NCBI RefSeq assembly: GCF_007743815.1
Contig: NZ_CP036265.1
Span: forward strand, 2,746,823-2,810,822
From: Alienimonas californiensis
GTDB lineage: Bacteria; Planctomycetota; Planctomycetia; Planctomycetales; Planctomycetaceae
Direction of reading: 5' to 3'
Length of the DNA: 64,000 nt
Shown: piece after piece, positions 1 through 64,000 of the stretch
Position numbering within the stretch: the first letter of the stretch is position 1
How the letters are laid out: each line of letters opens with the position of its first letter
Made by a program: the position numbers and the translations under genes
The notes under the pieces: generated by a model
Database searches by the model: none
Seen by the model: the letters and a program-made list of their open reading frames with translations, nothing else
Told to the model about the DNA's origin: nothing

Positions 1-105
1 CTGGCTCCGCTTTGCAAAGGGCGCCGGCGGCTTAGACTCCCTCCGCCCCGGTTCGCACGCCCTTCCCGCACGGGGGGCCGACGCCCCACGCTCGCCCGAC
101 GCTTC

Positions 106-1539
106 ATGGCCAAAGACTTCCTCAAAGGCGCCGCCGACCGTTACGACGTGGTCGTGATCGGCAGCGGACTGGCCGGCCTCACCGGCGCCAACCTGCTCGC
201 CCGGCAGGGGCACAAGGTGTTGCTGCTCGAGCACCATTATCAGCTCGGCGGGATGGCCACATGGTTCAAACGGGCCGGCGGGCACATCTTCGACATCAGC
301 CTGCACGGCTTCCCGGTGGGGATGAAAAAGAGCTGCCGCAAATATTGGTCGAAGGAGATCGCCGACCGCATCGTGCAGCTCGAACATATCCGGTTCGAAA
401 ACCCCCAGTTTAGCCTCCGCACGACCTTCGACCGGGAGGACTTCACCAATCACCTCGTCGAAACCTTCGGCGTGCCCCGGGAGACGGTGCAGGCCTTCTT
501 CGACCGGGCCCGGTCGATGAACTTCTACGACGATCAGCACCTCACCACCCGGGAGCTGTTCGAAGAGTTCTTCCCCGGCCGCAGCGACGTGGTGCGTCTC
601 TTGATGGAGCCGATCACCTACGCCAACGGCAGCACGCTGGACGATCCGGCGATCACCTACGGGATCGTCTTCAGCAACTTCATGCATAAGGGCGTGTTCA
701 CCTTCCGCGGGGGGACGGACGAACTCGTCAAGCTCATGAAGAAGGAGCTGCTGGCGAACGGCGTGGACCTGCGCATCCGCTGCGAGGTGGAGCAAATTGA
801 GACGAACGACGACGGCCAAGTGACCGGCGTCGTCGTCAACGGCCGCCGCATCGGCTGCGACGCCGTGCTGTCGAACGCGAATCTCAAAAGCACGGTGCTC
901 AAGCTCGTCGGCGAAGACCGGCTGGACCCCGACTTCGCGGCGGAGGCCAAGGCGGTCCGGCTCAACAACTCCTCCGCCCAGGTCTATATGGCCCTCAAGC
1001 CCGGCGAGGGCTTCGATCCGGACCTGGGCGACCTGCTGTTCCACTCGGAGCACAGCGGCTTCGACGCCGAGGCGATGCTCTCCAAGGACGTCAGCAGTCG
1101 GACCTTTAGTTTCTATTACCCGCAGACCCGCCCCGGCAGCGACCGCTGGCTGATCGTCTCCAGCACGAACGCGAATTACGAAGACTGGGCCGGATTGAGC
1201 GACGAGCAATACGAAGCCGACAAGGCCGAGCTGGCGGAGACCACGCTCCAATGCCTGGAGCAGAATTATATCCCGGACGTCCGCGCCAAGCTGGATCATA
1301 TCGAAGTCAGCACCCCCCGCACGTTCGAGCACTACACCAAGCACCAGCTGGGCGCGAGCTTCGGCACGAAGTTCGAGGGCCTGAAAGTCAGCGAGGAACT
1401 GCCCCAGCAGGTCCCCGGCCTGTGGCACGCCGGCAGCGTGGGCATCATCATGTCCGGCTGGCTCGGCGCGGTGAATTACGGCGTGATCGTGGGCTCCAAG
1501 GTGGACGAGTTCCTCGCGAATCGGACGGCGACCGCATGA
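106..1539 (+). CDS. Phytoene-desaturase-like NAD(P)/FAD-dependent oxidoreductase
   Basis: A 477-residue flavoprotein of the CrtI/amine-oxidase superfamily. The dinucleotide-binding motif GSGLAG lies at residues 19-24, followed by a conserved glutamate at the end of beta-2 ([11 protein letters not shown]). A C-terminal FAD-contact segment reads [19 protein letters not shown]. Known relatives desaturate, isomerise or saturate long polyene or acyl chains. Its stop codon overlaps the start of the FabZ-like dehydratase by 4 nt, so its substrate is more likely an acyl chain than a free carotenoid; that is inference. No crtB or other carotenoid gene lies nearby. A second protein of the same superfamily (43633-45054) sits beside a ketosynthase and an ACP. 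Family assignment is firm; substrate is unknown. Confidence 0.85.
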
Positions 1540-1994
1540 TCATTCTCTCGCTGAAGGAGATCGAACGGCTCATCCCGCATCGCCCGCCGTTCCTCTGGCT
1601 CGACGAGGCGTCGATCGACGACGAAGCGGAACCCGGCGAGGAGCGGACGATTCTCGCCGGTAAACGAATCGACGCGGACCTGCCGCTGTTCGAGGGCCAC
1701 TACCCCGGCGCCCCGTTGCTGCCCGGGGTGATTCAATTGGAGATGTGCTATCAGGCCGGCGCCGTATTGATCGCCGCCCTCGGACAGGGCGGCGGCGGCC
1801 TGCCCGTGATCGCCCGCACCGACGGGGTGAAGTTCAAACGCATGATCCGCCCCGGCGACACCTGCCAGGTGGAAGTGACGATCAAGGACCGCCTGCCCGG
1901 GGCTGTCTATCTGACGGGGAAGGTGTCCGTCGGCGGCAAGCTCGCCTGCCGCTGCGATTTCACGACGGCGGAAGCGCAGCCCGGGGCGCTGTGA
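1536..1994 (+). CDS. FabZ-like 3-hydroxyacyl-ACP dehydratase (hotdog fold)
   Basis: A 152-residue hotdog protein. The FabZ signature is visible: [12 protein letters not shown] near the N-terminus, then [14 protein letters not shown] with catalytic His55, and Glu69 in [14 protein letters not shown] on the central helix. FabZ enzymes dehydrate (3R)-hydroxyacyl-ACP in fatty acid synthesis. The ATG at 1536 overlaps the upstream oxidoreductase stop (ATGA), and its own TGA overlaps the GTG of the next gene (GTGA). This translational coupling implies joint function with the FAD oxidoreductase. Whether this is the housekeeping FabZ or a paralogue dedicated to a special lipid cannot be decided here; the context favours the latter. 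Confidence 0.85.
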
Positions 1995-2983
1995 CGAGGA
2001 CCGCACCGGCCGACGAACCGCCGCGTCCCGGAACCTCGGAGAGCCCGGGACGCTCCCGCCTCTGGTGGGCGCTCGCGGCGTTGCCGTTCGTCCCGTGGCT
2101 GATCGGGCTGGCCGGCCGGTGGTGGTGGTTTGCGGAACTGTTCACGCACTTCCGCTTCCAATGGCTGCTGGGAACCGGGGCGATCGGCCTCGTGCTGCTG
2201 TTCGCCCGGCAGTGGGTTCCGCTGGCGCTGTGCGGCGTGGCGGCGCTGATCCTCGGCGGGCCGCTGCTTCGGGGTGCGTTTTTCGCGGACGAGACGCTCG
2301 TGTCCGAGTTCCGGGACGTCGGGATTCGGGTCGTCACCGCGAACGTCCTCACCCGCAACCGCAACGCCGCTTTGTTGCTGGACTATCTGGACGACGTGGA
2401 GCCGGACGTCCTGTGTCTGCAGGAGATCGACGCCCGGTGGGCCGAGGACCTGGAGCCGTTGTACGCACGCTATCCCTACCGGCGGGTCGAGCCGCGGCCG
2501 GATAATTTCGGCATGGCCGTCTTTTCCAAACGGCCCGCGACGTTCAATACGATCGACTGCGGCGGCGTGCCGTTGATCCGCTGCACGGTCGAGATGGACG
2601 ACGGCCGCCCTTCCTTGACCATTTACAACGTGCATACGTTCCCGCCGATCGGAGCGGAGTATGCGGCGTTGAGGAATCGCCAAATGGCTCAGGTCGCAGA
2701 CCTTGCCGCGTGGAGCGGCGGGCCGGTGTTGGTCGGCGGGGATCTAAACTGCACGCCGTGGAGCCCGCACTTCGCGGATCTGCGGACCGCCGGCGGACTC
2801 GACGACCCCCGCTTGGGCGGTCGGGGACCGACCAGTTGGCGGGCCGGGAATCCGCTGTTCGCCCTGCCGATCGATCATCTGCTCCCCGGCGGCGGGGCGG
2901 GCCTGATGCGGTTGCGGGCGGGGCCGGACATCGGATCCGACCACCGCCCCCTGTCCGCCCGCGTCTTCACCGGCAGTCCGTAA
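1991..2983 (+). CDS. Membrane-anchored endonuclease/exonuclease/phosphatase (EEP) family protein
   Basis: A 330-residue protein starting at GTG 1991, overlapping the dehydratase stop by 4 nt. Residues about 23-100 hold hydrophobic membrane segments (LWWALAALPFVPWLIGLAG; LLGTGAIGLVLLFARQW; LALCGVAALILGGPLL). The C-terminal two thirds is an EEP catalytic domain: VTANVLTRN at its start, VLCLQEID with the metal-binding Glu, YNVHTFPP, GGDLNCTPWSP, and the terminal GSDHRPL with the catalytic Asp-His. The family cleaves phosphodiesters or phosphomonoesters in nucleic acids, phosphoinositides or sphingolipids. Membrane anchoring and coupling to lipid-type genes make a lipid or envelope phosphoester plausible, but that is inference. 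Confidence 0.82.
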   Translation: MTRTAPADEPPRPGTSESPGRSRLWWALAALPFVPWLIGLAGRWWWFAELFTHFRFQWLLGTGAIGLVLLFARQWVPLALCGVAALILGGPLLRGAFFADETLVSEFRDVGIRVVTANVLTRNRNAALLLDYLDDVEPDVLCLQEIDARWAEDLEPLYARYPYRRVEPRPDNFGMAVFSKRPATFNTIDCGGVPLIRCTVEMDDGRPSLTIYNVHTFPPIGAEYAALRNRQMAQVADLAAWSGGPVLVGGDLNCTPWSPHFADLRTAGGLDDPRLGGRGPTSWRAGNPLFALPIDHLLPGGGAGLMRLRAGPDIGSDHRPLSARVFTGSP

Positions 2984-3114
2984 TCGGTCCGGCACGCGGT
3001 TCGCGTTGGAGGGGACCAGCGTCCCAAACCGCCCCCCGAAGCCGCCCGGCGTTGCCGGAACGCCTCGTCGGGGGCAACGGACGTTGCCGTTTCGCATCAT
3101 CCCGCCGCACGACC

Positions 3115-3468
3115 ATGATTTCGCCGCAGACCGCCCCGCAGCACGACGACGATCGTGCCTCCGCCCTCCGCCGTGCGCTCTGGACCGTGTTCGCGGTCGC
3201 GCTGCTGAGCGGGGCGTTGGCGAGCGGCGCCCAAGGGGCCGATCGCTGGATGAGCCGGCCGAGCTATTTCTCGCACCAGGTTCCCCCGCACCTCGTCGGC
3301 GTGATCCCGCAACCGGTGTCGCGGGAGGCGTATCGCCCGGCGTGGGTCAGCGCGCGGCCGGGGTTCAGTTCCGCCGGGGCGGTCCGAATGAACCGCGTGC
3401 AGTTCGGCGCCGGCGGGGCCAACGACGCCACGCTGTTCTACAGCGAACGCACCGAGTTCGGCCCCTAA
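3115..3468 (+). CDS. Small secreted hypothetical protein
   Basis: A 117-residue protein of unknown function. ATG 3115 is chosen because it gives a short charged leader followed by a hydrophobic signal segment (LWTVFAVALLSGALASGAQG) with a plausible cleavage site near AQGAD. The mature part is about 75 residues, rich in Ser/Pro/Arg/Tyr, with no recognised domain. It ends 46 nt before the end of the convergent minus-strand gene at 3515. The reading frame stays open upstream, but that stretch looks non-coding and lies beyond the EEP gene stop. Confidence 0.55.
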   Translation: MISPQTAPQHDDDRASALRRALWTVFAVALLSGALASGAQGADRWMSRPSYFSHQVPPHLVGVIPQPVSREAYRPAWVSARPGFSSAGAVRMNRVQFGAGGANDATLFYSERTEFGP

Positions 3469-3514
3469 TTGCGACGCCGTCCCGGACGGCCGCGGTCCGC
3501 CCGATTGTCTTCCG

Positions 3515-4066
3515 TCACATCCGGTCCAGCAGGCCGATCGGCTCGCCGGTGATGGGATTGAAGCGGCGGACCTCGGTGATCTTCCACTCGCCGGCTTCCT
3601 TGCGCCACACGAGTTGCCATTTGGTGGCGAAATGCTTGCTGGCGCCGGCAAGCTGCGGCACGCGGACGGTGCCGTTGGCCCGGAAATCGGAGAGGGCCTG
3701 GGTGTCGTTCGCGGTGACCTCCGTGCTGCGGTCGGTCAGCCGCAGGTCGTCCTCGATCGTGACGAGGTTGAACCCGAACGCCACGCTCGTCCGTGGCAGG
3801 ACGGCGGTGGGGGAGAGGAACGACAGGACCTTCTCCGTATCCCCGGCGACGGCGGCGGCGGCGAGTTCGTCGATGTGGGCCTCGACCTTTTCCGCCTCCG
3901 TGACGACGTACCAATCCGCGCCGAAGGTCGCGGCGCCCAGCAGCAGGCAGACGCCCGCGACGGCTAGGTACTTCGCCCTCCCGCTGATCACCGCCCAGCC
4001 GGCGCAGGCGATCGTCGCCACGCCGAACGCAATCCACAGGGGCTGCAAATAGGACACGAGCCACAC
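3515..4066 (-). CDS. Membrane protein with periplasmic NTF2/SnoaL-like domain (hypothetical)
   Basis: A protein of about 183 residues with two predicted N-terminal membrane helices (LQPLWIAFGVATIACAGWAVI and YLAVAGVCLLLGAATFGADW). A soluble domain of about 120 residues follows, with the pattern of NTF2-like/SnoaL-like proteins: an alpha-helical AEKVEAHIDELAAAAVAGD start, then FLSPTAVLP and a late beta strand KWQLVWRKEAGEWKITEVRRF. I chose GTG 4066 because it places the first membrane helix at the N-terminus; GTG 4141 would add 25 low-complexity residues. The function is unknown and the fold call is by pattern only. Confidence 0.6.
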   Translation of the reverse strand: MWLVSYLQPLWIAFGVATIACAGWAVISGRAKYLAVAGVCLLLGAATFGADWYVVTEAEKVEAHIDELAAAAVAGDTEKVLSFLSPTAVLPRTSVAFGFNLVTIEDDLRLTDRSTEVTANDTQALSDFRANGTVRVPQLAGASKHFATKWQLVWRKEAGEWKITEVRRFNPITGEPIGLLDRM

Positions 4067-4209
4067 GGGGATCGGACGCCGGGCGGGGGAGGGCGAGCGG
4101 CCGGGGAGGACCGCGACCCCGAACGCCGCCCAACCTACCACACCCGCCGGCGGGCGTCAGCGGCGGGCCGGCGCGTTCAAGGGCGGGGCGAAGGGCGGGG
4201 CCGAGGCGG

Positions 4210-5760
4210 TCAGGGGGCGACGATCGTGAAGAACTCGTCCGCGACGGGCACGCCGTCGATCTTCAGCGTCATCCGGTACGGCCCCGGCATCAGGCACTCG
4301 TCCAGCGCCCAGATAAAGGTGTACCGGGCCTGTTCGCGGGTCAGCACGCCGCTTTGCCGGGTGATCGCCGGGCCGGCGCCGCCCTCGCCGTCGGCGTGAT
4401 GCAGCACGCATTCCAGCACCACGTCGTCGTGCGGCGGGGAGAGCCACGCCTGGGCCAAGATCGCCCCGGTGCAGTCGAACTCGTCGCTGCGGCCCACCAG
4501 GTGCCCGCCGATCAGTTGGCGGCCGAGGTCGAAATCCCACAGCAGGTCCGCGGGCCGGGGCGGGCGGTGCGGGGCGGTCATGGACCGCACCAGCGCCGGA
4601 TCGATCGCCTTGAGCGGCAGCGGCCCGTCGGCGCCGCGCTCGCCGTACGGGTCCAGTTGGTATTCAGCGCCCATCCCGATCACCGCGACCAGCGGGGCGG
4701 CGACGAGATAGCCCCACCGCAGCGCCGACGAGGGGACCGCCGGCAGGCCGAGTCGCGGCGGCCACAGCGACCGCAGCGTCCGGGCCAGCTCCGGCCGCCG
4801 GGTTTGGACGGTTTCGCAGAGGCTCGCCCACCGCTGACGGAACGCGGCCACGTCCCGCTCGTTGAGAAACGCCCCGTAGGCGGAGACGCTCACCAGCGGG
4901 AAAATAAACAGACCCAGGGAGAGCGTCGTCATTAAGTGGAACATGCAGCCTAGGGGCAGCCAGATTCGCCGGCCCCAGCCCCGCCAGGCCATCATCAGGA
5001 AGGTGATTTCCCACAGGCAGGTCGAGTAGGCGCCGACTTGCAACAACACCGGATTGACGGCCAGCAGCGGGCCGAGCGGGTGCACGCCGTTGACGTTGGT
5101 GACCATCCAGTAGGTCATCTGCTCCGCATTAAAGAATTCCGGCGTGTGAATTTTCGTGAACGCCGCCCCGAAATAGACGCCGCCGATCAGAAACTGCATC
5201 AGGCGGCGGGGCCAGGCGGGGGCCCGCTGCGGCGTCCAGGCTTCGCCGCGGGCCGCGGCGGCCCGGCGGGCGAGGCGGGCGTCGACGCTCCAGACGGCGC
5301 CGCAGCGGCTGAGGCTCAATAGAACGAACAGGTGCGTGGCGACGACGAGGTATTTGTTCAGCGTGCCGGTCGCATCCAGCCCGCCGAAATAAAAGCACCC
5401 CGCCGCGGCCAGGGCGCAGCTCGTCCGGGCCTTCCACCCGACCAGCGCCGCGACCAGGGCGAAGAAATACAGCGAGTACAGCGCGACCGCGGCCCCGCCC
5501 GGCAGTTCCGGCAGGACGTTGGGCAGGCCGTAGGTGTGCCACAGCGCCGCGGGGGCGCCGTCCGCGGAATAGAGTTCCCGGGCGTGCGGCCAGCGTTTGA
5601 CCGCGTCGTGCAGGATCGGCAGGGCGAGGGCGATTCGCACCGCCGCGGCGCCGTAGGGGACTTCCTCGGCGAAGAAGAACCGCCCGATCGAGCGCTTCAA
5701 TTCGGCGAGGGAGGGGCTGTCGGGGGCGGGGGCCGCGGGGGCCGATTCGGCGGGGGTCAT
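4210..5760 (-). CDS. HTTM (VKGC-like) membrane protein with C-terminal beta domain
   Basis: A 516-residue polytopic membrane protein resembling HTTM/vitamin K-dependent gamma-carboxylase-like proteins. Many hydrophobic helices span residues about 40-330. The signature segment FLIGGVYFGAAFTKIHTPEF retains a Lys at the place where the VKGC family has its conserved base region. The last 130 residues are soluble and beta-rich (from about DLGRQLIGGHLVGRSDEFDC to the end) and look like an exported beta-sandwich. ATG 5760 is preferred over an upstream in-frame start that would add 39 low-complexity residues. A 43-nt gap separates it from the upstream 254-aa gene, so the two are probably one operon. 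In bacteria the HTTM substrate is generally unknown. Confidence 0.75.
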   Translation of the reverse strand: MTPAESAPAAPAPDSPSLAELKRSIGRFFFAEEVPYGAAAVRIALALPILHDAVKRWPHARELYSADGAPAALWHTYGLPNVLPELPGGAAVALYSLYFFALVAALVGWKARTSCALAAAGCFYFGGLDATGTLNKYLVVATHLFVLLSLSRCGAVWSVDARLARRAAAARGEAWTPQRAPAWPRRLMQFLIGGVYFGAAFTKIHTPEFFNAEQMTYWMVTNVNGVHPLGPLLAVNPVLLQVGAYSTCLWEITFLMMAWRGWGRRIWLPLGCMFHLMTTLSLGLFIFPLVSVSAYGAFLNERDVAAFRQRWASLCETVQTRRPELARTLRSLWPPRLGLPAVPSSALRWGYLVAAPLVAVIGMGAEYQLDPYGERGADGPLPLKAIDPALVRSMTAPHRPPRPADLLWDFDLGRQLIGGHLVGRSDEFDCTGAILAQAWLSPPHDDVVLECVLHHADGEGGAGPAITRQSGVLTREQARYTFIWALDECLMPGPYRMTLKIDGVPVADEFFTIVAP

Positions 5761-5803
5761 GGCGGGTGCGGGGCGGGGCGTGCGGGGGGCGGGCCAGACG
5801 CGA

Positions 5804-6568
5804 TCAGTCGGCGAGTTCTGACGAATGCGAGGCGGGCACGACCCCCGCGGGGCCGCGGCGTTCGGCGACGGGCGCATTCCAACCGGCGCCGGCCAGCATC
5901 GGGGCGGAGCGGGGGGAGAACCGCCGGATCTTGGCCCGGTCCTGCACGTTCCGCTGGACCACCTCCGAGGCCCAAGACGGCCGCGAGCCGAGCAATTGCC
6001 CGTTCGGCGAGAGCACGTGCCGCACCGCGTAATAACTGGCCGGGTCCTTCGGCACGTTCCACCGCTCCGACCAGTGCGGCTCCGGCAAATTAAACTTCTT
6101 CGCCCAGACTTCCTCCACCAGGGCGATGCGGACGATCGGCTCGTGAGCGGTGTGCCGCAGGACGTTCAACGCCGTCCGGGCGCCGTGGGTCGCGTTCACG
6201 TCGTAATGAATGCGTTTCAGGTCGCCGTAGGGGCGGAACGGGCGGGCCTCCTCCCAAGGGCCGGTGCCGACCTCGTACCAGGTGCCGCTTTCGCCCTCGG
6301 CGATGACGTGATTGCGATAGCTGTGGGCGCTCCACCCGCAGAACATATCCCAGACGATATAATACATCAGGGGGTGGGACCCCTGATGAAACTCCAGGGC
6401 GTGGGACGCGACGCCGGCGGCCAGCACGCTGAGGTAGCCGCCGATAAACAGACTCGCCGCCCAACGACTCAGACGGGTTTTCAGCGTCGACGCCGCGGCG
6501 GAGGCCGCCGCGGCGGGAGAGGGAACCGGGTGATCCGTGTCGGGGGGAACCGCGGGGGGGGCGTGCAT
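5804..6568 (-). CDS. Hypothetical membrane-anchored partner of the HTTM protein
   Basis: A 254-residue protein with an Ala-rich N-terminus, one membrane helix (WAASLFIGGYLSVLAAGVASHAL) at about residues 37-59, and a soluble remainder with many aromatic and charged residues (HPLMYYIVWDMFCGWSAHSYRNHV; GTWYEVGTGPWEEARPF). No named domain was recognised. It lies 43 nt upstream of the HTTM gene on the same strand, which suggests co-expression and a joint envelope task. The C-terminal 30 residues are low complexity. The call rests on a coherent membrane-protein composition and on operon context. Confidence 0.6.
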   Translation of the reverse strand: MHAPPAVPPDTDHPVPSPAAAASAAASTLKTRLSRWAASLFIGGYLSVLAAGVASHALEFHQGSHPLMYYIVWDMFCGWSAHSYRNHVIAEGESGTWYEVGTGPWEEARPFRPYGDLKRIHYDVNATHGARTALNVLRHTAHEPIVRIALVEEVWAKKFNLPEPHWSERWNVPKDPASYYAVRHVLSPNGQLLGSRPSWASEVVQRNVQDRAKIRRFSPRSAPMLAGAGWNAPVAERRGPAGVVPASHSSELAD

Positions 6569-6721
6569 GGCGGCGTCCGTGCCGGGGGGAGGGCCGGCGG
6601 AGCGCCGACCCGGTGTCTTGCTTGCCGGAGACGTTCAATCAACCGGCCCCAAACGGTCAAGACGAACCTCGGCGCGCGGGGGAGACGAAACGCCGCGTGC
6701 GGAGTCGCACGCCGGCCGCGA

Positions 6722-8257
6722 TCACGCCGTTTCCGCCTCGCTGACCGCGTCGACCAGGCCGTCCCAGGTGGCCTCCGCGGCCACGGCGGCGACGTGCAGC
6801 CCGGCGTCGCGGCAGGCCGCGGCGACGTTCTCGCTGATCGCCGCGACTTTCAAACGCGCGCGGCCGGCCGAGCCTTCGGACAGCTCGGCGAACGACCGGC
6901 CGAGGTTCCCGCTGGCGATCAGAGCCCAGTCCAGCCGCCCCGCGTCCAGCAGGGCGGCGGCGTCCGCCGGCAGCGCCGTCGCCGGGGCCTGTCGATAGAC
7001 GTGTACCCGTCGCACCTCCGCCCCGGCGGCGCTCAGGCGGTCGGCCAGGGTCGGTTTCGCCTCCGGGCAGGTCGGCCACAGGACCCGCTTCCCCCGGACG
7101 TGCGGGGCGAGGGCGTCGGCGAGGGCCTCGGCGGAATACTCCTCCGGCGCGAGGTCCGCCACGAGGCGCAGGGGGGCCAGTGCCGCCGCCGTCGACGGCC
7201 CGACGCACGCCAGCGTCACCCCGAAGAGCGCCCGCAGGTCCCGGCGCTCCGGCCCCTCGAACAGCCGCCCAAAGCCATCCACGCCGTTGCTGGAGGTAAA
7301 CGCGATCGCGTCGCCCGGGCGGAGGGCGTCAACGGCCTCCGCCAATCCGTCCGGAGCGGCGATCCGCGGCGTGGCGAGCAGCGGGACGTCGACGGCTTCC
7401 GCTCCGGCCGCCCGCAATCGCTCCGCGGCGGCGGGCTGGGGGCCGGCGCCCACCAGCGCCGCCGAGAGGCCGTGCAGCGGCCGGCGTTCCCACCAACCGC
7501 GGTCCCCCGGTTCGGTCGCGGCGGTTCCCACCAGCAAAATCGCGGGGCCGGGCAGGGCGGCCGCGTCACAGTCGGCGGCGATCGTGGCGACAGTCCCGCA
7601 GACCGTCCGCTGCTCCGGCGTCGCCGCCTGCGAGACCACCGCCGCGGGGGTCTGCGGGCTCAGGCCGTGCTCTATCAGCGAGGCCGCGATCCGCCGCAAC
7701 CGGCGGCGGCCCATGTAGAAGACCCGCGTGCCGGGGAATGCGGCGAGGGCGCGCCAGTCGATCTGCTCCCGGGCCCGGCCGGCGTCGTGGCCGGTGACGA
7801 AGCAGACGGCGCCGGCGTGGTCGCGGTGCGTGAGCGGGATGCCGGACAGCCCGGACGCCGCGATCGCCGCCGTCACCCCCGGCACGACTTCCACCGGCAC
7901 GCCGGCGGCCAGCAGGGCGTCGGCCTCCTCGGCGCCGCGGCCGAAGATGGAGGGGTCTCCCCCCTTCAGCCGCACCACCCGCCGGCCGGCCTGCGCCTCG
8001 GCGATCATGCGGGCGATGAGGGCGTTCTGGTTCGCCTCGCGGGCGCCGGGGGCGTCCGTCGGGGCGTGGGTGCGGGTGACCATCTCCGCCGCGGGGTTCG
8101 CCAGCGCCAGCACGTCCGGGCCGACGAGGGCGTCCGCCAGCACGAGATCCGCCCTGGCCAGCAGCTCGGCGCCGCGGCGGGTCAGCAGGCCGGCGTCGCC
8201 CGGCCCGGCGCCGACGAGGGACACGGTCGGAACGGTTCGGTCGATCGGCGACGACAC
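6722..8257 (-). CDS. Uroporphyrinogen-III C-methyltransferase / uroporphyrinogen-III synthase fusion (CobA-HemD)
   Basis: A 511-residue bifunctional tetrapyrrole enzyme. Residues about 8-250 are a SUMT/CobA domain: VSLVGAGPGDAGLLTRRG, the SAM-binding RLKGGDPSIFGRGAEE, GVTAAIAASGLSGIPLTHRD and FYMGRRRLRRIAASLIEHG. Residues about 260-511 form a HemD-like uroporphyrinogen-III synthase domain with FTSSNGVDGF and the late WALIASGNLGRSF segment. The enzyme would cyclise hydroxymethylbilane to uroporphyrinogen III and methylate it to precorrin-2, on the way to siroheme or cobalamin. CobA-HemD fusions are known in several bacterial phyla. It is divergently oriented to the methyltransferase at 8379. 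Confidence 0.9.
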   Translation of the reverse strand: MSSPIDRTVPTVSLVGAGPGDAGLLTRRGAELLARADLVLADALVGPDVLALANPAAEMVTRTHAPTDAPGAREANQNALIARMIAEAQAGRRVVRLKGGDPSIFGRGAEEADALLAAGVPVEVVPGVTAAIAASGLSGIPLTHRDHAGAVCFVTGHDAGRAREQIDWRALAAFPGTRVFYMGRRRLRRIAASLIEHGLSPQTPAAVVSQAATPEQRTVCGTVATIAADCDAAALPGPAILLVGTAATEPGDRGWWERRPLHGLSAALVGAGPQPAAAERLRAAGAEAVDVPLLATPRIAAPDGLAEAVDALRPGDAIAFTSSNGVDGFGRLFEGPERRDLRALFGVTLACVGPSTAAALAPLRLVADLAPEEYSAEALADALAPHVRGKRVLWPTCPEAKPTLADRLSAAGAEVRRVHVYRQAPATALPADAAALLDAGRLDWALIASGNLGRSFAELSEGSAGRARLKVAAISENVAAACRDAGLHVAAVAAEATWDGLVDAVSEAETA

Positions 8258-8378
8258 GGTGGGGGAAGCACGAGGTGACGGGGCGCCCGGGCCGCGGGCA
8301 GGCGACGGGCGTCGGCGGGAAATCTACACTCCCGTCCCGCCGATCGCTTTCAACCCGTCGCCCGCGCTGCGCCGTCCC

Positions 8379-9155
8379 GTGAGTTCCGCCGCCCTCCGTC
8401 TCGCCGCCGCCGAAGCCTCGGACGGCCTGCTGCGCTGTCCGCCGGCGGAGGTGAAGGGGGCCGGGCCGGGGAACCTGGCGGGGGTCGTGTGGCGGCAGTG
8501 GCGGACCGAGCGGGCGCTGGCGGCCCGCGGGGTGGCCTTTCGCTCCACGGACCCGGCGGCGGTCGAAGCGGCGTACGCGGCGATGTCCGCCGAGGAGTTC
8601 GACGCCGTCAACGGCCGGCAGGCCTGGGCGAACTGGCGGACAATCCCCGCCTCCCTCGACATGTTGCTTCCCGACACGCCGCTGAAGGCCGTCGATCTGG
8701 GCTGCGGGACCGGCGGGAGCACGGCGGTTCTCGCCTACTGTCTGCCGGACGGCTCCGAGGTGACGGGGGTGGAGTTCGCCGCCCCGCTCGCCGCCGTCGC
8801 CGGCGGTCGGGAGTACCCGAACCGGGCCGGGCGCTGCACGGTGCGGTTCGCGGTCGGCAGCGTCTGCAGTCCGCTGACCGACGCCGACGGCCGCCCGTTC
8901 GCCGATGGGGCGGTCGATCTGGTGAACAGTAGCGGGGTGATCGGCCACCACCTCACCGGCGGCGACCTCGCGGCCTGTCTGGACGAAACCGCCCGCGTGC
9001 TCCGGCCCGGCGGCGTCGCGGCGCTGGACCCGGGGCCGCGCCTCTCCGCCGGGCGGCTGACGGAGCTGACGACCGCCCGCGGCCTGCGCCGCGTCCGCCG
9101 CACCCGGTCCAACCCGTTCGACCGCTGCGGGCAGGTCGTCTTTGTGCGCACCTGA
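8379..9155 (+). CDS. SAM-dependent class I methyltransferase
   Basis: A protein of about 258 residues starting at GTG 8379, the first plausible start after the divergent cobA-hemD promoter gap. The class I methyltransferase core is clear: motif I AVDLGCGTGGSTAVL, an acidic residue ending beta-2 (TGVEFAAPL), DLVNSSGVIGHHL at motif IV, and the post-motif RVLRPGGVAALDPG. The N-terminal 100 residues (WRQWRTERALAARGVAF) carry no identified domain. Substrate unknown. The gene ends one nucleotide before a long intergenic inverted repeat. Confidence 0.75.
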   Translation: MSSAALRLAAAEASDGLLRCPPAEVKGAGPGNLAGVVWRQWRTERALAARGVAFRSTDPAAVEAAYAAMSAEEFDAVNGRQAWANWRTIPASLDMLLPDTPLKAVDLGCGTGGSTAVLAYCLPDGSEVTGVEFAAPLAAVAGGREYPNRAGRCTVRFAVGSVCSPLTDADGRPFADGAVDLVNSSGVIGHHLTGGDLAACLDETARVLRPGGVAALDPGPRLSAGRLTELTTARGLRRVRRTRSNPFDRCGQVVFVRT

Positions 9156-9232
9156 CGGCGAGCGAGGGGGCGTCAGCCCCCCGTGCGTCGCTCAGAACCA
9201 CGCCCACGGGGGGCTGACGCCCCCGCTCGCCG
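9156..9232. repeat. Long intergenic inverted repeat (hairpin, REP-like)
   Basis: Left arm 9156-9185 begins CGGCGAGCGAGGGGGCGTCA. Right arm 9205-9232 is its reverse complement except for a 2-nt deletion of GA. Both arms contain GCGTCAGCCCCCCGTG. It starts directly after the methyltransferase stop and ends 2 nt before the end of the convergent DUF1207 gene. It may serve as a bidirectional transcription terminator or as a REP-type element. No T-tract is present. Confidence 0.8.
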
Positions 9233-9234
9233 AA

Positions 9235-10176
9235 TTAAAAATCGTAGAAGACGCCGAGGCCGATGGCGGTTTCGTCTTCGCCAAACAGTTCGTCGTAGGG
9301 GCTCTTGCCGGCGTCGTATTGGGCGGCGAAGCGGAGCAGGCGGCCGGTCTCCGGTTCGCGGAACTGCCAGCCGACGACCGTGGTGAAGCGGCCGCCGAGT
9401 TCGAACTCCTCGCGCAACTGCACGTTCGCCGCGGCGACGGGGCCGCCGCTGGCGGGGCTGATTTCGTCGAAGTACTCCGCCCCAAATTGGAAGACCCAGG
9501 GGTCGGAGCCGCCGTCGCGGGCGAAGGCGTAGGCCGCCTCGCCGTAGACCGTCAGTTCGAGGGAGAGGTCCTGCCGCACGCCGAGCAGTAGGGCGTCGCG
9601 GGAGTAGTTCACCCGCTCGAAGTCCGGATTGCGTTCGAAGAACTCGTCGCCGACGTGCGTGCTGATGTGGTCGTAGCCGAAGGAGATCGCGGTCGGCCCG
9701 CTGCGGTAGGAGAGGGGCAGGCCGGCCCGGAAATCGGTGGCGTCGAGGTCCATCTCCTCGTCGTGGTTTAGGCGGGGGAAGGCGGCGGCCTCGATGTCGA
9801 ACTGCCAGCCGTCGGCGTCCGGGCCGTCCTGACCGAGGCGAATGATGCCAATCCGGGCGCCGAGGGAGCCGTCGAGGGTCGTCTCGCCCATCCGGCCGCC
9901 GTCGACGCGGTTGAGCACCCCGGCCATCCGGGCCGCCTTCACCCCGGCGATGTACGGCTTGAACAGTAGGGAGGGGGGCAGGACGCGCCAACGCCAGACG
10001 TCGTCGTCCGCGGCGCAGTAGGGGCAGTTCACCCCCGGCTGCTGATGGATCCCGCCGGCCCCCCCGTGCGTGCACGTCTCGTCGGCTTCCGCCCGGCCGC
10101 CGAACGCCGCGGCGCAGCAGACTGCCGCCGCGCACAAAGCGATCGACGGCAGGCGGCGGGCGAGGCGGGCGAACAC
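9235..10176 (-). CDS. DUF1207 family secreted/outer-envelope protein
   Basis: A protein of about 313 residues. GTG 10176 places a signal peptide at the N-terminus (LPSIALCAAAVCCAAAFGG, cleavage near AEA); ATG 10275 would add 33 charged residues and approach the divergent gene at 10312. The mature protein has the DUF1207 character: WRVLPPSLLFKPYIAGVKAARM followed by alternating beta strands (GSLGARIGIIRLG, ISFGYDHISTHVGDEF, LELTVYGEAAYAF) and a terminal aromatic residue (GLGVFYDF). These are features of an outer-membrane-type beta barrel. The family occurs mainly in Planctomycetes; its function is not known. The barrel inference comes from the strand pattern alone. Confidence 0.75.
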   Translation of the reverse strand: MFARLARRLPSIALCAAAVCCAAAFGGRAEADETCTHGGAGGIHQQPGVNCPYCAADDDVWRWRVLPPSLLFKPYIAGVKAARMAGVLNRVDGGRMGETTLDGSLGARIGIIRLGQDGPDADGWQFDIEAAAFPRLNHDEEMDLDATDFRAGLPLSYRSGPTAISFGYDHISTHVGDEFFERNPDFERVNYSRDALLLGVRQDLSLELTVYGEAAYAFARDGGSDPWVFQFGAEYFDEISPASGGPVAAANVQLREEFELGGRFTTVVGWQFREPETGRLLRFAAQYDAGKSPYDELFGEDETAIGLGVFYDF

Positions 10177-10311
10177 GGGGCGATCCTTCGCGATTCGGGA
10201 ACGACGGCCGGCACGCGACAGCCGGCGCTCGGCAGGCGGCGGACAGTTCCGGGGGCCTGATCCGCCCGGTACCATCGTCCAAATCGGTTCCGTCCCCGTC
10301 GAGCGAACCCT

Positions 10312-11484
10312 GTGGCAACTTCTATCGCACCGACCGGCTCAACCGGTCCAGCCCGTTTCCGCGGCTGCGTCGTCTGGGCGGTTTTGGCCGGTTTGGCAGC
10401 GGGCGTCGGTCCGGCGTTTGCAGGGTTTGAGGAGGACCTCGCCGCCGTCGTCACCGTGGGGCCGAAGGGGGAGGGGAGCGTCGAAGCGGCTGAGGCCCTG
10501 CGCCGGTTGTCGGACGCTCCGGCGGACCGCCTGCCGGCGCTGTTCGCCGCGTTCGCCGACGCCGGGCCGGTCGGGCGGAACCTGCTCGCCGGGGCGGTGC
10601 AGGCGATTGCCGACGACCTGCCCCCCGCCGAACTGGCGCCGGCGCTGATCGCCCTGCTGACCGTAGAGAACCCGCACCCGGAGGCCGCCGCCCTGGCGTT
10701 CGGTCTGCTCCGCGAGCGGGCGCCGGAGGCGGCCGACCGTTACCTCGCCGATCGCGGTCTGGGCAGCGCCGCCCCGCCCGTCCGCCGGGCCGCCGTCGCC
10801 GCGGCGTTGGCGAAACTGGGCGAGAACCCGGAGCCCGCGGGCCTGAGAAATCTGCTGGACGCCGCCCTCGACCGCGATCAGGTGGAAACGCTCGCCAAGC
10901 GGCTGGCCGACGCCGGGGAGCCGGTCGACCTCAAGCGGCAGTTCGGCTTCCTGACGAACTGGCAGCTGGTCGGGCCGTTCGACCACCGCGACGGCGTCGG
11001 CTGGGACCGCACCCTCCCGCCGGAGGAGACCCCCGGCCGCTTCGATCCGGATGCGACCTTCCCCTCGAAGCACCCGGAGGCCGGCGGCACAGTGACCTGG
11101 CAGCCGCTGACGACCGACGAGGACTTCGGCAGGCTCGACATCGCTGGCGACCTGACCAACTGGAAGGGCTCCGCGGTGATGCTGGCCCGGGAGTATCAGG
11201 CCCCCGTGGCCGGTCCGGTGACGTTTCGCCTCGGCACGCCCAACGCCTTCAAGCTGTACCTCAACGGCGAACTGGTCTTCGCCCGGGCGGAGTACCACCG
11301 CGGCACGAAGATGGATCAATACGTAATCCCCGCCGAGGTGCGGGCCGGCCGCAACCTGTTGATGGTCAAACTGCTCCAGAACGAACAGGACCAAAGCTGG
11401 GCCCAGAGCTACCAGATGCAGTTCCGCGTCACCGACCCCACGGGCGCCGCGCTCCGCGAACCCCAACCCGCCGCCGCTGAATGA
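10312..11484 (+). CDS. Secreted helical-repeat protein with C-terminal beta-sandwich domain
   Basis: A 390-residue protein starting at GTG 10312, with a signal peptide (VVWAVLAGLAAGVGPAFAG). Residues about 40-210 are Ala/Leu-rich helical hairpins of HEAT type (AAEALRRLSDAPADRLPALFAAFAD...). Residues about 215-385 resemble a galactose-binding-like beta-sandwich: WQLVGPFDHRDGVGW, then FKLYLNGELVFAR and AGRNLLMVKLLQNEQDQSW. Such domains bind carbohydrate in planctomycete exported proteins, so a binding or scaffold role is plausible. Its stop overlaps the next ATG (ATGA), tying it to the beta-propeller and fluoride-channel genes. No catalytic motif is seen. Confidence 0.7.
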   Translation: MATSIAPTGSTGPARFRGCVVWAVLAGLAAGVGPAFAGFEEDLAAVVTVGPKGEGSVEAAEALRRLSDAPADRLPALFAAFADAGPVGRNLLAGAVQAIADDLPPAELAPALIALLTVENPHPEAAALAFGLLRERAPEAADRYLADRGLGSAAPPVRRAAVAAALAKLGENPEPAGLRNLLDAALDRDQVETLAKRLADAGEPVDLKRQFGFLTNWQLVGPFDHRDGVGWDRTLPPEETPGRFDPDATFPSKHPEAGGTVTWQPLTTDEDFGRLDIAGDLTNWKGSAVMLAREYQAPVAGPVTFRLGTPNAFKLYLNGELVFARAEYHRGTKMDQYVIPAEVRAGRNLLMVKLLQNEQDQSWAQSYQMQFRVTDPTGAALREPQPAAAE

Positions 11485-12770
11485 CCCCGCTCCTGCTTCT
11501 GGCCGCCCTCGCCGCCGGCCCCGCGGACGGCGCCGCCGACGACGCCTGGCGGGGCTTCCTCGGACCGGGCAGTCGGTCCGCCGCGACGGCCGCCGTGCCG
11601 ACGACCTTCGACGGCGCCGGCGGAACGAACGTCGCCTGGGCCGCCGAGTTGCCCGGAGGGGGGTTCAGCGGGCCGGCGGTCGCCGCGGGGCGTGTCTACG
11701 TCACCGCCGACAGCGGCTTCAATTCGGACGTGCTGCACGTCCTCGCCTTTGACGACGCAACCGGCGCCAAACTCTGGGACCGCCGCTTTCAGGCGACCGG
11801 CCGCACCGGCACCTACGAACCGGACATGCGCGTCGCCACCGGGACCCCCGCCACCGACGGCGAGTTCGTCTTCGCCCAGTTCAGCAGCAACGACGTCGTC
11901 TGCCTGACCGCCGACGGCGACACCCTGTGGTACCGCGGGCTCACCGCCGACTACCCGAACGTCTCGAACAGCCTCGGGATGAGTTCCTCCCCGCTGTTGG
12001 CGACCGCCGCAGACGGCACGCGGACGTTGATCGTGATGGCGGAGAACGACGCGGAGAGCAAGCTGTTCGGCCTCGACCCGGCCACCGGCGAATCGCGGTG
12101 GGTCCTTGATCGGCCGAACCAGGCGAACTGGGGCAGCCCGGTCCTGCTCCCGGCCGGCTCCGCCTTCCGCAACGACGGCGATCTGGCCCTCTGCCAGGGC
12201 AGCTACGGCCTGCAGGCGCTCGACCCGGGGACCGGCGAAATCGTCTGGGAGTGGGGCGACGGGGCCAGCACCGTCGTCTCGCCGAACGTGGCCCTCGGAC
12301 CGGACGGCGACGGCCGCATCCTCGTGGTCTCGGACGGCATCGCCGCCCTGGAACCGGTCGTCGGCTCCGACGCCGTGAAGGTCGCCTGGCAGAACAGTCG
12401 GCTGCGGCCCAGCTACGCCTCCCCGGTGGTGGTGCGTTCGCCCGCCGGCCCGCTGGTGGCGACGCTCACGCAGGGCGGCATCCTCTCCGTCGCGGATCTG
12501 GCGACCGGAGAAGAGGTCGGCAAGGCCCGCCTCAGCGGGAAGTACTGGGCGACGCCCGTCGCCGTCGGCGTCGGCGAGAACCTCCGCCTGTTCTGCCCGA
12601 ACTCCGAAGGGGAGGTGGCGGTCGTCGGCTTCGACGCGGAGGGCTCGCCGGAGATTCTCGCCGCCAACAAACTGGGCGAGGACGGCATGTGGGCCAGCCC
12701 CGCGGCGGCCAGCGGGGCGGTCTATTTCCGCTCCGACGCGACGCTGTGGAAGATCGCCGGGTCCAAATGA
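11481..12770 (+). CDS. Secreted PQQ-binding-like beta-propeller protein
   Basis: A 429-residue protein with a short signal peptide (LLLLAALAAGPADGA). It has repeated blades of about 45 residues in which a strand containing a G-x-x-V/A-V-Y/F pattern alternates with 'D-x-x-T/A-G' turns: FDDATGAKLWDRRF, LDPATGESRWVLDR, LDPGTGEIVWEWGD, ADLATGEEVGKARL. These are hallmarks of PQQ/quinoprotein-like or BamB-like propellers. The N-terminal WRGFLGPGSRSAA matches the frequent planctomycete 'W-x-x-F-R/L-G-P' opening. Most such proteins lack PQQ and act as binding platforms. Overlap with both neighbours by 4 nt indicates translational coupling. Confidence 0.82.
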   Translation: MTPLLLLAALAAGPADGAADDAWRGFLGPGSRSAATAAVPTTFDGAGGTNVAWAAELPGGGFSGPAVAAGRVYVTADSGFNSDVLHVLAFDDATGAKLWDRRFQATGRTGTYEPDMRVATGTPATDGEFVFAQFSSNDVVCLTADGDTLWYRGLTADYPNVSNSLGMSSSPLLATAADGTRTLIVMAENDAESKLFGLDPATGESRWVLDRPNQANWGSPVLLPAGSAFRNDGDLALCQGSYGLQALDPGTGEIVWEWGDGASTVVSPNVALGPDGDGRILVVSDGIAALEPVVGSDAVKVAWQNSRLRPSYASPVVVRSPAGPLVATLTQGGILSVADLATGEEVGKARLSGKYWATPVAVGVGENLRLFCPNSEGEVAVVGFDAEGSPEILAANKLGEDGMWASPAAASGAVYFRSDATLWKIAGSK

Positions 12771-13186
12771 CGGCCCCGCCCGCCGATCCGGAGGCGACGC
12801 CGCTCGCCCTGCTGATCGTCGCGGTCGCCGTCGGCGGGGCCGCGGGGGCGGTCTGCCGCTTTCTGGTCAGCCGGGCGGCGGCGGAGCGGTTCCCGGTGCA
12901 CCCCTGGCTGGGCACGCTGGCGGTGAACCTGGCGGGGTGCTTCCTGATCGGGCTGGCGATGTACGCCGCGGCGGAGCGGGGCCGTCTCTCGCCGGCGACG
13001 CGGGGGTTGATCGTTACCGGGTTCCTTGGCGGGCTGACGACCTTCTCCACCTTCGGGCAGGAGGCGGTCTCCCTGGTGCGGGGCGAGCGGCTGCCGATCG
13101 CCCTGCTGCACGTCGGGGCGAACGTGCTGGGCGGGCTCGCGCTGGTTTGGGCGGGGCGACGGGTCGGAACGATCTTGCTGGGGTGA
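12767..13186 (+). CDS. crcB: Fluoride-specific ion channel FluC (CrcB)
   Basis: A 139-residue protein with four membrane helices. Family motifs are present: [14 protein letters not shown], the [16 protein letters not shown] pore helix (the Asn lines the channel), and [16 protein letters not shown] with the TFSTF fluoride-coordinating segment. FluC dimers export fluoride down its gradient. ATG 12767 overlaps the propeller gene stop by 4 nt. That placement leaves no room for the fluoride riboswitch often found before crcB, so any fluoride control would have to lie upstream of 10312. Confidence 0.92.
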
Positions 13187-13304
13187 GGGCGGCCGCGTCG
13201 GCGGGAGCGGCGATCCCGCCCTACAGATCGCGGGAGACCGCGTTACACTCCCGGATTCCCCGCCGCCGACCCGGTCGGGCTCCACGTCTTTTTCAGATCG
13301 GTCG

Positions 13305-14933
13305 ATGTCCAGTTCCGTCTCCCCCGCTCCCCCCGGTTCGGGGCTCGATCCGCTCGCCCCGGCGCTCTCCCCGTCGGGGGACGGAGCGGCCGGCGAAGAT
13401 CGCGTGCTGGTGTTCGATTTCGGCTCGCAGACCGCCCAACTGATCGCCCGGCGGGTCCGCGAACAGAACGTGTTCTGCGAGATCGTCCGCCCGGACCTGC
13501 CCGCCGACCGCGTGCGGGAATTGAATCCGCGGGGGCTGATCCTCTCCGGCGGCCCGGCCAGCGTATACGCCGAGGGCGCCCCCCAGCCGGACCCGGAGAT
13601 CTTCGACCTCGGCGTGCCGGTGCTGGGCATCTGCTACGGCATGCAGGTGCTCGCCCGGGCGATGGGCTGCGAGGTGAAGCCCGGCGCCGACCGCGAGTTC
13701 GGCCGCACCACGCTGCGGGTCGCGGCACCCTCCGACCCGCTGCTGGACGGCCTGCCCAGTGAATCGACCGTCTGGATGAGCCACGGCGACCAGGTGGAGG
13801 GCCTCAGCGAAGCGTTCGCCCCGCTGGCGACGACCGGCACCTGCCCCGCCGCCGCGGTGAAGCACCGCGATCGGCCGGTTTACGGACTGCAGTTCCACCC
13901 GGAAGTCACCCACACCGAGCACGGCGGCCGGCTGCTGGCGAACTTCGTCACCGGCGTGTGCGGCTGCCGGGGGACGTGGGAAATCGGTCGACTTATTGAT
14001 CAGGAGATCGCCGGCGTCCGCGAGACGGTCGGCGACGCTCGGGTCATCTGCGGCTTGAGCGGGGGCGTGGACTCCTCCGTCGTCGCGGCGCTGCTGTATC
14101 AGGCGATCGGCGATCAACTTTCCTGCATCTTCGTCGACAACGGCCTGCTGCGCGAGGGCGAGGCGGAGCAGGTCCGCACGGAGTTCGGCGACCACTTCAA
14201 AACCGACCTGCACGTCTGCGACGCCCGCAGTCAGTTTTTGAACGCCCTCGCCGGCGTCTCCGACCCGCAGCAGAAGCGCAAGATTATCGGTCGGGAGTTT
14301 ATCGACGCCTTCAAACGGGAGGCGGTCAGCATTCCCAACGCCCGGTTCCTCGCCCAGGGGACGCTGTACCCGGACGTGATCGAAAGCGGCGCCAACCCGG
14401 ACGGCCCCGCGGCGACGATTAAATCGCACCACAACGTCGGCGGGCTGCCGGAGGAGTTGGGGTTTGAGTTAATCGAGCCGCTCCGCAACCTGTTCAAGGA
14501 CGAGGTGCGGGCGATGGGGGTAGAATTAGGCTTGCCGGAGGACCTCGTCTGGCGGCATCCGTTCCCCGGCCCCGGGCTGGCGGTGCGGTGCCTGGGCGAG
14601 GTCACGGCGGAGAAGCTCGTCACGCTGCGGGCCGCGGACGCGATCGTGATTGACGAATTGCGGAAGGCTGGCCTGTACCGGGACGTGCGGCAGGCCTTCG
14701 CGGTGCTGTTGCCGGTGCAGTCCGTCGGCGTGATGGGCGACGGCCGCACCTACGAAGACACGATCTGCGTGCGGGCGGTCAAGACGGACGATTATATGAC
14801 CGCCGACTGGTACCCCCTCCCGCACGAGGTGCTCGGCCGGATCGCCACGCGGGTGATTAACAGCGTCCGCGGCGTGAACCGGGTCGTCTACGACGTGAGC
14901 AGCAAGCCGCCGGCGACGATCGAGTGGGAGTGA
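13305..14933 (+). CDS. guaA: GMP synthase (glutamine-hydrolysing)
   Basis: A 542-residue enzyme converting XMP to GMP using glutamine and ATP. Residues about 33-230 are a class I glutamine amidotransferase: [18 protein letters not shown], the nucleophile elbow [10 protein letters not shown], and [11 protein letters not shown] supplying His/Glu. Next comes the ATP-pyrophosphatase domain with the PP-loop [13 protein letters not shown], and a C-terminal dimerisation domain ending in the typical [14 protein letters not shown]. The N-terminus has about 30 extra Pro/Ser/Ala-rich residues before the catalytic domain. It could start later, but no better start is evident. Full length and intact. Confidence 0.97.
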
Positions 14934-14940
14934 GCGGCCC

Positions 14941-16191
14941 TCAGCGGGGGGCGGGAGCCGGCGGCGGAACGTCGCTGCGATCCGCCGCAGGCGCCCCCGC
15001 CGGCGGGGCGCCCCACCCATCATGTAGCGCGTGGAAGATCGCCGCGGTTCGGGCGGGAGCTTCCGTGTGCGGGTAATGCTCGACGCCGCACATCCTCACC
15101 ACCGGCGCGTGGGGGACGACTTCAGAGAACCGGCGGGCGATCGTGTCCCCGGAGACCTTATCTTCCGCCCCATACACGTACGCCAGCGGGCAACGGGCGT
15201 GGGCGAGGGCGGCGGTCCAACGCCTTTCGAATTGTTTCCGTTCGTCGAGGTATTGAATGATGCCGTGCAGCACCCTTTGCCCCCGGTTGTAATTGAGGAT
15301 GGCCCACATGCCGTCCAGGTCCACGGCTCCCGCCTTCGCGGCCTGACCCATAAAGCTTTTTGTGATGCATTTGAAGGCCGGCTCGCAGGTCAGGGCCCCC
15401 ACCGGAACGCCCAGGGGCGAGTCAAATAGATAATGGATCGGCGTGAGGCACTGGGCCTGGATGAACAACCCGCCGTTGAGGAACGTCACGGATTCCAGGC
15501 ACAGCGAGGACCGACCTTCGTTCTGGCGGGCCAATAATTCCTGCGTGACGGTGCCCCCGTAGTCGTGGGCCAGCACGTGCGCCCGATCGACGCCGAGGGC
15601 GGTCGTGAAACGCTCCAGTATGTTCGCCTGCTCGAGGACGGAATAATCGTACGGGAACGGCTTGTCCGAGAATCCGGAGCCCAGCAGGTCGACGGCGATC
15701 ACGTCGAAGCGGGCCGTGAGCGCCGGCCACATTTCGGCGTAGTCGTAGGAGGACGTGGGAAACCCGTGGATGACCAACAACGTCGGCCCGCGGCCCTCGC
15801 GCCGGAAGAAAATCGGACGGCCCCGATCGTTGAAGAACTGTCCGCCGGCCAGCCACGCCGCCGCCTTCGGGGGTAGGCAACCTCCGCTGCGGCCGTTCCC
15901 GCAGGCGCCGCCCCTTGCCGTGTCGCACCCCGATTCGCACGATGCGGTCGAGACGCGACCGTCACCCGCCCCATGGGAGTCCGCCGGTGCGACGCTGACC
16001 GAGGGGGGGCTCCCGGACGCGCGGTCGAAGACCGGCATTGGCGCCGCCGGCGGCGCCCCGACCGCGGTCCCGGCGGCGAGGAGGCAACCTGCCGTGCAGA
16101 CGCAGCGGACGACGACGCACAGCATCCCTCCGGTCGCGGTCCGGGGCGCGGAGGACGTTTGGGGGGTGTGACGTCGCATAACGGCGGCCAT
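14941..16191 (-). CDS. Secreted alpha/beta hydrolase, MEST-like
   Basis: A protein of about 416 residues. ATG 16191 (or ATG 16179) gives an N-terminal hydrophobic segment (MLCVVVRCVCTAGCLLAAGT) suitable as signal peptide or anchor. A Cys-rich linker (CESGCDTARGGACGNGRSGGC) follows. The hydrolase domain has the oxyanion region VIHGFPTSSYDYAEMW and a nucleophile elbow AHDYGGTVTQELLARQ in which Asp takes the nucleophile place, as in epoxide hydrolases and dehalogenases. Then come ESVTFLNGGLF and LDERKQFERRWTAALA. These last blocks resemble the vertebrate MEST/PEG1 protein more than typical bacterial hydrolases. The late catalytic His is in CGVEHYPHTEAP. Substrate unknown. Confidence 0.78.
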   Translation of the reverse strand: MAAVMRRHTPQTSSAPRTATGGMLCVVVRCVCTAGCLLAAGTAVGAPPAAPMPVFDRASGSPPSVSVAPADSHGAGDGRVSTASCESGCDTARGGACGNGRSGGCLPPKAAAWLAGGQFFNDRGRPIFFRREGRGPTLLVIHGFPTSSYDYAEMWPALTARFDVIAVDLLGSGFSDKPFPYDYSVLEQANILERFTTALGVDRAHVLAHDYGGTVTQELLARQNEGRSSLCLESVTFLNGGLFIQAQCLTPIHYLFDSPLGVPVGALTCEPAFKCITKSFMGQAAKAGAVDLDGMWAILNYNRGQRVLHGIIQYLDERKQFERRWTAALAHARCPLAYVYGAEDKVSGDTIARRFSEVVPHAPVVRMCGVEHYPHTEAPARTAAIFHALHDGWGAPPAGAPAADRSDVPPPAPAPR

Positions 16192-16286
16192 CGACGGATT
16201 CGCGGGACCGATCCCACACGGTCCGCCCGCACCCTCAGAATCGTTGCCACCGCACGCCGGCCGGTCCGCCGCGGCGGTCCGTCGGC

Positions 16287-16871
16287 TCAGTCTTCCTTTT
16301 GAGGAAGCAGCCGGTCGCCGTCCATGTCGAGCGAGCCGCCCTCGTCCGGGATGCCGCCGACGACGTCCAGCACCACGACGGCGCCGCGGGTTTCGTCGTA
16401 CCCGTAGCGCTGCGACAGCCGCGGCATCGGCATCGCGTACTGCTTGTTCTTCTGCAGGAAGCCGGTGAACTGCTCGTAGGTCGGGTATTTGCCGTTGAGG
16501 GCGTATTCGCCGTTGACCCATTGCTGCATCGGGTACTGCCCGGCGAACCCGGTGACGCTGCCGAGGGCGTTCAGCGGACCGGAGATCGGGTCGGTGTAGC
16601 CGGCGCCCCCGTCGCCCAGCGGGGGGCCCTCGCCGATCTTATCCTGGGCGATGGTGTGGGTGCCGGCGGCGATCACCGCGGGGGCGTCCAGCACCTCGAT
16701 CGTTTTGCGGCCGACGATGCCGGTCTTTTGCTCCGGCTCCGGGGCGGGGGCCTCGTGTTTATTGAGGGCCGCGTCGACCTCCGGGGGGATCTCGTCCTTC
16801 TTCTTGCACCCGGCGGAGGCCGCGAGTCCTGCCGTCAGACACAGGATGAGGAGCGTGCGGGCGGCGGGCAT
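16287..16871 (-). CDS. Putative lipoprotein, hypothetical
   Basis: A 194-residue protein with a lipoprotein signal: LLILCLTAGLAASAGCKKKD, lipobox-like SAGC with the acylated Cys at about residue 22. The mature part has no recognised domain. It contains a central YPTYEQFTGFLQKNKQYAMP segment and an acidic C-terminus. It ends 95 nt upstream of the MEST-like hydrolase on the same strand and begins 16 nt after the end of surE, so surE, this gene and the hydrolase may be co-transcribed. Confidence 0.65.
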   Translation of the reverse strand: MPAARTLLILCLTAGLAASAGCKKKDEIPPEVDAALNKHEAPAPEPEQKTGIVGRKTIEVLDAPAVIAAGTHTIAQDKIGEGPPLGDGGAGYTDPISGPLNALGSVTGFAGQYPMQQWVNGEYALNGKYPTYEQFTGFLQKNKQYAMPMPRLSQRYGYDETRGAVVVLDVVGGIPDEGGSLDMDGDRLLPQKED

Positions 16872-16887
16872 GGCGGCGGGGCCGGGG

Positions 16888-17697
16888 TCAGTCGAGGGGC
16901 AGGTCGAGGTCCCGCAACGCAGCGAAGCCGGCGGGTTCGGTCAGATCGTACCGCAGCGGCGTCAGGGCCGCGTAGCCGGCGGCGACGGCGCCGGCGTCGG
17001 TGTCCGGGGCGGGATCGCCGGCGGTCGCGGGGTCCATGCCGGTCCAGTAGTAGGGGCGGCCCTCCGGGCTGTCGCGGCGTTCCAGCAGATCGCCGCGGCG
17101 GGTCGGGCTGCACCGCACCGCCTTGAGGCCCCGCGGGGCGACGGCGGGGAGGTTCAGGTTCCATAACGCCGCCCCCTCGGTCGGGCGCTCGCGGCCGGCT
17201 TCGTAGAGGCGGGCGGCGACGTCGACGGCGTACTCGGCCAGCGGGGCCCAGTCGTCGGGGTCGCGGCTCACGCAGCTGACGGCGACGCTCGTCACGCCGT
17301 GGAAGGCCGCTTCGATCGCCCCGGCCACGGTGCCGGAGTACAGCACCCCGTGCCCCACGTTCGCCCCGAGGTTGATCCCCGAGAGCGTCAGGTCCGGCCG
17401 CGTGCCCCGCAGTTGCCGGCCGAGTTCCAGCACGCCCAACTTGGCGCAGTCCGCCGGGCTGCCGTGCACGGCGTAGCCGTAGTGGTAGCGCTCGCCCGGC
17501 TGGCCGTCGCGGGATTCCCGGCGGCGGTGCACCTCCTCATACATGAGGGGGTGACGGTAAGTGATGGTCAGGCCCACGCCGCTCTGTTCGACGGCGGGGG
17601 CGACGACGGTGACCTCGCCCAGCTTGGCCGCGGCGGTCGCCAGGGCGGTCAGGCCGGGGGAGTGGATCCCGTCGTCGTTCACGACTAAGACGTGCAC
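16888..17697 (-). CDS. surE: 5'/3'-nucleotidase SurE
   Basis: A 269-residue metal-dependent nucleotidase/phosphatase. It starts at GTG 17697, which places the diagnostic VHVLVVNDDG at the N-terminus (metal ligands Asp8 and Asp9). The next conserved blocks are VVAPAVEQSGVGLTIT (Ser ligand) and LSGINLGANVGHGVLYSGTV (Asn ligand and loop). SurE dephosphorylates nucleoside monophosphates and often lies near stress or surface maintenance genes. The frame stays open far upstream to 21060, but that extension runs antisense to the YTV and epimerase genes and has no SurE similarity. The family's usual length (about 250-270) supports the GTG start. Confidence 0.93.
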   Translation of the reverse strand: MHVLVVNDDGIHSPGLTALATAAAKLGEVTVVAPAVEQSGVGLTITYRHPLMYEEVHRRRESRDGQPGERYHYGYAVHGSPADCAKLGVLELGRQLRGTRPDLTLSGINLGANVGHGVLYSGTVAGAIEAAFHGVTSVAVSCVSRDPDDWAPLAEYAVDVAARLYEAGRERPTEGAALWNLNLPAVAPRGLKAVRCSPTRRGDLLERRDSPEGRPYYWTGMDPATAGDPAPDTDAGAVAAGYAALTPLRYDLTEPAGFAALRDLDLPLD

Positions 17698-18261
17698 GGG
17701 CGGTTCGGTCGCTGCGGGCGGGACGGATCGGGCGGGCTCGCACGGGTCGGCCGGGAGCGCCGGGGGTGCGGGTCGGACGGAGTGTGGGCGGGCGGGGGGA
17801 GGCTGTCGAGGGGAGCGGGCTGGGGAAGGCCCCGCGTGAGGGGACGGCCGGCGCCGGTTCTGCGGACGCGCGCCAAAACGCCACGTTCGACGTCCCCTCA
17901 GCGGCGCAGCTTGCCCATCCGGCCGACCTTCCGCGTGCGAAGTTTTCGTCGGGATCCGCGTCCGCGTCGGGGTTCTTCTGAACCCTGACGGGGGACGCGT
18001 TTTCCCTTTGCGAACCCCCCCGCGCCCACAGGATACTGTGCCTACGACAGGACGCGGCCGACCCGCCCCGCTCAGGAGGAGCACGGCGCCCCACGACGGG
18101 ACGCCGGCTGGGATGGAACAGAGTCGGCCTCGCACAGACGCGGCGTCCGGGGAGGTGAGCGATCGCAACGTGCGTTTCGTCGGGGTCGGTCCCGCCGGGA
18201 AACGTCGGTTCGATCGCGGCAACTGCCCTCCTCCAGTGAACCCGCTCCCCCAGAGAGTCAT
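17698..18261. other. Divergent intergenic region between surE and the YTV gene
   Basis: 564 nt without a credible gene. Short open frames here have low-complexity Arg/Pro/Gly products. The right half carries a possible sigma-70-type promoter for the YTV gene (18008-18037), implying a 5' untranslated leader of about 210 nt. I see no riboswitch-like conserved fold. Confidence 0.5.
18008..18037 (+). promoter_or_regulatory. Possible sigma-70-type promoter of the YTV gene
   Basis: TTGCGA (18008-18013) and GATACT (18032-18037) are separated by 18 nt in otherwise very GC-rich DNA. The spacing and hexamers are close to consensus. Visual match only. Confidence 0.3.
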
Positions 18262-19884
18262 ATGAACGCTCGGACCCTCGCCGCCGCCGCCGCTGCGGCC
18301 GCCCTTTCCCTTGTGCCCGCCCCCGCGCATGCGGGGCTGTGCGGCCTGATGAGCTTCGGTTGCTGCCCGCAGGCGGCGCCGCCGCCGGCCTGCTACACGG
18401 CCAACCGCGTCGAACGCACCACCGCCTACCGGACCATCTACGACACCGTCGTGGAACGGGAGGTCTGCTACGTGCCGCAGCAGGTCACGGAGAACGTCTT
18501 CGAGACGGAAACCCGCACCGCCACCCGGGTCGTGTTCGAACCGCAGGTGCGTGAGGAGACCTACACCGTCCGCCGCCCGGTCTTCGAAACCTCCCAGCGG
18601 GAGCAGACCTACACCGTGATGCGGCCGGTGACGGAGACCGTTGTGCACGAGCAGCCCTACACCGTGATGCGGCCCGTCACGGAGACCCGCACCCGCGAAG
18701 TGCGGCGGGTCGTGATGAAGCCGGTGACGGAAACGGTGATTCAGGAGATCCCGCGGACCACCTACCGCAACGTCACCGAAACCCGCGTTTCGGAGCAGTG
18801 TTACACGGTGATGCGGCCGGTCACGACCTACCGGACGGTCACCCACACGGTGCCGCGGTTCCGCATGGCCCACTACCAGGTTCCGCTTCCCCCGAAGCTC
18901 GGCTTCGTGCCGCCGGATCCGTGCGATCCCTGCTGTTTTCCGCGGCTGGCGTTCCGTCCGCACTGCATGACCGTCTGCAAGCCGGTGTACGCCCCGCAGG
19001 TCTGCGAGCGTCAGGTGCCCTGCACCACGATGGTGCCGCAGGTCGTGCGTCGTCAGGTGCCCTACACGATCTGCCGCCGCGTCCCGGAGACGACGGTGCA
19101 GCGGATCCCCGTCACCACCTGCCGGATGGTGCGGGAAGAAGTCTGTGAGCAGGTCCCCTACACCTGCACGCGGATGGTGCGTGAGGAACGCGTCGCCCGC
19201 CGTCCGGTCACCACCACCCGGATGGTGACAGAGGAACGCACCCGTCAGGTGCCGGTGCAGGTCTGCCGGATGGTCGAGGAGCCGCGGACCCGCCAGGTGC
19301 AGTACTGCGTGCGGAAGGAAGTGCCCTACGAGTACCAGGTGCAGGTCTGCCGCCCGGTCTGCCGGACCGTGCAGCGGCCGGTCACCCGGCTGGTGCAGAA
19401 GTGCGTGGCCCGTCAGGTGCCCTACGAGGTCTGCCGGGTTGTGCCGACGCAGGTTTGCCCGAACGACTGCCCGACCGGGGACTGCGGCGGCTCGTCGATC
19501 ACCGGCCCGCTGTCGCCCCAGCCGGACTACGGCGTCCCGTCCAGCCAGAGCTACGGCGGCGGCTATCAGGATCCGCTGCCGCCGGCCGGCATGAACAGCC
19601 CGGACGCCTTCGACGCCGCCGACCCCAACGGCAGCTTCCAGGGCGACTTCGACGACTTCGGTACCTCCAACTACGGCTCCTACGGCGCGACCTACGGCAG
19701 CCCCTACGGGGACTCCTACGGCAGCACGAGCGGCTCCTTCAGCTCCGAGGGCCTCGATCTGGCCCCGGGCGAAGTCATCACCGGCTACGGCCCGCTGCGG
19801 CGGGTCGACCCGGCGGACCTGGACGCCGGCGCCGCGGACGACCTGAACGAAGATTTGGAGCCCGTCCCGTCCCAGGAAGACTGA
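18262..19884 (+). CDS. YTV-repeat, Cys-rich secreted protein (planctomycete surface protein)
   Basis: A 540-residue exported protein with a signal peptide (LAAAAAAAALSLVPAPAHA). Residues about 40-400 are imperfect repeats of about 20 residues containing YTV or a variant, e.g. EETYTVRRPVFET, EQTYTVMRPVTET, EQPYTVMRPVTETRT, EQCYTVMRPVTTYRTV. The second half replaces them with V/R-P-x-T-x-C-R-M-V units (TTCRMVREEVCEQVPYTCTR). Many evenly spaced Cys suggest disulfide cross-linking. The C-terminal 130 residues are Gly/Ser/Tyr-rich (NYGSYGATYGSPYGDSYGS) and end acidic. YTV proteins were described from planctomycete cell-wall fractions, so a structural envelope role is likely. A strong terminator follows. 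Confidence 0.9.
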   Translation: MNARTLAAAAAAAALSLVPAPAHAGLCGLMSFGCCPQAAPPPACYTANRVERTTAYRTIYDTVVEREVCYVPQQVTENVFETETRTATRVVFEPQVREETYTVRRPVFETSQREQTYTVMRPVTETVVHEQPYTVMRPVTETRTREVRRVVMKPVTETVIQEIPRTTYRNVTETRVSEQCYTVMRPVTTYRTVTHTVPRFRMAHYQVPLPPKLGFVPPDPCDPCCFPRLAFRPHCMTVCKPVYAPQVCERQVPCTTMVPQVVRRQVPYTICRRVPETTVQRIPVTTCRMVREEVCEQVPYTCTRMVREERVARRPVTTTRMVTEERTRQVPVQVCRMVEEPRTRQVQYCVRKEVPYEYQVQVCRPVCRTVQRPVTRLVQKCVARQVPYEVCRVVPTQVCPNDCPTGDCGGSSITGPLSPQPDYGVPSSQSYGGGYQDPLPPAGMNSPDAFDAADPNGSFQGDFDDFGTSNYGSYGATYGSPYGDSYGSTSGSFSSEGLDLAPGEVITGYGPLRRVDPADLDAGAADDLNEDLEPVPSQED

Positions 19885-19918
19885 GGCGGGAGAACTGAGA
19901 CCGCGTTGAGCCAACGCC

Positions 19919-19938
19919 GGGCGCTCTCCGGAGCGCCC
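19919..19938 (+). terminator. Short hairpin downstream of the YTV gene
   Basis: Perfect 8-bp stem GGGCGCTC / GAGCGCCC around a TCCG tetraloop, 35 nt after the YTV stop. There is no T-tract. It may stabilise the 3' end together with the stronger hairpin that follows. Confidence 0.4.
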
Positions 19939-19996
19939 GCCGACATCGCCGAGCGATCGGCAACACGTCTGCGCCGTGAGGTGCGGGTTCCGGCAG

Positions 19997-20032
19997 CGCC
20001 GGGGGATTGCGATCCCCCGGCGTTGTTCGTTT
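19997..20032 (+). terminator. Intrinsic terminator of the YTV gene
   Basis: An 11-bp stem (CGCCGGGGGAT / ATCCCCCGGCG) with loop TGCG at 19997-20022 is followed by TTGTTCGTTT. This is the most canonical Rho-independent terminator in the window and separates the YTV gene from the epimerase. Confidence 0.7.
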
Positions 20033-20109
20033 GATGGGCGGACGGTTCCCCTCCGCGGTCCGCCGCCGGGCGGTCCGCCCCCGTTCGTTCCCCCCGTCGA
20101 AGTCTCGCC

Positions 20110-21087
20110 GTGTCCCGCTGTCTCGTCACCGGCGGCGCGGGGTTCATCGGTTCGCACCTGACGGAGCGGTTGCTCAGCGACGGGCACGAGGTCGTCGTGC
20201 TGGACGACCTGAGCACCGGCCGCAAAGGCAATCTCAGCGCGGTCAAAGACCACCCGGCGCTGCGGCTGATCCGGGCCTCGATCACCGATCCGCAGGCCGT
20301 CACGGAGGCCACGGCCGGCACGGAGGTGATCTATCACCTCGCCGCCGCAGTGGGGGTGAAGCTGGTCGCCGACGACCCGGCCCGCACGATCGAGACGAAC
20401 ATCCAGCCCACCGAAACCCTGCTGCGGGCCGCCGCCGCCGGCGGGCAGCGGTTCTTCCTCGCCAGCACCTCCGAGGTCTACGGCAAGAACCCCAAGGAGC
20501 GCTGGACGGAGGAGGACGACCTCGTGTTCGGCCCCACCGCCCGCCCCCGCTGGGCCTACGGGTGCAGCAAGGCGATCGACGAGTTCCTCGCGCTGGCCTA
20601 CTGCCAGAAGTACGGCTTCCCGGTGATCATCGGCCGGTTCTTCAACGTCGTCGGGCCGCGGCAGGTGGGGGCCTACGGCATGGTCATCCCCCGCTTCGTG
20701 CGGGCCGCCCTCGACGGGGAGCCGTTGCAGGTCTACGACGACGGCTCCCAGGAACGCTGCTTCGCCCACGTCGGCGAGGTGGTCGACCACGTCGTCCGCC
20801 TGATCAATCATCCCGGCGCCTCCGGCCGCGTCTGGAACCTCGGGGCGGACGAACCCGTCACGATGCGGGAGCTGGCCGAGACGGTGGTCGAACTGACGGG
20901 CAGTTCCTCGGCGATCGAGTTCGTCCCCTACGAAAAGACCTACGGCTCGAACTTCGAGGATATCCAACGCCGCGTGCCGGACACCTCGGCGCTGGAGGGG
21001 CTGCTGGGCACGGCGCCGTCGATGCCGCTGCGGGAGATTCTCGCCGACGTGATCGCGCACGCCCGGGCGAACCGGACGGGCCGGTGA
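20110..21087 (+). CDS. NAD-dependent sugar-nucleotide epimerase/dehydratase (extended SDR)
   Basis: A 325-residue extended short-chain dehydrogenase starting at GTG 20110. It shows the Rossmann motif [11 protein letters not shown], an acidic cofactor residue (VVLDDLSTG), the Ser/Thr of [12 protein letters not shown] and the catalytic YGCSK (Tyr-x-x-x-Lys). [18 protein letters not shown] and [14 protein letters not shown] resemble UDP-glucuronate decarboxylase / UDP-glucose 4-epimerase-like enzymes. It would interconvert NDP-sugars for polysaccharide synthesis. Its stop overlaps the GTG of the next membrane-protein gene by 4 nt. Confidence 0.85.
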
Positions 21088-22868
21088 CCCCCCTGGCGAC
21101 CCCCGCGGCGCCGGCGCCCTCCGGCCAGTCGGCGCCCGTTCCGGCGGCGCCCGTTCCGGCGCCGGCGGACGAGGGCCCCTCGGACGCGCACGTGCTGATG
21201 CTCGCCGCCAAGCCCGGCGAGCGGTTGTTCCGCGTGCTGGAGAGCCCGAACCCGCTTCGCCCGCTGCTGGCCGCCCTCGCGGTGCTGCCTGCGGTGCTGG
21301 CGTCGCCCCGCTGCCGGCTGGATCGGGTCGACCCGGACTGGGGCGTCGCCTGCCTGGAAGCGTTGAACGGCGACTCCCTGACGGACGTCGGCCCGGCCGC
21401 GTGGCTGACGGGACGGTTGCTGGCGGTCTCCGGCACGGAAGGGCCGGTGCCGTATTTCGCGCTCAGTTGGGCGGGCGCGACGTTGCTCGTCTGGGCGGTC
21501 TGGCAGCTGACGGCCGCCGCCGCGGGAGCCCGCCCGGCGGCGTTCGCCGCCTTGCTGATCGCCGCCAATCCGGTGACGGCCGCGGCGGCCGCCTCCGCCC
21601 CGCCGACGGTCGCCGGCGCCGCCCTCGCCGTGATCGCCGCCTGGCTGTGGGTGCGGGCGAGCCGGCGGGGCAGTCCCGCCGTCGCCGCCCTCGCCGGCGC
21701 CGCCGCCGGGGCCGGGGCGCTGCTGGCCGGCTGGTTCACGGCCCTGACGCCCGCGGCGGTCGCCGCGGCGGACTTCCTCCTCGCCCTGCTCCCGGCCCGG
21801 GGGGACGAACCGCGGGAACCGGATCGCGGGTGGGAGCGGTCGACCCGGTCCGGCCGAGCCGCGGCGGCGGACCGCCCGGCGGAAACGCTGGGCCGCCTGG
21901 GAATGTTCTTCGCCGGGTTCGGCGTCACGGCGGTGTCGGCACTCGCGTTCGGCCCCTCGCCCGCCTGGGAGGCCGCGGGGCTCTCCTCGCAGGGCGTCTG
22001 GTTGCTGGCCGGGCTCGCCGTGACGGGCTTGGCGGCGGCGCTCGCCGGACGGCGCTGGATGGCGCCCGCGGCGCGGCGCGTCGTCCTCGGACTGGCCGGC
22101 GCCGCGACGGTTCTGGGGGCGGCGGCCTGGACCCCGCGGCTCGACGGGGGCGGGGCGGACGTCGGCGTGCTGGCCGTCTTGATCGCCGCGACCGTCGCCG
22201 CGGCCGTCGGCCTGGAGGGCGCCTGTCGCCCCGCCGTCAGCGCCCGGGGGGTCGCGGCGCTGACGCTCCTGCCGGTCCTCGTGCTGCTGAGCGGCTGGAT
22301 CTGGAGCGAGGAACCCTGGGAAACTGCCGTGCGGGCCGTCGTCGCCCTCGGCGCGACGATCGGCCTGTGGGGACTGTGGGAGGTCGTCGCCTACCGCTGG
22401 CCGCGGACCGTGCGGGACCGCCGGCTGCTGATCGTCGCCGTCGTCGCGCTCGCCGCGACCGGGCTGAAGTGGTCGGTGCGGGGGACGAACCCGTCCGCCG
22501 GCCGCGGCACGCGGCAACTCGTCGCCGCCCTGGCGGAGCGGCCGGAGACCCGCATCTTCGTCCTCGCCGAGCAGGCCGATCAGCAGGCGGCGAAGTTTCT
22601 GTTCTCCGCCGCGGCCCCCGGCCGACTGGTGTTCGTCCTCGATCCCCGGGGCCCCCGCGTCGCCGACCTGCTCAACGACGCTCTTGCCGTGGAGCCCAGC
22701 CCGTTGGTGGCGGTGGTCGGCGGCGGCCCGGCGGCCCGGCTGAACGCCCTGCGGCCCGCCGGCGCCGCCCCCCCGGCGCCCGTCGGCGTGCTCCTCGGCG
22801 GCGACGGGGTGAAAAAGGAGGTCCGCCTGCTCGTGCTCCCCTCGAACCCCCGCGCCGAGCCCGGTTAG
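21084..22868 (+). CDS. Polytopic membrane protein, hypothetical (glycosyltransferase-39-like layout)
   Basis: A 594-residue protein with a Pro/Ala-rich N-terminus and about 12 hydrophobic segments between residues about 60 and 480, then a soluble C-terminal domain of about 130 residues ([18 protein letters not shown]...). The layout, with a possible periplasmic Asp-rich loop after the first helix ([21 protein letters not shown]), resembles GT-C type membrane glycosyltransferases. No diagnostic catalytic motif is certain. It starts at GTG 21084, overlapping the epimerase stop by 4 nt, so it probably acts with it on a surface glycan. The stop codon lies inside the hairpin at 22861. Confidence 0.65.
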
Positions 22869-22897
22869 CCGCTCTCTTCAAGAGAGCGGCTAACCGG
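22861..22897. terminator. Perfect hairpin between convergent genes (GTTAGCCG family)
   Basis: An 18-nt arm, CCGGTTAGCCGCTCTCTT (22861-22878), and its exact complement (22880-22897) flank one base. The left arm contains the TAG stop of the membrane protein; the right arm ends one base before the end of the MoxR gene. It likely terminates both. A related element occurs at 57208-57256. Confidence 0.75.
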
Positions 22898-22898
22898 G

Positions 22899-23912
22899 TC
22901 ACTCGTACTTCGCGATCTCCGGCTCCGGCACCTCGGCGACGAGGCGTTCGACCACGTTGACGCTGTCCACCCCCTCGGCCTGGGCCTGAAAGTTCGTGCT
23001 GAGGCGGTGCCGCAGCACCGGCACGGCGACGCGGCGAATGTCGTCCAGCGTGACGCTCGGCCGGCCGTCCATCGCCGCGATCGCCTTCCCGCCCTGAATC
23101 AGGTACTGCCCGGCCCGCGGACCGGCGCCCCAGTCGACGAGGTCCTTCACGAACCCCGGGCTGCGGTCGTCCCCCGGCCGCGTGGCCCGCACCAGCCGGG
23201 CGACGTACTGGATCGTGCGGGGCGTCGCCTCGATCTGGGCGATCTGCTTTTGCAGGTAGACGATCGACTTGGCGCTGAGCACCTTCCGCACCTCCTCTCG
23301 CACGCCCCCGGTCGTTGCGGCGAGGATGCGCTCCTCCTCGTCCAGGCTCGGGTAGTCCACCTTCACGTTGAACATAAACCGGTCGAGCTGAGCCTCGGGC
23401 AGCGGGTAGGTGCCCTCCTGTTCGATCGGGTTCTGGGTCGCGATCACGAAGAACGGGTCCGGCAGGTCGTAGGTCTTCTGGCCGGCGGAGACCTCCTTTT
23501 CCTGCATCGCCTGGAGCAGCGCCGCCTGGGTTTTGGGCGGCGTCCGGTTGATCTCGTCCGCCAGCAGCACGTTCGTGAACACCGGGCCGTGCACGAAGCG
23601 GAACTCCCGGCGGCCGTGCTCGTCCTCGTCCAGCACGTTGGTGCCGGTGATGTCCGAGGGCATCAGGTCCGGGGTGAACTGGATCCGCTTGAAGTTGACG
23701 TCCAGCACGCGGGCCAGCGTGGAGACCAGCAGGGTTTTCGCCAGCCCCGGCACGCCCACCAGCAGGCAGTGCCCGCCGGTGAACACTGCGGCGAGCAGTT
23801 GTTCGATCACCTCGTCCTGCCCGATGACCACCTTGTGCAGCTCCTCCCGCACCAGGCCGTAGTGCGATTTGAACTTGGTGAGGAACTCGTCGAAGTCGCG
23901 CTGGTCGGACAC
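22899..23912 (-). CDS. MoxR-family AAA+ ATPase
   Basis: A 337-residue MoxR ATPase; GTG 23912 opens with a helical DFDEFLTKFKSHYGLVREEL. Walker A is GVPGLAKT, Walker B VLLADEINR, sensor 1 FFVIATQNPIEQEGTYPLPEAQLDRF, and the C-terminal lid domain ends REDI-like (SVTLDDIRRVAVPVLRHRL). MoxR proteins act as chaperones for metalloenzymes or surface complexes, typically with DUF58 and VWA partners. None of those is next to it here; the divergent neighbour is the toroid/DUF4159 gene, which in planctomycetes often belongs to the same larger MoxR locus. Confidence 0.9.
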   Translation of the reverse strand: MSDQRDFDEFLTKFKSHYGLVREELHKVVIGQDEVIEQLLAAVFTGGHCLLVGVPGLAKTLLVSTLARVLDVNFKRIQFTPDLMPSDITGTNVLDEDEHGRREFRFVHGPVFTNVLLADEINRTPPKTQAALLQAMQEKEVSAGQKTYDLPDPFFVIATQNPIEQEGTYPLPEAQLDRFMFNVKVDYPSLDEEERILAATTGGVREEVRKVLSAKSIVYLQKQIAQIEATPRTIQYVARLVRATRPGDDRSPGFVKDLVDWGAGPRAGQYLIQGGKAIAAMDGRPSVTLDDIRRVAVPVLRHRLSTNFQAQAEGVDSVNVVERLVAEVPEPEIAKYE

Positions 23913-24044
23913 GGGGCGGACGTCGCTGGGGGCGTTCGGGACGGGGCGATTCGTCGATCGGCCGGGGTTCTTGCGAAGAAACCGGGCTGGGCGGCGAAGC
24001 GGGGGCGCCGGATGATACGCCCCCCGCCCCAAGGACGCCCCCCG

Positions 24045-26468
24045 ATGCGATTGTCGCCCCCCCCGCGAACTTGCCGTCCGCTTGCCGCGGCACTGGTTCT
24101 CTGCACGCTGCTGGCGCCGTCGCTCACCCCGTCCGCCGTTGCCCAGGACCTGTCCAGCGAGGAGGTGAAACGCTCGATTGACCGCGGCGTCGCCGCCCTC
24201 GCCAAGCTGCAACGGGCGAACGGGTCTTGGGATTCGCCGGGCGTGAGCCACATCCCCGGCTCGACGGCCCTGTGCGTGCTGGCCCTGTTGAACAGCGGGG
24301 AGCCCGTCGATTCCCCCCCGGTGGCCGCCGGGCTGAAGTACCTCCGCGATCTGCCGACCGGGGAGATCGTCGGCGGCGGCACCTACGACACCTCGCTGGC
24401 CCTGATGGCCTTCGCCGCCGCCAAGGAGCCCCGCCGCGACAGCGCCCGCATGCAATCCCTCACCCGGGCACTGGAGGACGGCCGGGTGAAGGAGGGCCGG
24501 AACCGCGGCGGCTGGGGCTACGGCCTGCCGAGCGTCGGCGGCAGTGCGGACCGCTCCAACAGTCAATACGCCGTCCTGGGCCTCCGGGACGCCGCCTACG
24601 CCGGCGTCCCGGTCCAGCGGCAGACCTGGGAAGACATCGCCAACTACTGGGTCGGCCCGAACGCCCAAAACCGCGACGGCGGCTACACCTACACCGGCGC
24701 CGGCGGCGGGGCGCGGGGCTCCATGACCGTCGCCGGCATCGCCACCCTCAGCATTCTCAAATCGATGCTGCGGCAAGACGAATTGAACCCCGACGGTACG
24801 CCGAATTGTTGCGGCGAAAACGACGCGGAGCGCGAACTGGAGCGGTCCGTCGAGGCCGCCTCCGACTGGCTGACCCGCTACTTCGCCGTCTCCCGCAACC
24901 CCCAATATAACTCGCACACGCTCTATTACCTCTACGGCCTGGAGCGGGCCGGCCGACTGGCCGGCCGGCGCTTCTTCGGGGAGCACGACTGGTACCGCGA
25001 GGGCGCCGCGTGGCTGCTCCGCAATCAAAACCCCCGCACCGGCGGCTGGGTCGGCAACGGCTTCGGCGAAACGAACGAGATCGTCGGGACCGCCTTTTCC
25101 CTGCTGTTTTTAGCGAAGGGATTGAGCCCCGTCCTGATGAATAAACTGAAATACGACGACGGACAGGCCGGGGACGACGCCTGGCAGACGCACCCCGCCG
25201 ACGCCCGCAACCTCACCTTTCACGTCAGCGGCCTGCCCAAGTGGCCGAAGCTGGTCACATGGCAGGTGCTCGACCTGCAAAAGGCCGTCGCCGCCGGGGA
25301 CCTCGCCGGCGCCCTGCAGGGGCCGGTCACGCTCATCACCGGTCGGGACGCTCCGCAGTTCAGCCCGGTGGAAGTGAAATTCCTGCGGGACTACGTCGAC
25401 GCCGGCGGGTTCCTGCTGGGGGTGGCGACCTGCGACGGCGGGGATTTCCGCGCCGGTTTTGAACGGCTCGTCGCCCAGATGTATCCGGAGGACGCGCCGA
25501 AGTTGGACCGCCTTACGGAGGAGCACCCCGTGTTCCGCAGCGAATATCTGCTGAACGCGGACGTCGTGGAGCTGTACGGGGCGGACCTCGGCTGCCGCAC
25601 GCCGATAATGTTCAGCCCGGTCGACCTGAGTTGTTACTGGGATCTGTGGACGCCCTACGATCTGCCGGACCGCGATCCGCAGTTGCTCACGCAGATCACC
25701 CAGAAGGTCAATACGGGCGTGAATATCCTCGCCTACGCCACCGGCCGGGAGCCGCCTGATAAATTGGAGGCGAAGGACCCGGTCGCCGAAGTCGGCGCCC
25801 GGGACGCCGTGGAACGCGGCCTGTTGCAGGTCGCCAAGTTGCGGCACGAGGGGGAATGGGACGCCGCCCCTAGGGCGCTACGGAACCTGCTCCTGGCCCT
25901 CAACCGCACCGCCGGCGTCGCGGCCAGCACCAAGGTGAAGTCGCTGACGCCGGGCGATATGAACGTGTTCCGCTATCCCGTGCTGTATATGCACGGCCGC
26001 GGGGCGTTCTCCCTGGGCCAGGCGGAGCGGGAGCGGTTGCGCACCTATCTGGAGAACGGCGGCGTGTTGTTTGCGGACGCCTGCTGCGGCTCCGAGCCGT
26101 TCGACCGGGCGATGCGGGAGTTGATGGGCGAACTCTTCCCGGAGTCCCCGCTGACCCGCATCCCGCCGGATCACGAATTGTTCTCGGAGCAAATCGGGTT
26201 CGATCTCTCCCGCGTCCGCCGCCGCGTGCCCGCGGCCGTCGGGGCGGGGGCGTTGGATGCGGACGTTGTCGTCGGGGAGCCGTTTCTCGAGGGCGTGACC
26301 GTCAACGGGCAGCTTGCAGTGATCTATAGTAAGTACGACATCAGTTGCGCCCTGGAACGGCAAACGACCGCCGCCTGTGCGGGGTATCTGCCCGAGGACG
26401 CTTTGAAGATCGGGATTAATGCGCTGCGGTACGCGCTGCTCCGCGACCCCGTCGCGCCGGAGCAGTAG
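24045..26468 (+). CDS. Secreted alpha-toroid (prenyltransferase/squalene-oxidase-like) protein with DUF4159 domain
   Basis: A protein of about 807 residues. ATG 24045 places the signal peptide (LAAALVLCTLLAPSLTPSAVAQ) correctly; ATG 24012 would add 11 residues. Residues about 35-390 are alpha/alpha-toroid repeats with QW-type patterns (GVAALAKLQRANGSWD, GRNRGGWGYGLP, AAWLLRNQNPRTGGWVG). Residues about 410-800 hold DUF4159-type Rossmann-like segments: FLRDYVDAGGFLLGVATCDGG and RLRTYLENGGVLFADACCG. DUF4159 relatives occur in planctomycete MoxR loci and may bind ligands at the envelope. No cyclase DxDD motif was seen, so enzymatic terpene cyclisation is unlikely. Confidence 0.8.
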   Translation: MRLSPPPRTCRPLAAALVLCTLLAPSLTPSAVAQDLSSEEVKRSIDRGVAALAKLQRANGSWDSPGVSHIPGSTALCVLALLNSGEPVDSPPVAAGLKYLRDLPTGEIVGGGTYDTSLALMAFAAAKEPRRDSARMQSLTRALEDGRVKEGRNRGGWGYGLPSVGGSADRSNSQYAVLGLRDAAYAGVPVQRQTWEDIANYWVGPNAQNRDGGYTYTGAGGGARGSMTVAGIATLSILKSMLRQDELNPDGTPNCCGENDAERELERSVEAASDWLTRYFAVSRNPQYNSHTLYYLYGLERAGRLAGRRFFGEHDWYREGAAWLLRNQNPRTGGWVGNGFGETNEIVGTAFSLLFLAKGLSPVLMNKLKYDDGQAGDDAWQTHPADARNLTFHVSGLPKWPKLVTWQVLDLQKAVAAGDLAGALQGPVTLITGRDAPQFSPVEVKFLRDYVDAGGFLLGVATCDGGDFRAGFERLVAQMYPEDAPKLDRLTEEHPVFRSEYLLNADVVELYGADLGCRTPIMFSPVDLSCYWDLWTPYDLPDRDPQLLTQITQKVNTGVNILAYATGREPPDKLEAKDPVAEVGARDAVERGLLQVAKLRHEGEWDAAPRALRNLLLALNRTAGVAASTKVKSLTPGDMNVFRYPVLYMHGRGAFSLGQAERERLRTYLENGGVLFADACCGSEPFDRAMRELMGELFPESPLTRIPPDHELFSEQIGFDLSRVRRRVPAAVGAGALDADVVVGEPFLEGVTVNGQLAVIYSKYDISCALERQTTAACAGYLPEDALKIGINALRYALLRDPVAPEQ

Positions 26469-26476
26469 CGTTCTGG

Positions 26477-26504
26477 ACGCAGAGGCCCCGCGGGGCCTCT
26501 GCGT
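26477..26504. terminator. Perfect 28-bp palindrome between convergent genes
   Basis: A self-complementary sequence whose half-site is ACGCAGAGGCCCCG, lying 8 nt after the toroid/DUF4159 stop and overlapping by one base the end of the convergent NPCBM gene. Most simply a bidirectional terminator. Confidence 0.75.
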
Positions 26505-27730
26505 TACGGTTCGTCGCTCTGAATGACGAACCGGGGGGCGATCCAGAACGCTTCGTCTTGGACGCCGCCCAGCGCGCCCGGGGCGATGGTCAGGGCGACG
26601 CGTTCCGCATTCGTCACGTCGATGCGAAGCGGGACGAGTTTCCCCGTCCGCAGGCCGGAGCGCTCCTGCCGCGTCGTGCCGTCGACCGCGATCTGTACGT
26701 CGCACTCCGCCAGTTCGCCGGCGGCGGCGGTCAGGGCGAAGCCGACGTCGAACGCCGCGGCGTCGGGCGGGACGGGGAACGTCAGCGTCGTGCCGGACCA
26801 GACGCCCCAGCCGCGGGGCCGCGGGCGGTCGGCGGCGACGGCACGGCGGCCGGTGACGGTGCGATCCCGAACCGGCGGCGGGCTGCCGGCCGGGCCGGGG
26901 GCGAAGGTTGCGGCCGGTTCCCCGGCCTCCCGCACCCTCGGCGAAACGACCGAGATCCGCCGCACCGCGTCCGCCGCGATCGGGACTTCAATCCCGGCCG
27001 GGGTGACGGCGGTTCCGCCGGTTTCGTCGAGGGTCAGTGCCGCGGCGGTCAGGTGAGAGCCGTCCGCGAGCAGGAGGGTGAGGAACGAGTCCGGGGTCTT
27101 CGGCGGGGTTTGCAGGTCCGGGGAGAGCGAGAGTCCGGCCAACTCGGCCCGGGGCAGGGTGAGTTCCCCCGCGGCGGTCCGCAGACGGACGGTCGCCGTG
27201 TCGAAGCCGAGCAGTTCGCCCCCGGTCCGCCCGCCGGCCCGGAGCAGCGCCAGATCGTCCGCCCCGCGGTCGCGGAGCAGGGTGAGCCGGTGCGGCTTCG
27301 TCAGGGCTCCAGTTTCGAACCCGCCGCCGGGGAACCGCACGCCCCGCACGCGGTCGGCGGGCAGGGAGAGCGCCGTGCCGTCTGGGCGCTCCAAGCCGAT
27401 CGCGTCGCCGTCGAAGGCCGTCGCCGTGCCGAACAGGCGGTCGCCGCCGGTCAGTTCGACCCAGCCGCGTTCGCCGTCGGGTTCCAAGTCGGCAGCGACG
27501 GGGCCGGCGACGGTCGCGTCCAGAACCTCGCCCCACGGCCACGAGCGGTCGTCGAGGCGGAGCGTCGCGCCTTCCACCCGCAACCGGCTGCCGGCCGCCT
27601 GGGCGCCGTTGGCGAGGCGAATCGTTACCGGGTCGTAGAACGTCGCTCCGACCGCCATGGTCCCCGCGAAACCGCACGCGGTTGCGGCGGCGCTGAGGAA
27701 CGTTCGGCGGGGGAGGGGCGGCGGGGTCAT
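26504..27730 (-). CDS. Tat-signal protein with C-terminal NPCBM/NEW2-like domain
   Basis: A 408-residue protein. The ATG at 27730 overlaps the upstream gene's stop by 4 nt and gives an N-terminus with a twin-arginine-like motif (PRRTFLSAA at residues 7-15) and hydrophobic core. The middle contains repeated small beta modules (WGEVLDATVAG, RLFGTATAFDGDAIGLERPDG, GGELLGFDTATVRLRT). The last 130 residues fit an NPCBM carbohydrate-binding fold: FDVGFALTAAAGELAECDVQIAVDG and RIDVTNAERVALTIAPG. It is the last gene of a three-gene minus-strand operon of exported proteins. Confidence 0.72.
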   Translation of the reverse strand: MTPPPLPRRTFLSAAATACGFAGTMAVGATFYDPVTIRLANGAQAAGSRLRVEGATLRLDDRSWPWGEVLDATVAGPVAADLEPDGERGWVELTGGDRLFGTATAFDGDAIGLERPDGTALSLPADRVRGVRFPGGGFETGALTKPHRLTLLRDRGADDLALLRAGGRTGGELLGFDTATVRLRTAAGELTLPRAELAGLSLSPDLQTPPKTPDSFLTLLLADGSHLTAAALTLDETGGTAVTPAGIEVPIAADAVRRISVVSPRVREAGEPAATFAPGPAGSPPPVRDRTVTGRRAVAADRPRPRGWGVWSGTTLTFPVPPDAAAFDVGFALTAAAGELAECDVQIAVDGTTRQERSGLRTGKLVPLRIDVTNAERVALTIAPGALGGVQDEAFWIAPRFVIQSDEP

Positions 27731-28746
27731 CGCCGGTAAATCGGCAGGAGGCGGGCCGGGACGCGGAGGGCGAGGACGGACATCGCGGTGGCGTATTCGT
27801 CGGAGATCAGGCTGCTGCGCCAGAAGACGCCGGGGGCGTCGGGGATCGCGGTGCGGACCAGTTCGTCCCGCATGGGGGGGAACCAGGCGGCCCAGGTGTC
27901 GCCGCCGGCCTGCCAGGCGGCCCGGGTGGCGTAGAACCGGCCGTAGTGCGGATAGGCCCCGCCGCCGCGCAGAGGACGTTGGGAGAGGAGGTAGCGGAGG
28001 CCGTCGGCGATCTCCGCCTCGACGGCCGGGTCGTTCAATCCGGCGGTCCGCAGGGCGCTGACGGCGGCGGCGCTGCGGGCGAAGCGGCTGCCCTCCCGAC
28101 GGTCGGCCTGATAGAAGAAGCCGCCGTCCGCCGGGTTCCGACAGCTGCGCACATAGGCGACCGCCGCCGGGACCACGCCGCCGGGCACGGGGATGCCGGC
28201 GTCTTTGGCGCTGCGGAGGGCGGCGATCTGGCAGACCGTCACGCTGATGTCCGCGTCGGCGGAGGTCGGCACGTAGCGCCAGCCGCCGGCGGCGTTCTGG
28301 CTGTCCGTGATGCGGCGCACGGCCCGGACGAGAGCGGCCCGGGCGGCGTCGGGATCGAACTGCGGTTCGGTCAATTCGCCGAGGATCTCGCAGAGGTACA
28401 GCGTGGCGAAGCCGTGCCCGTACATGGAGCCGTCGGGCGGGGTGTCCGGGGAGTCCGCGGCGAAGAACAGGCCGTCCGGCTGCTGGGAGTCGAGCAAAAA
28501 GCGGGCGGCGGCGGCGGCGTTTTCGGCGTGGGGGCCGCCGGTGGGCACGCTGCCGCCGCTGGCCCAGGCGAGGCCGCACAGGGCCGTCACCCCGACGTTC
28601 CGCCGGTAGCGGCGGCCGGAGCCGATCGAGCCGTCCGGCCGCTGTCGCAGGGCGAGCCAGCGGGCGCCGGCGTCGGCGGCGGCGACGCTCTGCGGGGTGG
28701 TCAGCCGCGGGGGGAGGTCGTCGGCGCTCGCCCCGGCCGGGTTCAT
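27727..28746 (-). CDS. Alpha-toroid (prenyltransferase/squalene-oxidase repeat) protein
   Basis: At least 339 residues of alpha/alpha-toroid repeats: ARWLALRQRPDGSIGSG, AARFLLDSQQPDGLFFAAD, ITDSQNAAGGWRYVPTS, VAYVRSCRNPADGGFFYQ and GLRYLLSQRPLRGGGAYPHYG. The only nearby ATG is 28746. However, a signal-peptide-like stretch (SRLVVAALVLVGMNPAGASA) lies in frame just upstream of it. The next in-frame start is GTG 28896, inside the preceding lipoprotein gene. The true start is therefore uncertain. It overlaps the NPCBM gene by 4 nt and runs convergent to a second toroid protein. Confidence 0.75.
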   Translation of the reverse strand: MNPAGASADDLPPRLTTPQSVAAADAGARWLALRQRPDGSIGSGRRYRRNVGVTALCGLAWASGGSVPTGGPHAENAAAAARFLLDSQQPDGLFFAADSPDTPPDGSMYGHGFATLYLCEILGELTEPQFDPDAARAALVRAVRRITDSQNAAGGWRYVPTSADADISVTVCQIAALRSAKDAGIPVPGGVVPAAVAYVRSCRNPADGGFFYQADRREGSRFARSAAAVSALRTAGLNDPAVEAEIADGLRYLLSQRPLRGGGAYPHYGRFYATRAAWQAGGDTWAAWFPPMRDELVRTAIPDAPGVFWRSSLISDEYATAMSVLALRVPARLLPIYRR

Positions 28747-28780
28747 GCCGACAAGAACGAGCGCCGCGACGACGAGTCGG

Positions 28781-29125
28781 CTACTGAACGACGTTCGGGT
28801 ACAGCCCGGCGGGGCCGGGGAACATGTCGAGCGGACCCTGCCCGGCCGGCGGGGCGGGCGCCCGGCGGTTCTGCAGCAGGGTGCGGGTGTCGTCACGGCC
28901 GGTCTGAAAGTCCGTCGGGCGGGTGAAGGTGTCCGGCCCCATGTCCTCGTCCGCGTACGGATCGAAGCGTTCCTGGCTCGGGCCCTCAATGTACGGCGGC
29001 GGGAGCGGTCCGGGCGTCGGCAACCGCGTGGCGAACGGATTGCAGCCCAGCGTCGCCCCGCACAGCGCGCAGCCCAGGGCGGCGATCAGGGGGCGGGCAG
29101 AGATGGGAAATCGACGTCCGTGCAC
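28781..29125 (-). CDS. Small putative lipoprotein, hypothetical
   Basis: A 114-residue protein with hydrophobic N-terminus and Cys near its end (LIAALGCALCGATLGC), suggesting a lipoprotein signal, although the lipobox is not perfect. The mature part is Pro-rich (PTPGPLPPPYIEGPSQE) and acidic, with no domain. It is first in the operon with the toroid and NPCBM proteins. Its 3' end overlaps the in-frame upstream extension of the toroid gene. Confidence 0.5.
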   Translation of the reverse strand: MHGRRFPISARPLIAALGCALCGATLGCNPFATRLPTPGPLPPPYIEGPSQERFDPYADEDMGPDTFTRPTDFQTGRDDTRTLLQNRRAPAPPAGQGPLDMFPGPAGLYPNVVQ

Positions 29126-29233
29126 GGGGGGCCGCCTCCTCGCGGCGGGCGAACTTTAGGCGAACTGCTACATTGTCGAAAGATCGACCCGATTCGGTCC
29201 CAGGCCCCTTCGCTCCCCGCTTTGTTCCGGCGT

Positions 29234-30046
29234 ATGTCCCCCCGCGTGTTGATCGTTCGAGCTCCCGGCACGAACTGCGACGAAGAAACGGCCCGCGCCT
29301 TCGAGACCGCCGGCGCCACCGCCGATCGGCTCCACCTGTTTCGGGTGTTGGAGGAGCCGGACCTGCTGGACCGCTACCAGATTTTCTGCGTGCCCGGCGG
29401 GTTCAGCTACGGCGACGACATCGGCAGCGGCGTGATCTTCTCCCGCCACCTCAACGGTCCGCTGGGCGAGGGCCTGGGACGGTTCCTGAACGCCGACAAA
29501 CTGATCCTGGGCATCTGCAACGGATTTCAGGTCCTGCTGAAATCCGGCCTGCTGCCCGGCGGCGGCGGGACTTGGGGGCGGCAGAACGAACCCGCCGCCA
29601 CCCTCACCTGGAACGAATCCGGCCGGTACGACTGCCGGTGGGTGCGGCTGCGGGTCGACCGCCCGGACCACGCCTTCCTGCGGGGCATGACCGACGTGGA
29701 GATGCCGATCGCCCACGCCGAGGGCCGCATCGCCGTCTCCGACCCCGCCGTGCTGGACGAGTGGGTGAAGAACGGCCACGTCGCCCTGCGGTACGCCCCG
29801 CGGAAAGGGGAGCTGCCGCCGGGCGGACCGACGGCGGACGTCACGCTGGCCGCCCCGGACAACCCGAACGGCTCCTTCGCGGACATCGCCGGCCTGTCGG
29901 ACGCCTCCGGCAAGGTGCTCGGCCTGATGCCCCACCCGGAGCGGTTCCAATACGCCCACCAGCATCCCCGCTGGACCCGGCTGGGACTGTCCGGCGAGGG
30001 GGCCGGGATGAAGCTGTTCCGCAACGCCGTCGAGTGGTTCGACTGA
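29234..30046 (+). CDS. purQ: Phosphoribosylformylglycinamidine synthase, glutaminase subunit
   Basis: A 270-residue class I glutamine amidotransferase supplying ammonia to PurL in purine synthesis. Diagnostic blocks are VLIVRAPGTNCDEETARAF at the N-terminus, VPGGFSYGDDIGSGVIFS, the nucleophile elbow GICNGFQVLLKSGLL, and MPHPERFQYAHQ with the catalytic His and Glu. It is slightly longer than the usual 220-230 residues through C-terminal insertions. No purL or purS lies next to it; purF is at 62078 and guaA at 13305, so purine genes are scattered. Confidence 0.93.
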   Translation: MSPRVLIVRAPGTNCDEETARAFETAGATADRLHLFRVLEEPDLLDRYQIFCVPGGFSYGDDIGSGVIFSRHLNGPLGEGLGRFLNADKLILGICNGFQVLLKSGLLPGGGGTWGRQNEPAATLTWNESGRYDCRWVRLRVDRPDHAFLRGMTDVEMPIAHAEGRIAVSDPAVLDEWVKNGHVALRYAPRKGELPPGGPTADVTLAAPDNPNGSFADIAGLSDASGKVLGLMPHPERFQYAHQHPRWTRLGLSGEGAGMKLFRNAVEWFD

Positions 30047-30067
30047 GCGTTCAGCGCTCGGGAGCGT

Positions 30068-30652
30068 TCAGTTGACGGGGCCTTCGCCGATGCCGTCCGG
30101 CCCGACGGGCGGCAGGCCGGGGGGCTGGACGGCCTCGTTCAGTTCCGGAACGTCAATCGAGGCCGGCAGCGGCATCGGGGCGGCGAGGGGGCTGGGCGCC
30201 GGGGCGGCGGGCGCCTGCATCCCCGGGCGGGCGGCCCCGCGGCGGTCGTCGAAGCGGTTCGCGTGGCCGGGGAACTGGTCGTAGCGGGCCGGCATCGGGG
30301 CGTGGACGTGCGTCGTGACCATCCGCGGCGGATGTTTCCGGCAACCCGCCGACAGGCCGGGGAAGGAGCAGAACGCCACCACCGGCGGCGTGTACGGGTC
30401 GCGGCGGCAGTCGCACTCCCGCACGCCGAGCAAATCGCACAGGCAGCCGTGCGTTCCGCAGAAATCGGTCCCGTAGCAGGCCGGCTTGGCGAAGCCGGCG
30501 TAGGCCCGGCCGGTGGTCGAATCGACGTACCCCGGCTTCAGGACGCAGCCGCTGCCCAGCAGGCCCGCCGCCGCGAACAGCAGCGGGAGACAGCGGAGGC
30601 CGGGGCGGCGGAGGCCGAAACGGCGGAGGGCGATCGGGGGGGCGGGAAGCAT
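30068..30652 (-). CDS. Cys-rich putative lipoprotein, hypothetical
   Basis: A 194-residue protein with a lipoprotein signal (LPLLFAAAGLLGSGC, Cys about residue 36). After it come nine Cys in about 70 residues (CYGTDFCGTHGCLCDLLGVRECDCRR), then a Pro/Ala-rich tail. The Cys cluster may bind metal or form disulfides. No named domain. It is convergent with purQ. Confidence 0.6.
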   Translation of the reverse strand: MLPAPPIALRRFGLRRPGLRCLPLLFAAAGLLGSGCVLKPGYVDSTTGRAYAGFAKPACYGTDFCGTHGCLCDLLGVRECDCRRDPYTPPVVAFCSFPGLSAGCRKHPPRMVTTHVHAPMPARYDQFPGHANRFDDRRGAARPGMQAPAAPAPSPLAAPMPLPASIDVPELNEAVQPPGLPPVGPDGIGEGPVN

Positions 30653-30878
30653 CGGGACCTCGAAGCGCGGACGTTTCCCCTATCGACCGCCGCGACGCGT
30701 CGATCCCGCACGGCCGGCGCCGCCCGTACAGCTTACCAACCGCCCGCGCGTCCGGATGGGGGCCGTTCCGAACCGGCGGGCCTTCGGGCGGGCCGACCGC
30801 TCCGCGGGATCGAGCCGATCGCGGCCGTCCCGTTACCATCCCGACGCCCTCGTTCGACGCGTCTCCCTCCCGGCTCCC

Positions 30879-32069
30879 GTGCCCGCGACCCCGGCTCCGC
30901 CCGCCAAACTGCTCAAACCCTCCGGGGAGGGGCCGTCGGACGATTACCGCCGGGTCACGTTCCGGCAGATGTGGAACCTCGGCGGGCTCACGCTGTGGGA
31001 GTGCGGCAATCGGGCGGTCGCCGGCTACCGGGAGCACAAGCTGGAGCACCGGGCGGTCTACTTCGCCTTCTACGCGCTGTTCTCCCTGGCGCCGGCACTG
31101 ATCGTCGCCGTCAGCACCATCGTGCTGACGACCAGCGACGAAGTCGGCCGCAACTTGTTGGAAGGGCTACGGACCACCGTTTCCGAAAGCCTGCCCGGCG
31201 ACGCCAGCATGCTGGTCAACACGCTGATCAGCGCCGAGGCCGCCGCCTTGCGGGAGAACACGAACGTCTATCTGGTCGGCTTCGGCTGGGTGTTCCTCGC
31301 CTACTCCGGCCGCGTGGCGCTGCTGACCGTTTCCAGCGGGCTGGACGCGGCCTACGGCGTGGACAAGCGCCGGCACTTCTGGCACCGCAACGCGATCGCG
31401 GTCGGCATCATCATGCTGACGGTGTTCTCCCTGCTGGCGCTCAGCGTGGTGTTGCAGTTCGCCACGGACGAATTGCTGATGCGGCTCGGCGGGAGCGAGC
31501 GCTTCACCTGGGCCCGGACCGTCGCGATCTACGGCTTCAAGTGGGTCTTCGCGATCGCCTTCCTGCTGGCGGCGGTGAGCCTCGTGTACACATTCGTGCC
31601 GAGTTGCCGGCTGCGGTGGACGCCGCTCTCCCCCGGCGGGGCGCTGTTCGCGGCGACGTTCCTCGTCTCCACCCAGGCGTTCCGCCTCTACATCCAGACC
31701 TTCGGCCGGTACAGCGACACCTACGGCGTGCTGGCCGGCGTCGTCGTCCTGATGACCTGGCTGTGGCTGACCGGCACGCTGCTGCTGTTCGGCGGGCAGG
31801 TGAACAGCGTGATCCACCGGCACGTCCTGGCCGAGCTGTTCCAGAAGGACCGCGAGGCCAGCCGGGCCGCCCGCAAGTACCCGCCGATCGGGGCGATCTC
31901 CGACCCCACCCCGGAGGAGGTGGACGAGGAGATCAGGCACGACGAGGCGGAGGCGAAAGAGAGCGACGCGCGGGAGAAGGAAGCGCGGGAGCACGCGGCG
32001 GAGGGGGGCGAGTCCGACGAGCGGGTCGGCGCCGTCAAGGCGACCGCAAAGACCGGCGCCGCCCCCTGA
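30879..32069 (+). CDS. YihY/BrkB family membrane protein
   Basis: A 396-residue protein starting at GTG 30879; ATG 30756 would add 41 Arg/Ser-rich residues. It has six membrane helices characteristic of the family. Recognisable segments are HRAVYFAFYALFSLAPALIVAV, LVGFGWVFLAYSGRVALLTVSSGLDAAY, GALFAATFLVSTQAFRLYIQ and GVLAGVVVLMTWLWLTGTLLLFGGQVNSV. The C-terminal 90 residues are a charged Glu/Lys/Ala-rich helix (EAEAKESDAREKEAREHAAE). The family's molecular function is unsettled. Confidence 0.85.
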   Translation: MPATPAPPAKLLKPSGEGPSDDYRRVTFRQMWNLGGLTLWECGNRAVAGYREHKLEHRAVYFAFYALFSLAPALIVAVSTIVLTTSDEVGRNLLEGLRTTVSESLPGDASMLVNTLISAEAAALRENTNVYLVGFGWVFLAYSGRVALLTVSSGLDAAYGVDKRRHFWHRNAIAVGIIMLTVFSLLALSVVLQFATDELLMRLGGSERFTWARTVAIYGFKWVFAIAFLLAAVSLVYTFVPSCRLRWTPLSPGGALFAATFLVSTQAFRLYIQTFGRYSDTYGVLAGVVVLMTWLWLTGTLLLFGGQVNSVIHRHVLAELFQKDREASRAARKYPPIGAISDPTPEEVDEEIRHDEAEAKESDAREKEAREHAAEGGESDERVGAVKATAKTGAAP

Positions 32070-32162
32070 GCTGGGCCGCGGACGGTGCCGGCGCAGCTTC
32101 CCTCCCGGCGTGAGCGAACGGAGGGGGCGGGGGAGCAATCCGAAAACTTTTCCGGAATCCGG

Positions 32163-32189
32163 TGAACCTTTCGAACCTCGGCGGCGTCT
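32163..32189 (+). promoter_or_regulatory. Candidate ECF-sigma-type promoter
   Basis: TGAACC (32163-32168) and CGTCT (32185-32189) are separated by 16 nt, matching the general ECF pattern of a GAAC-type -35 and CGTC-type -10. It lies about 165 nt upstream of the small candidate gene at 32356 and 875 nt upstream of the ECF sigma gene, which could therefore be autoregulated. Confidence 0.4.
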
Positions 32190-32355
32190 CCTGGGTAGAA
32201 CCCCGGCCGACGTCCCGCCGCCCCGCTCATCCCGGATCGGTTAGGATGTGGTCTGCGTTCGCTCCGCCCGGCGTGTGCCGGGTCGGATTTCGTCCTCGGT
32301 TACCCCCGTTCGTTCTCCCCCTCTGGTCTGCGGACACTGTCCGCGGGAGGCCCCG

Positions 32356-32682
32356 ATGCTGTTCCGCCACCACGACGCCGCCGCCCACACGAACGCCCTG
32401 AACGGGCTGTTCGATGCGGACGCCGTCGTGATTGGCGGACGCGGCCTCTCCATTGCGGAACCGCGCAAACAGCGCGAACCGCAACCGGCCGCGAGCCTCT
32501 CGCAACCAGGCTGTCCTGTCCCGGGCAGCCCCGTCGTCGGCGTATCCCCGACGACGACCGCGAGAACGGTCTCCGCCGTCGCGATGCCGATGCCCAGCCC
32601 CCAAACCGCCTCTGGGCGGTATAGCGGCCCCGCCGCACGGGTCTGGGCGTCGTGGGTGGTCAGTCCGGCCGTTTCGGCCTGA
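32356..32682 (+). CDS. Possible small hypothetical protein
   Basis: 108 codons from ATG 32356. The first 35 codons end almost without exception in G or C, as in the real genes of this window; the later codons are less regular. The product (MLFRHHDAAAHTNALNGLFD...) has no recognised domain or signal peptide. It follows the candidate ECF promoter. It may be a real small protein or a chance frame in a long leader. Confidence 0.28.
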   Translation: MLFRHHDAAAHTNALNGLFDADAVVIGGRGLSIAEPRKQREPQPAASLSQPGCPVPGSPVVGVSPTTTARTVSAVAMPMPSPQTASGRYSGPAARVWASWVVSPAVSA

Positions 32683-33050
32683 CGTCGGAGCCGCGGCCTT
32701 TCGCCGCCCTCCGCACCGCCCGCCCGCTGCCGCCCCCGCCGGGCGACCCGCGTTCGTTTCGTGTCTGAAACGTCGCCGGTCGCACCGAGTTGGGGTCGCT
32801 CCACATGTTCGCCCCTGTGCGGTCGCATGTTGAGCCGGGCCGTCGCCCCCGCTGCCAGAGCTCGCTGAGAACCCCCTCGCCGCGGCTGCGCCAATCGCGC
32901 GGCCGATCCCGGCCCGGCTGTGCCCTCCGCACCGCCCGGCCCGGACGCCTTCTCGCACGGCGACCCCCCGAACGGCGACGCCCGATTCCTCCCCCCGCCG
33001 GTTCCCGATTGGGAAACGCGGGGCCGGTCGGCCGTCGAACGCCCCGCTCG

Positions 33051-33057
33051 AAAGGAG
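33051..33057 (+). promoter_or_regulatory. Strong ribosome binding site of the ECF sigma gene
   Basis: AAAGGAG, 7 nt before ATG 33065. Clear Shine-Dalgarno sequences are rare in this window, so this one fixes the start. Confidence 0.7.
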
Positions 33058-33064
33058 CGAACCG

Positions 33065-33667
33065 ATGGACACGCTTTTCAGCAACGGCGCCCGGGCCGCC
33101 CGGGACGCCGGCAACATGGAGCCGGAGCGGCTCGTGCTGCTGGTCCGGGCCTCCCAGGCCGGCGACCGGGCCGCCTTCGGCGAACTCGCCGCCCACTTCG
33201 AGCCGACCGTTTTCGCCGTCGCACTGCGCCGGTTGCGGAACCGCTCCGAGGCCGCCGAGGTCACCCAGGACGTGCTGATGCGGGCGATGCGGAAGATCGG
33301 TCAGCTGGAAGAGCCCGAGCGGTTCGCCGGCTGGCTGAAGCAGGTCGCCGTCCGCATGAGCATCAACCGGGCCGTGCGGCGTCCCAAGGAGGCCGTCTGC
33401 GCCCCCGAGACCTTCGGCGGCGAGGCGACCGGCGGGGAGACCGCCCTCGACTCGCTGCTGCGGGGCGAGGCCGCGGCCCTCGTGCGGGGTTCGCTGGATC
33501 GGCTGAAGGAGCTCGACCGGCGGACGCTGACGGCGTTCTACTTCGAGGGGCGGTCCCTGAAGGAGATCGGCGAGGAGTTCGCCTGCCCCGTCGGCACCGT
33601 GAAGCGGCGGCTGCACACCGCCCGCGGTCGGTTGAAGGCGGAGCTGGCCTCCGTCATGTCCGCCTGA
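33065..33667 (+). CDS. ECF-type RNA polymerase sigma factor
   Basis: A 200-residue sigma-70 family factor. Region 2 covers residues about 20-90 (FEPTVFAVALRRLRNRSEAAEVTQDVLMRAMRKI); region 4 covers about 135-195 (LDRLKELDRRTLTAFYFEGRSLKEIGEEFACPVGTVKRRLHTARGRLKAEL). There is no region 3, so it is an ECF factor. No anti-sigma factor follows; the next gene is an EEP-family hydrolase. Control may be by autoregulation through the upstream ECF-type promoter, or by an unlinked partner. Confidence 0.92.
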   Translation: MDTLFSNGARAARDAGNMEPERLVLLVRASQAGDRAAFGELAAHFEPTVFAVALRRLRNRSEAAEVTQDVLMRAMRKIGQLEEPERFAGWLKQVAVRMSINRAVRRPKEAVCAPETFGGEATGGETALDSLLRGEAAALVRGSLDRLKELDRRTLTAFYFEGRSLKEIGEEFACPVGTVKRRLHTARGRLKAELASVMSA

Positions 33668-33777
33668 GTTGCTGAGCCCCGCTTGGGGGCCCAATTGAGA
33701 GTCCGCCGCCCGCCGGAGAGCCCGCTCCCCGGCGGGCGGCTTCGTGCGCGGGCGGCAGTTCGTCTACCTTCCCGGCC

Positions 33778-34734
33778 ATGGACGCCCCTTCCCCCGCACC
33801 CGCCGCGACGCGCTCAAGTGGGCGAACCGCGACGACGCTGTTACTGGGAGCGGTGCTGGGGGCGGGGGCCGTGCTAGTGGCCGGTTGGATCGACCGGGCA
33901 CCGGCGAACCCGCACGACACCCCGGCGTTCGTCGGCGCCCCGCTGCGGGGGACGGCGGCGGGGGAAACGACGGCGGGGGCCGCGTCCGAGTCCGCGGGCA
34001 CGTTTCGGCTGGTGGCCTGGAACGCCCACGGCCTCCGCGGAGCCGACGGCGACTACAACCCGGCGCTGACTGTGCAGTGGTTGCTGGCCTCTCGATTCGA
34101 CCTCGCCCTCCTCCAAGAGGTGCCCGGGCCCGCCGACGGCGCCGCCGAGGGACCGGCGTCCGGCATGCTCGGCCGGTTCACCGGTTCCTCCGCCGCATTC
34201 GTCGGGACGGAGCGCCGGTTCGGGGAGGAGCACACCGGCAACGCGGTCCTCTCCACTCTCCCGACCGGACCGGTGCACCGCATTCCGCTGCCGGACACCC
34301 GCGGCAAAGCGTTCCGCACCATGGTCCTCACGACCGTGTTCGTGCCGACCGAGCAGAATCCGGCGGGCGAAGCCGTCCGCGTGCTGAACGTCCATTTAAC
34401 GAAGCCGAACCTCGAACGGGGCCAGATCGAACGGGCGATCGACCTGTTCCTCGCGCTGGAGACGCCCTGCGTATTGGCCGGCGACTTCAATCAGCCGATC
34501 GACGCCCCGGCGCTAACCGGGCTGCTGGCCGTGGACGGGGTGACGGACGCCCTGGCCGCCCTCGACCCGGACGAAGTGCTGGCCTCGCTGCCGGTGGACA
34601 AGGAGAAAGTCGACCACATCTTCGTCCGCGGCCTGACCGTTGGCGAGGCGGCGGTGGTTCCCACCAAGGCCAGCGATCACCCGCTGTTCCGGGTCGATCT
34701 GCGGTTGCCGCGGGCGGCTCCCCCGACCCCGTGA
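33778..34734 (+). CDS. Membrane-anchored EEP-family hydrolase
   Basis: A 318-residue protein with one N-terminal membrane anchor (TTLLLGAVLGAGAVLVAGWI). The EEP domain shows RLVAWNAHGLRG, LALLQEVPGP (Glu metal ligand), VRVLNVHLTKPN, VLAGDFNQPID and terminal KASDHPLFRVDL with the catalytic Asp-His. It is the second EEP-family protein of the window but shares little beyond the motifs with the one at 1991. It lies 110 nt after the ECF gene and might be co-regulated. Substrate unknown. Confidence 0.8.
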   Translation: MDAPSPAPAATRSSGRTATTLLLGAVLGAGAVLVAGWIDRAPANPHDTPAFVGAPLRGTAAGETTAGAASESAGTFRLVAWNAHGLRGADGDYNPALTVQWLLASRFDLALLQEVPGPADGAAEGPASGMLGRFTGSSAAFVGTERRFGEEHTGNAVLSTLPTGPVHRIPLPDTRGKAFRTMVLTTVFVPTEQNPAGEAVRVLNVHLTKPNLERGQIERAIDLFLALETPCVLAGDFNQPIDAPALTGLLAVDGVTDALAALDPDEVLASLPVDKEKVDHIFVRGLTVGEAAVVPTKASDHPLFRVDLRLPRAAPPTP

Positions 34735-34806
34735 GAGCGCCGCAGGATCTCGCGTGAGCCCGGAGCGCAAGCTCCGGCCGTGCGTCGGCTGACGGCCGGA
34801 GCTTGC

Positions 34807-35795
34807 TAGGAAATTGCAACTAGCGGCGCAACGTCTTGCGCAAAAACGAGTTGGGCCTCACGGTAGCGGGTGTTCCACCATCCGCCCCGATCCCCCAGCG
34901 GGAGACCGCCGTGAGGCACCAACTCTGGACCGCGATCGTCGCCGAACTGGCCCGCCTGCACAACGGCCGGCCCGGCCGCGGGCAGCGGTTCAGCGACCGC
35001 CGGATCCTCGAGGTCTACTTCTTCGCCGTCGTCCGGAAGCTGCCGGTCCGCCACGCCTGCGACGCCCGCAACTGGCCGGTCTGGCTGCGGGGACGCCCGC
35101 TGCCCAGCCCCGCGGCGATGAGCCGCCGGATGCGGTCGCGGTCCGTCCGGGAGTTGCTGGCCGCCCTGGACCAGGCGGTCGTCCGCCCGCCGGCCGGGCG
35201 GGGCGACGGCGGCCTGGCCCACTGGATCGACAGCACGCCCCTGCCGATCGGCCCGACCTCGACCGACCGGCACGCCGCCTTCGGACACGCCGGCGGGACG
35301 AAGGCCAACGGCTACCGGCTGCACCTGTTTTTGCGAGGCGACGGGTCGGTCGCCGACTGGCGGCTGACGCCGATGAACCGCGACGAGCGGGTCATGGCCC
35401 GGCGGATGATCCGTTCGGCGAAGGCGACCGGCTACCTGGTCGGCGACGGGAACTTCGACGTCAACGCCCTGCACGGCGAGTGCGAGGTCCGGGGCGATCT
35501 GCGGCTGATCGCCCCCAAACGCAAAGGCGGCTTCGGCCGCCGCAAACACCGCCGGGGCCGCTACGAAAGCGCGGCGCTGCTGGCGGAGCCGCGGGGGCCG
35601 TTCGCGGCCGCGTTGATGACCGGCCGGATCGCGGTCGAGCGGTTCTTCGGGACGCTCAAGTCCGCCGGCACGGGCCTGATCGGCTTGCCGCCGTGGGTGC
35701 GGACGATGCCGCGGGTCCGGCCGTTCGTGATCACGCACCTGATCCTCGACGCCCTCCGCCGACGGGGCGCGGTTGCCGCTTGATGCAATTTCCTA
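34807..35795 (+). mobile_element. Complete insertion sequence, 989 bp, DDE transposase type
   Basis: The ends are imperfect inverted repeats: left TAGGAAATTGCAACTAGCGGC, right (as complement) TAGGAAATTGCATCAAGCGGC, 19 of 21 identical. They are flanked by a direct duplication TTGC (34803-34806 and 35796-35799). It encodes a single intact transposase. Ends and target duplication are proved by reconstruction of the interrupted palindrome. It resembles IS5/IS4-type elements, but the group is not certain. Confidence 0.9.
34911..35783 (+). CDS. Transposase (DDE, IS4/IS5-like)
   Basis: A 290-residue transposase. GTG 34911, preceded by a GGGAGA site, is preferred; an in-frame TTG at 34836 would add 25 residues. 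The N-terminal helical part (LWTAIVAELARLHNGRPGRG, RRILEVYFFAVVRKLP) probably binds the ends. The catalytic triad is apparent as Asp in HWIDSTPLPI, Asp in YLVGDGNFDVNAL and Glu in IAVERFFGTLKSAG. The frame is intact, so the element may be active. Its codon use is as GC-rich as the host genes, suggesting long residence in similar genomes. Confidence 0.88.
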   Translation: MRHQLWTAIVAELARLHNGRPGRGQRFSDRRILEVYFFAVVRKLPVRHACDARNWPVWLRGRPLPSPAAMSRRMRSRSVRELLAALDQAVVRPPAGRGDGGLAHWIDSTPLPIGPTSTDRHAAFGHAGGTKANGYRLHLFLRGDGSVADWRLTPMNRDERVMARRMIRSAKATGYLVGDGNFDVNALHGECEVRGDLRLIAPKRKGGFGRRKHRRGRYESAALLAEPRGPFAAALMTGRIAVERFFGTLKSAGTGLIGLPPWVRTMPRVRPFVITHLILDALRRRGAVAA

Positions 35796-35824
35796 TTGCG
35801 CTCCGGGCTCTCGGTCTTGAACCG

Positions 35825-36604
35825 CTACGCCGCGGCCCGGGTCGCGTTGAAGGCGTACAGCTTGCCGAGGTGCCGCAGGTAGGCGAGTTGTTGGCCGAGC
35901 GTCAGCTTGCTCGAGCCGCGGGTGCGGTCGCGGAAGGTGATCGGCACCTCCGCGACCCGGCGGGCGCCGCTTTTCACCAGCAGTTCGAGTCCGATCTTGT
36001 ATCCCACCGGGTCCAGCGGGCCGCAGGCGGCGAAGGTCTCCCGGCGGAGGGCGAAGAACCCGGCCAGCGGGTCGGCGGCGTTCGTCAGCCCGCGCGCCAA
36101 ACGGGTCGCCACCTTGGAGTTCCACTGCCGGAACCGGCCCCAGCCGGCGTCGATCTGCCCGCCGGGGACGTAGCGGCTGCCGATCGCGAAGTCGGCTCCG
36201 CCGCGGTCGTCGGCGCCCATCACCGCGGCGACCAGCGCCGGCAGGGCCTCGGGGGGGTGGGAGAGGTCGGCGTCCATCACGACCAGCACGTCGCCGCGGC
36301 CCTCGGAAAGCCCCCGCAGCGCCGCGGTGGCGAGGCCGCGCTCGTGCCGGCGGAGGATCAGGCGGACGGGATGCGTCTTCGCCAGTTCGGCGCACAGGGC
36401 CTCGGTGCCGTCGCGGCTGTCGTCGTCGACGATCAGCGCCTCGGCGGACAGGCCGGCGGCGTCGGTCGCGGCGAACAGGCGGGCGATCAGTTCCGGCAGG
36501 TTCTCCGCTTCCCGATAGGTCGGGATGACGACGGAGACGTCCGGGCGTTCGGGCTGCCCCTCCGTCGGGGGGACGTACAGATGCGGGACGAAGGCAGACG
36601 ACAC
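35825..36604 (-). CDS. Polyprenol-phosphate mannosyltransferase-like GT2 glycosyltransferase
   Basis: A 259-residue GT-A family 2 enzyme like dolichol-phosphate mannose synthase. It shows VSVVIPTYREAENLPELIARL, LIVDDDSRDGTEALC, VMDADLSHPPEALPAL (the DAD metal motif), FAIGSRYVPGG, GFFALRRETF and VAEVPITFRDRTRGSSKL. These proteins move a sugar from NDP-mannose or similar to a polyprenol phosphate. It lacks the C-terminal membrane helices some homologues have. It begins just after the insertion sequence, whose palindrome forms the gap. Confidence 0.87.
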   Translation of the reverse strand: MSSAFVPHLYVPPTEGQPERPDVSVVIPTYREAENLPELIARLFAATDAAGLSAEALIVDDDSRDGTEALCAELAKTHPVRLILRRHERGLATAALRGLSEGRGDVLVVMDADLSHPPEALPALVAAVMGADDRGGADFAIGSRYVPGGQIDAGWGRFRQWNSKVATRLARGLTNAADPLAGFFALRRETFAACGPLDPVGYKIGLELLVKSGARRVAEVPITFRDRTRGSSKLTLGQQLAYLRHLGKLYAFNATRAAA

Positions 36605-36684
36605 GGGCGGCGACCGGGCGAGGCGGAACAGCTTCGCGGGCGTAGGAAAACCGGCCGTGCCCGGTCAATGCGGGGGCGTCACAA

Positions 36685-36715
36685 GCGTCCCGGACCCTTG
36701 GAGGGGCCGGGACGC
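36685..36715 (-). terminator. Hairpin downstream of truB
   Basis: GCGTCCCGG (36685-36693) pairs with CCGGGACGC (36707-36715), about 20 nt after the truB stop on the minus strand. There is no T-tract. Confidence 0.4.
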
Positions 36716-36735
36716 TGGGCACGCTCTGTTGCTCG

Positions 36736-37662
36736 TCAGACCGTCGGCAGGGGGAAGGTCGTCCTCGGTCGCAGCGTGCCGTCGGGGTCGCGGACGCCCA
36801 CGCAGACCGGCTTCCCCGCGGCGTCCCGCACGCCGCAGTCGCCGGGTTCGCCGGGTGCCGCTTCAAAGGAGAGCTGGGCGTAGCGGCCGGCCCGGAGGTC
36901 GATCGCCTGGTCGTCGTCGCAGGTCGCCGTGGGCAGGCCCAGCCGGTCGAAGCGCAGCCCGAGCAGGCCGGGCAGCGTCTCCTCCGTCACGGCCGTTGGT
37001 TCCAGGGCCCCCTCCAGATCGAACCCGCCGATGCGGGTGCGGATCAGCGTTTCCATTACTGCCTCCGTGCCCAGCGCCGCCGCCAGATCGCGGCCGAGGC
37101 TGCGGACGTAGAACCCGCTGCCGCAGACGATCCGCAGCGCGAGCCGTTCGCCGTCGAAGCTCAACACCTCCAGCCGATCGACCCGCACCCGCTTTGGCTC
37201 CAGTTCCACCTCTTCTCCCTGCCGGGCGAGGTCGTAGGCTCGCCGGCCGCCCACCTTGACCGCGCTGAAGGCGGGGGGCGTCTGGTCGATCTCGCCGAGG
37301 AACCGGGGGAGCGCCGCTTCGATCTGCTCCCGCGTGACGGTCGGCGGGTCCGGCACGGGAACCGGGTCGGCCTCGACGTCCAGCGAGGGGGAGGAGACGT
37401 GCAGGCGGAAGCCGGCTTCGTAGGTCTTGGGCAGGGCCTGCACGCGTTCGATCAGCCGCGTCGCCTTACCGACGCAGACCACCAGCACGCCGGAGGCGAT
37501 CGGGTCCAGCGTCCCGGCGTGGCCGACCTTCACCCGTCGCCCCCAGCCCGCCCCGCGGGCGGCCCGCTGCACGACGTTCACGGCGTCGCGGCTGCTCGCC
37601 CCGGCCGGTTTGTCCAGCACGAGCAGCCCGGCGGGGGGAATGGGCGGAGGCGGTTTCATCAC
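36736..37662 (-). CDS. truB: tRNA pseudouridine(55) synthase TruB
   Basis: A 308-residue enzyme that makes pseudouridine 55 in the T-loop of tRNAs. Visible motifs are LLVLDKPAGASSRDAVNVV, the catalytic KVGHAGTLDPIASGVL (Asp53), YEAGFRLHVSSPSLD, QTPPAFSAVKVGGRRAYDLAR and GSGFYVRSLGRDLAAALG. The C-terminal PUA-like part is short. It is not in the usual nusA-infB-rbfA-truB cluster. Confidence 0.95.
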   Translation of the reverse strand: MMKPPPPIPPAGLLVLDKPAGASSRDAVNVVQRAARGAGWGRRVKVGHAGTLDPIASGVLVVCVGKATRLIERVQALPKTYEAGFRLHVSSPSLDVEADPVPVPDPPTVTREQIEAALPRFLGEIDQTPPAFSAVKVGGRRAYDLARQGEEVELEPKRVRVDRLEVLSFDGERLALRIVCGSGFYVRSLGRDLAAALGTEAVMETLIRTRIGGFDLEGALEPTAVTEETLPGLLGLRFDRLGLPTATCDDDQAIDLRAGRYAQLSFEAAPGEPGDCGVRDAAGKPVCVGVRDPDGTLRPRTTFPLPTV

Positions 37663-37717
37663 CCGCGAAACCGCAAGCGTGGATCGGACAGGAGCGTGGA
37701 ACGGACGGGCGAAGGCG

Positions 37718-39388
37718 TTACGCCGTCGCGACGGCCTTGGCGGCGCTGCGTTCGCTCTGGCGGTCCAGGGCGGCGCCGATGAAGCCCTTGAACAGCGGGT
37801 GCGGGCGGTCCGGCTTGCTCTTGAACTCCGGGTGGAACTGCACCGCGATGAACCAGGGGTGAGCGGGGATCTCGATCACCTCCACCAGAACGCCGTCCGG
37901 GCCGGTGCCGACCGGGTGCAGGCCGTGTTCGATCATCTGATCGCGGTAGGCCGGGTTGAACTCGTAGCGGTGACGGTGCCGCTCGGAGACGTGCCGGGTG
38001 TCGTACAGCTCCGCGGACTTGCTGTCCTCGGTCAGCACGCAGGGCTGGGCGCCGAGCCGCATGGTGCCGCCCATGTTCTTCACCGCTTTCTGCTCTTCAA
38101 GCAGGCAGATGACGGGGTCGGGGGTCTCGGCGGCGAACTCCGTGCTGTCGGCGTGGGGGAGCATCAGCACGTTGCGGGCGAACTCCACGACCGCGACCTG
38201 CATCCCCAGGCAGATGCCGAAGAACGGGACGCCTTTCTCCCGCGCGAACCGCACCGCGAGGATCTTCCCCTCGATCCCCCGCTTGCCGAAGCCGCCGGGC
38301 ACCAGGATCGCATCCACGCCGGACAGATGGGCGGCGGCGCCGTCCTGTTCCACGCTTTCGGCGTCGACCCGTTTGAAGATCACCCGGGCGCTGTGGGCGA
38401 AGCCGGCGTGGGTGAGGGCCTCGTAGATGCTTTTGTAGGCGTCGCGGTGCTCGATGTACTTGCCGACGACCGCAATCGTGACTTCGTGCTCCGGGTGCCG
38501 GTTGCGGCGCATCAGGTCGGTCCAGTCGTCCAGCCGCAGCCGGCCGGCGTTGAGCCGCAGGCGGTTGACGATCTTCTGGTCGACGTTGTCCTCGGCGAGG
38601 CTCTGCGGCACCTCGTAGATGCTGTATTCCTTGTCCACCTCGACCACGACCATGTCGCGCTCGACGTTGCAGAACCCGGCGATCTTTTCCGTGTGCTCCC
38701 GGGGCAGGGGACGCTCGCAGCGGACGACCAGCATGTCCGGCTGAATGCCGATCGTGCGGAGCTGCTGGACGCTGTGCTGGGTCGGCTTCGTCTTCGCCTC
38801 ACGGGCCGCCTTCAGGTAGGGCACGAGGGTGAGGTGCAGGAACAGGCAGTTCTGCCGGCCCACTTCGAGCGGGATCTGGCGGATCGCTTCGAGGAACGGG
38901 AGCCCCTCAATGTCGCCCACGGTTCCGCCGAGTTCCGTGATGACCACGTCCACGTCCCCGCCGGCGAGGTCGAGGATCGCGTGCTTGATCTCGTCGGTGA
39001 CGTGCGGGACGACCTGCACGGTGCGGCCGAGGTACTCGCCGCGGCGTTCCTTCTCCAGGACGCTCTTGTAGATCTGGCCGGCGGTGTAGTTGCTCTGCCG
39101 GGTGAGGGGGCCGTCGGTGAAGCGTTCGTAGTGCCCGAGGTCCAGGTCAGTCTCGCTGCCGTCGTCCAGCACGTAGACCTCCCCGTGCTGGTAGGGGCTC
39201 ATCGTGCCGGGGTCGACGTTCAGATACGGATCGAGCTTCTGCATCCGCACGGAGAGGCCGCGGCGCTCCAGCAGCAGGGCGATGCTGGCGGCGGTCAGCC
39301 CCTTGCCCAACGAGGAGACCACCCCCCCGGTGACGAAGATGTGCTTGGTCCGGCGGTCGCCGGGGAACGGGTCGAACGGTGAGACCAT
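37718..39388 (-). CDS. pyrG: CTP synthase
   Basis: A 556-residue enzyme converting UTP to CTP with glutamine and ATP. The N-terminal synthase domain has [40 protein letters not shown] and [18 protein letters not shown]. The C-terminal glutaminase domain has [15 protein letters not shown] and [14 protein letters not shown] 39388 gives the normal length. It lies downstream of kdsB; a terminator-like hairpin separates them. Confidence 0.96.
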
Positions 39389-39405
39389 ACGGTTTGCCGA
39401 CACGA

Positions 39406-39434
39406 CGAAAGCCCGCGATCGGTCGCGGGCTTCG
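39406..39434 (-). terminator. Terminator between kdsB and pyrG
   Basis: On the minus strand a stem CGAAGCCCGCGA / TCGCGGGCTTTCG (one bulged base) is followed by a weak T-containing run. It lies about 60 nt downstream of the kdsB stop and 18 nt upstream of the pyrG start. It may be a terminator or an attenuator for pyrG. Confidence 0.5.
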
Positions 39435-39492
39435 TGCGGAGCGGAGAGGAAGGAGAGGCGGGCTTCGCCGGCGCCCTCGGACGTGGAAGCGT

Positions 39493-40278
39493 CTAGGAGC
39501 CGGAGCGGGCGGCCCGGGCGGCGTGCCGGGCGACGAAGGCATTGTAATCCTCCCGCGTGTCCACGCCACAGGCATGGGCCGCGACCTCGCAAACCCGCAG
39601 CGTGCAGCCGGCCTCCAGCGCGCGCAACTGTTCGAGCTTCTCCACCCGTTCCAACCGCGACGGCGGGAGTTCGCTCAGCCGAATCAGGAACTCCCGCCGA
39701 TAGGCGTAGGCCCCAATGTGCAGCCGGGCGTTCTCCGGCACGCCGCCCTGTTCCGAAAACGGGTGCTCCGACGAATCGCGGGGAAACGGGATCGGGGCGC
39801 GGGAGAAGTAGAGGGCCCGACCGTCCGGGGCGCACACGACCTTCACGTTCGCCGGATCGCGGAAGGCGGCGGGGTCCGTCATCGGCGAGCAGAGCGTCGC
39901 CATCTCCGCGCCGGTTCCCCGACCGTCAGGGCCCGTGATCGCCCCGGCGAGCAGATTGATCGCGGCGGGGTCGATCTCCGGCTCGTCCCCCTGCACGTTG
40001 ACCAGCACGTCGAATCGCTCCCGGCGGCGGGCGACCTCGGCGAGGCGGTCGGTGCCGGAGGGGTGCTCGCCGGTCATCTCGACGGCGCCGCCGAAGCGTT
40101 TCACCTCCGCGGCAATCTCCGAAGAGTCGGTCGCGACGACCAGTGCGTCCAGCGAGGAGGCCCGCGACGCCGCCCGGTAGGTGTGCTCCAACAGGCTCCG
40201 GCCCGTCTCGCGGAGCAGCAGTTTCTCCGGCAGCCGGGAGGACTGGAGCCGGGCCGGGATCACGCCGAGCGTGGGCAT
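39493..40278 (-). CDS. kdsB: 3-deoxy-manno-octulosonate cytidylyltransferase
   Basis: A 261-residue enzyme that activates Kdo as CMP-Kdo for LPS inner core. It shows [18 protein letters not shown] with the CTP-binding Arg/Lys, [44 protein letters not shown] (metal Asp) and [12 protein letters not shown]. Its presence supports an LPS-bearing outer membrane. Codirectional with pyrG, which supplies its CTP. Confidence 0.95.
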
Positions 40279-40289
40279 TTCGGAAGCCT

Positions 40290-40385
40290 GTGAGCCCGAA
40301 GCGCAAGCGAGGGGAGCGATTCGCGCCGGGGGGCGGAGTTGCGAATGATCGTGCGTCGCCCCCCTCGCTTGCGCTTCGGGCTCAC
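40290..40385. repeat. Perfect intergenic inverted repeat (GTGAGCCCG family)
   Basis: Left arm 40290-40314 starts GTGAGCCCGAAGCGCAAGCG. Right arm 40361-40385 is the exact 25-nt reverse complement. The 46-nt loop is variable. It sits between kdsB and the zinc-ribbon protein gene. The first 19 bases match the split palindrome at 34754 except one (A for G). Confidence 0.85.
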
Positions 40386-40395
40386 GTCACGGAGC

Positions 40396-41325
40396 TCAGG
40401 CGGACGCCGTTTCCCGCTGTTTTACGGTGGCGGGGGTCCCCTCGGCGAAGGCTTCCGCGGGGATGTGCGGGGCTTTCATCGCCTGTTTTTGGGCCTGCTC
40501 GATCCGGGCGAGGCTGCCGCCGAGGGTTTCGATGCGGGTGCGGACCTCGTGGGTCGTCTTGTCCATCCCGCCGGCGATCAGGGTGACGATGCCCAGGAAC
40601 AGGAGCATCTGGCCGGCGGTGGTCAGCAGCCAGCCGGTCGGGGCGTAGCCGGGGGGGCCGCCGAAGTAACTCCAGACGATGAACGCCCCGCCGACCGTCA
40701 AACCCAGCACGCCGCCGTAGGCCAGCAACTGGCCCAGCGGGCCGGCGTTGCGGGCCGGGCCGCCGCCGAAGGAGCCCGCGGCGACCGGGTCGAAGTGCGG
40801 GGCGGCGGGGCCGGGCGCGTGGCCGGCGTGAACCCGCGGGGCGTTGGTGGGCACCCGGTGCGGCGGCGCCACGGCGGCGCCGGCGTCCGCGGCCCGGTTG
40901 CCGGAGGACCGGCCGGCGGCGGCCTCGGCGGGGGTGCCGTGTTCGTCGTCAAACCGCCACTGCGGCGGCTGGGTGCGGACCGTGGGCGTCCGCCGGGGCC
41001 GCTCCGCGACGGCGACCGCCGCGGCAACCCTCTCCGATGCGGGGGCCGACTGGAGCTGCGGTTGCGGGCGCGGGGGCGAACCGGCGTCGCGGCGTTCGTA
41101 ATCCTCCGCGAGCCGGGCGGCGCCGCCCTCCTCGAACAGGTGGCTCCACTTGTCCAGCAGCTCGCGGGCCCGCTTGGCCGCGGGCGGTTCGTCCGTCACA
41201 GCCGGCGTCGGGCGACTGGCGACGACCGGGCCGCCGCAGGAGACGCACACCGCGGAGCCGACGCCGTCCGGTCCGCCCGCGTCGGCGGTTGCGGCGACGT
41301 CACGGCGGCAACTCGGGCACCACAT
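40396..41325 (-). CDS. Zinc-ribbon membrane protein, hypothetical
   Basis: A 309-residue protein. ATG 41325 puts a zinc ribbon at the N-terminus: MWCPSCRRDV and CVSCGGPV supply two Cys pairs. A long Pro/Ala-rich linker follows. Near residues 210-265 two membrane helices occur (LLAYGGVLGLTVGGAFIVWSYF; LLTTAGQMLLFLGIVTLIAGG), then a helical tail RTRIETLGGSLARIEQAQKQ. Such proteins are common and uncharacterised in planctomycetes. A longer in-frame start at 41433 would bury the ribbon behind 36 residues. Confidence 0.65.
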   Translation of the reverse strand: MWCPSCRRDVAATADAGGPDGVGSAVCVSCGGPVVASRPTPAVTDEPPAAKRARELLDKWSHLFEEGGAARLAEDYERRDAGSPPRPQPQLQSAPASERVAAAVAVAERPRRTPTVRTQPPQWRFDDEHGTPAEAAAGRSSGNRAADAGAAVAPPHRVPTNAPRVHAGHAPGPAAPHFDPVAAGSFGGGPARNAGPLGQLLAYGGVLGLTVGGAFIVWSYFGGPPGYAPTGWLLTTAGQMLLFLGIVTLIAGGMDKTTHEVRTRIETLGGSLARIEQAQKQAMKAPHIPAEAFAEGTPATVKQRETASA

Positions 41326-41711
41326 CGCGGCGATCGGCGTCGGGGGAGGGGGGAAGATGGGGAACGCCGCGGGTGCTAGTCCGACGGCCGCGTTCGGGGC
41401 AAGCCCGGCCCGGCGGGCCTCTGTTTGCCCCACGGGTTACCCGGCGGGGAGACCCGCGTCCGCAAAGCGATCGCAGCCTTCACGCGGAATCCCGTCATGC
41501 TTCGGTGAACGCATCGTCACGGGTCGGCGAGCGTCCCCGGGTGCGTCACCCTTGCGTCAATCATTTCGCGGGGCCGTGGCCGAGTGCCCCGTCGGCCTGT
41601 AGCATCCCCCGCTTCCCCCGTCCGCGTTCCGGTCGCCCGCGTTTCGCCCCCGTGCGAACGTCCGACCGTCGCTCCGCACCTCGCCCCGGCTCCTTTTCAG
41701 CGTCGCCCCGG
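41326..41711. other. Divergent promoter region of the ketosynthase operon
   Basis: 386 nt between divergent genes. I find no credible gene, terminator or riboswitch. It must carry the promoters for the zinc-ribbon gene and the ketosynthase-ACP operon, but no clear -35/-10 pair stands out. Confidence 0.4.
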
Positions 41712-42992
41712 ATGCCCGACCGCCCCGACCATGAGCGGATCGTGATCACCGGCGTGGGGATGACCGCGCCCAACGGCAACAGCCTCGCGGAGTACCGCGA
41801 CGCGCTGCTCGCCGGTCGCAGCGGCGTGGTCCCCTTCGAAACCCGCTACATGCCCCCGGTGCTGGCCGGCGTGTGCGATTTCGACCCGCTCCGCCACCAG
41901 AACCGCCGCGAGGTCCGCCGCGGCACCCGGGCCGGCTCCGTCGCCGTCTACTGCGCCCACGAGGCCATCGCCGACAGCGGCCTGCCCTGGCAGGAGATGA
42001 ATAAGGAACGCGTCGGCGTCTACCTCGGCATCACCGAGCACGGCAACGTCGAGACGGAAAACGAAATCTTTGAGATTTCTCAGTTCGAGTACGACACCAA
42101 GGTCTGGAGCCACCACCACAACCCCCGCACCGTCGCCAACAACCCGGCGGGCGAGGTGACCCTCAGTCTGAAGATCACCGGCCCGCACCTGACCCTCGGC
42201 GCCGCCTGCGCCGCGGGTAACGCCGGGCTGATTCAGGGCCTGCAAATGCTGCGGCTGGGCGAGGTGGACATGGCCCTGTGCGGCGGCGTCAGCGAGAGCA
42301 TTCACACCTTCGGCATCTTCGCCTCCTTCGCCGCTCAGGGGGCGCTGGCCTGCTGCGAGGCGAAGAGTCCCGCGGAGGCCTGCCGCCCGTTCGACCGCGA
42401 CCGCAACGGCATCGTCGTCGCCGAGGGCGGCGGCATCGTCACCCTGGAACGGCTCGACGCCGCCAAAAAACGCGGCGCCAAGATCTACGGGGAGATCGTC
42501 GGCCACGCGATGAACAGCGACGCCAGCGACTTTGTTCTCCCGAACCGTCAGGGGCAGGCCCGCTGCCTGGAGATGGGCCTGGAACGGGCCGGGCTGGGGC
42601 CGGGTGAAATCGACATTCTCTCCTCCCACGCCACCGCCACGGTGCAGGGGGATATTGAAGAAGCGACCGCGATCGGCAGCGTGTTCGGCGACTGCTCGAC
42701 CCCGCCGGCGGTCAACAATACGAAGTCCTTCATCGGTCACGCGATGGGCGCCGCCGGCGTGCTCGAACTGCTCGGCAATCTGCCGAGCTTCGAGGACGGC
42801 GTGGTGCACCCCACCATCAACTGCCCGAACCCGGACCCGAAGTGCCCGGTGCCGAACCTCGTAGCCGAGGAACCCCAACGGGTTGGCCGGGTGGACCACG
42901 TGTTGAACAACTCGTTCGGCATGCTGGGGATTAATTCCGTCGTCATCGTGAAGCGCCCGCCGACCGACGTGCGGTCCGCGTGGGCGAACTAA
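41712..42992 (+). CDS. Beta-ketoacyl-ACP synthase (KAS II-type ketosynthase)
   Basis: A 426-residue thiolase-fold condensing enzyme. The nucleophile Cys166 lies in TLGAACAAGNAGL, with His306 in ILSSHATATVQGD and His343 in SFIGHAMGAAGVLE, completing the Cys-His-His triad. FabF usually reads NAHGTST at the first His; here it is SSHATAT, a departure typical of specialised ketosynthases. An insertion around residues 115-140 (EISQFEYDTKVWSHHHNPRT) also differs from FabF. ATG 41712 is the natural start. It leads the ACP-membrane protein-oxidoreductase operon, so it probably elongates an unusual acyl chain. Confidence 0.9.
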   Translation: MPDRPDHERIVITGVGMTAPNGNSLAEYRDALLAGRSGVVPFETRYMPPVLAGVCDFDPLRHQNRREVRRGTRAGSVAVYCAHEAIADSGLPWQEMNKERVGVYLGITEHGNVETENEIFEISQFEYDTKVWSHHHNPRTVANNPAGEVTLSLKITGPHLTLGAACAAGNAGLIQGLQMLRLGEVDMALCGGVSESIHTFGIFASFAAQGALACCEAKSPAEACRPFDRDRNGIVVAEGGGIVTLERLDAAKKRGAKIYGEIVGHAMNSDASDFVLPNRQGQARCLEMGLERAGLGPGEIDILSSHATATVQGDIEEATAIGSVFGDCSTPPAVNNTKSFIGHAMGAAGVLELLGNLPSFEDGVVHPTINCPNPDPKCPVPNLVAEEPQRVGRVDHVLNNSFGMLGINSVVIVKRPPTDVRSAWAN

Positions 42993-43020
42993 GTCGAACC
43001 TTTATCAAAGCAGCGCTCGT

Positions 43021-43278
43021 ATGACCCGTCCCGAAATCCGCGGGGTGATCCTCGACATCCTCGAGAACATCGCCCCGGACGAGGATCTGTCCGACCTGAA
43101 CGATAGCGAACCGTTCCGGGAACAGATGGAGCTGGACTCCATGGACTTCCTGGACATCGTGATGGAGCTGCGCAAACGCTACCGCGTGCAGATCCCCGAG
43201 GAGGATTATCCCAACCTCAACACGATGGACGGCACGGTCAATTATCTCGAGCCGAAGCTGGCCGATACGCCGGTCTGA
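43021..43278 (+). CDS. Acyl carrier protein
   Basis: An 85-residue, acidic, four-helix carrier protein. The phosphopantetheine-bearing Ser40 lies in MELDSMDFLDIVMELRKRY, in place of the DSL of housekeeping AcpP. The D-S-M variant and its position between ketosynthase and oxidoreductase mark it as a pathway-specific carrier. It begins 28 nt after the ketosynthase stop. Confidence 0.92.
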   Translation: MTRPEIRGVILDILENIAPDEDLSDLNDSEPFREQMELDSMDFLDIVMELRKRYRVQIPEEDYPNLNTMDGTVNYLEPKLADTPV

Positions 43279-43283
43279 TCTGA

Positions 43284-43640
43284 ATGGCGTTGCGTCTGAT
43301 CGCTGCCGTCGTCTTGGCGCCTCTCGCTCCTTTGGCCGCCGCGGCGCTCGGAACCGTCGCAATCGACTACGGATTGCAACGATTTCCCCGCGCGAAGAAC
43401 GTCGGCGGAGCCTGCTACCTGCTTTGGCTCGGCGCCGCCGTCGGTCTTCCCGCGACCGTTGCCTGCATGTTCGGGTGGTTGTTTCCGCCCGCCGCGGTTG
43501 GTCTACACGCCGTCGCCGCTCTGATCTTGGGTTTGACGATCTATTTCGAGTCCGGTCGAATCGGGGACGGTTTCATCACCGGACTCGTCGCCACCTTGGT
43601 CATGACGTTCCTCGCAGCGGTGCTTCACGCACGTGGCTAG
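43284..43640 (+). CDS. Small membrane protein in the ketosynthase/ACP operon, hypothetical
   Basis: A 118-residue protein with three or four hydrophobic helices (LIAAVVLAPLAPLAAAALGTVAI, YLLWLGAAVGLPATVACMFGWLF, AVALILGLTIYF, FITGLVATLVMTFLAAVLHA). No recognised family. It starts 5 nt after the ACP stop and overlaps the oxidoreductase start by 8 nt, so it is certainly within the operon. Its codons are less extreme in G/C third positions than the neighbours. It could anchor the ACP-bound pathway at the membrane. Confidence 0.6.
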   Translation: MALRLIAAVVLAPLAPLAAAALGTVAIDYGLQRFPRAKNVGGACYLLWLGAAVGLPATVACMFGWLFPPAAVGLHAVAALILGLTIYFESGRIGDGFITGLVATLVMTFLAAVLHARG

Positions 43641-45054
43641 CCCCGCCGAATCCTACGACGTCCTCATCATCGGCGCCGGCCTCTCAGGCCTCGCCGCCGG
43701 CATTCGGCTGGCGCATTACGAAAAGCGGGTGGCGATCCTCGAGCGTCACACGACCATCGGCGGGCTGAACAGCTTTTATCAGCTCCGCGGGCGTCGGCAC
43801 GACGTGGGGCTGCATGCGGTCACGAACTTTCGGCCGCCGACGCTCAAACCGCTGGGGCCGCTGGCGAAACTCCTGCGGCAGCTCCGCATCTCTTGGGACG
43901 AGTTCGACCTCGCCCCGCAGTGCGGCAGCCGGGTGACGATGCCGGGGGCCAGCCTGCGGTTTACGAACGACTTCGCCGGGCTGCAAGGCGACGTCGCGGA
44001 ACAGTTCCCGGGCCAGATCGACGGCTTCAACCGGCTCGACGCCGCCTCGATGGACGCGGACACCTTCGACGAGTCCCCTGGCTTTCAGCCCAGCCGGGAG
44101 CGGGTGCGGGAGTTCATCACCGATCCGCTGCTGGAAGACCTGCTGTTCGCCCCGGTCCTGTTCTACGGCAGCCCGACCCCGCACGACTGCGACTGGCGGC
44201 AGTTCGCGATCCTCTGGCGGGCGCTGTATCGGGAAGGCTTCGGCCGGCCGTTCGACGGGGTGAAGCCGATCCTCAAGACGCTCGTCCGCCGCTATAAGGC
44301 CCTCGGCGGGGATCTGTGGCTACGGCACGGGGTGAAAGCGATCCGTTCTTCCAACGGAACCATTTTGGGCGTGACGTTGGACGACGGGACGGAGATCGAC
44401 GCCCCCCACGTCCTCTCCTCCGCCGGCCTGCCGCAAACGGCGGACTTGGCCGGCGACGCCGCCGAACTGCCGCGCGATCCGGGGCCGCTCTCGTTTGTGG
44501 AAAGCATCAGCGTCCTCGACCGCCCCGCGGCCGAACTGGGCTACGACGACACCGTCACCTTTTATTCCACCCGCGACCCCCGGGCCGGCGATCGCTTTCG
44601 CTACGCTAATTCCGAGGAACCCTGCGATCTGACCAGCGGCATCGCCTGTTCGCCGGATAACTATCAATACGACGCCCCCCACGAGGAAGGCTGCCTGCGG
44701 CTGACCGTGTTGGCGAACCCGCAGTATTGGGCGGGGCTGGAGCCGGACGCGTATCAAGCCGAAAAGGCCCGCTGGCACGCCGCGGCGCTGGACGCCGGGC
44801 GGGACTTCGGCGTGCTGCCGGACCTGACCGGCGCTCAGGCGTCGCACGTGCTGGATACGGACGTCTTCACCCCGAACACCATCACCCGCTTCACCGGGCA
44901 TCCGAACGGGGCGGTGTACGGCTCCGCGACGAAGCTGCGCGACGGGCGGACCGGGTTGGAGGGGCTGCACGTCATCGGGACGGACCAGGGTTATCTCGGG
45001 ATCGTGGGGGCGATGTTGTCCGGCGTTTCGATCGCCAACCGGCTGCTGACCTGA
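43633..45054 (+). CDS. Phytoene-desaturase-like NAD(P)/FAD-dependent oxidoreductase
   Basis: A 473-residue flavoprotein of the CrtI/CrtISO superfamily starting at GTG 43633. The FAD motif IIGAGLSGLAAG lies at residues 12-23 with AILERHTTIGGLNSF next. The C-terminus carries GLHVIGTDQGYLGIVGAMLSGV, the FAD-closing motif. It overlaps the small membrane protein gene and shares an operon with ketosynthase and ACP, so its natural substrate may be an ACP-bound acyl chain. It is a distant paralogue of the protein at 106-1539. Desaturases of this class occur next to FabF/ACP/FabZ genes in anammox planctomycetes, where they were proposed to act in ladderane lipid synthesis. Confidence 0.87.
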   Translation: MASPAESYDVLIIGAGLSGLAAGIRLAHYEKRVAILERHTTIGGLNSFYQLRGRRHDVGLHAVTNFRPPTLKPLGPLAKLLRQLRISWDEFDLAPQCGSRVTMPGASLRFTNDFAGLQGDVAEQFPGQIDGFNRLDAASMDADTFDESPGFQPSRERVREFITDPLLEDLLFAPVLFYGSPTPHDCDWRQFAILWRALYREGFGRPFDGVKPILKTLVRRYKALGGDLWLRHGVKAIRSSNGTILGVTLDDGTEIDAPHVLSSAGLPQTADLAGDAAELPRDPGPLSFVESISVLDRPAAELGYDDTVTFYSTRDPRAGDRFRYANSEEPCDLTSGIACSPDNYQYDAPHEEGCLRLTVLANPQYWAGLEPDAYQAEKARWHAAALDAGRDFGVLPDLTGAQASHVLDTDVFTPNTITRFTGHPNGAVYGSATKLRDGRTGLEGLHVIGTDQGYLGIVGAMLSGVSIANRLLT

Positions 45055-45130
45055 CCCGCTCGACACCGGGGTTCCGCTCAGTCTAAGGTCCGCTCGCCCC
45101 ACGTTTTACTGCGCACCCCGTCGACCGTTT

Positions 45131-46078
45131 ATGAAGATTCTCGTTACCGGCGGAGCCGGGTTTATCGGGTCGCACATCGTGGACGGCCTGTTGGAAGCAG
45201 GCCATTCGCCCATCGTCTTGGACGATCTGAGCAGCGGATCGCGGGATAATCTGCCGGAGGACGTGCCGCTGTACGTCGCCGACATCCGCGACGCCGCCGC
45301 GGTCCGTAAGGTGTTCGCGGAGGAGTCGCCGGACCGCGTCTGCCATCAGGCGGCCCAGATGAGCGTCTCCCGCAGCGTGCGGGAGCCGGTGTTCGACGCG
45401 GAGACGAACGTGATCGGCCTGCTCAACGTCTGCGAGGCGGCCCGCGGGGCCGGCGTCGACCGAATCACCTTCGCCAGCAGCGGCGGGGCGTTGTACGGCG
45501 ACGTGACGGAGCCGGCCGGCGAGGAGCACGCCCTGCTGCCGATCGCTCCCTACGGCATCACCAAGAAGGTGGGCGAGGATTATCTGCGGTTCTACGCCCT
45601 GCAATACGGCCTCACGACCGTCGCCCTGCGGTACGGCAACGTCTACGGCCCCCGCCAGAACCCGCACGGCGAGGCCGGCGTGGTCGCCATCTTCGCCAGG
45701 AACCTGCTGTCCGGGCAGCCGATCACGATTAACGGCGACGGGAAATACGTCCGCGACTACGTCCATGTCGCCGACGTGGCCGCGGTGAACGTCGCGGCGC
45801 TGCTCGGCGAGGCGCCGCGGGGCTTCAGCGCCTTTAACGTCGGCACCGCCGTGGGCACGGACGTGAACCAACTGGCCGACGCCGTGATCGCCGGGGTGAA
45901 GGCGACGCGGCCGGGGGCGAATCTGCCGACCCCCGTGCACGGGCCGCCCCGCGACGGCGACCTGCGCAGCAGCATCGTCTCGCCGGCGAAGGCGACGGCG
46001 GAACTCGACTGGGAACCGCGCGTGACGATGGCGGACGGCATCGCCGAGACCGTCGCCTGGTTCGCCGAGAACGGCTGA
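45131..46078 (+). CDS. UDP-glucose 4-epimerase-like extended SDR
   Basis: A 315-residue NAD-dependent epimerase. It shows [50 protein letters not shown], the catalytic Ser region FASSGGALYGD and YGITKKVGEDYL (Tyr-x-x-x-Lys). The NVYGPRQNPHGEAGVVAIF block is typical of GalE/WbpP-like enzymes. It is separate from the FAD oxidoreductase by 76 nt and may or may not share its transcript. It is clearly different from the epimerase at 20110. Confidence 0.88.
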   Translation: MKILVTGGAGFIGSHIVDGLLEAGHSPIVLDDLSSGSRDNLPEDVPLYVADIRDAAAVRKVFAEESPDRVCHQAAQMSVSRSVREPVFDAETNVIGLLNVCEAARGAGVDRITFASSGGALYGDVTEPAGEEHALLPIAPYGITKKVGEDYLRFYALQYGLTTVALRYGNVYGPRQNPHGEAGVVAIFARNLLSGQPITINGDGKYVRDYVHVADVAAVNVAALLGEAPRGFSAFNVGTAVGTDVNQLADAVIAGVKATRPGANLPTPVHGPPRDGDLRSSIVSPAKATAELDWEPRVTMADGIAETVAWFAENG

Positions 46079-46121
46079 GGACGCGTCCCGGCCGCCCCGC
46101 GACCTGCGGCCCTGCTCGTCG

Positions 46122-46652
46122 CTACTGGTCCAGGCTGGGCCAAGCTCCGGTGTTGCTGCACGATTCGCGGCTGACGTCGGACGCCGGGAACTCCTCATCG
46201 AAGCGCTCTTCGAACACGGCCTGCGGGAGGTAGCACATTTCCTCGCAGAAGAATTCGCACAGGGCGTTCTCCGGCACGCGGTCGACCGCCTCGTAGAAGG
46301 CCTGTCCGCAGGCGACGATGAAACCGCGGCAGTACAGGAAGCCGTCGTCGGAGCCGTCGGTCGCCTCGTGCACCTCCTCGCGGTCGATGTCGTAGAGCTT
46401 CTGTTCGAGGATGCGGTCGAACGCGATCAGCTCCTCCCGGGAAAGGCTGGCCAAATCGTCTTGGAGGGCCTCGACGAAGACGTCCTCTTCCGGGATGGCG
46501 CCGAGATTGTGCTCGTCGAAGTAACGCTGCACGAAGGCGTCCCGCTTCGCCTCGTCGCCGATCGCCGCTTCCAATTCCGTGCGAAACGCCGCGTTCGCCG
46601 GAGAGGCGTCCCAAGCGACGTCGATCATCTGCCAGAAGCGAATTTCGTCCAT
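46122..46652 (-). CDS. DUF4240 family protein
   Basis: A 176-residue acidic protein beginning MDEIRFWQMIDVAWDAS, the typical DUF4240 opening, followed by helices rich in Asp/Glu (EELIAFDRILEQKLYDID) and FLYCRGFIVACGQAFYEAV. Function unknown. The C-terminal tail (SRESCSNTGAWPSLDQ) is unrelated to the domain. Confidence 0.75.
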   Translation of the reverse strand: MDEIRFWQMIDVAWDASPANAAFRTELEAAIGDEAKRDAFVQRYFDEHNLGAIPEEDVFVEALQDDLASLSREELIAFDRILEQKLYDIDREEVHEATDGSDDGFLYCRGFIVACGQAFYEAVDRVPENALCEFFCEEMCYLPQAVFEERFDEEFPASDVSRESCSNTGAWPSLDQ

Positions 46653-46680
46653 CGGTGCGGCTTTCGGGGGGAGCGGGGCG

Positions 46681-47541
46681 TCAGCCGAAAATGTACCCTT
46701 CGCGGCCGTAACGCACGTCGTCGCGGACCGACGCCAAATCGGCCGCCCGGACCGCGGCGAGGCCGCCGACGGCGCACAGCACGGCGTCCAGGGCGTCGCC
46801 GCCCGGGTCGGTCAGCATGACGCGGCGGCGGTGGCGGCTGATTTCGCAGCGGTCCTCCAGCCAGCGGGCAATTTGCTGCCGGTTGCGCAGTCGGAACCGC
46901 TCCAGCCGGCCGCCCGCGGGTTGCTTGTAGTTCCGGTGGGGGAGGCCGTGCCGCTTCAACACGCTGGCGGGGCAACTCTCCACCACGACCCGCCGCGCCG
47001 TCGGGAGCGACGGCCAGTCGAACGGCAGCACGCAGACTCCGGCGTCCGCCCGCAGCGGGGCGACGACGTCCCGCATCGCGTGGAACGTCTGGTAGATGAT
47101 GCGGTAGTGGGTGCAGTCGAAGGGGGTCTTCGCCTCGAGGTCGGTGCGGCGGCGGGGGTGCATCGTCCCGCAGCGAGTCCGCGCCCGCTCCACGCAGTGC
47201 AGGCCGAAGGCGTAGGCGTCGCCGCCCCAGGCCCGCACGACCTCCAGCTGTTCGTCCCACCCGCCGTCGTACAACTCGATCGGCAGGCCGAACGGGGCGT
47301 CGACCGCCCACAGGGCGTTCTCGGAGCGGCGGATCCGTTCGACCAGCCATGCCAGCGCCGGGCCGCGGGCGTCGTCGCCGGCGAGCCGACCCAAGGGGGC
47401 GAGGCCAACCAGCCGCGGGAGATGGCCGCCGTCCGGGGCCGCCGCGACCTCCGCCACCCACGCGGTCCGGCCGGCCCGCTTCGCCCCGCTGAAGTCCACC
47501 CCGAAGGCGGTCCGAAACGGCGGTAGGATGGGTCCGTCCAC
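46681..47541 (-). CDS. DUF429 family protein (RNase H-like fold)
   Basis: A protein of about 286 residues starting at GTG 47541. DUF429 features are FGVDFSGAKRAGRTAWVAE at the N-terminus (the first acidic site), WAVDAPFGLPIELYDGG, VVVESCPASVLKRHGL, and the late PGGDALDAVLCAVGGLAA with acidic positions of an RNase H-like/ATPase-like fold. The biochemical role is unknown. It is divergent from the DUF72 gene, with only 57 nt between the starts. Confidence 0.78.
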   Translation of the reverse strand: MDGPILPPFRTAFGVDFSGAKRAGRTAWVAEVAAAPDGGHLPRLVGLAPLGRLAGDDARGPALAWLVERIRRSENALWAVDAPFGLPIELYDGGWDEQLEVVRAWGGDAYAFGLHCVERARTRCGTMHPRRRTDLEAKTPFDCTHYRIIYQTFHAMRDVVAPLRADAGVCVLPFDWPSLPTARRVVVESCPASVLKRHGLPHRNYKQPAGGRLERFRLRNRQQIARWLEDRCEISRHRRRVMLTDPGGDALDAVLCAVGGLAAVRAADLASVRDDVRYGREGYIFG

Positions 47542-47598
47542 GCCCCAGTATCGCGGCGGCCGGGGCGTGGGGAACTGACGTACAGGGGATTCGGCACG

Positions 47599-48423
47599 AT
47601 GCGGTGGCGACTGGGAGCGACGGGCTACTACAACCGCGGCTGGCGGGGGCCGTTCTTCCCGCCGGGACTGCCGCAATCCAAGTGGCTGTCGCACTACGCC
47701 ACGCGGTTCGACGCGATCGAACTGAACACGACCTTCCACGCGGCGCCGACCCCCCAGCGGGTGCGGGACTGGGCGGCGAAGGTGCCGGACGACTTCCGGT
47801 TCAGCCTGAAGGCCCCGCGGGCGGTCACGCACGACGTCGCCCTGAGCAACGCCGCGGACCCGCTGGCGGCCTTTCTGGAGACGGTCGTCGAACTGGGGCC
47901 GAAGCTGGGCGTGGTGCTGCTCCAGTTCGGTCCGCACCACGGCGTGAACGAGTTGCCGGCGCTGGAGCGGTTGCTCGCCGGGTTGCCGAAGCGATTCGGC
48001 GACGGGGGGCGGTTCGCCGTTGAGTTCCGCGACGCCTCCTGGCTCGCCCCGCCCACCTACCGCGCTCTGCGGGCGCACGGGGCGGCGTTGGTCGCCGCGG
48101 ACCTGGAGGACCTGCCCGCGGCGGCGGGGATCGTGCCGACGGCGGATTTCCTGTACGTCCGGCTGCTCGGCAAGCACGGACGGTTCGAGTCGGACGACCA
48201 CGAACTGTTCGACCCCACCCCGCGGCTGACGTGGTGGCGGGACCGGCTGCGGCGGGCGATCGCCTCCGGCCGGTTCGGCCCGGACGGACCGGCGGAGGCG
48301 TGGGTCCTCAGCAACAACGATTTCGCCGGGCACGCCCCCGCGACGCTGCGGCGGATCGCCGGCCTGTTGGACGCGCCGCTGCCGGGGGACGAGGTGAAGG
48401 CACAGGCGGATCTCTTCGACTGA
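47599..48423 (+). CDS. DUF72 (YecE-like) family protein
   Basis: A 274-residue TIM-barrel-like protein: WRLGATGYYNRGWRGPFFP, FDAIELNTTFHAAPTPQRVRDW, DFRFSLKAPRAVTHD, LGVVLLQFGPHHGVN, FAVEFRDASWL and VLSNNDFAGHAPATLRRI. These are the conserved strands of DUF72/YecE. Molecular function remains undetermined. It probably shares a divergent promoter with the DUF429 gene. Confidence 0.85.
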   Translation: MRWRLGATGYYNRGWRGPFFPPGLPQSKWLSHYATRFDAIELNTTFHAAPTPQRVRDWAAKVPDDFRFSLKAPRAVTHDVALSNAADPLAAFLETVVELGPKLGVVLLQFGPHHGVNELPALERLLAGLPKRFGDGGRFAVEFRDASWLAPPTYRALRAHGAALVAADLEDLPAAAGIVPTADFLYVRLLGKHGRFESDDHELFDPTPRLTWWRDRLRRAIASGRFGPDGPAEAWVLSNNDFAGHAPATLRRIAGLLDAPLPGDEVKAQADLFD

Positions 48424-48538
48424 ACGCCGCCCGGCGGTCGAACGCCCGGGTTCCGCCCGCGCGCCAAGGGTGAGGATTGCAGGGTCGCTGACCGATGTAG
48501 GGGAGAACGACCACCGTTTGTTCCACCGGATCGCCGCC

Positions 48539-49489
48539 GTGTTGCGCCCCGCTCGCCGTTTCCTGATCGCCGCCGCGGCGATCTGCGCCGTCTCCTCCTC
48601 CCTGCCCGCAGCGCGTGCGCAGGGCGTGGTGCCGGGCAGCGGCACGCTGCTGACCCGGGCCCTCGACGATTTCGAGGCCGAGGACTGGACCTGGATTCCC
48701 AACGGCCCCAAGTCGTCCAACGAGGACGACAACCAGCGCCGCCTGCCCGCGGGCGGCAGCTCGAACGGCTTTTGGTCGGAATCCATGAAGCGGGGCATGC
48801 CGGACCATATCCTCCGCATCCCCACCCCCCCGGGCGGCCTGGCGGGCAGCAAGGGGAGCCTGTTGATCTGCACGCTCAACAGCGGCATCCCCGGCCGCAC
48901 CAGCTACGAGCCGATGCAGGACGACCTGATCCTGAACTGCTCCCAGAAGGTCGGGCAGATTCCGGTCAGCCGCTCCCCCAACTTCACCGTCCGCGTCTGG
49001 ATGCCGGCGTGGGAAGACTGGAGCTCCTATAAGGGCAGCCACTTCGGCATCCGCGGCGCCTGCCGGACCACCACCACGGAGCAGAAGGGGAAGTTCATCT
49101 TCACCCGCAGCGTCCAGACCACCGAGCCCTACTGGCCCGGCATGTTCATCCAGTTCATGCCCCGCGGCATGGACGAAAAAAGCGGGCCCTGCGCCGCCTG
49201 GATTATCCGCGGCAACAATCAGGGCAACGATTATCGCGGGCCGGTCATCAATAAGCCGGGCTGGTGGACCGTCGGCATGAGCTACACCCCGGACGGCCGC
49301 GTCCACTACTACCTCTCCGAGGGCGTGGACGAACTGACCGTCGCCGACCACGTCGGCAGCGCCCTGCCCTACGGCTTCCAGGCCGAGCAGTTCGTCACCC
49401 TGTTCTTCAACTCCCTCAGCAAGAACAACGGCGTCGAATGGGGCACCCCGATCGTCGTGGACGACCCGAAGGTCTATTCGCTGTATTGA
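48539..49489 (+). CDS. Secreted hypothetical protein
   Basis: A protein of about 316 residues. GTG 48539 gives a clean signal peptide (RRFLIAAAAICAVSSSLPAARAQG); GTG 48470 would add 23 residues before it. The mature part looks like a single beta-rich domain: ALDDFEAEDWTWIPNGPKSSNED, FTVRVWMPAWEDWSSYKGSHFGIRG, PGWWTVGMSYTPDGRVHYYLSEG and FFNSLSKNNGVEWGTPIVVDD. This resembles a concanavalin-like/laminin-G-like sandwich by pattern. No catalytic residues were recognised. It ends before the inverted repeat at 49509. Confidence 0.65.
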   Translation: MLRPARRFLIAAAAICAVSSSLPAARAQGVVPGSGTLLTRALDDFEAEDWTWIPNGPKSSNEDDNQRRLPAGGSSNGFWSESMKRGMPDHILRIPTPPGGLAGSKGSLLICTLNSGIPGRTSYEPMQDDLILNCSQKVGQIPVSRSPNFTVRVWMPAWEDWSSYKGSHFGIRGACRTTTTEQKGKFIFTRSVQTTEPYWPGMFIQFMPRGMDEKSGPCAAWIIRGNNQGNDYRGPVINKPGWWTVGMSYTPDGRVHYYLSEGVDELTVADHVGSALPYGFQAEQFVTLFFNSLSKNNGVEWGTPIVVDDPKVYSLY

Positions 49490-49508
49490 TCCGCGGAGCG
49501 GACTCTCG

Positions 49509-49584
49509 ACCAACCCGAAGCGTCAGCGAGAGCGTTCCGCCCCTCGACTGCGAGCCGCAGCCCTCGCTGACGCTTCGGGTTGGT
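49509..49584. repeat. Perfect intergenic inverted repeat (CCCGAAGCGTCAGCGAG family)
   Basis: Left arm 49509-49530 (ACCAACCCGAAGCGTCAGCG...) and right arm 49563-49584 are exact 22-nt reverse complements around a 32-nt loop. It is placed between convergent genes. Confidence 0.82.
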
Positions 49585-49612
49585 GTCTTCAGCGATTCGC
49601 TTGAAACTCAGT

Positions 49613-50092
49613 TCAGCCGCGATCGGGGGACGACTCCCCCGGTCGCGGCTGCGTTTCGTCGAGGCGGTTCGGTTCGACGACGACCACGTCCGGCCGCCGC
49701 TGCGGCGGGACGAACGAGGCCACGGACATCGTCACACGCCCCTTGAAATAGGCCGCGGCGCCCCGTTTGATCTGCCGACGCAGCCCCGGGATCAGCAGGC
49801 TGAAGCCGGCGACGTCCGTCATCAGCCCCGGGGTGAGCAGGAAGGCTCCGGCGACGAGGATGAGCACGCCGTCGATCGCCGCGTCGGCGGGCATCCGCCC
49901 GGCGGCGGCGTCCGCCCGGAAGCGGCGGAGCGTCGCCGCCCCCTGATATTTCGCCAGTGCCGCCCCGGTCAGCCCAGTGAGCACGATCAACGCGATTTCC
50001 GGCCAGAAGCCGATATAGCCCGCCAGCCAATAGAGCAGCGCCAGCTCCGCGGCGGGAACCAGGACGAACAGCAGAGCGAGGCGGGCGAGCAT
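49613..50092 (-). CDS. FxsA family membrane protein
   Basis: A 159-residue protein with the FxsA architecture: LALLFVLVPAAELALLYWLAGYIGFWPEIALIVLTGLTGA (helices 1-2), the ARMATVRRF-like KYQGAATLRRFRAD, GVLILVAGAFLLTPGLMTDVAGFSLLIP (helices 3-4) and a charged tail. FxsA in E. coli affects F-plasmid exclusion of phage T7. The last codons and stop lie in a hairpin (AGCCGCGATCGGGGGA / TCCCCCGGTCGCGGCT, 49615-49650), probably a terminator built into the coding end. Confidence 0.88.
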   Translation of the reverse strand: MLARLALLFVLVPAAELALLYWLAGYIGFWPEIALIVLTGLTGAALAKYQGAATLRRFRADAAAGRMPADAAIDGVLILVAGAFLLTPGLMTDVAGFSLLIPGLRRQIKRGAAAYFKGRVTMSVASFVPPQRRPDVVVVEPNRLDETQPRPGESSPDRG

Positions 50093-50112
50093 CGGGCGAT
50101 CGACTGAGCGAC

Positions 50113-52830
50113 TTAGTTTTCCATCCCGGAGCCGAGATCGTCGGTCTGGTCGCGGCCGCCGACGTGCTCCAGCATGAAGCCGGCGAGGGCGGTCCAGCCG
50201 GTTTGATGACTGGTCCCGCAACCGCGGCCGTTGTCGCCGTCGAAGTACTCGTAAAACAGGATCAGATCCTGCCAAGCCGGGTCCTCCGCGTAGCGGACGT
50301 CCTCGCCGTGACAGGGGCGGCGGCCGTTCTCGTCCGGTTGGAAGAGGGAGATGAGCCGGCGTTCAAGTTCCTGGGCGACTTCGGCGAGCGTCATCATCGT
50401 GCCGCTGCCGGTGGGGCATTCGATCTGGAACTCGTCCCCGTAATAGCGGTGGAAGCGCTGGAGGGCCTCGATCAGCAGGAAGTTCAGCGGGAACCAGACC
50501 GGCCCCCGCCAATTGCTGTTGCCGCCGAACATCGACGTCCGGCTCTCGGCGGGCGTATAGCGGACCTCGTGGGTGGAGCCGTCGAGTTTGAAGACGTACG
50601 GCTCCTTGTCGTAGATCTTCGACATGCTCCGGACCCCGTAGGGGCTGAGGAACTCCTTTTCGTCGAGGACATAGGCGAGGATGCGCTCCAGCTTCTCCCG
50701 GGTGGGCACGCTGAGCAGTCGCAGGCCGTGCTCGCCCTCGGCGGCGTCCTGCTCCATATAGGCGAGGCCCTCGAGCATCTCCTTACGGTTCTTCAGGAAC
50801 CACCGCATCCGCTTGCGGAAGTTCGGCAGGCGGTCGATCACCGCGTCTTCCAGCACGTCGACGGTAAAGAGCGGAATAATACCGACCATACTGCGGAGCT
50901 TCATCGTGAAGACCCGCTCCCCGCAGATGAGGCGGTCGTAATAAAACCCGTCCTCTTCGTCCCACAGGCCGGAGCCGCCGACGGTGTTCATCGCGTGGCC
51001 GATGGCGATGTAGTGCTCGAAGAACTTGCTGGCGACGTCGGCGTAGACCGGGTCTTCGCTGGCCAGTTCAAAAGCGATCGAGAGCATCGAGGCGCAATAG
51101 AACGCCATCCAGGCGGTGCCGTCGGCCTGCTCCAGGTGCCCGCCCTCGGGCAGGTTCTTGGAGCGGTCGAATACGCCGATATTATCGAGGCCCAGGAACC
51201 CGCCGCCGAACACGTTGCGGCCGGTGGGGTCCTTGCGGTTCACCCACCAGGTGAAGTTCATCAGCAGCTTCTGGAACGCCCGGGCGAGGAACGCGCGGTC
51301 GCGTTTGCCGGGCTCGCCGCTCATCTGATAAACCCGCCAAACGGCCCAGGCGTGGACCGGCGGATTGACGTCGCTGAAGTTCCATTCGTAGGCGGGGATC
51401 TGCCCGTTGGGGTGCATGTACCACTCCCGCAGGAACAGGATCAGTTGATCCCGGGCGAAGAACGGGTCGAGCTTCGCGAACGCCACGCAGTGGAACGCCG
51501 TATCCCAGGCGGCGAACCAGGGGTATTCCCAGGCGTCGGGCATCGTGAGGATGTCGCGGCTGAACAGATGCGTCCATTCGCTGTTCCGCCCGACCTTCCG
51601 CTTTTCCGCGGGCGCCGGTTGGGCCGGGTCGCCTTCCAGCCAGTCTTTGACGACGTAGTAATAAAACTGCTTCGTCCAAATCAGGCCGGCGTCCGCCTGC
51701 CGGCAGATCATGCGATCGCCGGCCTCCATGCCGGTGGGGTACTTGTCGTCGTAAAACTCGTCCGCCTCCGCGCGGCGGCGGTCGAACAACTCGTTGAAGG
51801 CCGGTCCGAAGGGCTCCGCGGGGCTTTCCTGCTCGTTGGAGAGCCGCAGTTCGACGACGGCCTCGCCGCCGCTTTTCACGCGGAGTTTATAGTGGGCGCC
51901 GGCCTTCGTGCCGGAGCGGGCCCGCTTTACGACGCCTTTTTCCGCGTGCACGATCAGGCGGTGGAACGCGTCTTTGCAAAACGGGTCCGGGTTGTCCGCG
52001 TTAAAGAGGGCGGCCCGGTTCGTTTCGTTGTCCGTGAACAGCCAGCGGGGCTTATTGCCCCGCATCCCGGGGCCGGCCCAGAAATTAAACGGCTCCAGGC
52101 TGGCGTGCTCCGTCCGCAGGCAGCCGGCGTTGCGGTCCAGGCGGATGTCCGGCCGCGGCCAGGCGCCCTCCTGACCGTCACGGCCCCAGCTCCAGGTGTT
52201 GCGGAACCAGAGCTGCGGGATGAGGTGCAGCGTATTGAGCGGCCCCTGATTCGTGATCGTCAGCCGAATGAGGATGTCGTTCGGACTGCCTTTGACGTAC
52301 TCGCACAGCACGTCCCAGTGGCCGCGGTCGAAGGCGGAGGTGTCGGTCAGCTCGTATTCCGGCACGTCCCGGCCGCGGCGCCCGTTCTCCTCCAGCAGTT
52401 CCCGGTAGGGGAACGCGGCGTGCGGGTACTTATAGAGCGCCTTGCAGTACGACGCCGTGGGGGTGGCGTCGAGGTAGTAATAACACTCCTTCACGTCCTC
52501 CCCGTGGTTGCCCTCGCGGCCGTCGAGGCCGAACAGGCGCTCCTTGAGGATGCCGTCCTCCCCGTTCCAGAGGGCCACGCTGAAGCAGAGGCGGCATTCG
52601 CGGTCGGTCCAGCCCAGCAGACCGTCCTCCCCCCAGCGATAGGCCCGGCTGCGGGCGTGGTCGTGGGGGAGGTACTTCCAGGCGCTGCTGTCCGCGGAGT
52701 AATCCTCGCGGACGGTGCCCCACTGTCGTTCGGACAGGTAGGGACCCCACCGCTGCCAATTACTGCCGGGAACTCGGGCGACGGCGGCGGAGAGCCGCTG
52801 GCTTTCGACGGTTGTGCCGCTGGGCTGCAT
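50113..52830 (-). CDS. MGH1-like glycoside hydrolase (GH63-type glucosidase)
   Basis: A 905-residue cytoplasmic-looking enzyme (no signal peptide) with an N-terminal beta domain (residues about 1-330) and an (alpha/alpha)6 catalytic barrel (about 340-890). Conserved blocks are WEYPWFAAWDTAFHCVAFAKLDP, IPAYEWNFSDVNPPVHAWAVW, FGGGFLGLDNIGVFDRS, LEQADGTAWMAFY and NSNWRGPVWFPLNFLLIEAL. These match MGH1/GH63-like mannosyl-oligosaccharide glucosidases of bacteria, acting on alpha-glucosides such as glucosylglycerate or glycogen-type oligosaccharides. The substrate is not set by sequence. Its start lies 20 nt upstream of the fxsA start. Confidence 0.88.
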   Translation of the reverse strand: MQPSGTTVESQRLSAAVARVPGSNWQRWGPYLSERQWGTVREDYSADSSAWKYLPHDHARSRAYRWGEDGLLGWTDRECRLCFSVALWNGEDGILKERLFGLDGREGNHGEDVKECYYYLDATPTASYCKALYKYPHAAFPYRELLEENGRRGRDVPEYELTDTSAFDRGHWDVLCEYVKGSPNDILIRLTITNQGPLNTLHLIPQLWFRNTWSWGRDGQEGAWPRPDIRLDRNAGCLRTEHASLEPFNFWAGPGMRGNKPRWLFTDNETNRAALFNADNPDPFCKDAFHRLIVHAEKGVVKRARSGTKAGAHYKLRVKSGGEAVVELRLSNEQESPAEPFGPAFNELFDRRRAEADEFYDDKYPTGMEAGDRMICRQADAGLIWTKQFYYYVVKDWLEGDPAQPAPAEKRKVGRNSEWTHLFSRDILTMPDAWEYPWFAAWDTAFHCVAFAKLDPFFARDQLILFLREWYMHPNGQIPAYEWNFSDVNPPVHAWAVWRVYQMSGEPGKRDRAFLARAFQKLLMNFTWWVNRKDPTGRNVFGGGFLGLDNIGVFDRSKNLPEGGHLEQADGTAWMAFYCASMLSIAFELASEDPVYADVASKFFEHYIAIGHAMNTVGGSGLWDEEDGFYYDRLICGERVFTMKLRSMVGIIPLFTVDVLEDAVIDRLPNFRKRMRWFLKNRKEMLEGLAYMEQDAAEGEHGLRLLSVPTREKLERILAYVLDEKEFLSPYGVRSMSKIYDKEPYVFKLDGSTHEVRYTPAESRTSMFGGNSNWRGPVWFPLNFLLIEALQRFHRYYGDEFQIECPTGSGTMMTLAEVAQELERRLISLFQPDENGRRPCHGEDVRYAEDPAWQDLILFYEYFDGDNGRGCGTSHQTGWTALAGFMLEHVGGRDQTDDLGSGMEN

Positions 52831-53006
52831 GCGGGGCGGGAGCGGTGGGAGCGGGCGTGGGGCGAGGCGGACGGGGCGGAATGGTAGCCCGGCTCCGCCC
52901 GTTCCCGAACCGCCCCGCAAAAGAGCCTCGCGGGACCGGCCGCTTTGCCCCCGCGCGCAGGGGCCGCGGACGGCGAGCGGAGGCGACGGAACCGCGGTTG
53001 CGGCGG

Positions 53007-54764
53007 TCAGTCGGCGCGGGTCTCGCCGACGGCGCGGTCGTCGTCGTGGCGGGGCCAGGCGAGGTGGAAGGTGGCGCCGTGGCCGTCCTCGCCGACGCCG
53101 CGGCTCTCCACGGTGATGTCCCCGCCGTGCTCCCGAAGGATCTTGCGGCTGACGGCCAGACCCAGCCCGGTGCCCTTGGAGCCCTTGCCGCTCTCGAACG
53201 GTTCGAAGATCGCCTCCGCCCGGTGGGGGGGCACGCCGGGGCCGTCGTCGGCGACGTTCACGCCCACGAAGTCCGATTCCGGCCAGTGGGCGGTGGCGAT
53301 CCGCACCAGGCCGCCGGTGCCCCCGCGGGCGTCGCGGCCCTCGGCGGCGGCGTCCACGGCGTTCAGGGCGACGTTCAGCACGGCCCGGTGCATGGCGTCG
53401 GCGTCGAACCAGGCCGGGGGCACGGCGGCGGCGTCCAGTTCGACCGAGACCCCCACCTCCGCCGCCCGGGCCCGGGCCAGACCGACGGCGTCGGCGACGG
53501 TCGCGGCGACGTCGCCCCGCTCCAACTCCGGCCGGCGATCCTTGCCGAACGTCAGCATGTCCGTGACGAGGTGCAGAATCCGCTGCTGGTTCCGCTCCAC
53601 GATCTCCCAACCCTGCCGGGCGAGGTCCTCGTCGTGGCGGTCCAGGCCCGTCTTCACCAGGTGCCCGCCCCCGCCGAGGCCCTGCAGGATGTTCTTGATG
53701 TGGTGGGACAGGGCGGAGATCGTCTGCCCGACCGCCGCCAGCCGTTCGGCCCGCACCAGCGCCGACTGATAGCGGACCGCCTCCACCGCCAGCGCCGCCT
53801 GCCGGCCGACGGCCAGCAGCATGTGGAGATGGTCGTCGGTGAACCGTTCCGGCAGCGGGTTGAGGATGCTGGAGCCGACGTCGACGGTGGTGTCGAGGTA
53901 CATCACCCCCTCCACGTCGTCCCGGCCGCGCAGGGGCACGCAGAGGGCCTCCCGCACGCCGGCGGCCATGATGCTCTGGGTCGGGTCGAACCGGGAGTCG
54001 TGGGCGGCGTTGCCAGTCCGCAGCGCCCGGCCGGTGCTGAGGACGTGATCGGCGATCGACCGGCTGACCGGCATCGGCCGTCCGCTGGCGCCGAGCGAAC
54101 CGCCGTTCAGACCGCCCACGGCGTCGCTGCGGGCGTGATCCCGGTCGCGGCGGGCGGCGGGGCGAAGGTGGCCCTCGGAGTCGGTCAGCAGCACGCAGCC
54201 GCGTTCCGCCCCGACGGCCTCCAAGGCCAGATCGAGTAGGCGGCCGAGCAGTTGCTCCGTGTTGAGCGTCGGGCGGACGGCCTCCTCGGTGACGCGGTAG
54301 AGCACCTGCAGGGTGGTCGCGGCGTTGCCGACCGGCGTCGCGGCCCGCCGCCCGGGGCTGGGCGGCAGCACGGAGAGCGTCGCGCCGGCCGGGTCGTCCC
54401 CGGCGGAGCCGACGAGGCTCACTCCGGCCCGGGAATCGTTGGAGGAAGGCTCCGAGAACAGCAGCGTCGTTCGGCCGACCTGCACGCGGTCGCCGTCGGC
54501 GAGGCGGGCGGGGCCCTTCAGCTTCGTCCCGTTCAGGAGCGTGCCGTTGGAACTGCCGATGTCGGACAGTTCATAGCGGGCGTCACCGCAACGAATGACG
54601 GCGTGCCGGCGGGAGACCTCCGTATCCCGCAGCCGCACCGGGTTCGCCGTCCCGCGGCCGATGCCGATCGGCACGGACTCCACGGCGGAATGGTCCGCGG
54701 TCGGCAGGGTAAACCGACGCCCGGCGTCCGGCCCGACGGTCACCAGCAGCGTACCGACAGTCAC
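53007..54764 (-). CDS. FHA-GAF sensor histidine kinase (orphan)
   Basis: A 585-residue soluble kinase starting at GTG 54764. FHA domain residues about 10-105 (GIGRGTANPVRLRDTEVSRRHAVI, DIGSSNGTLLNG). GAF domain about 155-325 (GAERGCVLLTDSEGHL, VPLRGRDDVEGVMYLDT). The histidine kinase core has the H-box ALSHHIKNILQGLGGG, the N-box VLNVALNAVDAAAEG, DDGPGVPPHRAEAIFEPF and GKGSKGTGLGLAVSRKIL. FHA implies that phospho-threonine inputs from Ser/Thr kinases feed a two-component output. No response regulator lies beside it. Confidence 0.92.
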   Translation of the reverse strand: MTVGTLLVTVGPDAGRRFTLPTADHSAVESVPIGIGRGTANPVRLRDTEVSRRHAVIRCGDARYELSDIGSSNGTLLNGTKLKGPARLADGDRVQVGRTTLLFSEPSSNDSRAGVSLVGSAGDDPAGATLSVLPPSPGRRAATPVGNAATTLQVLYRVTEEAVRPTLNTEQLLGRLLDLALEAVGAERGCVLLTDSEGHLRPAARRDRDHARSDAVGGLNGGSLGASGRPMPVSRSIADHVLSTGRALRTGNAAHDSRFDPTQSIMAAGVREALCVPLRGRDDVEGVMYLDTTVDVGSSILNPLPERFTDDHLHMLLAVGRQAALAVEAVRYQSALVRAERLAAVGQTISALSHHIKNILQGLGGGGHLVKTGLDRHDEDLARQGWEIVERNQQRILHLVTDMLTFGKDRRPELERGDVAATVADAVGLARARAAEVGVSVELDAAAVPPAWFDADAMHRAVLNVALNAVDAAAEGRDARGGTGGLVRIATAHWPESDFVGVNVADDGPGVPPHRAEAIFEPFESGKGSKGTGLGLAVSRKILREHGGDITVESRGVGEDGHGATFHLAWPRHDDDRAVGETRAD

Positions 54765-54858
54765 CGGGGCATCGGATTGTCGGGGGGAGGGGGCGGGGGG
54801 GCGTGTCGCGGAGCGACGAGCGGCCGTCTTGGCCGACTCGTAATGATAGCCGATCGCG

Positions 54859-55353
54859 CTACGCCAGCGGACCCTCCAGCGCCGCCGGATCGTCCGGCGG
54901 GGGGGCGTTCGCGTCCGGGGACGCCGATTCGGACGGGAGAAGCGGTTCGGTAACCTCTCCCTCCGGCGCCGTCTGATCGGGCGCCGCGTCGCCCGGCGCC
55001 GTCTGGCCGGGGGGGCCGGAGGTGGGGAATCCCGGCGGGGGCCCGGCGCCCTGCTGCACACGGCGGCCCGGGGGCAGCGCGCCGCCGGGTTCGATCGTCA
55101 GCGGGACCGCGAAGGGGCCGGCCGGGGCGGCGGCGGGGCCGCGGCCCATCCGGGAGAGGGCTTCGCGGTCCGTCGGCCCGGCGGGCACCTCGCCGGCCAC
55201 CACAAGGTTGAAGCGGTAGGTCCCGCTGAACCCCATCGGCAGATCGTAATCCGGCCGCGGCGAGATGTGCCGGTGCAGACCGCAGCCGCACAGCGTCGTC
55301 GCGGCCGCGGCGACGGTCAGGGCGAGCGGTGCGAATCGTGGCGGAAACCTCAC
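54859..55353 (-). CDS. Putative lipoprotein, hypothetical
   Basis: A protein of about 164 residues. GTG 55353 yields a textbook lipoprotein signal (RFAPLALTVAAAATTLCGCG); an ATG at 55407 would add 18 charged residues before it. Mature part: HRHISPRPDYDLPMGFSGTYRFNLVVAGEVP followed by Pro/Ala/Gly-rich low complexity. It lies 94 nt upstream of the FHA kinase on the same strand. Function unknown. Confidence 0.55.
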   Translation of the reverse strand: MRFPPRFAPLALTVAAAATTLCGCGLHRHISPRPDYDLPMGFSGTYRFNLVVAGEVPAGPTDREALSRMGRGPAAAPAGPFAVPLTIEPGGALPPGRRVQQGAGPPPGFPTSGPPGQTAPGDAAPDQTAPEGEVTEPLLPSESASPDANAPPPDDPAALEGPLA

Positions 55354-55517
55354 CCCCAACGCATCGGCCCGCACGACCCGCGCACGCCGGTCCGGGCTCG
55401 GCGGCACCGAACCGGGAAGGGCGGGGGGCCGTGCGGGTCGTGCCGACGGCGCGGGCGGTCACGGACCGAAACCTTCAGAAATCGGAGGTTCAGCGACCGG
55501 GGCTCAACAAGCAGGAC

Positions 55518-56126
<609 letters not shown>

Positions 56127-56294
56127 GAGATTTCTCGAACGTGAGGGGACGAATCCGTAGCCCTGCATTGTGGAAGCCGCCCTCCGGACGAACAACCGCA
56201 CCATCCGGTCGCGTCGGCGGAACCGGGCTCATCACTGTCCTTCTCCCCGCACGCGTCGGGGGGTTCTCCCCACCCCCCGCGGCGGATCGGGGGC

Positions 56295-57212
56295 GTGGTC
56301 GGGCTTCACGGAGGCTTTACACTTCCGATCCGTCTGCCGCCTGCCGCCCCGCCCGCCCTCCGCGGCGGCGCCCTCCCGTCCGCGAGCGTTCCCGTTTCGT
56401 CCTCCCCCCGCACGCTGACCACCCTGCCGGTCTACAACGAGGTCACCCACTTGCGCCCCGTGCTGGGCGAGGTGCTACGCTACGCCGACGCGATTCTCGC
56501 GGTGGACGACGGCTCTACCGACGGCAGCGGACCGCTGCTGGACGAACTGGCGGAGGAGTGGGCCGAGGAAGAAGGGTGCTGCGAACTGGTCGTCCTGCAC
56601 CAGCCGGAGAACCGCGGCTACGGGGCCGCCCTGGTCGCCGCTTTCGACGCCGCGGTGGAGCTCGGTTACGACCGGCTCGTCACGATCGACTGCGACGGCC
56701 AGCACCAGCCGGCGCTGATCCCGGCCCTCGCCGCGGCGCTGGACGGTGACGGAAAACATGTGTCCGGGCCGGTCGACATGGTCTCCGGCAGCCGGTACGC
56801 CGCGGAGTTCGCCGGCGACAGCGACGCCCCGGAGGACCGCCGGGCCATCAATCGGCTCGTCACCCGCTTCCTGAACGAACGGTTGGGCGCGGCGTGGGAC
56901 GTGACGCTCACGGACGCCTTCTGCGGGTTCAAATCGTACCGGGTCGAGGCGTTGAAGAAGCTGGCGATCACGGACCCGGGTTACGCCATGCCGCTGCAAC
57001 TTTGGGTGCAGGCCGCCGCCGCGGGGCTGAAGATCGCGGAATACCCGGTGCCGCGCGTGTATCTTGAGGAGGAACGCAGCTTCGGCGGGTCGTTGGACAA
57101 ATCGGAGGCCCGGCTGGCCCACTACCGCGACGTGCTCTCGGCGGAACTGGCCCGGCATTCGCAGTTGCCGAGCGAGCCGGACACCGCGTCGTTCCTCGTG
57201 CTGCCAGGTTAG
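56295..57212 (+). CDS. GT2 family glycosyltransferase
   Basis: A protein of about 305 residues from GTG 56295; the start is uncertain because the first 37 residues are low complexity and no better start is near the domain. Domain features are TTLPVYNEVTHLRPVLGEVL, AVDDGSTDGSGPLLDEL, VTIDCDGQHQPALIPAL (the acidic metal site), SGSRYAAEFAG and DAFCGFKSYRVEALKKL. This is like polyprenol-phosphate or teichoic-type GT2 proteins without membrane helices. Acceptor unknown. Confidence 0.83.
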   Translation: MVGLHGGFTLPIRLPPAAPPALRGGALPSASVPVSSSPRTLTTLPVYNEVTHLRPVLGEVLRYADAILAVDDGSTDGSGPLLDELAEEWAEEEGCCELVVLHQPENRGYGAALVAAFDAAVELGYDRLVTIDCDGQHQPALIPALAAALDGDGKHVSGPVDMVSGSRYAAEFAGDSDAPEDRRAINRLVTRFLNERLGAAWDVTLTDAFCGFKSYRVEALKKLAITDPGYAMPLQLWVQAAAAGLKIAEYPVPRVYLEEERSFGGSLDKSEARLAHYRDVLSAELARHSQLPSEPDTASFLVLPG

Positions 57213-57256
57213 CCGTCCTCGCCGCGTGAGCCGTCCTCTTGAAGAGGACGGCTAAC
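57208..57256. repeat. Intergenic hairpin (GTTAGCCG family)
   Basis: GTTAGCCGTCCTC (57208-57220) can pair with GAGGACGGCTAAC (57244-57256). Alternatively AGCCGTCCTCTT (57229-57240) pairs with AAGAGGACGGCT (57242-57253). Two mutually exclusive stems share the right arm. It is of the same family as the hairpin at 22861, and the first arm includes the TAG stop of the GT2 gene. Confidence 0.7.
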
Positions 57257-57279
57257 GCCCACCCCTGATCCCCTCGCCC

Positions 57280-59007
57280 GTGAAATCCGCCCTGACCGCC
57301 GCCGGCCCCGCCACCGCCGCTGATTTCCTCGGGCCGGGCGCCCCCTCGCTGCGGGTGCCGCGGGAGGATCGGGCGATCCTGTCCGTGCCGGGGCTGAACG
57401 CCCTGCCAGGACTGGCGGGGGCGAACGCGGCCGCTGTTGCGGAGGGCTCGGCCGCCGCCGGGCTGGACCTGCAGGGCCGACCGCTGGGGGCGCTGCGGGA
57501 CTGGACGCGGCAGACGATCCTGCCGGCGGCGGCGACCTACACCCGCTCGCTGGGCGTGACGGTCGACGACCCGGACCCCGCCGCCCCGCTGATCGCCGGC
57601 GGGCACCAGCCGGAGCTGTTTCACCCCGGCGTGTGGGCGAAGAACTTCGCCCTGGGCCGCGTCGCTCGGCAGCTGTCCTCCCCGGGCAGCCGCGGCACGG
57701 CGCTGAACCTCGTGATCGACTCCGACCTGCTGCCCGGCACGCGGGTGCGGGTGCCGGCCGGCACCCGGCGCTCGCCGGGGGTAGAGTCCGTGCCGTTCGA
57801 TTCGGACCGCTCCCCCCGCCCGTGGAGCAAAGCGGCGGTCCGCGACCCGATTCTGTTCGACTCCTTCGGCCTGCGGCTCGCCGAGAAGCTGGAGCCGTTC
57901 GGGCTGCGGCCGCTCGCCGCCGATCATTGGGTGAAGGCCTGCTGCGGCGACCGGCTGGCCCACCGGCTGACGGCCTTCCGGCGGGGCGTGGAGGGGGAAT
58001 GGGGGCTGTCTAACCTGGAGATCCCCATCGGGCAGGTCTGCGAATCGGAGCCCTTCCTCTGGTTTGCCGGCCACCTGATCGCCCACGCGGCCCGGCTGCG
58101 GGAGGATCACAACGCCGCCCTGGACGACTACCGCGACCAAGCCGGGGTGAAGGCGGAGAACCGCCCGGTCCCGCCGCTCTCCCGGGTCGCTTCCAAGGCC
58201 GCCGGCGAAGCGATCGAGCTGCCGTTCTGGGTTTGGGACGACACGAATCCGACCCGCCGCCGCGTGTTCGTCCGACAGGTCGGCCGGTATCGGATGGCGC
58301 TGTCCGACGGGGCGCCCGGGGAGGGGGAGGACTTCGCGGAGTTCCCGCTCTCCGAGACCATGGACGCCTGCTGCGTCGTTGAGGAGTTGAAGAAGCTCCC
58401 CGCCCGCGGCGTGCGGCTGCGGACCCGGGCCCTGGCGACGACGCTGTTCGCCCGGTTGTGCTTGGGCGACCTGTTCCTGCACGGCATCGGCGGGGCGACC
58501 TACGACGCGGTCACGGACGGCATCGTCCGCCGATTCTTCGGGATCGAACCGCCCGCCTACGCCGCGGTCTCCGCCACCGTGCACCTGCCGTTCGCCCAAT
58601 CCTTCGGGGCGGACCCGGCGGGCGTGGGCGCGTTGGAACGCCGGCTGCGCGACCTGCGGTTCAACCCGGACCGCCATCTGCCGACCCCGCCGGCCGCCGC
58701 CGAGGGGCTGATCGACCGCAAGGAGGCGTTGATCGCGGAGCAGCGGGACGCGGCCGTCCACGGTCTGACCCGCTCCGAGCGGCGAGCCCGCACCGCCGCC
58801 AACGCCGCCCGCCGGGAGGCATTGAACGAGGTGAACGCCGCCCTGGGCCGGTTCGTCGCCGACCGGGCCGCCGCCGCCCGGGCGGAACTGGCGGATCTGG
58901 AGGAGCGGCTGGCCGCCGACAAACTGCTGACCAGCCGCGAGTTCAGCTTCGCCGTCTTCCCCGAGGACGTGCTGCGGCCGTTCCTCACGGGCATCCTCAA
59001 CGGTTGA
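57280..59007 (+). CDS. Conserved hypothetical protein, possibly BshC-like
   Basis: A 575-residue protein starting at GTG 57280. Early on it has LIAGGHQPELFHPGVWAKNFALGRVA followed by ALNLVIDSDLLPG, which resembles the 'TGQQ-G-L-x-G-P' and following strand of BshC, the cysteine ligase of bacillithiol synthesis. Late in the chain FLHGIGGATYDAVTDGIVRRFFG is well formed and probably catalytic or binding. Residues about 490-555 form a long charged coiled coil, as BshC also has. I would call it a distant BshC-like or ligase-like protein at low confidence; otherwise unknown. Confidence 0.65.
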   Translation: MKSALTAAGPATAADFLGPGAPSLRVPREDRAILSVPGLNALPGLAGANAAAVAEGSAAAGLDLQGRPLGALRDWTRQTILPAAATYTRSLGVTVDDPDPAAPLIAGGHQPELFHPGVWAKNFALGRVARQLSSPGSRGTALNLVIDSDLLPGTRVRVPAGTRRSPGVESVPFDSDRSPRPWSKAAVRDPILFDSFGLRLAEKLEPFGLRPLAADHWVKACCGDRLAHRLTAFRRGVEGEWGLSNLEIPIGQVCESEPFLWFAGHLIAHAARLREDHNAALDDYRDQAGVKAENRPVPPLSRVASKAAGEAIELPFWVWDDTNPTRRRVFVRQVGRYRMALSDGAPGEGEDFAEFPLSETMDACCVVEELKKLPARGVRLRTRALATTLFARLCLGDLFLHGIGGATYDAVTDGIVRRFFGIEPPAYAAVSATVHLPFAQSFGADPAGVGALERRLRDLRFNPDRHLPTPPAAAEGLIDRKEALIAEQRDAAVHGLTRSERRARTAANAARREALNEVNAALGRFVADRAAAARAELADLEERLAADKLLTSREFSFAVFPEDVLRPFLTGILNG

Positions 59008-59020
59008 CCCGCTCCGCCGT

Positions 59021-59098
59021 TGGAACCGCGACCGTCAGGGAGCCGGCCCCTGCGGCGCGGTCCCGCGGAGAGCCGGCTCCCTGACGGTCGCGGTTCCA
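59021..59098. repeat. Perfect 27-bp intergenic inverted repeat
   Basis: Left arm 59021-59047 (TGGAACCGCGACCGTCAGGG...) and right arm 59072-59098 are exact reverse complements with a 24-nt loop, 13 nt after the 575-aa protein stop. Unlike the other families in sequence but identical in design. Confidence 0.82.
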
Positions 59099-59113
59099 GT
59101 CCCCTCTCGCGCC

Positions 59114-60121
59114 ATGCCCGATCGCGTTCTCATCGTCGACGTCCCCTGGGACGATCTCTCCCTGGAACGGGCCGAGCTGGAGAAGGTCGGGGCGGAGTTG
59201 GTGCGGGCCTCGGCGAACGACCCGGCGACGCTTGCGCGGGAGATCGTCGGTTGCTCCGCCCTACTGACCGACTGGACGCCGATCCCCGCCGCCGTGCTGG
59301 AGGCGGGGGGCGACAGGGACGGCCCGCTGCGGCTGGTCGCCCGGATGGGGACGGGGGTGGATCACATCGACCTCGCCGCCGCCGCCCGGCTGGGCATCCC
59401 GGTGACGCGGCTGCCGGATTACTGCGTGGAGGAGGTCGCCGACCACACGCTCGCCCTGCTGCTGGCGATCCGCCGGCGAGTCGTCGAGGACGCCGCCGCG
59501 GTCCGGCGGGGCGAGTGGGAGGAGGTGCACGTCGGCGACCTGCGGCGGTTGCGGGGCAATGTGTTGGGGCTAATCGGCTTCGGCCGCACTGCCGCCGCGG
59601 TGCGGGAGCGGGCGCTGCCGTTCGGGTTCACGGTCCTCGGCGAGAACCGCACGGGGGATGACCGCGGCACCGGCTGCGAGATGGTCGCGCGGGCGGAGTT
59701 GCTGGAACGCAGCGACGTGGTTTCGCTGCACGCCCCGCTGTCGGCGGAGACCGCCCGAATGGTCGACGCCGCCTTCCTCGCCCGGATGAAGCCGGGGGCC
59801 GTGCTGCTGAACGTGGCCCGCGGCGGGCTGATCGACGCCGATGCCGTCCTCGCCGCATTGGAGAGCGGCCGGCTGGCGGCGGTGGGGCTGGACGTGTTCG
59901 AGTCGGAACCGCCGGGGGAACGCCCCGAAGATTGGCACCCGCTGGTCCGGCATCCGCGGGCGATCGTCACGCCGCACACCGCGTTTCTCAGCCGGGAGAG
60001 CCTCGTCGAGATTCGCGCCCGCCCCGCCCGCCAGGTCGCCGACGCCCTCGCCGGCCGCCGGCCGGAGCATCTGGTCGACCCGACGGTGTGGGAGCGGCGC
60101 GAGACGACCCGGCGGAGCTGA
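59114..60121 (+). CDS. D-isomer-specific 2-hydroxyacid dehydrogenase, CtBP-like
   Basis: A 335-residue NAD-dependent oxidoreductase. The substrate domain starts RVLIVDVPWDDLSLE; next come RMGTGVDHIDLAAAARLGIPV, the Rossmann GLIGFGRTAAAVRERA, LLNVARGGLIDADAV with catalytic Arg, GLDVFESEPP with Glu and TPHTAFLSRESLVEIR with His. The LSRES and position of Glu fit the C-terminal-binding-protein-like subfamily. Exact substrate unknown. Confidence 0.9.
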   Translation: MPDRVLIVDVPWDDLSLERAELEKVGAELVRASANDPATLAREIVGCSALLTDWTPIPAAVLEAGGDRDGPLRLVARMGTGVDHIDLAAAARLGIPVTRLPDYCVEEVADHTLALLLAIRRRVVEDAAAVRRGEWEEVHVGDLRRLRGNVLGLIGFGRTAAAVRERALPFGFTVLGENRTGDDRGTGCEMVARAELLERSDVVSLHAPLSAETARMVDAAFLARMKPGAVLLNVARGGLIDADAVLAALESGRLAAVGLDVFESEPPGERPEDWHPLVRHPRAIVTPHTAFLSRESLVEIRARPARQVADALAGRRPEHLVDPTVWERRETTRRS

Positions 60122-60148
60122 ACCGAAACGCGTGGAAGACCGATTTCT

Positions 60149-60342
60149 CCCCTCTCCCTTAAGGGAGAGGGGCCGAGGGTGAGGGGGCAGCACGGTTAAC
60201 CCGCCATCGCTCTTCTCACCCGCCTTCGCTCTTCGCAGCGGAGACCCGGAGGCGGGAGAGGGAACGGACCCTGAACGGCGAGCGGGCGCCGCGGCCCCCT
60301 CACCCCCGACCCCTCTCCCCCAAAAGGGGGCGAGGGGAGAGA
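60149..60342. repeat. Composite CCCTCTCCC-type inverted repeats
   Basis: A perfect 24-bp palindrome (CCCCTCTCCCTT / AAGGGAGAGGGG, 60149-60172) is followed by CCGAGGGTGAGGGGG. That segment can pair with CCCCCTCACCCCCG (60296-60309). A second imperfect hairpin CCCCTCTCCCCC / GGGGGCGAGGGG follows. Such repeats are widespread in high-GC bacteria as REP-like elements. They fill most of the gap between the dehydrogenase and the 59-aa protein. Confidence 0.65.
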
Positions 60343-60373
60343 GCGGGGACGGAACTTCGGCCCGCCGCTCGCC

Positions 60374-60553
60374 CTACCCCCCGTAGGCTTTCACGCCGCT
60401 CTTGAGGGCCAGCCAGCCGATGCCGATGACCGTCAGGCAGAGGATGATATACCCGACCGGCGTGATGTTGATCCACAGTTCGTAGACCCAGTTCGCGTAC
60501 CAGGCCGCGTACCAGCGGACGCTGTCCCACAGTGAGTTGAGGAGGGTCGACAT
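60374..60553 (-). CDS. Small membrane protein (59 aa), hypothetical
   Basis: A 59-residue protein from ATG 60553 to a TAG at 60374. Its aromatic-rich N-terminal helix (LWDSVRWYAAWYANWVYEL) is followed by one membrane helix (VGYIILCLTVIGIGWLALKS) and KAYGG. The amphipathic/aromatic composition and clean frame argue for a real gene. It lies downstream of proB on the same strand (148 nt after the proB end), perhaps with its own promoter. No family recognised. Confidence 0.6.
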   Translation of the reverse strand: MSTLLNSLWDSVRWYAAWYANWVYELWINITPVGYIILCLTVIGIGWLALKSGVKAYGG

Positions 60554-60700
60554 CGGGCCGGGCGGCGGGGGGAGAACGCGGGTCGCCGAAACCCTGCGTC
60601 ACGCCGCGGCGGGCCGCGGGGCGGCGCGACCCCGCCGCCGCGTTCCCGCCGTTGCCGTTTCGCCACACGCCGGCGCCGTCGGACGCTGGCGGGCGGCCGC

Positions 60701-61810
60701 TCACCCCGCGGCGGGGCGGGTGAGGGTCAGGTTGTCGCGGTGGATGACCGTCACGTCCGGTACCCCGCCGAGCAGTTCGGCAATGGCGTCGGTGCGGCGG
60801 CCGGCGACCCGGCGGAGTTCGTTCGAGGAATAGTTCGACAAGCCCCGGGCGAACTCCTTGCCGCCCGGCGTGAGCACCCGCACCGGGCCGCCGCGGGGGA
60901 AGTCGCCGGCGACGGCGCTCACGCCGATCGGCAGCAGGCTGCGGCCACGTTCGTTCAGGGCGCGGACGGCGCCGAAATCGACGGTGATCTCGCCGGCGGG
61001 CAGCAGGGTGAAGCCGATCCACCGCTTCCAGGCGGTGGGGGCGTCCGGCTCGCCGCGGATCAGCGTGCCGACCGGCTGGCCGTCGACGATGCGATCGAGC
61101 ACGTCGTCGTCGCGGCCGTCGGCGAGGATCGTGTCCACCCCCGCCGCCGCCGCGTCCCGGACGGCTTCGAGCTTTGAGGCCATCCCCCCAGTGCCCAGCC
61201 GCGTGCCGGTGCTGCGGGCCAGGCGGAACAGCCCGTCGTCCCAGCGTTCGATCAGGGAGATGACCTTCCCGCCCTGCTCCGGGTCGCCGTCGCACAGGCC
61301 CGGGGCGCTCGTCAGGATCACCAACAGCGGGGCCGGCACCAGGCCGGCGGTCATCACGGCGAGGCGGTCGTTGTCGCCGAGCGAAATCTCCGCGGTGGAG
61401 ACGGTGTCGTTCTCGTTGACGATCGGGACCGCGGCGAATTCCCGCAGGGTCGCCAGCGTGTTGCGGGCGTTCAGGTAGCGGGTGCGATCGCGGAAGTCGT
61501 CCGCCCCCAGCAAAATCTGCGCGGCCCGCAGGCCGTGGCTGCGGAGCGACTCGTCGTACCAGCGGATCAGCCGCGCCTGTCCGGCGGCGGCGGCGGCCTG
61601 CAGGTGGGCGAGGTCCGTGGGGCGGCGGTCCAGCCCCAACAGGTCCAGCCCGGCGCCGACCGCCCCGCTGCTGACCAGCACCACCCCGCGCTCCGGCGTG
61701 CGGGCGCGGGCGATCTGGGCGGACAGCGAGGCGATGCGGTCGCGGTTCGGGCGGCCGTCGGGGCCGCTGAGCACATTGGTGCCGACTTTCACCACCAACG
61801 TCCGTTTCAC
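60701..61810 (-). CDS. proB: Glutamate 5-kinase
   Basis: A 369-residue enzyme, the first step of proline synthesis. GTG 61810 begins the typical [14 protein letters not shown]. Other blocks are [42 protein letters not shown] and [22 protein letters not shown]-terminal PUA domain ([30 protein letters not shown]) is present, as in long-form ProB. The family length of about 367 supports this start over several longer frames. It is divergent from purF with 267 nt between starts. proA is not adjacent. Confidence 0.93.
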
Positions 61811-62077
61811 CCGTTCGAAGTCGTCGGCGACGAACTCCTGGGCGAGCCGGGCGTGCGGTTCCGCCGTGGACGGCGGGGTGCGATCGGCGGGGGAAGCGAA
61901 CGGTTGGACGATGACGGAACGCGGGGTTCGAGGGGAAGGGAGGCGGGCGATGCGAACGGTCGTCGCGGGAGCGGCGGCCGGCGGATGACCGGGGAGGCCG
62001 TCCGCGGTAGAATAGCGTCCGGCCCGCCCGGTCCCGCGCTCCCTCTCCACGACCCGCCTCGGGCGGATCCCTTCCCC

Positions 62078-63736
62078 ATGGCGGAACTGCATCACGAGTG
62101 CGGCGTCGCCGCCGTCTATCACCTTCCCCCGGAGTCGGAACCGGGCGACGGTCCCGCGGACTGGCATCGCTCCGGAGACCCGGGCCCCAGCCCGCTGGCG
62201 CCCCGCGTCAATAAGGTCCCCCGGCCGGATCAGACCAGCCGGCTGATCCCCCGCGTGCTGTTGGATATCCAGAACCGCGGGCAACTCGCCGCGGGGATGA
62301 CTTCCTTCGACCCGAAGCGGCCGGAGGTACTCTCCACGCTGCGGGGCGTCGGCAGCGTCACCGAGGTCTTTCGGCTGAACCGGGAGCCGAAGTACCAGGC
62401 CTTGATGAACCAGCACGGCGGCGCCGCGGCGATCGGCCACGTGCGGTACGCCACCTGCGGCCCGGAGGACCCGAACTACGCCCAGCCGTTCGAGCGCCGC
62501 CACCTCGAACTGCGCAAGTGGTTCGCGTTCGGCTTCAACGGGCAGTTGGCGAACTACACGGAGCTCCGCGACGAAATTCTCGCCGCCGGCGATCGGCACC
62601 TCTCCCGGGAGACCGATACCGAGATCCTGCTCCACCTCTTCTCCAAAGAACTCTCCGCGGACCCCCACTGCTCCCCCGCGGAGCTGATGTCCCGCGTCGG
62701 GCGGCACCTGGACGGGGCGTACAACGTCGTGTTCCTGAACGCCCGCGGCGAGATGTTCGCCGCCCGCGATCCGCTGGGCATCCGGCCGCTCTGCTGGGCC
62801 CGGGAAGGCCGCATGTTCGCAGTCGCCAGCGAGTCGGTCGCCCTGGCGAACCTCGGGTTCCGGCACGAAAGCATCCGCGACGTCGAACCCGGCACGGTGG
62901 TCAGCGTGCGCAACGGGCGGGTCGAAGTCGAACAGTTCGCCGCCCCCCCCGCCGAGGAGGACCGCCAGACGGCCCACTGCTTCTTCGAGTGGATCTACTT
63001 CGCGAACGTCGCCAGCAAGATGGACGACCGCGACGTCTACTCCGTCCGCAAGCACCTGGGCGAGGCGCTGGCCCGGCAGGAAGAGTTGCTGATGGACGAG
63101 GACACGATCGTCGTCCCGGTCCCCGACACCGCCAAGGCCGCCGCGGACGCGATGGCCTACGGCCTCGGCGTGCCCTGTTTGGAAGGGCTGCTGCGGAACC
63201 GTTACGTCGGCCGGACCTTCATCGAGGGCGGCAACCGGGCGGACAAGGCCCGCCTGAAATACACCCCGCTGCCGGAAGTGCTCGCGGGGAAAAAGGTGTT
63301 GCTCGTCGAGGACACGATCGTCCGCAGCACCACGATGCGGGCGCTGATCGACCAGCTCCGCGAGCGCGGCCGGGCCGCCGAGGTCCATGTGCGGGTCGCC
63401 TGTCCGCCGATCGTCGCCCCCTGCTTTTACGGGATCGACATGAGCACCGTGCAGGAGCTGTTCGCCCCGCGGTACCTCGAGCGCCCCGGCGAACCGCCGC
63501 GGGAGTTGGACGCGGAGGTCGAACGGGCGATGGCGGACGAACTGGGGGCCGATTCGCTGCGGTATCTGCCGGTCGCCAGCATCGCCGAGGCGGTGCAGAT
63601 GGCCCGGACGAGCCTCTGCCAGGCCTGCATCGACCGCCGCTACCCGACCCCGCAGGGCCGCAAGCTGTACCAGTTGGCGCTCGCCCCCAACTCCGGCGAC
63701 GGCCGCACCTACGCCCAGGCCACGCAGGTCTCGTAG
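62078..63736 (+). CDS. purF: Amidophosphoribosyltransferase
   Basis: A 552-residue enzyme, the first committed step of purine synthesis. ATG 62078 gives [10 protein letters not shown] with the catalytic Cys at residue 8, so a 7-residue propeptide would be removed. The glutaminase domain shows NRGQLAAGM and [18 protein letters not shown]; the PRTase domain shows [21 protein letters not shown]. Four Cys matching the Fe-S ligands of the Bacillus-type enzyme are present: [18 protein letters not shown] and [13 protein letters not shown]. An insertion of about 30 residues follows VYHLPPE, and there is extra sequence at the C-terminus. Confidence 0.95.
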
Positions 63737-63749
63737 GGGCTCCGGCCAT

Positions 63750-63846
63750 CGCATCTCCCGAGAGTTCGGCTGAGAGATGCGGGTCCTTCGAACGCTTGCG
63801 GTTTCGCGGCGCCGGAGAACCCTCGACCCCCGCGAAGCCGCAAGCG
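63750..63846. repeat. Tandem intergenic hairpins after purF
   Basis: A short stem pairs CGCATCTC (63750-63757) with GAGATGCG. A longer one pairs CGCTTGCGGTTTCGCGG (63793-63809) with CCGCGAAGCCGCAAGCG (63830-63846), with one mismatch. Probably transcription termination plus a REP-type element. Confidence 0.6.
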
Positions 63847-63913
63847 ACTCATCAACCCCGAGCGAGCGCAACGGTTTGCCCGGCGATCAGCGACCCGTCC
63901 CCGCATCCCGTCT

Positions 63914-64000
63914 ATGAACCGCTCCCACACCACCGAGATCCGCGTTCGCTACGCCGAGACGGATGCGATGGGCGTGCTTCATCACGCCGGCTACCTGATC
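63914..64000 (+). CDS. Acyl-CoA thioesterase, hotdog fold (partial, cut by window end)
   Basis: Only the first 29 residues are in the window: TTEIRVRYAETDAMGVLHHAGYLI. This is the YbgC/4-hydroxybenzoyl-CoA thioesterase signature, with the catalytic Asp in YAETDAMGVLHH. The reading frame runs off the end, so its length, full fold and substrate cannot be given. Confidence 0.75.
   Translation, partial: MNRSHTTEIRVRYAETDAMGVLHHAGYLI

Follow-up and report, generated by a model that had tools for sequence, protein, structure and literature searches.

Proteins of the YTV family are the closest described relatives of the protein analysed here, and Mahajan 2020 is said to be the main paper on their evolution. 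A comparable idea is found in the Chlamydiae, a lineage of the related superphylum, which have Cys-rich envelope proteins and disulfide cross-linked envelopes. In both cases a Cys-rich layer would strengthen the envelope, but the protein families are different as far as we are aware, and the likeness is in idea only. Several wall studies place YTV proteins in planctomycete cell walls. They were named as major constituents of Gemmata obscuriglobus walls boiled in 10% SDS (PMC5287468), two of them scored highest in wall preparations of Tuwongella immobilis, and they were also reported from the walls of Rhodopirellula baltica and the Gemmataceae (PMC8567305). Furthermore, the essential genes of P. 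limnophila include one for a YTV protein, for which a role in wall rigidity was suggested (PMC10632474). The planctomycete wall has been described, with citation of Liesack 1986, as a protein sacculus with disulfide bonds (PMC2754498). Peptidoglycan has also been reported for Planctomycetia (PMC5287468), amid a debate on the subject (PMC10632474), and hence a protein layer need not be the sole wall. The share of protein layers in planctomycete walls beside peptidoglycan is unsettled; among class-specific building blocks, the YTV proteins have the best support. In a repeat-modelling paper, YTV is among the families modelled without a known structure (PMC8078820).

We analysed a window of 64,000 nucleotides from Alienimonas californiensis (contig NZ_CP036265.1, positions 2,746,823 to 2,810,822, forward strand). 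A complete CDS for a YTV-family secreted structural protein of 540 aa was located at 18262..19884 (+), and this ORF is the best reading of the stretch. The coordinates and all the motifs quoted in the first-pass annotation agreed exactly with it. The protein matched the Pfam family YTV (PF07639) in 6 stretches with an E of 1.4e-27, the score being 95.9 bits against a cut-off of 21, and its orthologs supported the same assignment. The NCBIfam search returned no family, the PDB sequence search returned 2 matches with a best E of 0.76, and the viral_contigs search returned no relative. A protein with 78-82% identity to it occurs in the sister species A. chondri. A 1390-aa ORF on the opposite strand, whose C-terminal end holds SurE, was rejected as most likely a high-G+C artefact.

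Subsequently, the distribution of the family was examined. YTV was found in 196 of 198 Planctomycetia genomes, including all 177 that were at least 90% complete and at most 5% contaminated, and in none of the 14 control genomes. Across the phylum, 42 of 392 genomes matched; 40 of these belong to the class and the other 2 are weak matches outside it, so the restriction to Planctomycetia is near-complete. The present protein used as the query found matches in 118 of the 120 genomes of its own family, although for 11 of the 118 the best match did not reach E 1e-40 and could represent a paralog or a fragment. The wall proteins of R. baltica, G. obscuriglobus and T. immobilis share with this protein the same repeat by profile, a secretion-type N terminus and Cys-richness; this likeness is at the level of the family. 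The first-pass annotation had proposed a structural component of the wall or surface. This reading is well supported, because YTV is near-universal in the class and its relatives are wall constituents or essential, with the wall proteomics of relatives bearing on it by analogy. It is not new, since the protein is a member of a known planctomycete wall family. Of remaining interest are the register of the Cys residues, the combination of a thinned register and a genus-specific tail in Alienimonas, and a missing oxidase.

The domain layout begins with a Sec signal peptide predicted by inspection from a hydrophobic Ala-rich stretch (residues 1-24, 18262..18333 (+), with AHA/G cleavage). The same layout was seen by inspection in A. 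chondri and other orthologs, pointing to export of the kind seen for YTV wall proteins. The signal peptide is followed by an N-terminal Cys cap (residues 25-68, 18334..18465 (+)), identified by ortholog conservation and dN/dS. Residues 41-60 of this cap form the best-conserved run of 20 residues in a set of 30 orthologs. Repeat block 1 (residues 69-196, 18466..18849 (+)) is built from 16-residue YTVMRPVTETxxREQx units, as judged from autocorrelation and register tables. It is separated by a Pro/Cys-rich linker with gaps and low ortholog conservation (residues 197-249, 18850..19008 (+)) from repeat block 2 (residues 250-397, 19009..19452 (+)), whose 16-residue units read PYTTCRMVxEExxxxV and have the family Cys most often at unit position 4. 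This two-block layout is common to the protein and the aligned family orthologs. A C-terminal Cys cap with conserved Cys columns (VCPNDCPTGDCGG, residues 398-410, 19453..19491 (+)) closes the core; its Cys 399, 403 and 408 occur in 46, 35 and 38 of 46 aligned rows, respectively. The remainder consists of a Cys-free Gly-Ser-Tyr-Asp tail seen only in Alienimonas (residues 411-494, 19492..19743 (+)) and an acidic C-terminal end defined by the two-species alignment (residues 495-540, 19744..19881 (+)).

The repeat was then characterised by autocorrelation over residues 45-400. Self-similarity was highest at lag 16 and lag 32 (z about 13.5), with identities of 0.33 and 0.34, respectively, against a shuffle maximum of 0.194 at any lag; none of 1000 shuffles reached the observed peak over lags 4 to 40. 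With the Tyr/Val of the YTV position as the anchor, which was our own choice, block 1 read Y-T-V-M-R-P-V-T-E-T and block 2 read V/Y-Q-V-C-R-M-V-P-E-T. Because these anchored profiles match, the blocks look like one 16-residue repeat and not two kinds, the difference lying mainly in Cys placement. Thus, of the two distinct repeat blocks described earlier, the blocks, their motifs and their coordinates are real, but both contain the same repeat.

When residues 85-200 (block 1 alone) were modelled with AlphaFold, the best of five models had a pLDDT of 84 and showed two beta strands of 52 residues each, whereas the other four ranged from 68 to 39, and the pTM was 0.33. The hairpin turn lay one repeat off relative to a larger model, and hence the register of the beta strands is not trusted. 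The prediction for the core (residues 25-412, two sequences) had a pLDDT of 35 and was discarded as unusable. In a Foldseek comparison against the PDB, 14 chains had an E of at most 0.001, but TM-scores were at most 0.32 among the 50 matches listed, and we did not read them as homology. The rows that we recognised among these matches are long hairpin stems, such as those of phage tail proteins and pores.

The Cys pattern was compared across 46 orthologs, comprising the present protein, its sister in A. chondri (L020) and 44 others; the latter were the 28 best-scoring loci (L021-L048) and 16 chosen for their searched Dsb status. Near-identical rows were kept, and L019 was omitted as coming from the same genome as L020. 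In residues 101-196 (block 1), 140 of the 203 Cys of the 44 other orthologs were at repeat positions 15 or 16, and in residues 252-347 (block 2), 202 of 411 were at position 4. Between columns with at least 50% Cys, gaps of 16-17 residues accounted for 4 of 4 in block 1 and 5 of 10 in block 2. A placement test on such columns gave p 0.001 for block 1 and p 0.002 for block 2, on an alignment that had a wrong start for L057 and thereby one lowered Cys count; the same alignment underlies the tail figures below. For the full stretch of residues 45-390, which includes the linker and in which the two blocks differ in phase, p was 0.15. With this 16-residue register of Cys, the way in which such a layer could be cross-linked can be pictured concretely and put to the test.

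The protein itself carries this pattern in reduced form. With 26 Cys in its 540 aa it is Cys-rich in the manner of YTV wall proteins, though below the range of the 44 other orthologs: residues 25-410 contained 26 Cys here and 24 in the sister, against 31-49 (mean 37.9) in the others, and residues 45-200 contained 2 and 1, respectively, against 6-14. In residues 101-196 there was a single Cys, C180, the family Cys at position 15/16 being largely absent, and the phase concentration of block-2 Cys was somewhat less regular (0.58 vs 0.67 for the family). These counts indicate that most Cys present in the relatives in this region are missing from Alienimonas, and the simplest reading of the alignment would be a loss of Cys in this genus. 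The Cys lattice noted at first reading is therefore real but thinned.

The first-pass annotation had also called the layer disulfide-linked. We searched the A. californiensis genome with the Pfam models of DsbB, VKOR and Thioredoxin_4 and found no match, although diverged enzymes could escape such a search; in the 14 control genomes the same families were matched in 6, 3 and 9, respectively. Among 98 sampled Planctomycetia genomes, VKOR was matched in 23 and DsbB in 9. A hand count over the two listings gave at least one of them in 29 genomes and neither in 69. Here, Thioredoxin_4 was searched in the species' own genome, and the survey of the class covered DsbB and VKOR. The number of Cys in the ortholog was similar in genomes with DsbB or VKOR (n = 10, mean 36.8) and in those without (n = 13, the present protein included, mean 35.1; p 0.68); this comparison covered the 23 of the 25 own-family genomes in the sample for which an ortholog was at hand. 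In the available portions of the literature on Dsb in Planctomycetes and on wall cystine, nothing settled the disulfide route.

These results bear on the view that the Cys act as thiols, for a metal or redox buffer or for partner attachment, instead of forming disulfide cross-links. The empty search of this genome, and the absence of both DsbB and VKOR from 69 of 98 class genomes when YTV is present in 196 of 198, would agree with that view. However, the Cys recur in phase within each block, which looks structural, the literature on the group cites a disulfide-containing protein sacculus (PMC2754498), and an aerobic periplasm together with other oxidases could supply disulfides. We therefore regard thiol function as quite improbable. 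Disulfide linkage is a plausible and fair expectation at the level of the family, and it is weakest for the present protein, which has the fewest Cys of the 46 apart from its sister and whose genome gave no match to the three models. Because DsbB and VKOR are scarce in the class, the "protein sacculus with disulfide bonds" becomes a biochemical question. As a tentative and rather doubtful idea, Cys-ladder walls in most Planctomycetia without DsbB or VKOR may point to an undescribed oxidation route or to conserved Cys that are not disulfides, and Alienimonas, with the thinnest ladder among the orthologs compared, may partly swap Cys contacts for its Tyr-rich acidic tail.

Three YTV loci were detected in the A. 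californiensis genome. The paralog L013 at 4128-5585 (-) (Pfam YTV E 2.1e-53) resembles the present protein on inspection in its two-block 16-residue layout, but its 486 aa include 59 Cys and it lacks a tail of this kind. Among the YTV proteins of the genome it may be the one that chiefly carries disulfides. With one Cys-poor and one Cys-rich YTV protein, Alienimonas offers a natural contrast for testing the disulfide question. The repeats of L013 are close to perfect 16-residue units. The paralog L014 at 4737-6842 (+) encodes 702 aa with Gly-Tyr-Ala-Pro stretches; it has one copy of the motif CFLGKLFGH/CFLGRLFGH in the middle and a second at the end, which may reflect an internal duplication.

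The protein differs from other YTV proteins not only in having fewer Cys, above all in block 1, but also in its long Gly-Ser-Tyr-Asp tail, which has been seen in Alienimonas only. The whole tail is 130 aa long, free of Cys, and has a net charge of -20. It contains 9 Tyr, and that of A. chondri is 144 aa long with 8 Tyr, whereas the tails of the 44 other orthologs are 0-76 aa with 0-2 Tyr; among the latter, the 40-aa tail of L028 is rich in Gly/Ser but has no Tyr. When residues 410-540 were used as the query against 30 relatives, clear matches were obtained only in two Alienimonas genomes, with one weak match elsewhere (E 0.003) and the rest at E > 0.1. The tail has 8 YG dipeptides against a shuffle mean of 1.39, and A. 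chondri has 5. At the DNA level, TRF reported 2.0 copies of a 24-nt unit at 19679-19725. The GSY repeat was not kept in A. chondri, where the conserved parts are the short island SEG[L/I]DLAPGEVITGYGPLR of the acidic end and DAFDAADPN.

Subsequently, dN/dS against A. chondri was calculated with gapped codons excluded. The values were 0.06 for residues 25-100, 0.11 for block 1 and 0.12 for block 2, and rose to 0.63 for the linker (residues 201-245), 0.77 for the GSY tail and 0.96 for residues 495-540; the tail alignment also carries indels. Strong purifying selection thus acts on the core and is absent from the tail. Since the GSY repeat is not kept in the sister species, the tail looks like a drifting disordered spacer whose composition is kept.

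The tail is the part of the protein that could favour an outer-surface or holdfast-type role, in which the YTV core would anchor in the envelope and the Tyr/Gly/Ser tail would be the adhesive working part. The tail is indeed long and Cys-free, both Alienimonas species share its Gly/Ser/Tyr/Asp composition and a few short islands, and L014 has its own Gly-Tyr-Ala-Pro stretches. However, no tail comparable in length or Tyr content occurs in the 44 other orthologs, the tail evolves at a dN/dS of 0.77-0.96 with indels against 0.06-0.12 in the core, and its repeat does not persist between sister species. We consider this role unlikely. The idea of a sticky silk is unsupported, because the tail is confined to Alienimonas, acidic and drifting. 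The "flexible sticky end" thus keeps its flexibility, which is plausible for a Gly/Ser/Asp-rich, near-neutrally evolving segment, and loses its stickiness. The term "silk-like" was not upheld either. Silk fibroins and other Gly-Ser-Tyr structural proteins resemble residues 421-495 in local composition only; the Alienimonas tail is short and acidic, and it contains no long conserved Gly/Ser/Tyr repeat array of the silk type. Accordingly, neither silk homology nor an adhesive tail was retained as a main reading.

Taken together, these findings suggest that the YTV protein is likely an exported, repeat-built and Cys-held part of a cell wall layer, with the tail as a spacer. In the mechanism that we propose, the protein would be exported by its signal peptide, and the 16-residue repeats would probably form long regular beta strands or ribbons. 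The Cys caps at both ends and the Cys row of block 2 would link adjacent strands or molecules to one another, and disulfides formed after export would give an SDS-resistant protein layer. The Gly-Ser-Tyr-Asp tail would, in the simplest case, be a flexible, weakly constrained acidic spacer leaving the layer. Wall location, SDS resistance and importance for growth would be expected by analogy with the relatives described in print. A role in a local structure, such as crateriform pits or the bases of fimbriae, would be an alternative to a continuous wall. Both crateriform structures and polar fimbriae have been described in A. californiensis (PMC10509075, Table 1), and repeat proteins could build either kind of structure. 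However, the relatives came from whole-wall preparations and not from appendages, as far as the accessible text of those studies describes (PMC8567305, PMC5287468), and a local structure therefore appears very unlikely.

High expression, as the first-pass annotation expected, found indirect support in codon usage and in a conserved 3' hairpin. The codon adaptation of the gene, with 18 genes of the ribosomal protein region as the reference, was 0.757 and ranked 2 of 33 ORFs of the window picked by a G+C-frame rule. The YTV paralogs had 0.80 and 0.82, and the 18 ribosomal genes themselves had 0.604-0.821, a range that includes the YTV gene. The protein is probably abundant, as far as codon usage can indicate. 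The hairpin at 19991..20029 (+) (core 19997-20022; -35.3 kcal/mol, z -3.1) is likely a terminator or a 3' end stabiliser, and A. chondri has the same hairpin except for one change in the loop. The sequence after it, TTGTTCGTTT, is an imperfect T run, and the hairpin was not listed in the terminator scan. Hence, of the "strong terminator", the strong conserved hairpin stood and the terminator function is less certain. No second locus of the hairpin was found within the window at 3 or fewer mismatches.

Upstream of the gene, a candidate promoter, TTGCGA - 18 nt - GATACT, lies at 18008..18037 (+) in a block conserved with A. chondri. It would give a 5' leader of about 215 nt (18044..18261 (+)), which agrees with the long leader proposed earlier; nothing was found in the promoter scan, and both features are therefore inferences. 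Folding of the leader (18046-18261) was ordinary (z -0.64). Rfam models gave three matches over 17400-20200, all far below the gathering score, and comparison of the leader with the regions of the YTV paralogs gave short chance-like matches with a best E of 0.01.

The SurE gene at 16888-17697 (-) is divergent from the YTV gene. The idea of an operon was rejected, as SurE is divergent and the downstream epimerase is not consistently next to the gene: in 28 loci from outside Alienimonas, which mostly extended about 1.5 kb to each side, SurE was matched in 4 and the epimerase in 2. Two segments of the SurE/YTV divergent intergenic region, 17905-17946 (42 nt) and 18123-18154 (32 nt), are nearly identical between the Alienimonas species, and a 24-nt core of the former was present, among 56 loci, only here in both Alienimonas species. 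A few kb from the YTV gene, a gene for a MoxR-type AAA ATPase at 22899-23930 (-) is divergent to a DUF4159 gene at 24300-26468 (+), where the 5' ends are those of the searched stretches and give approximate starts.
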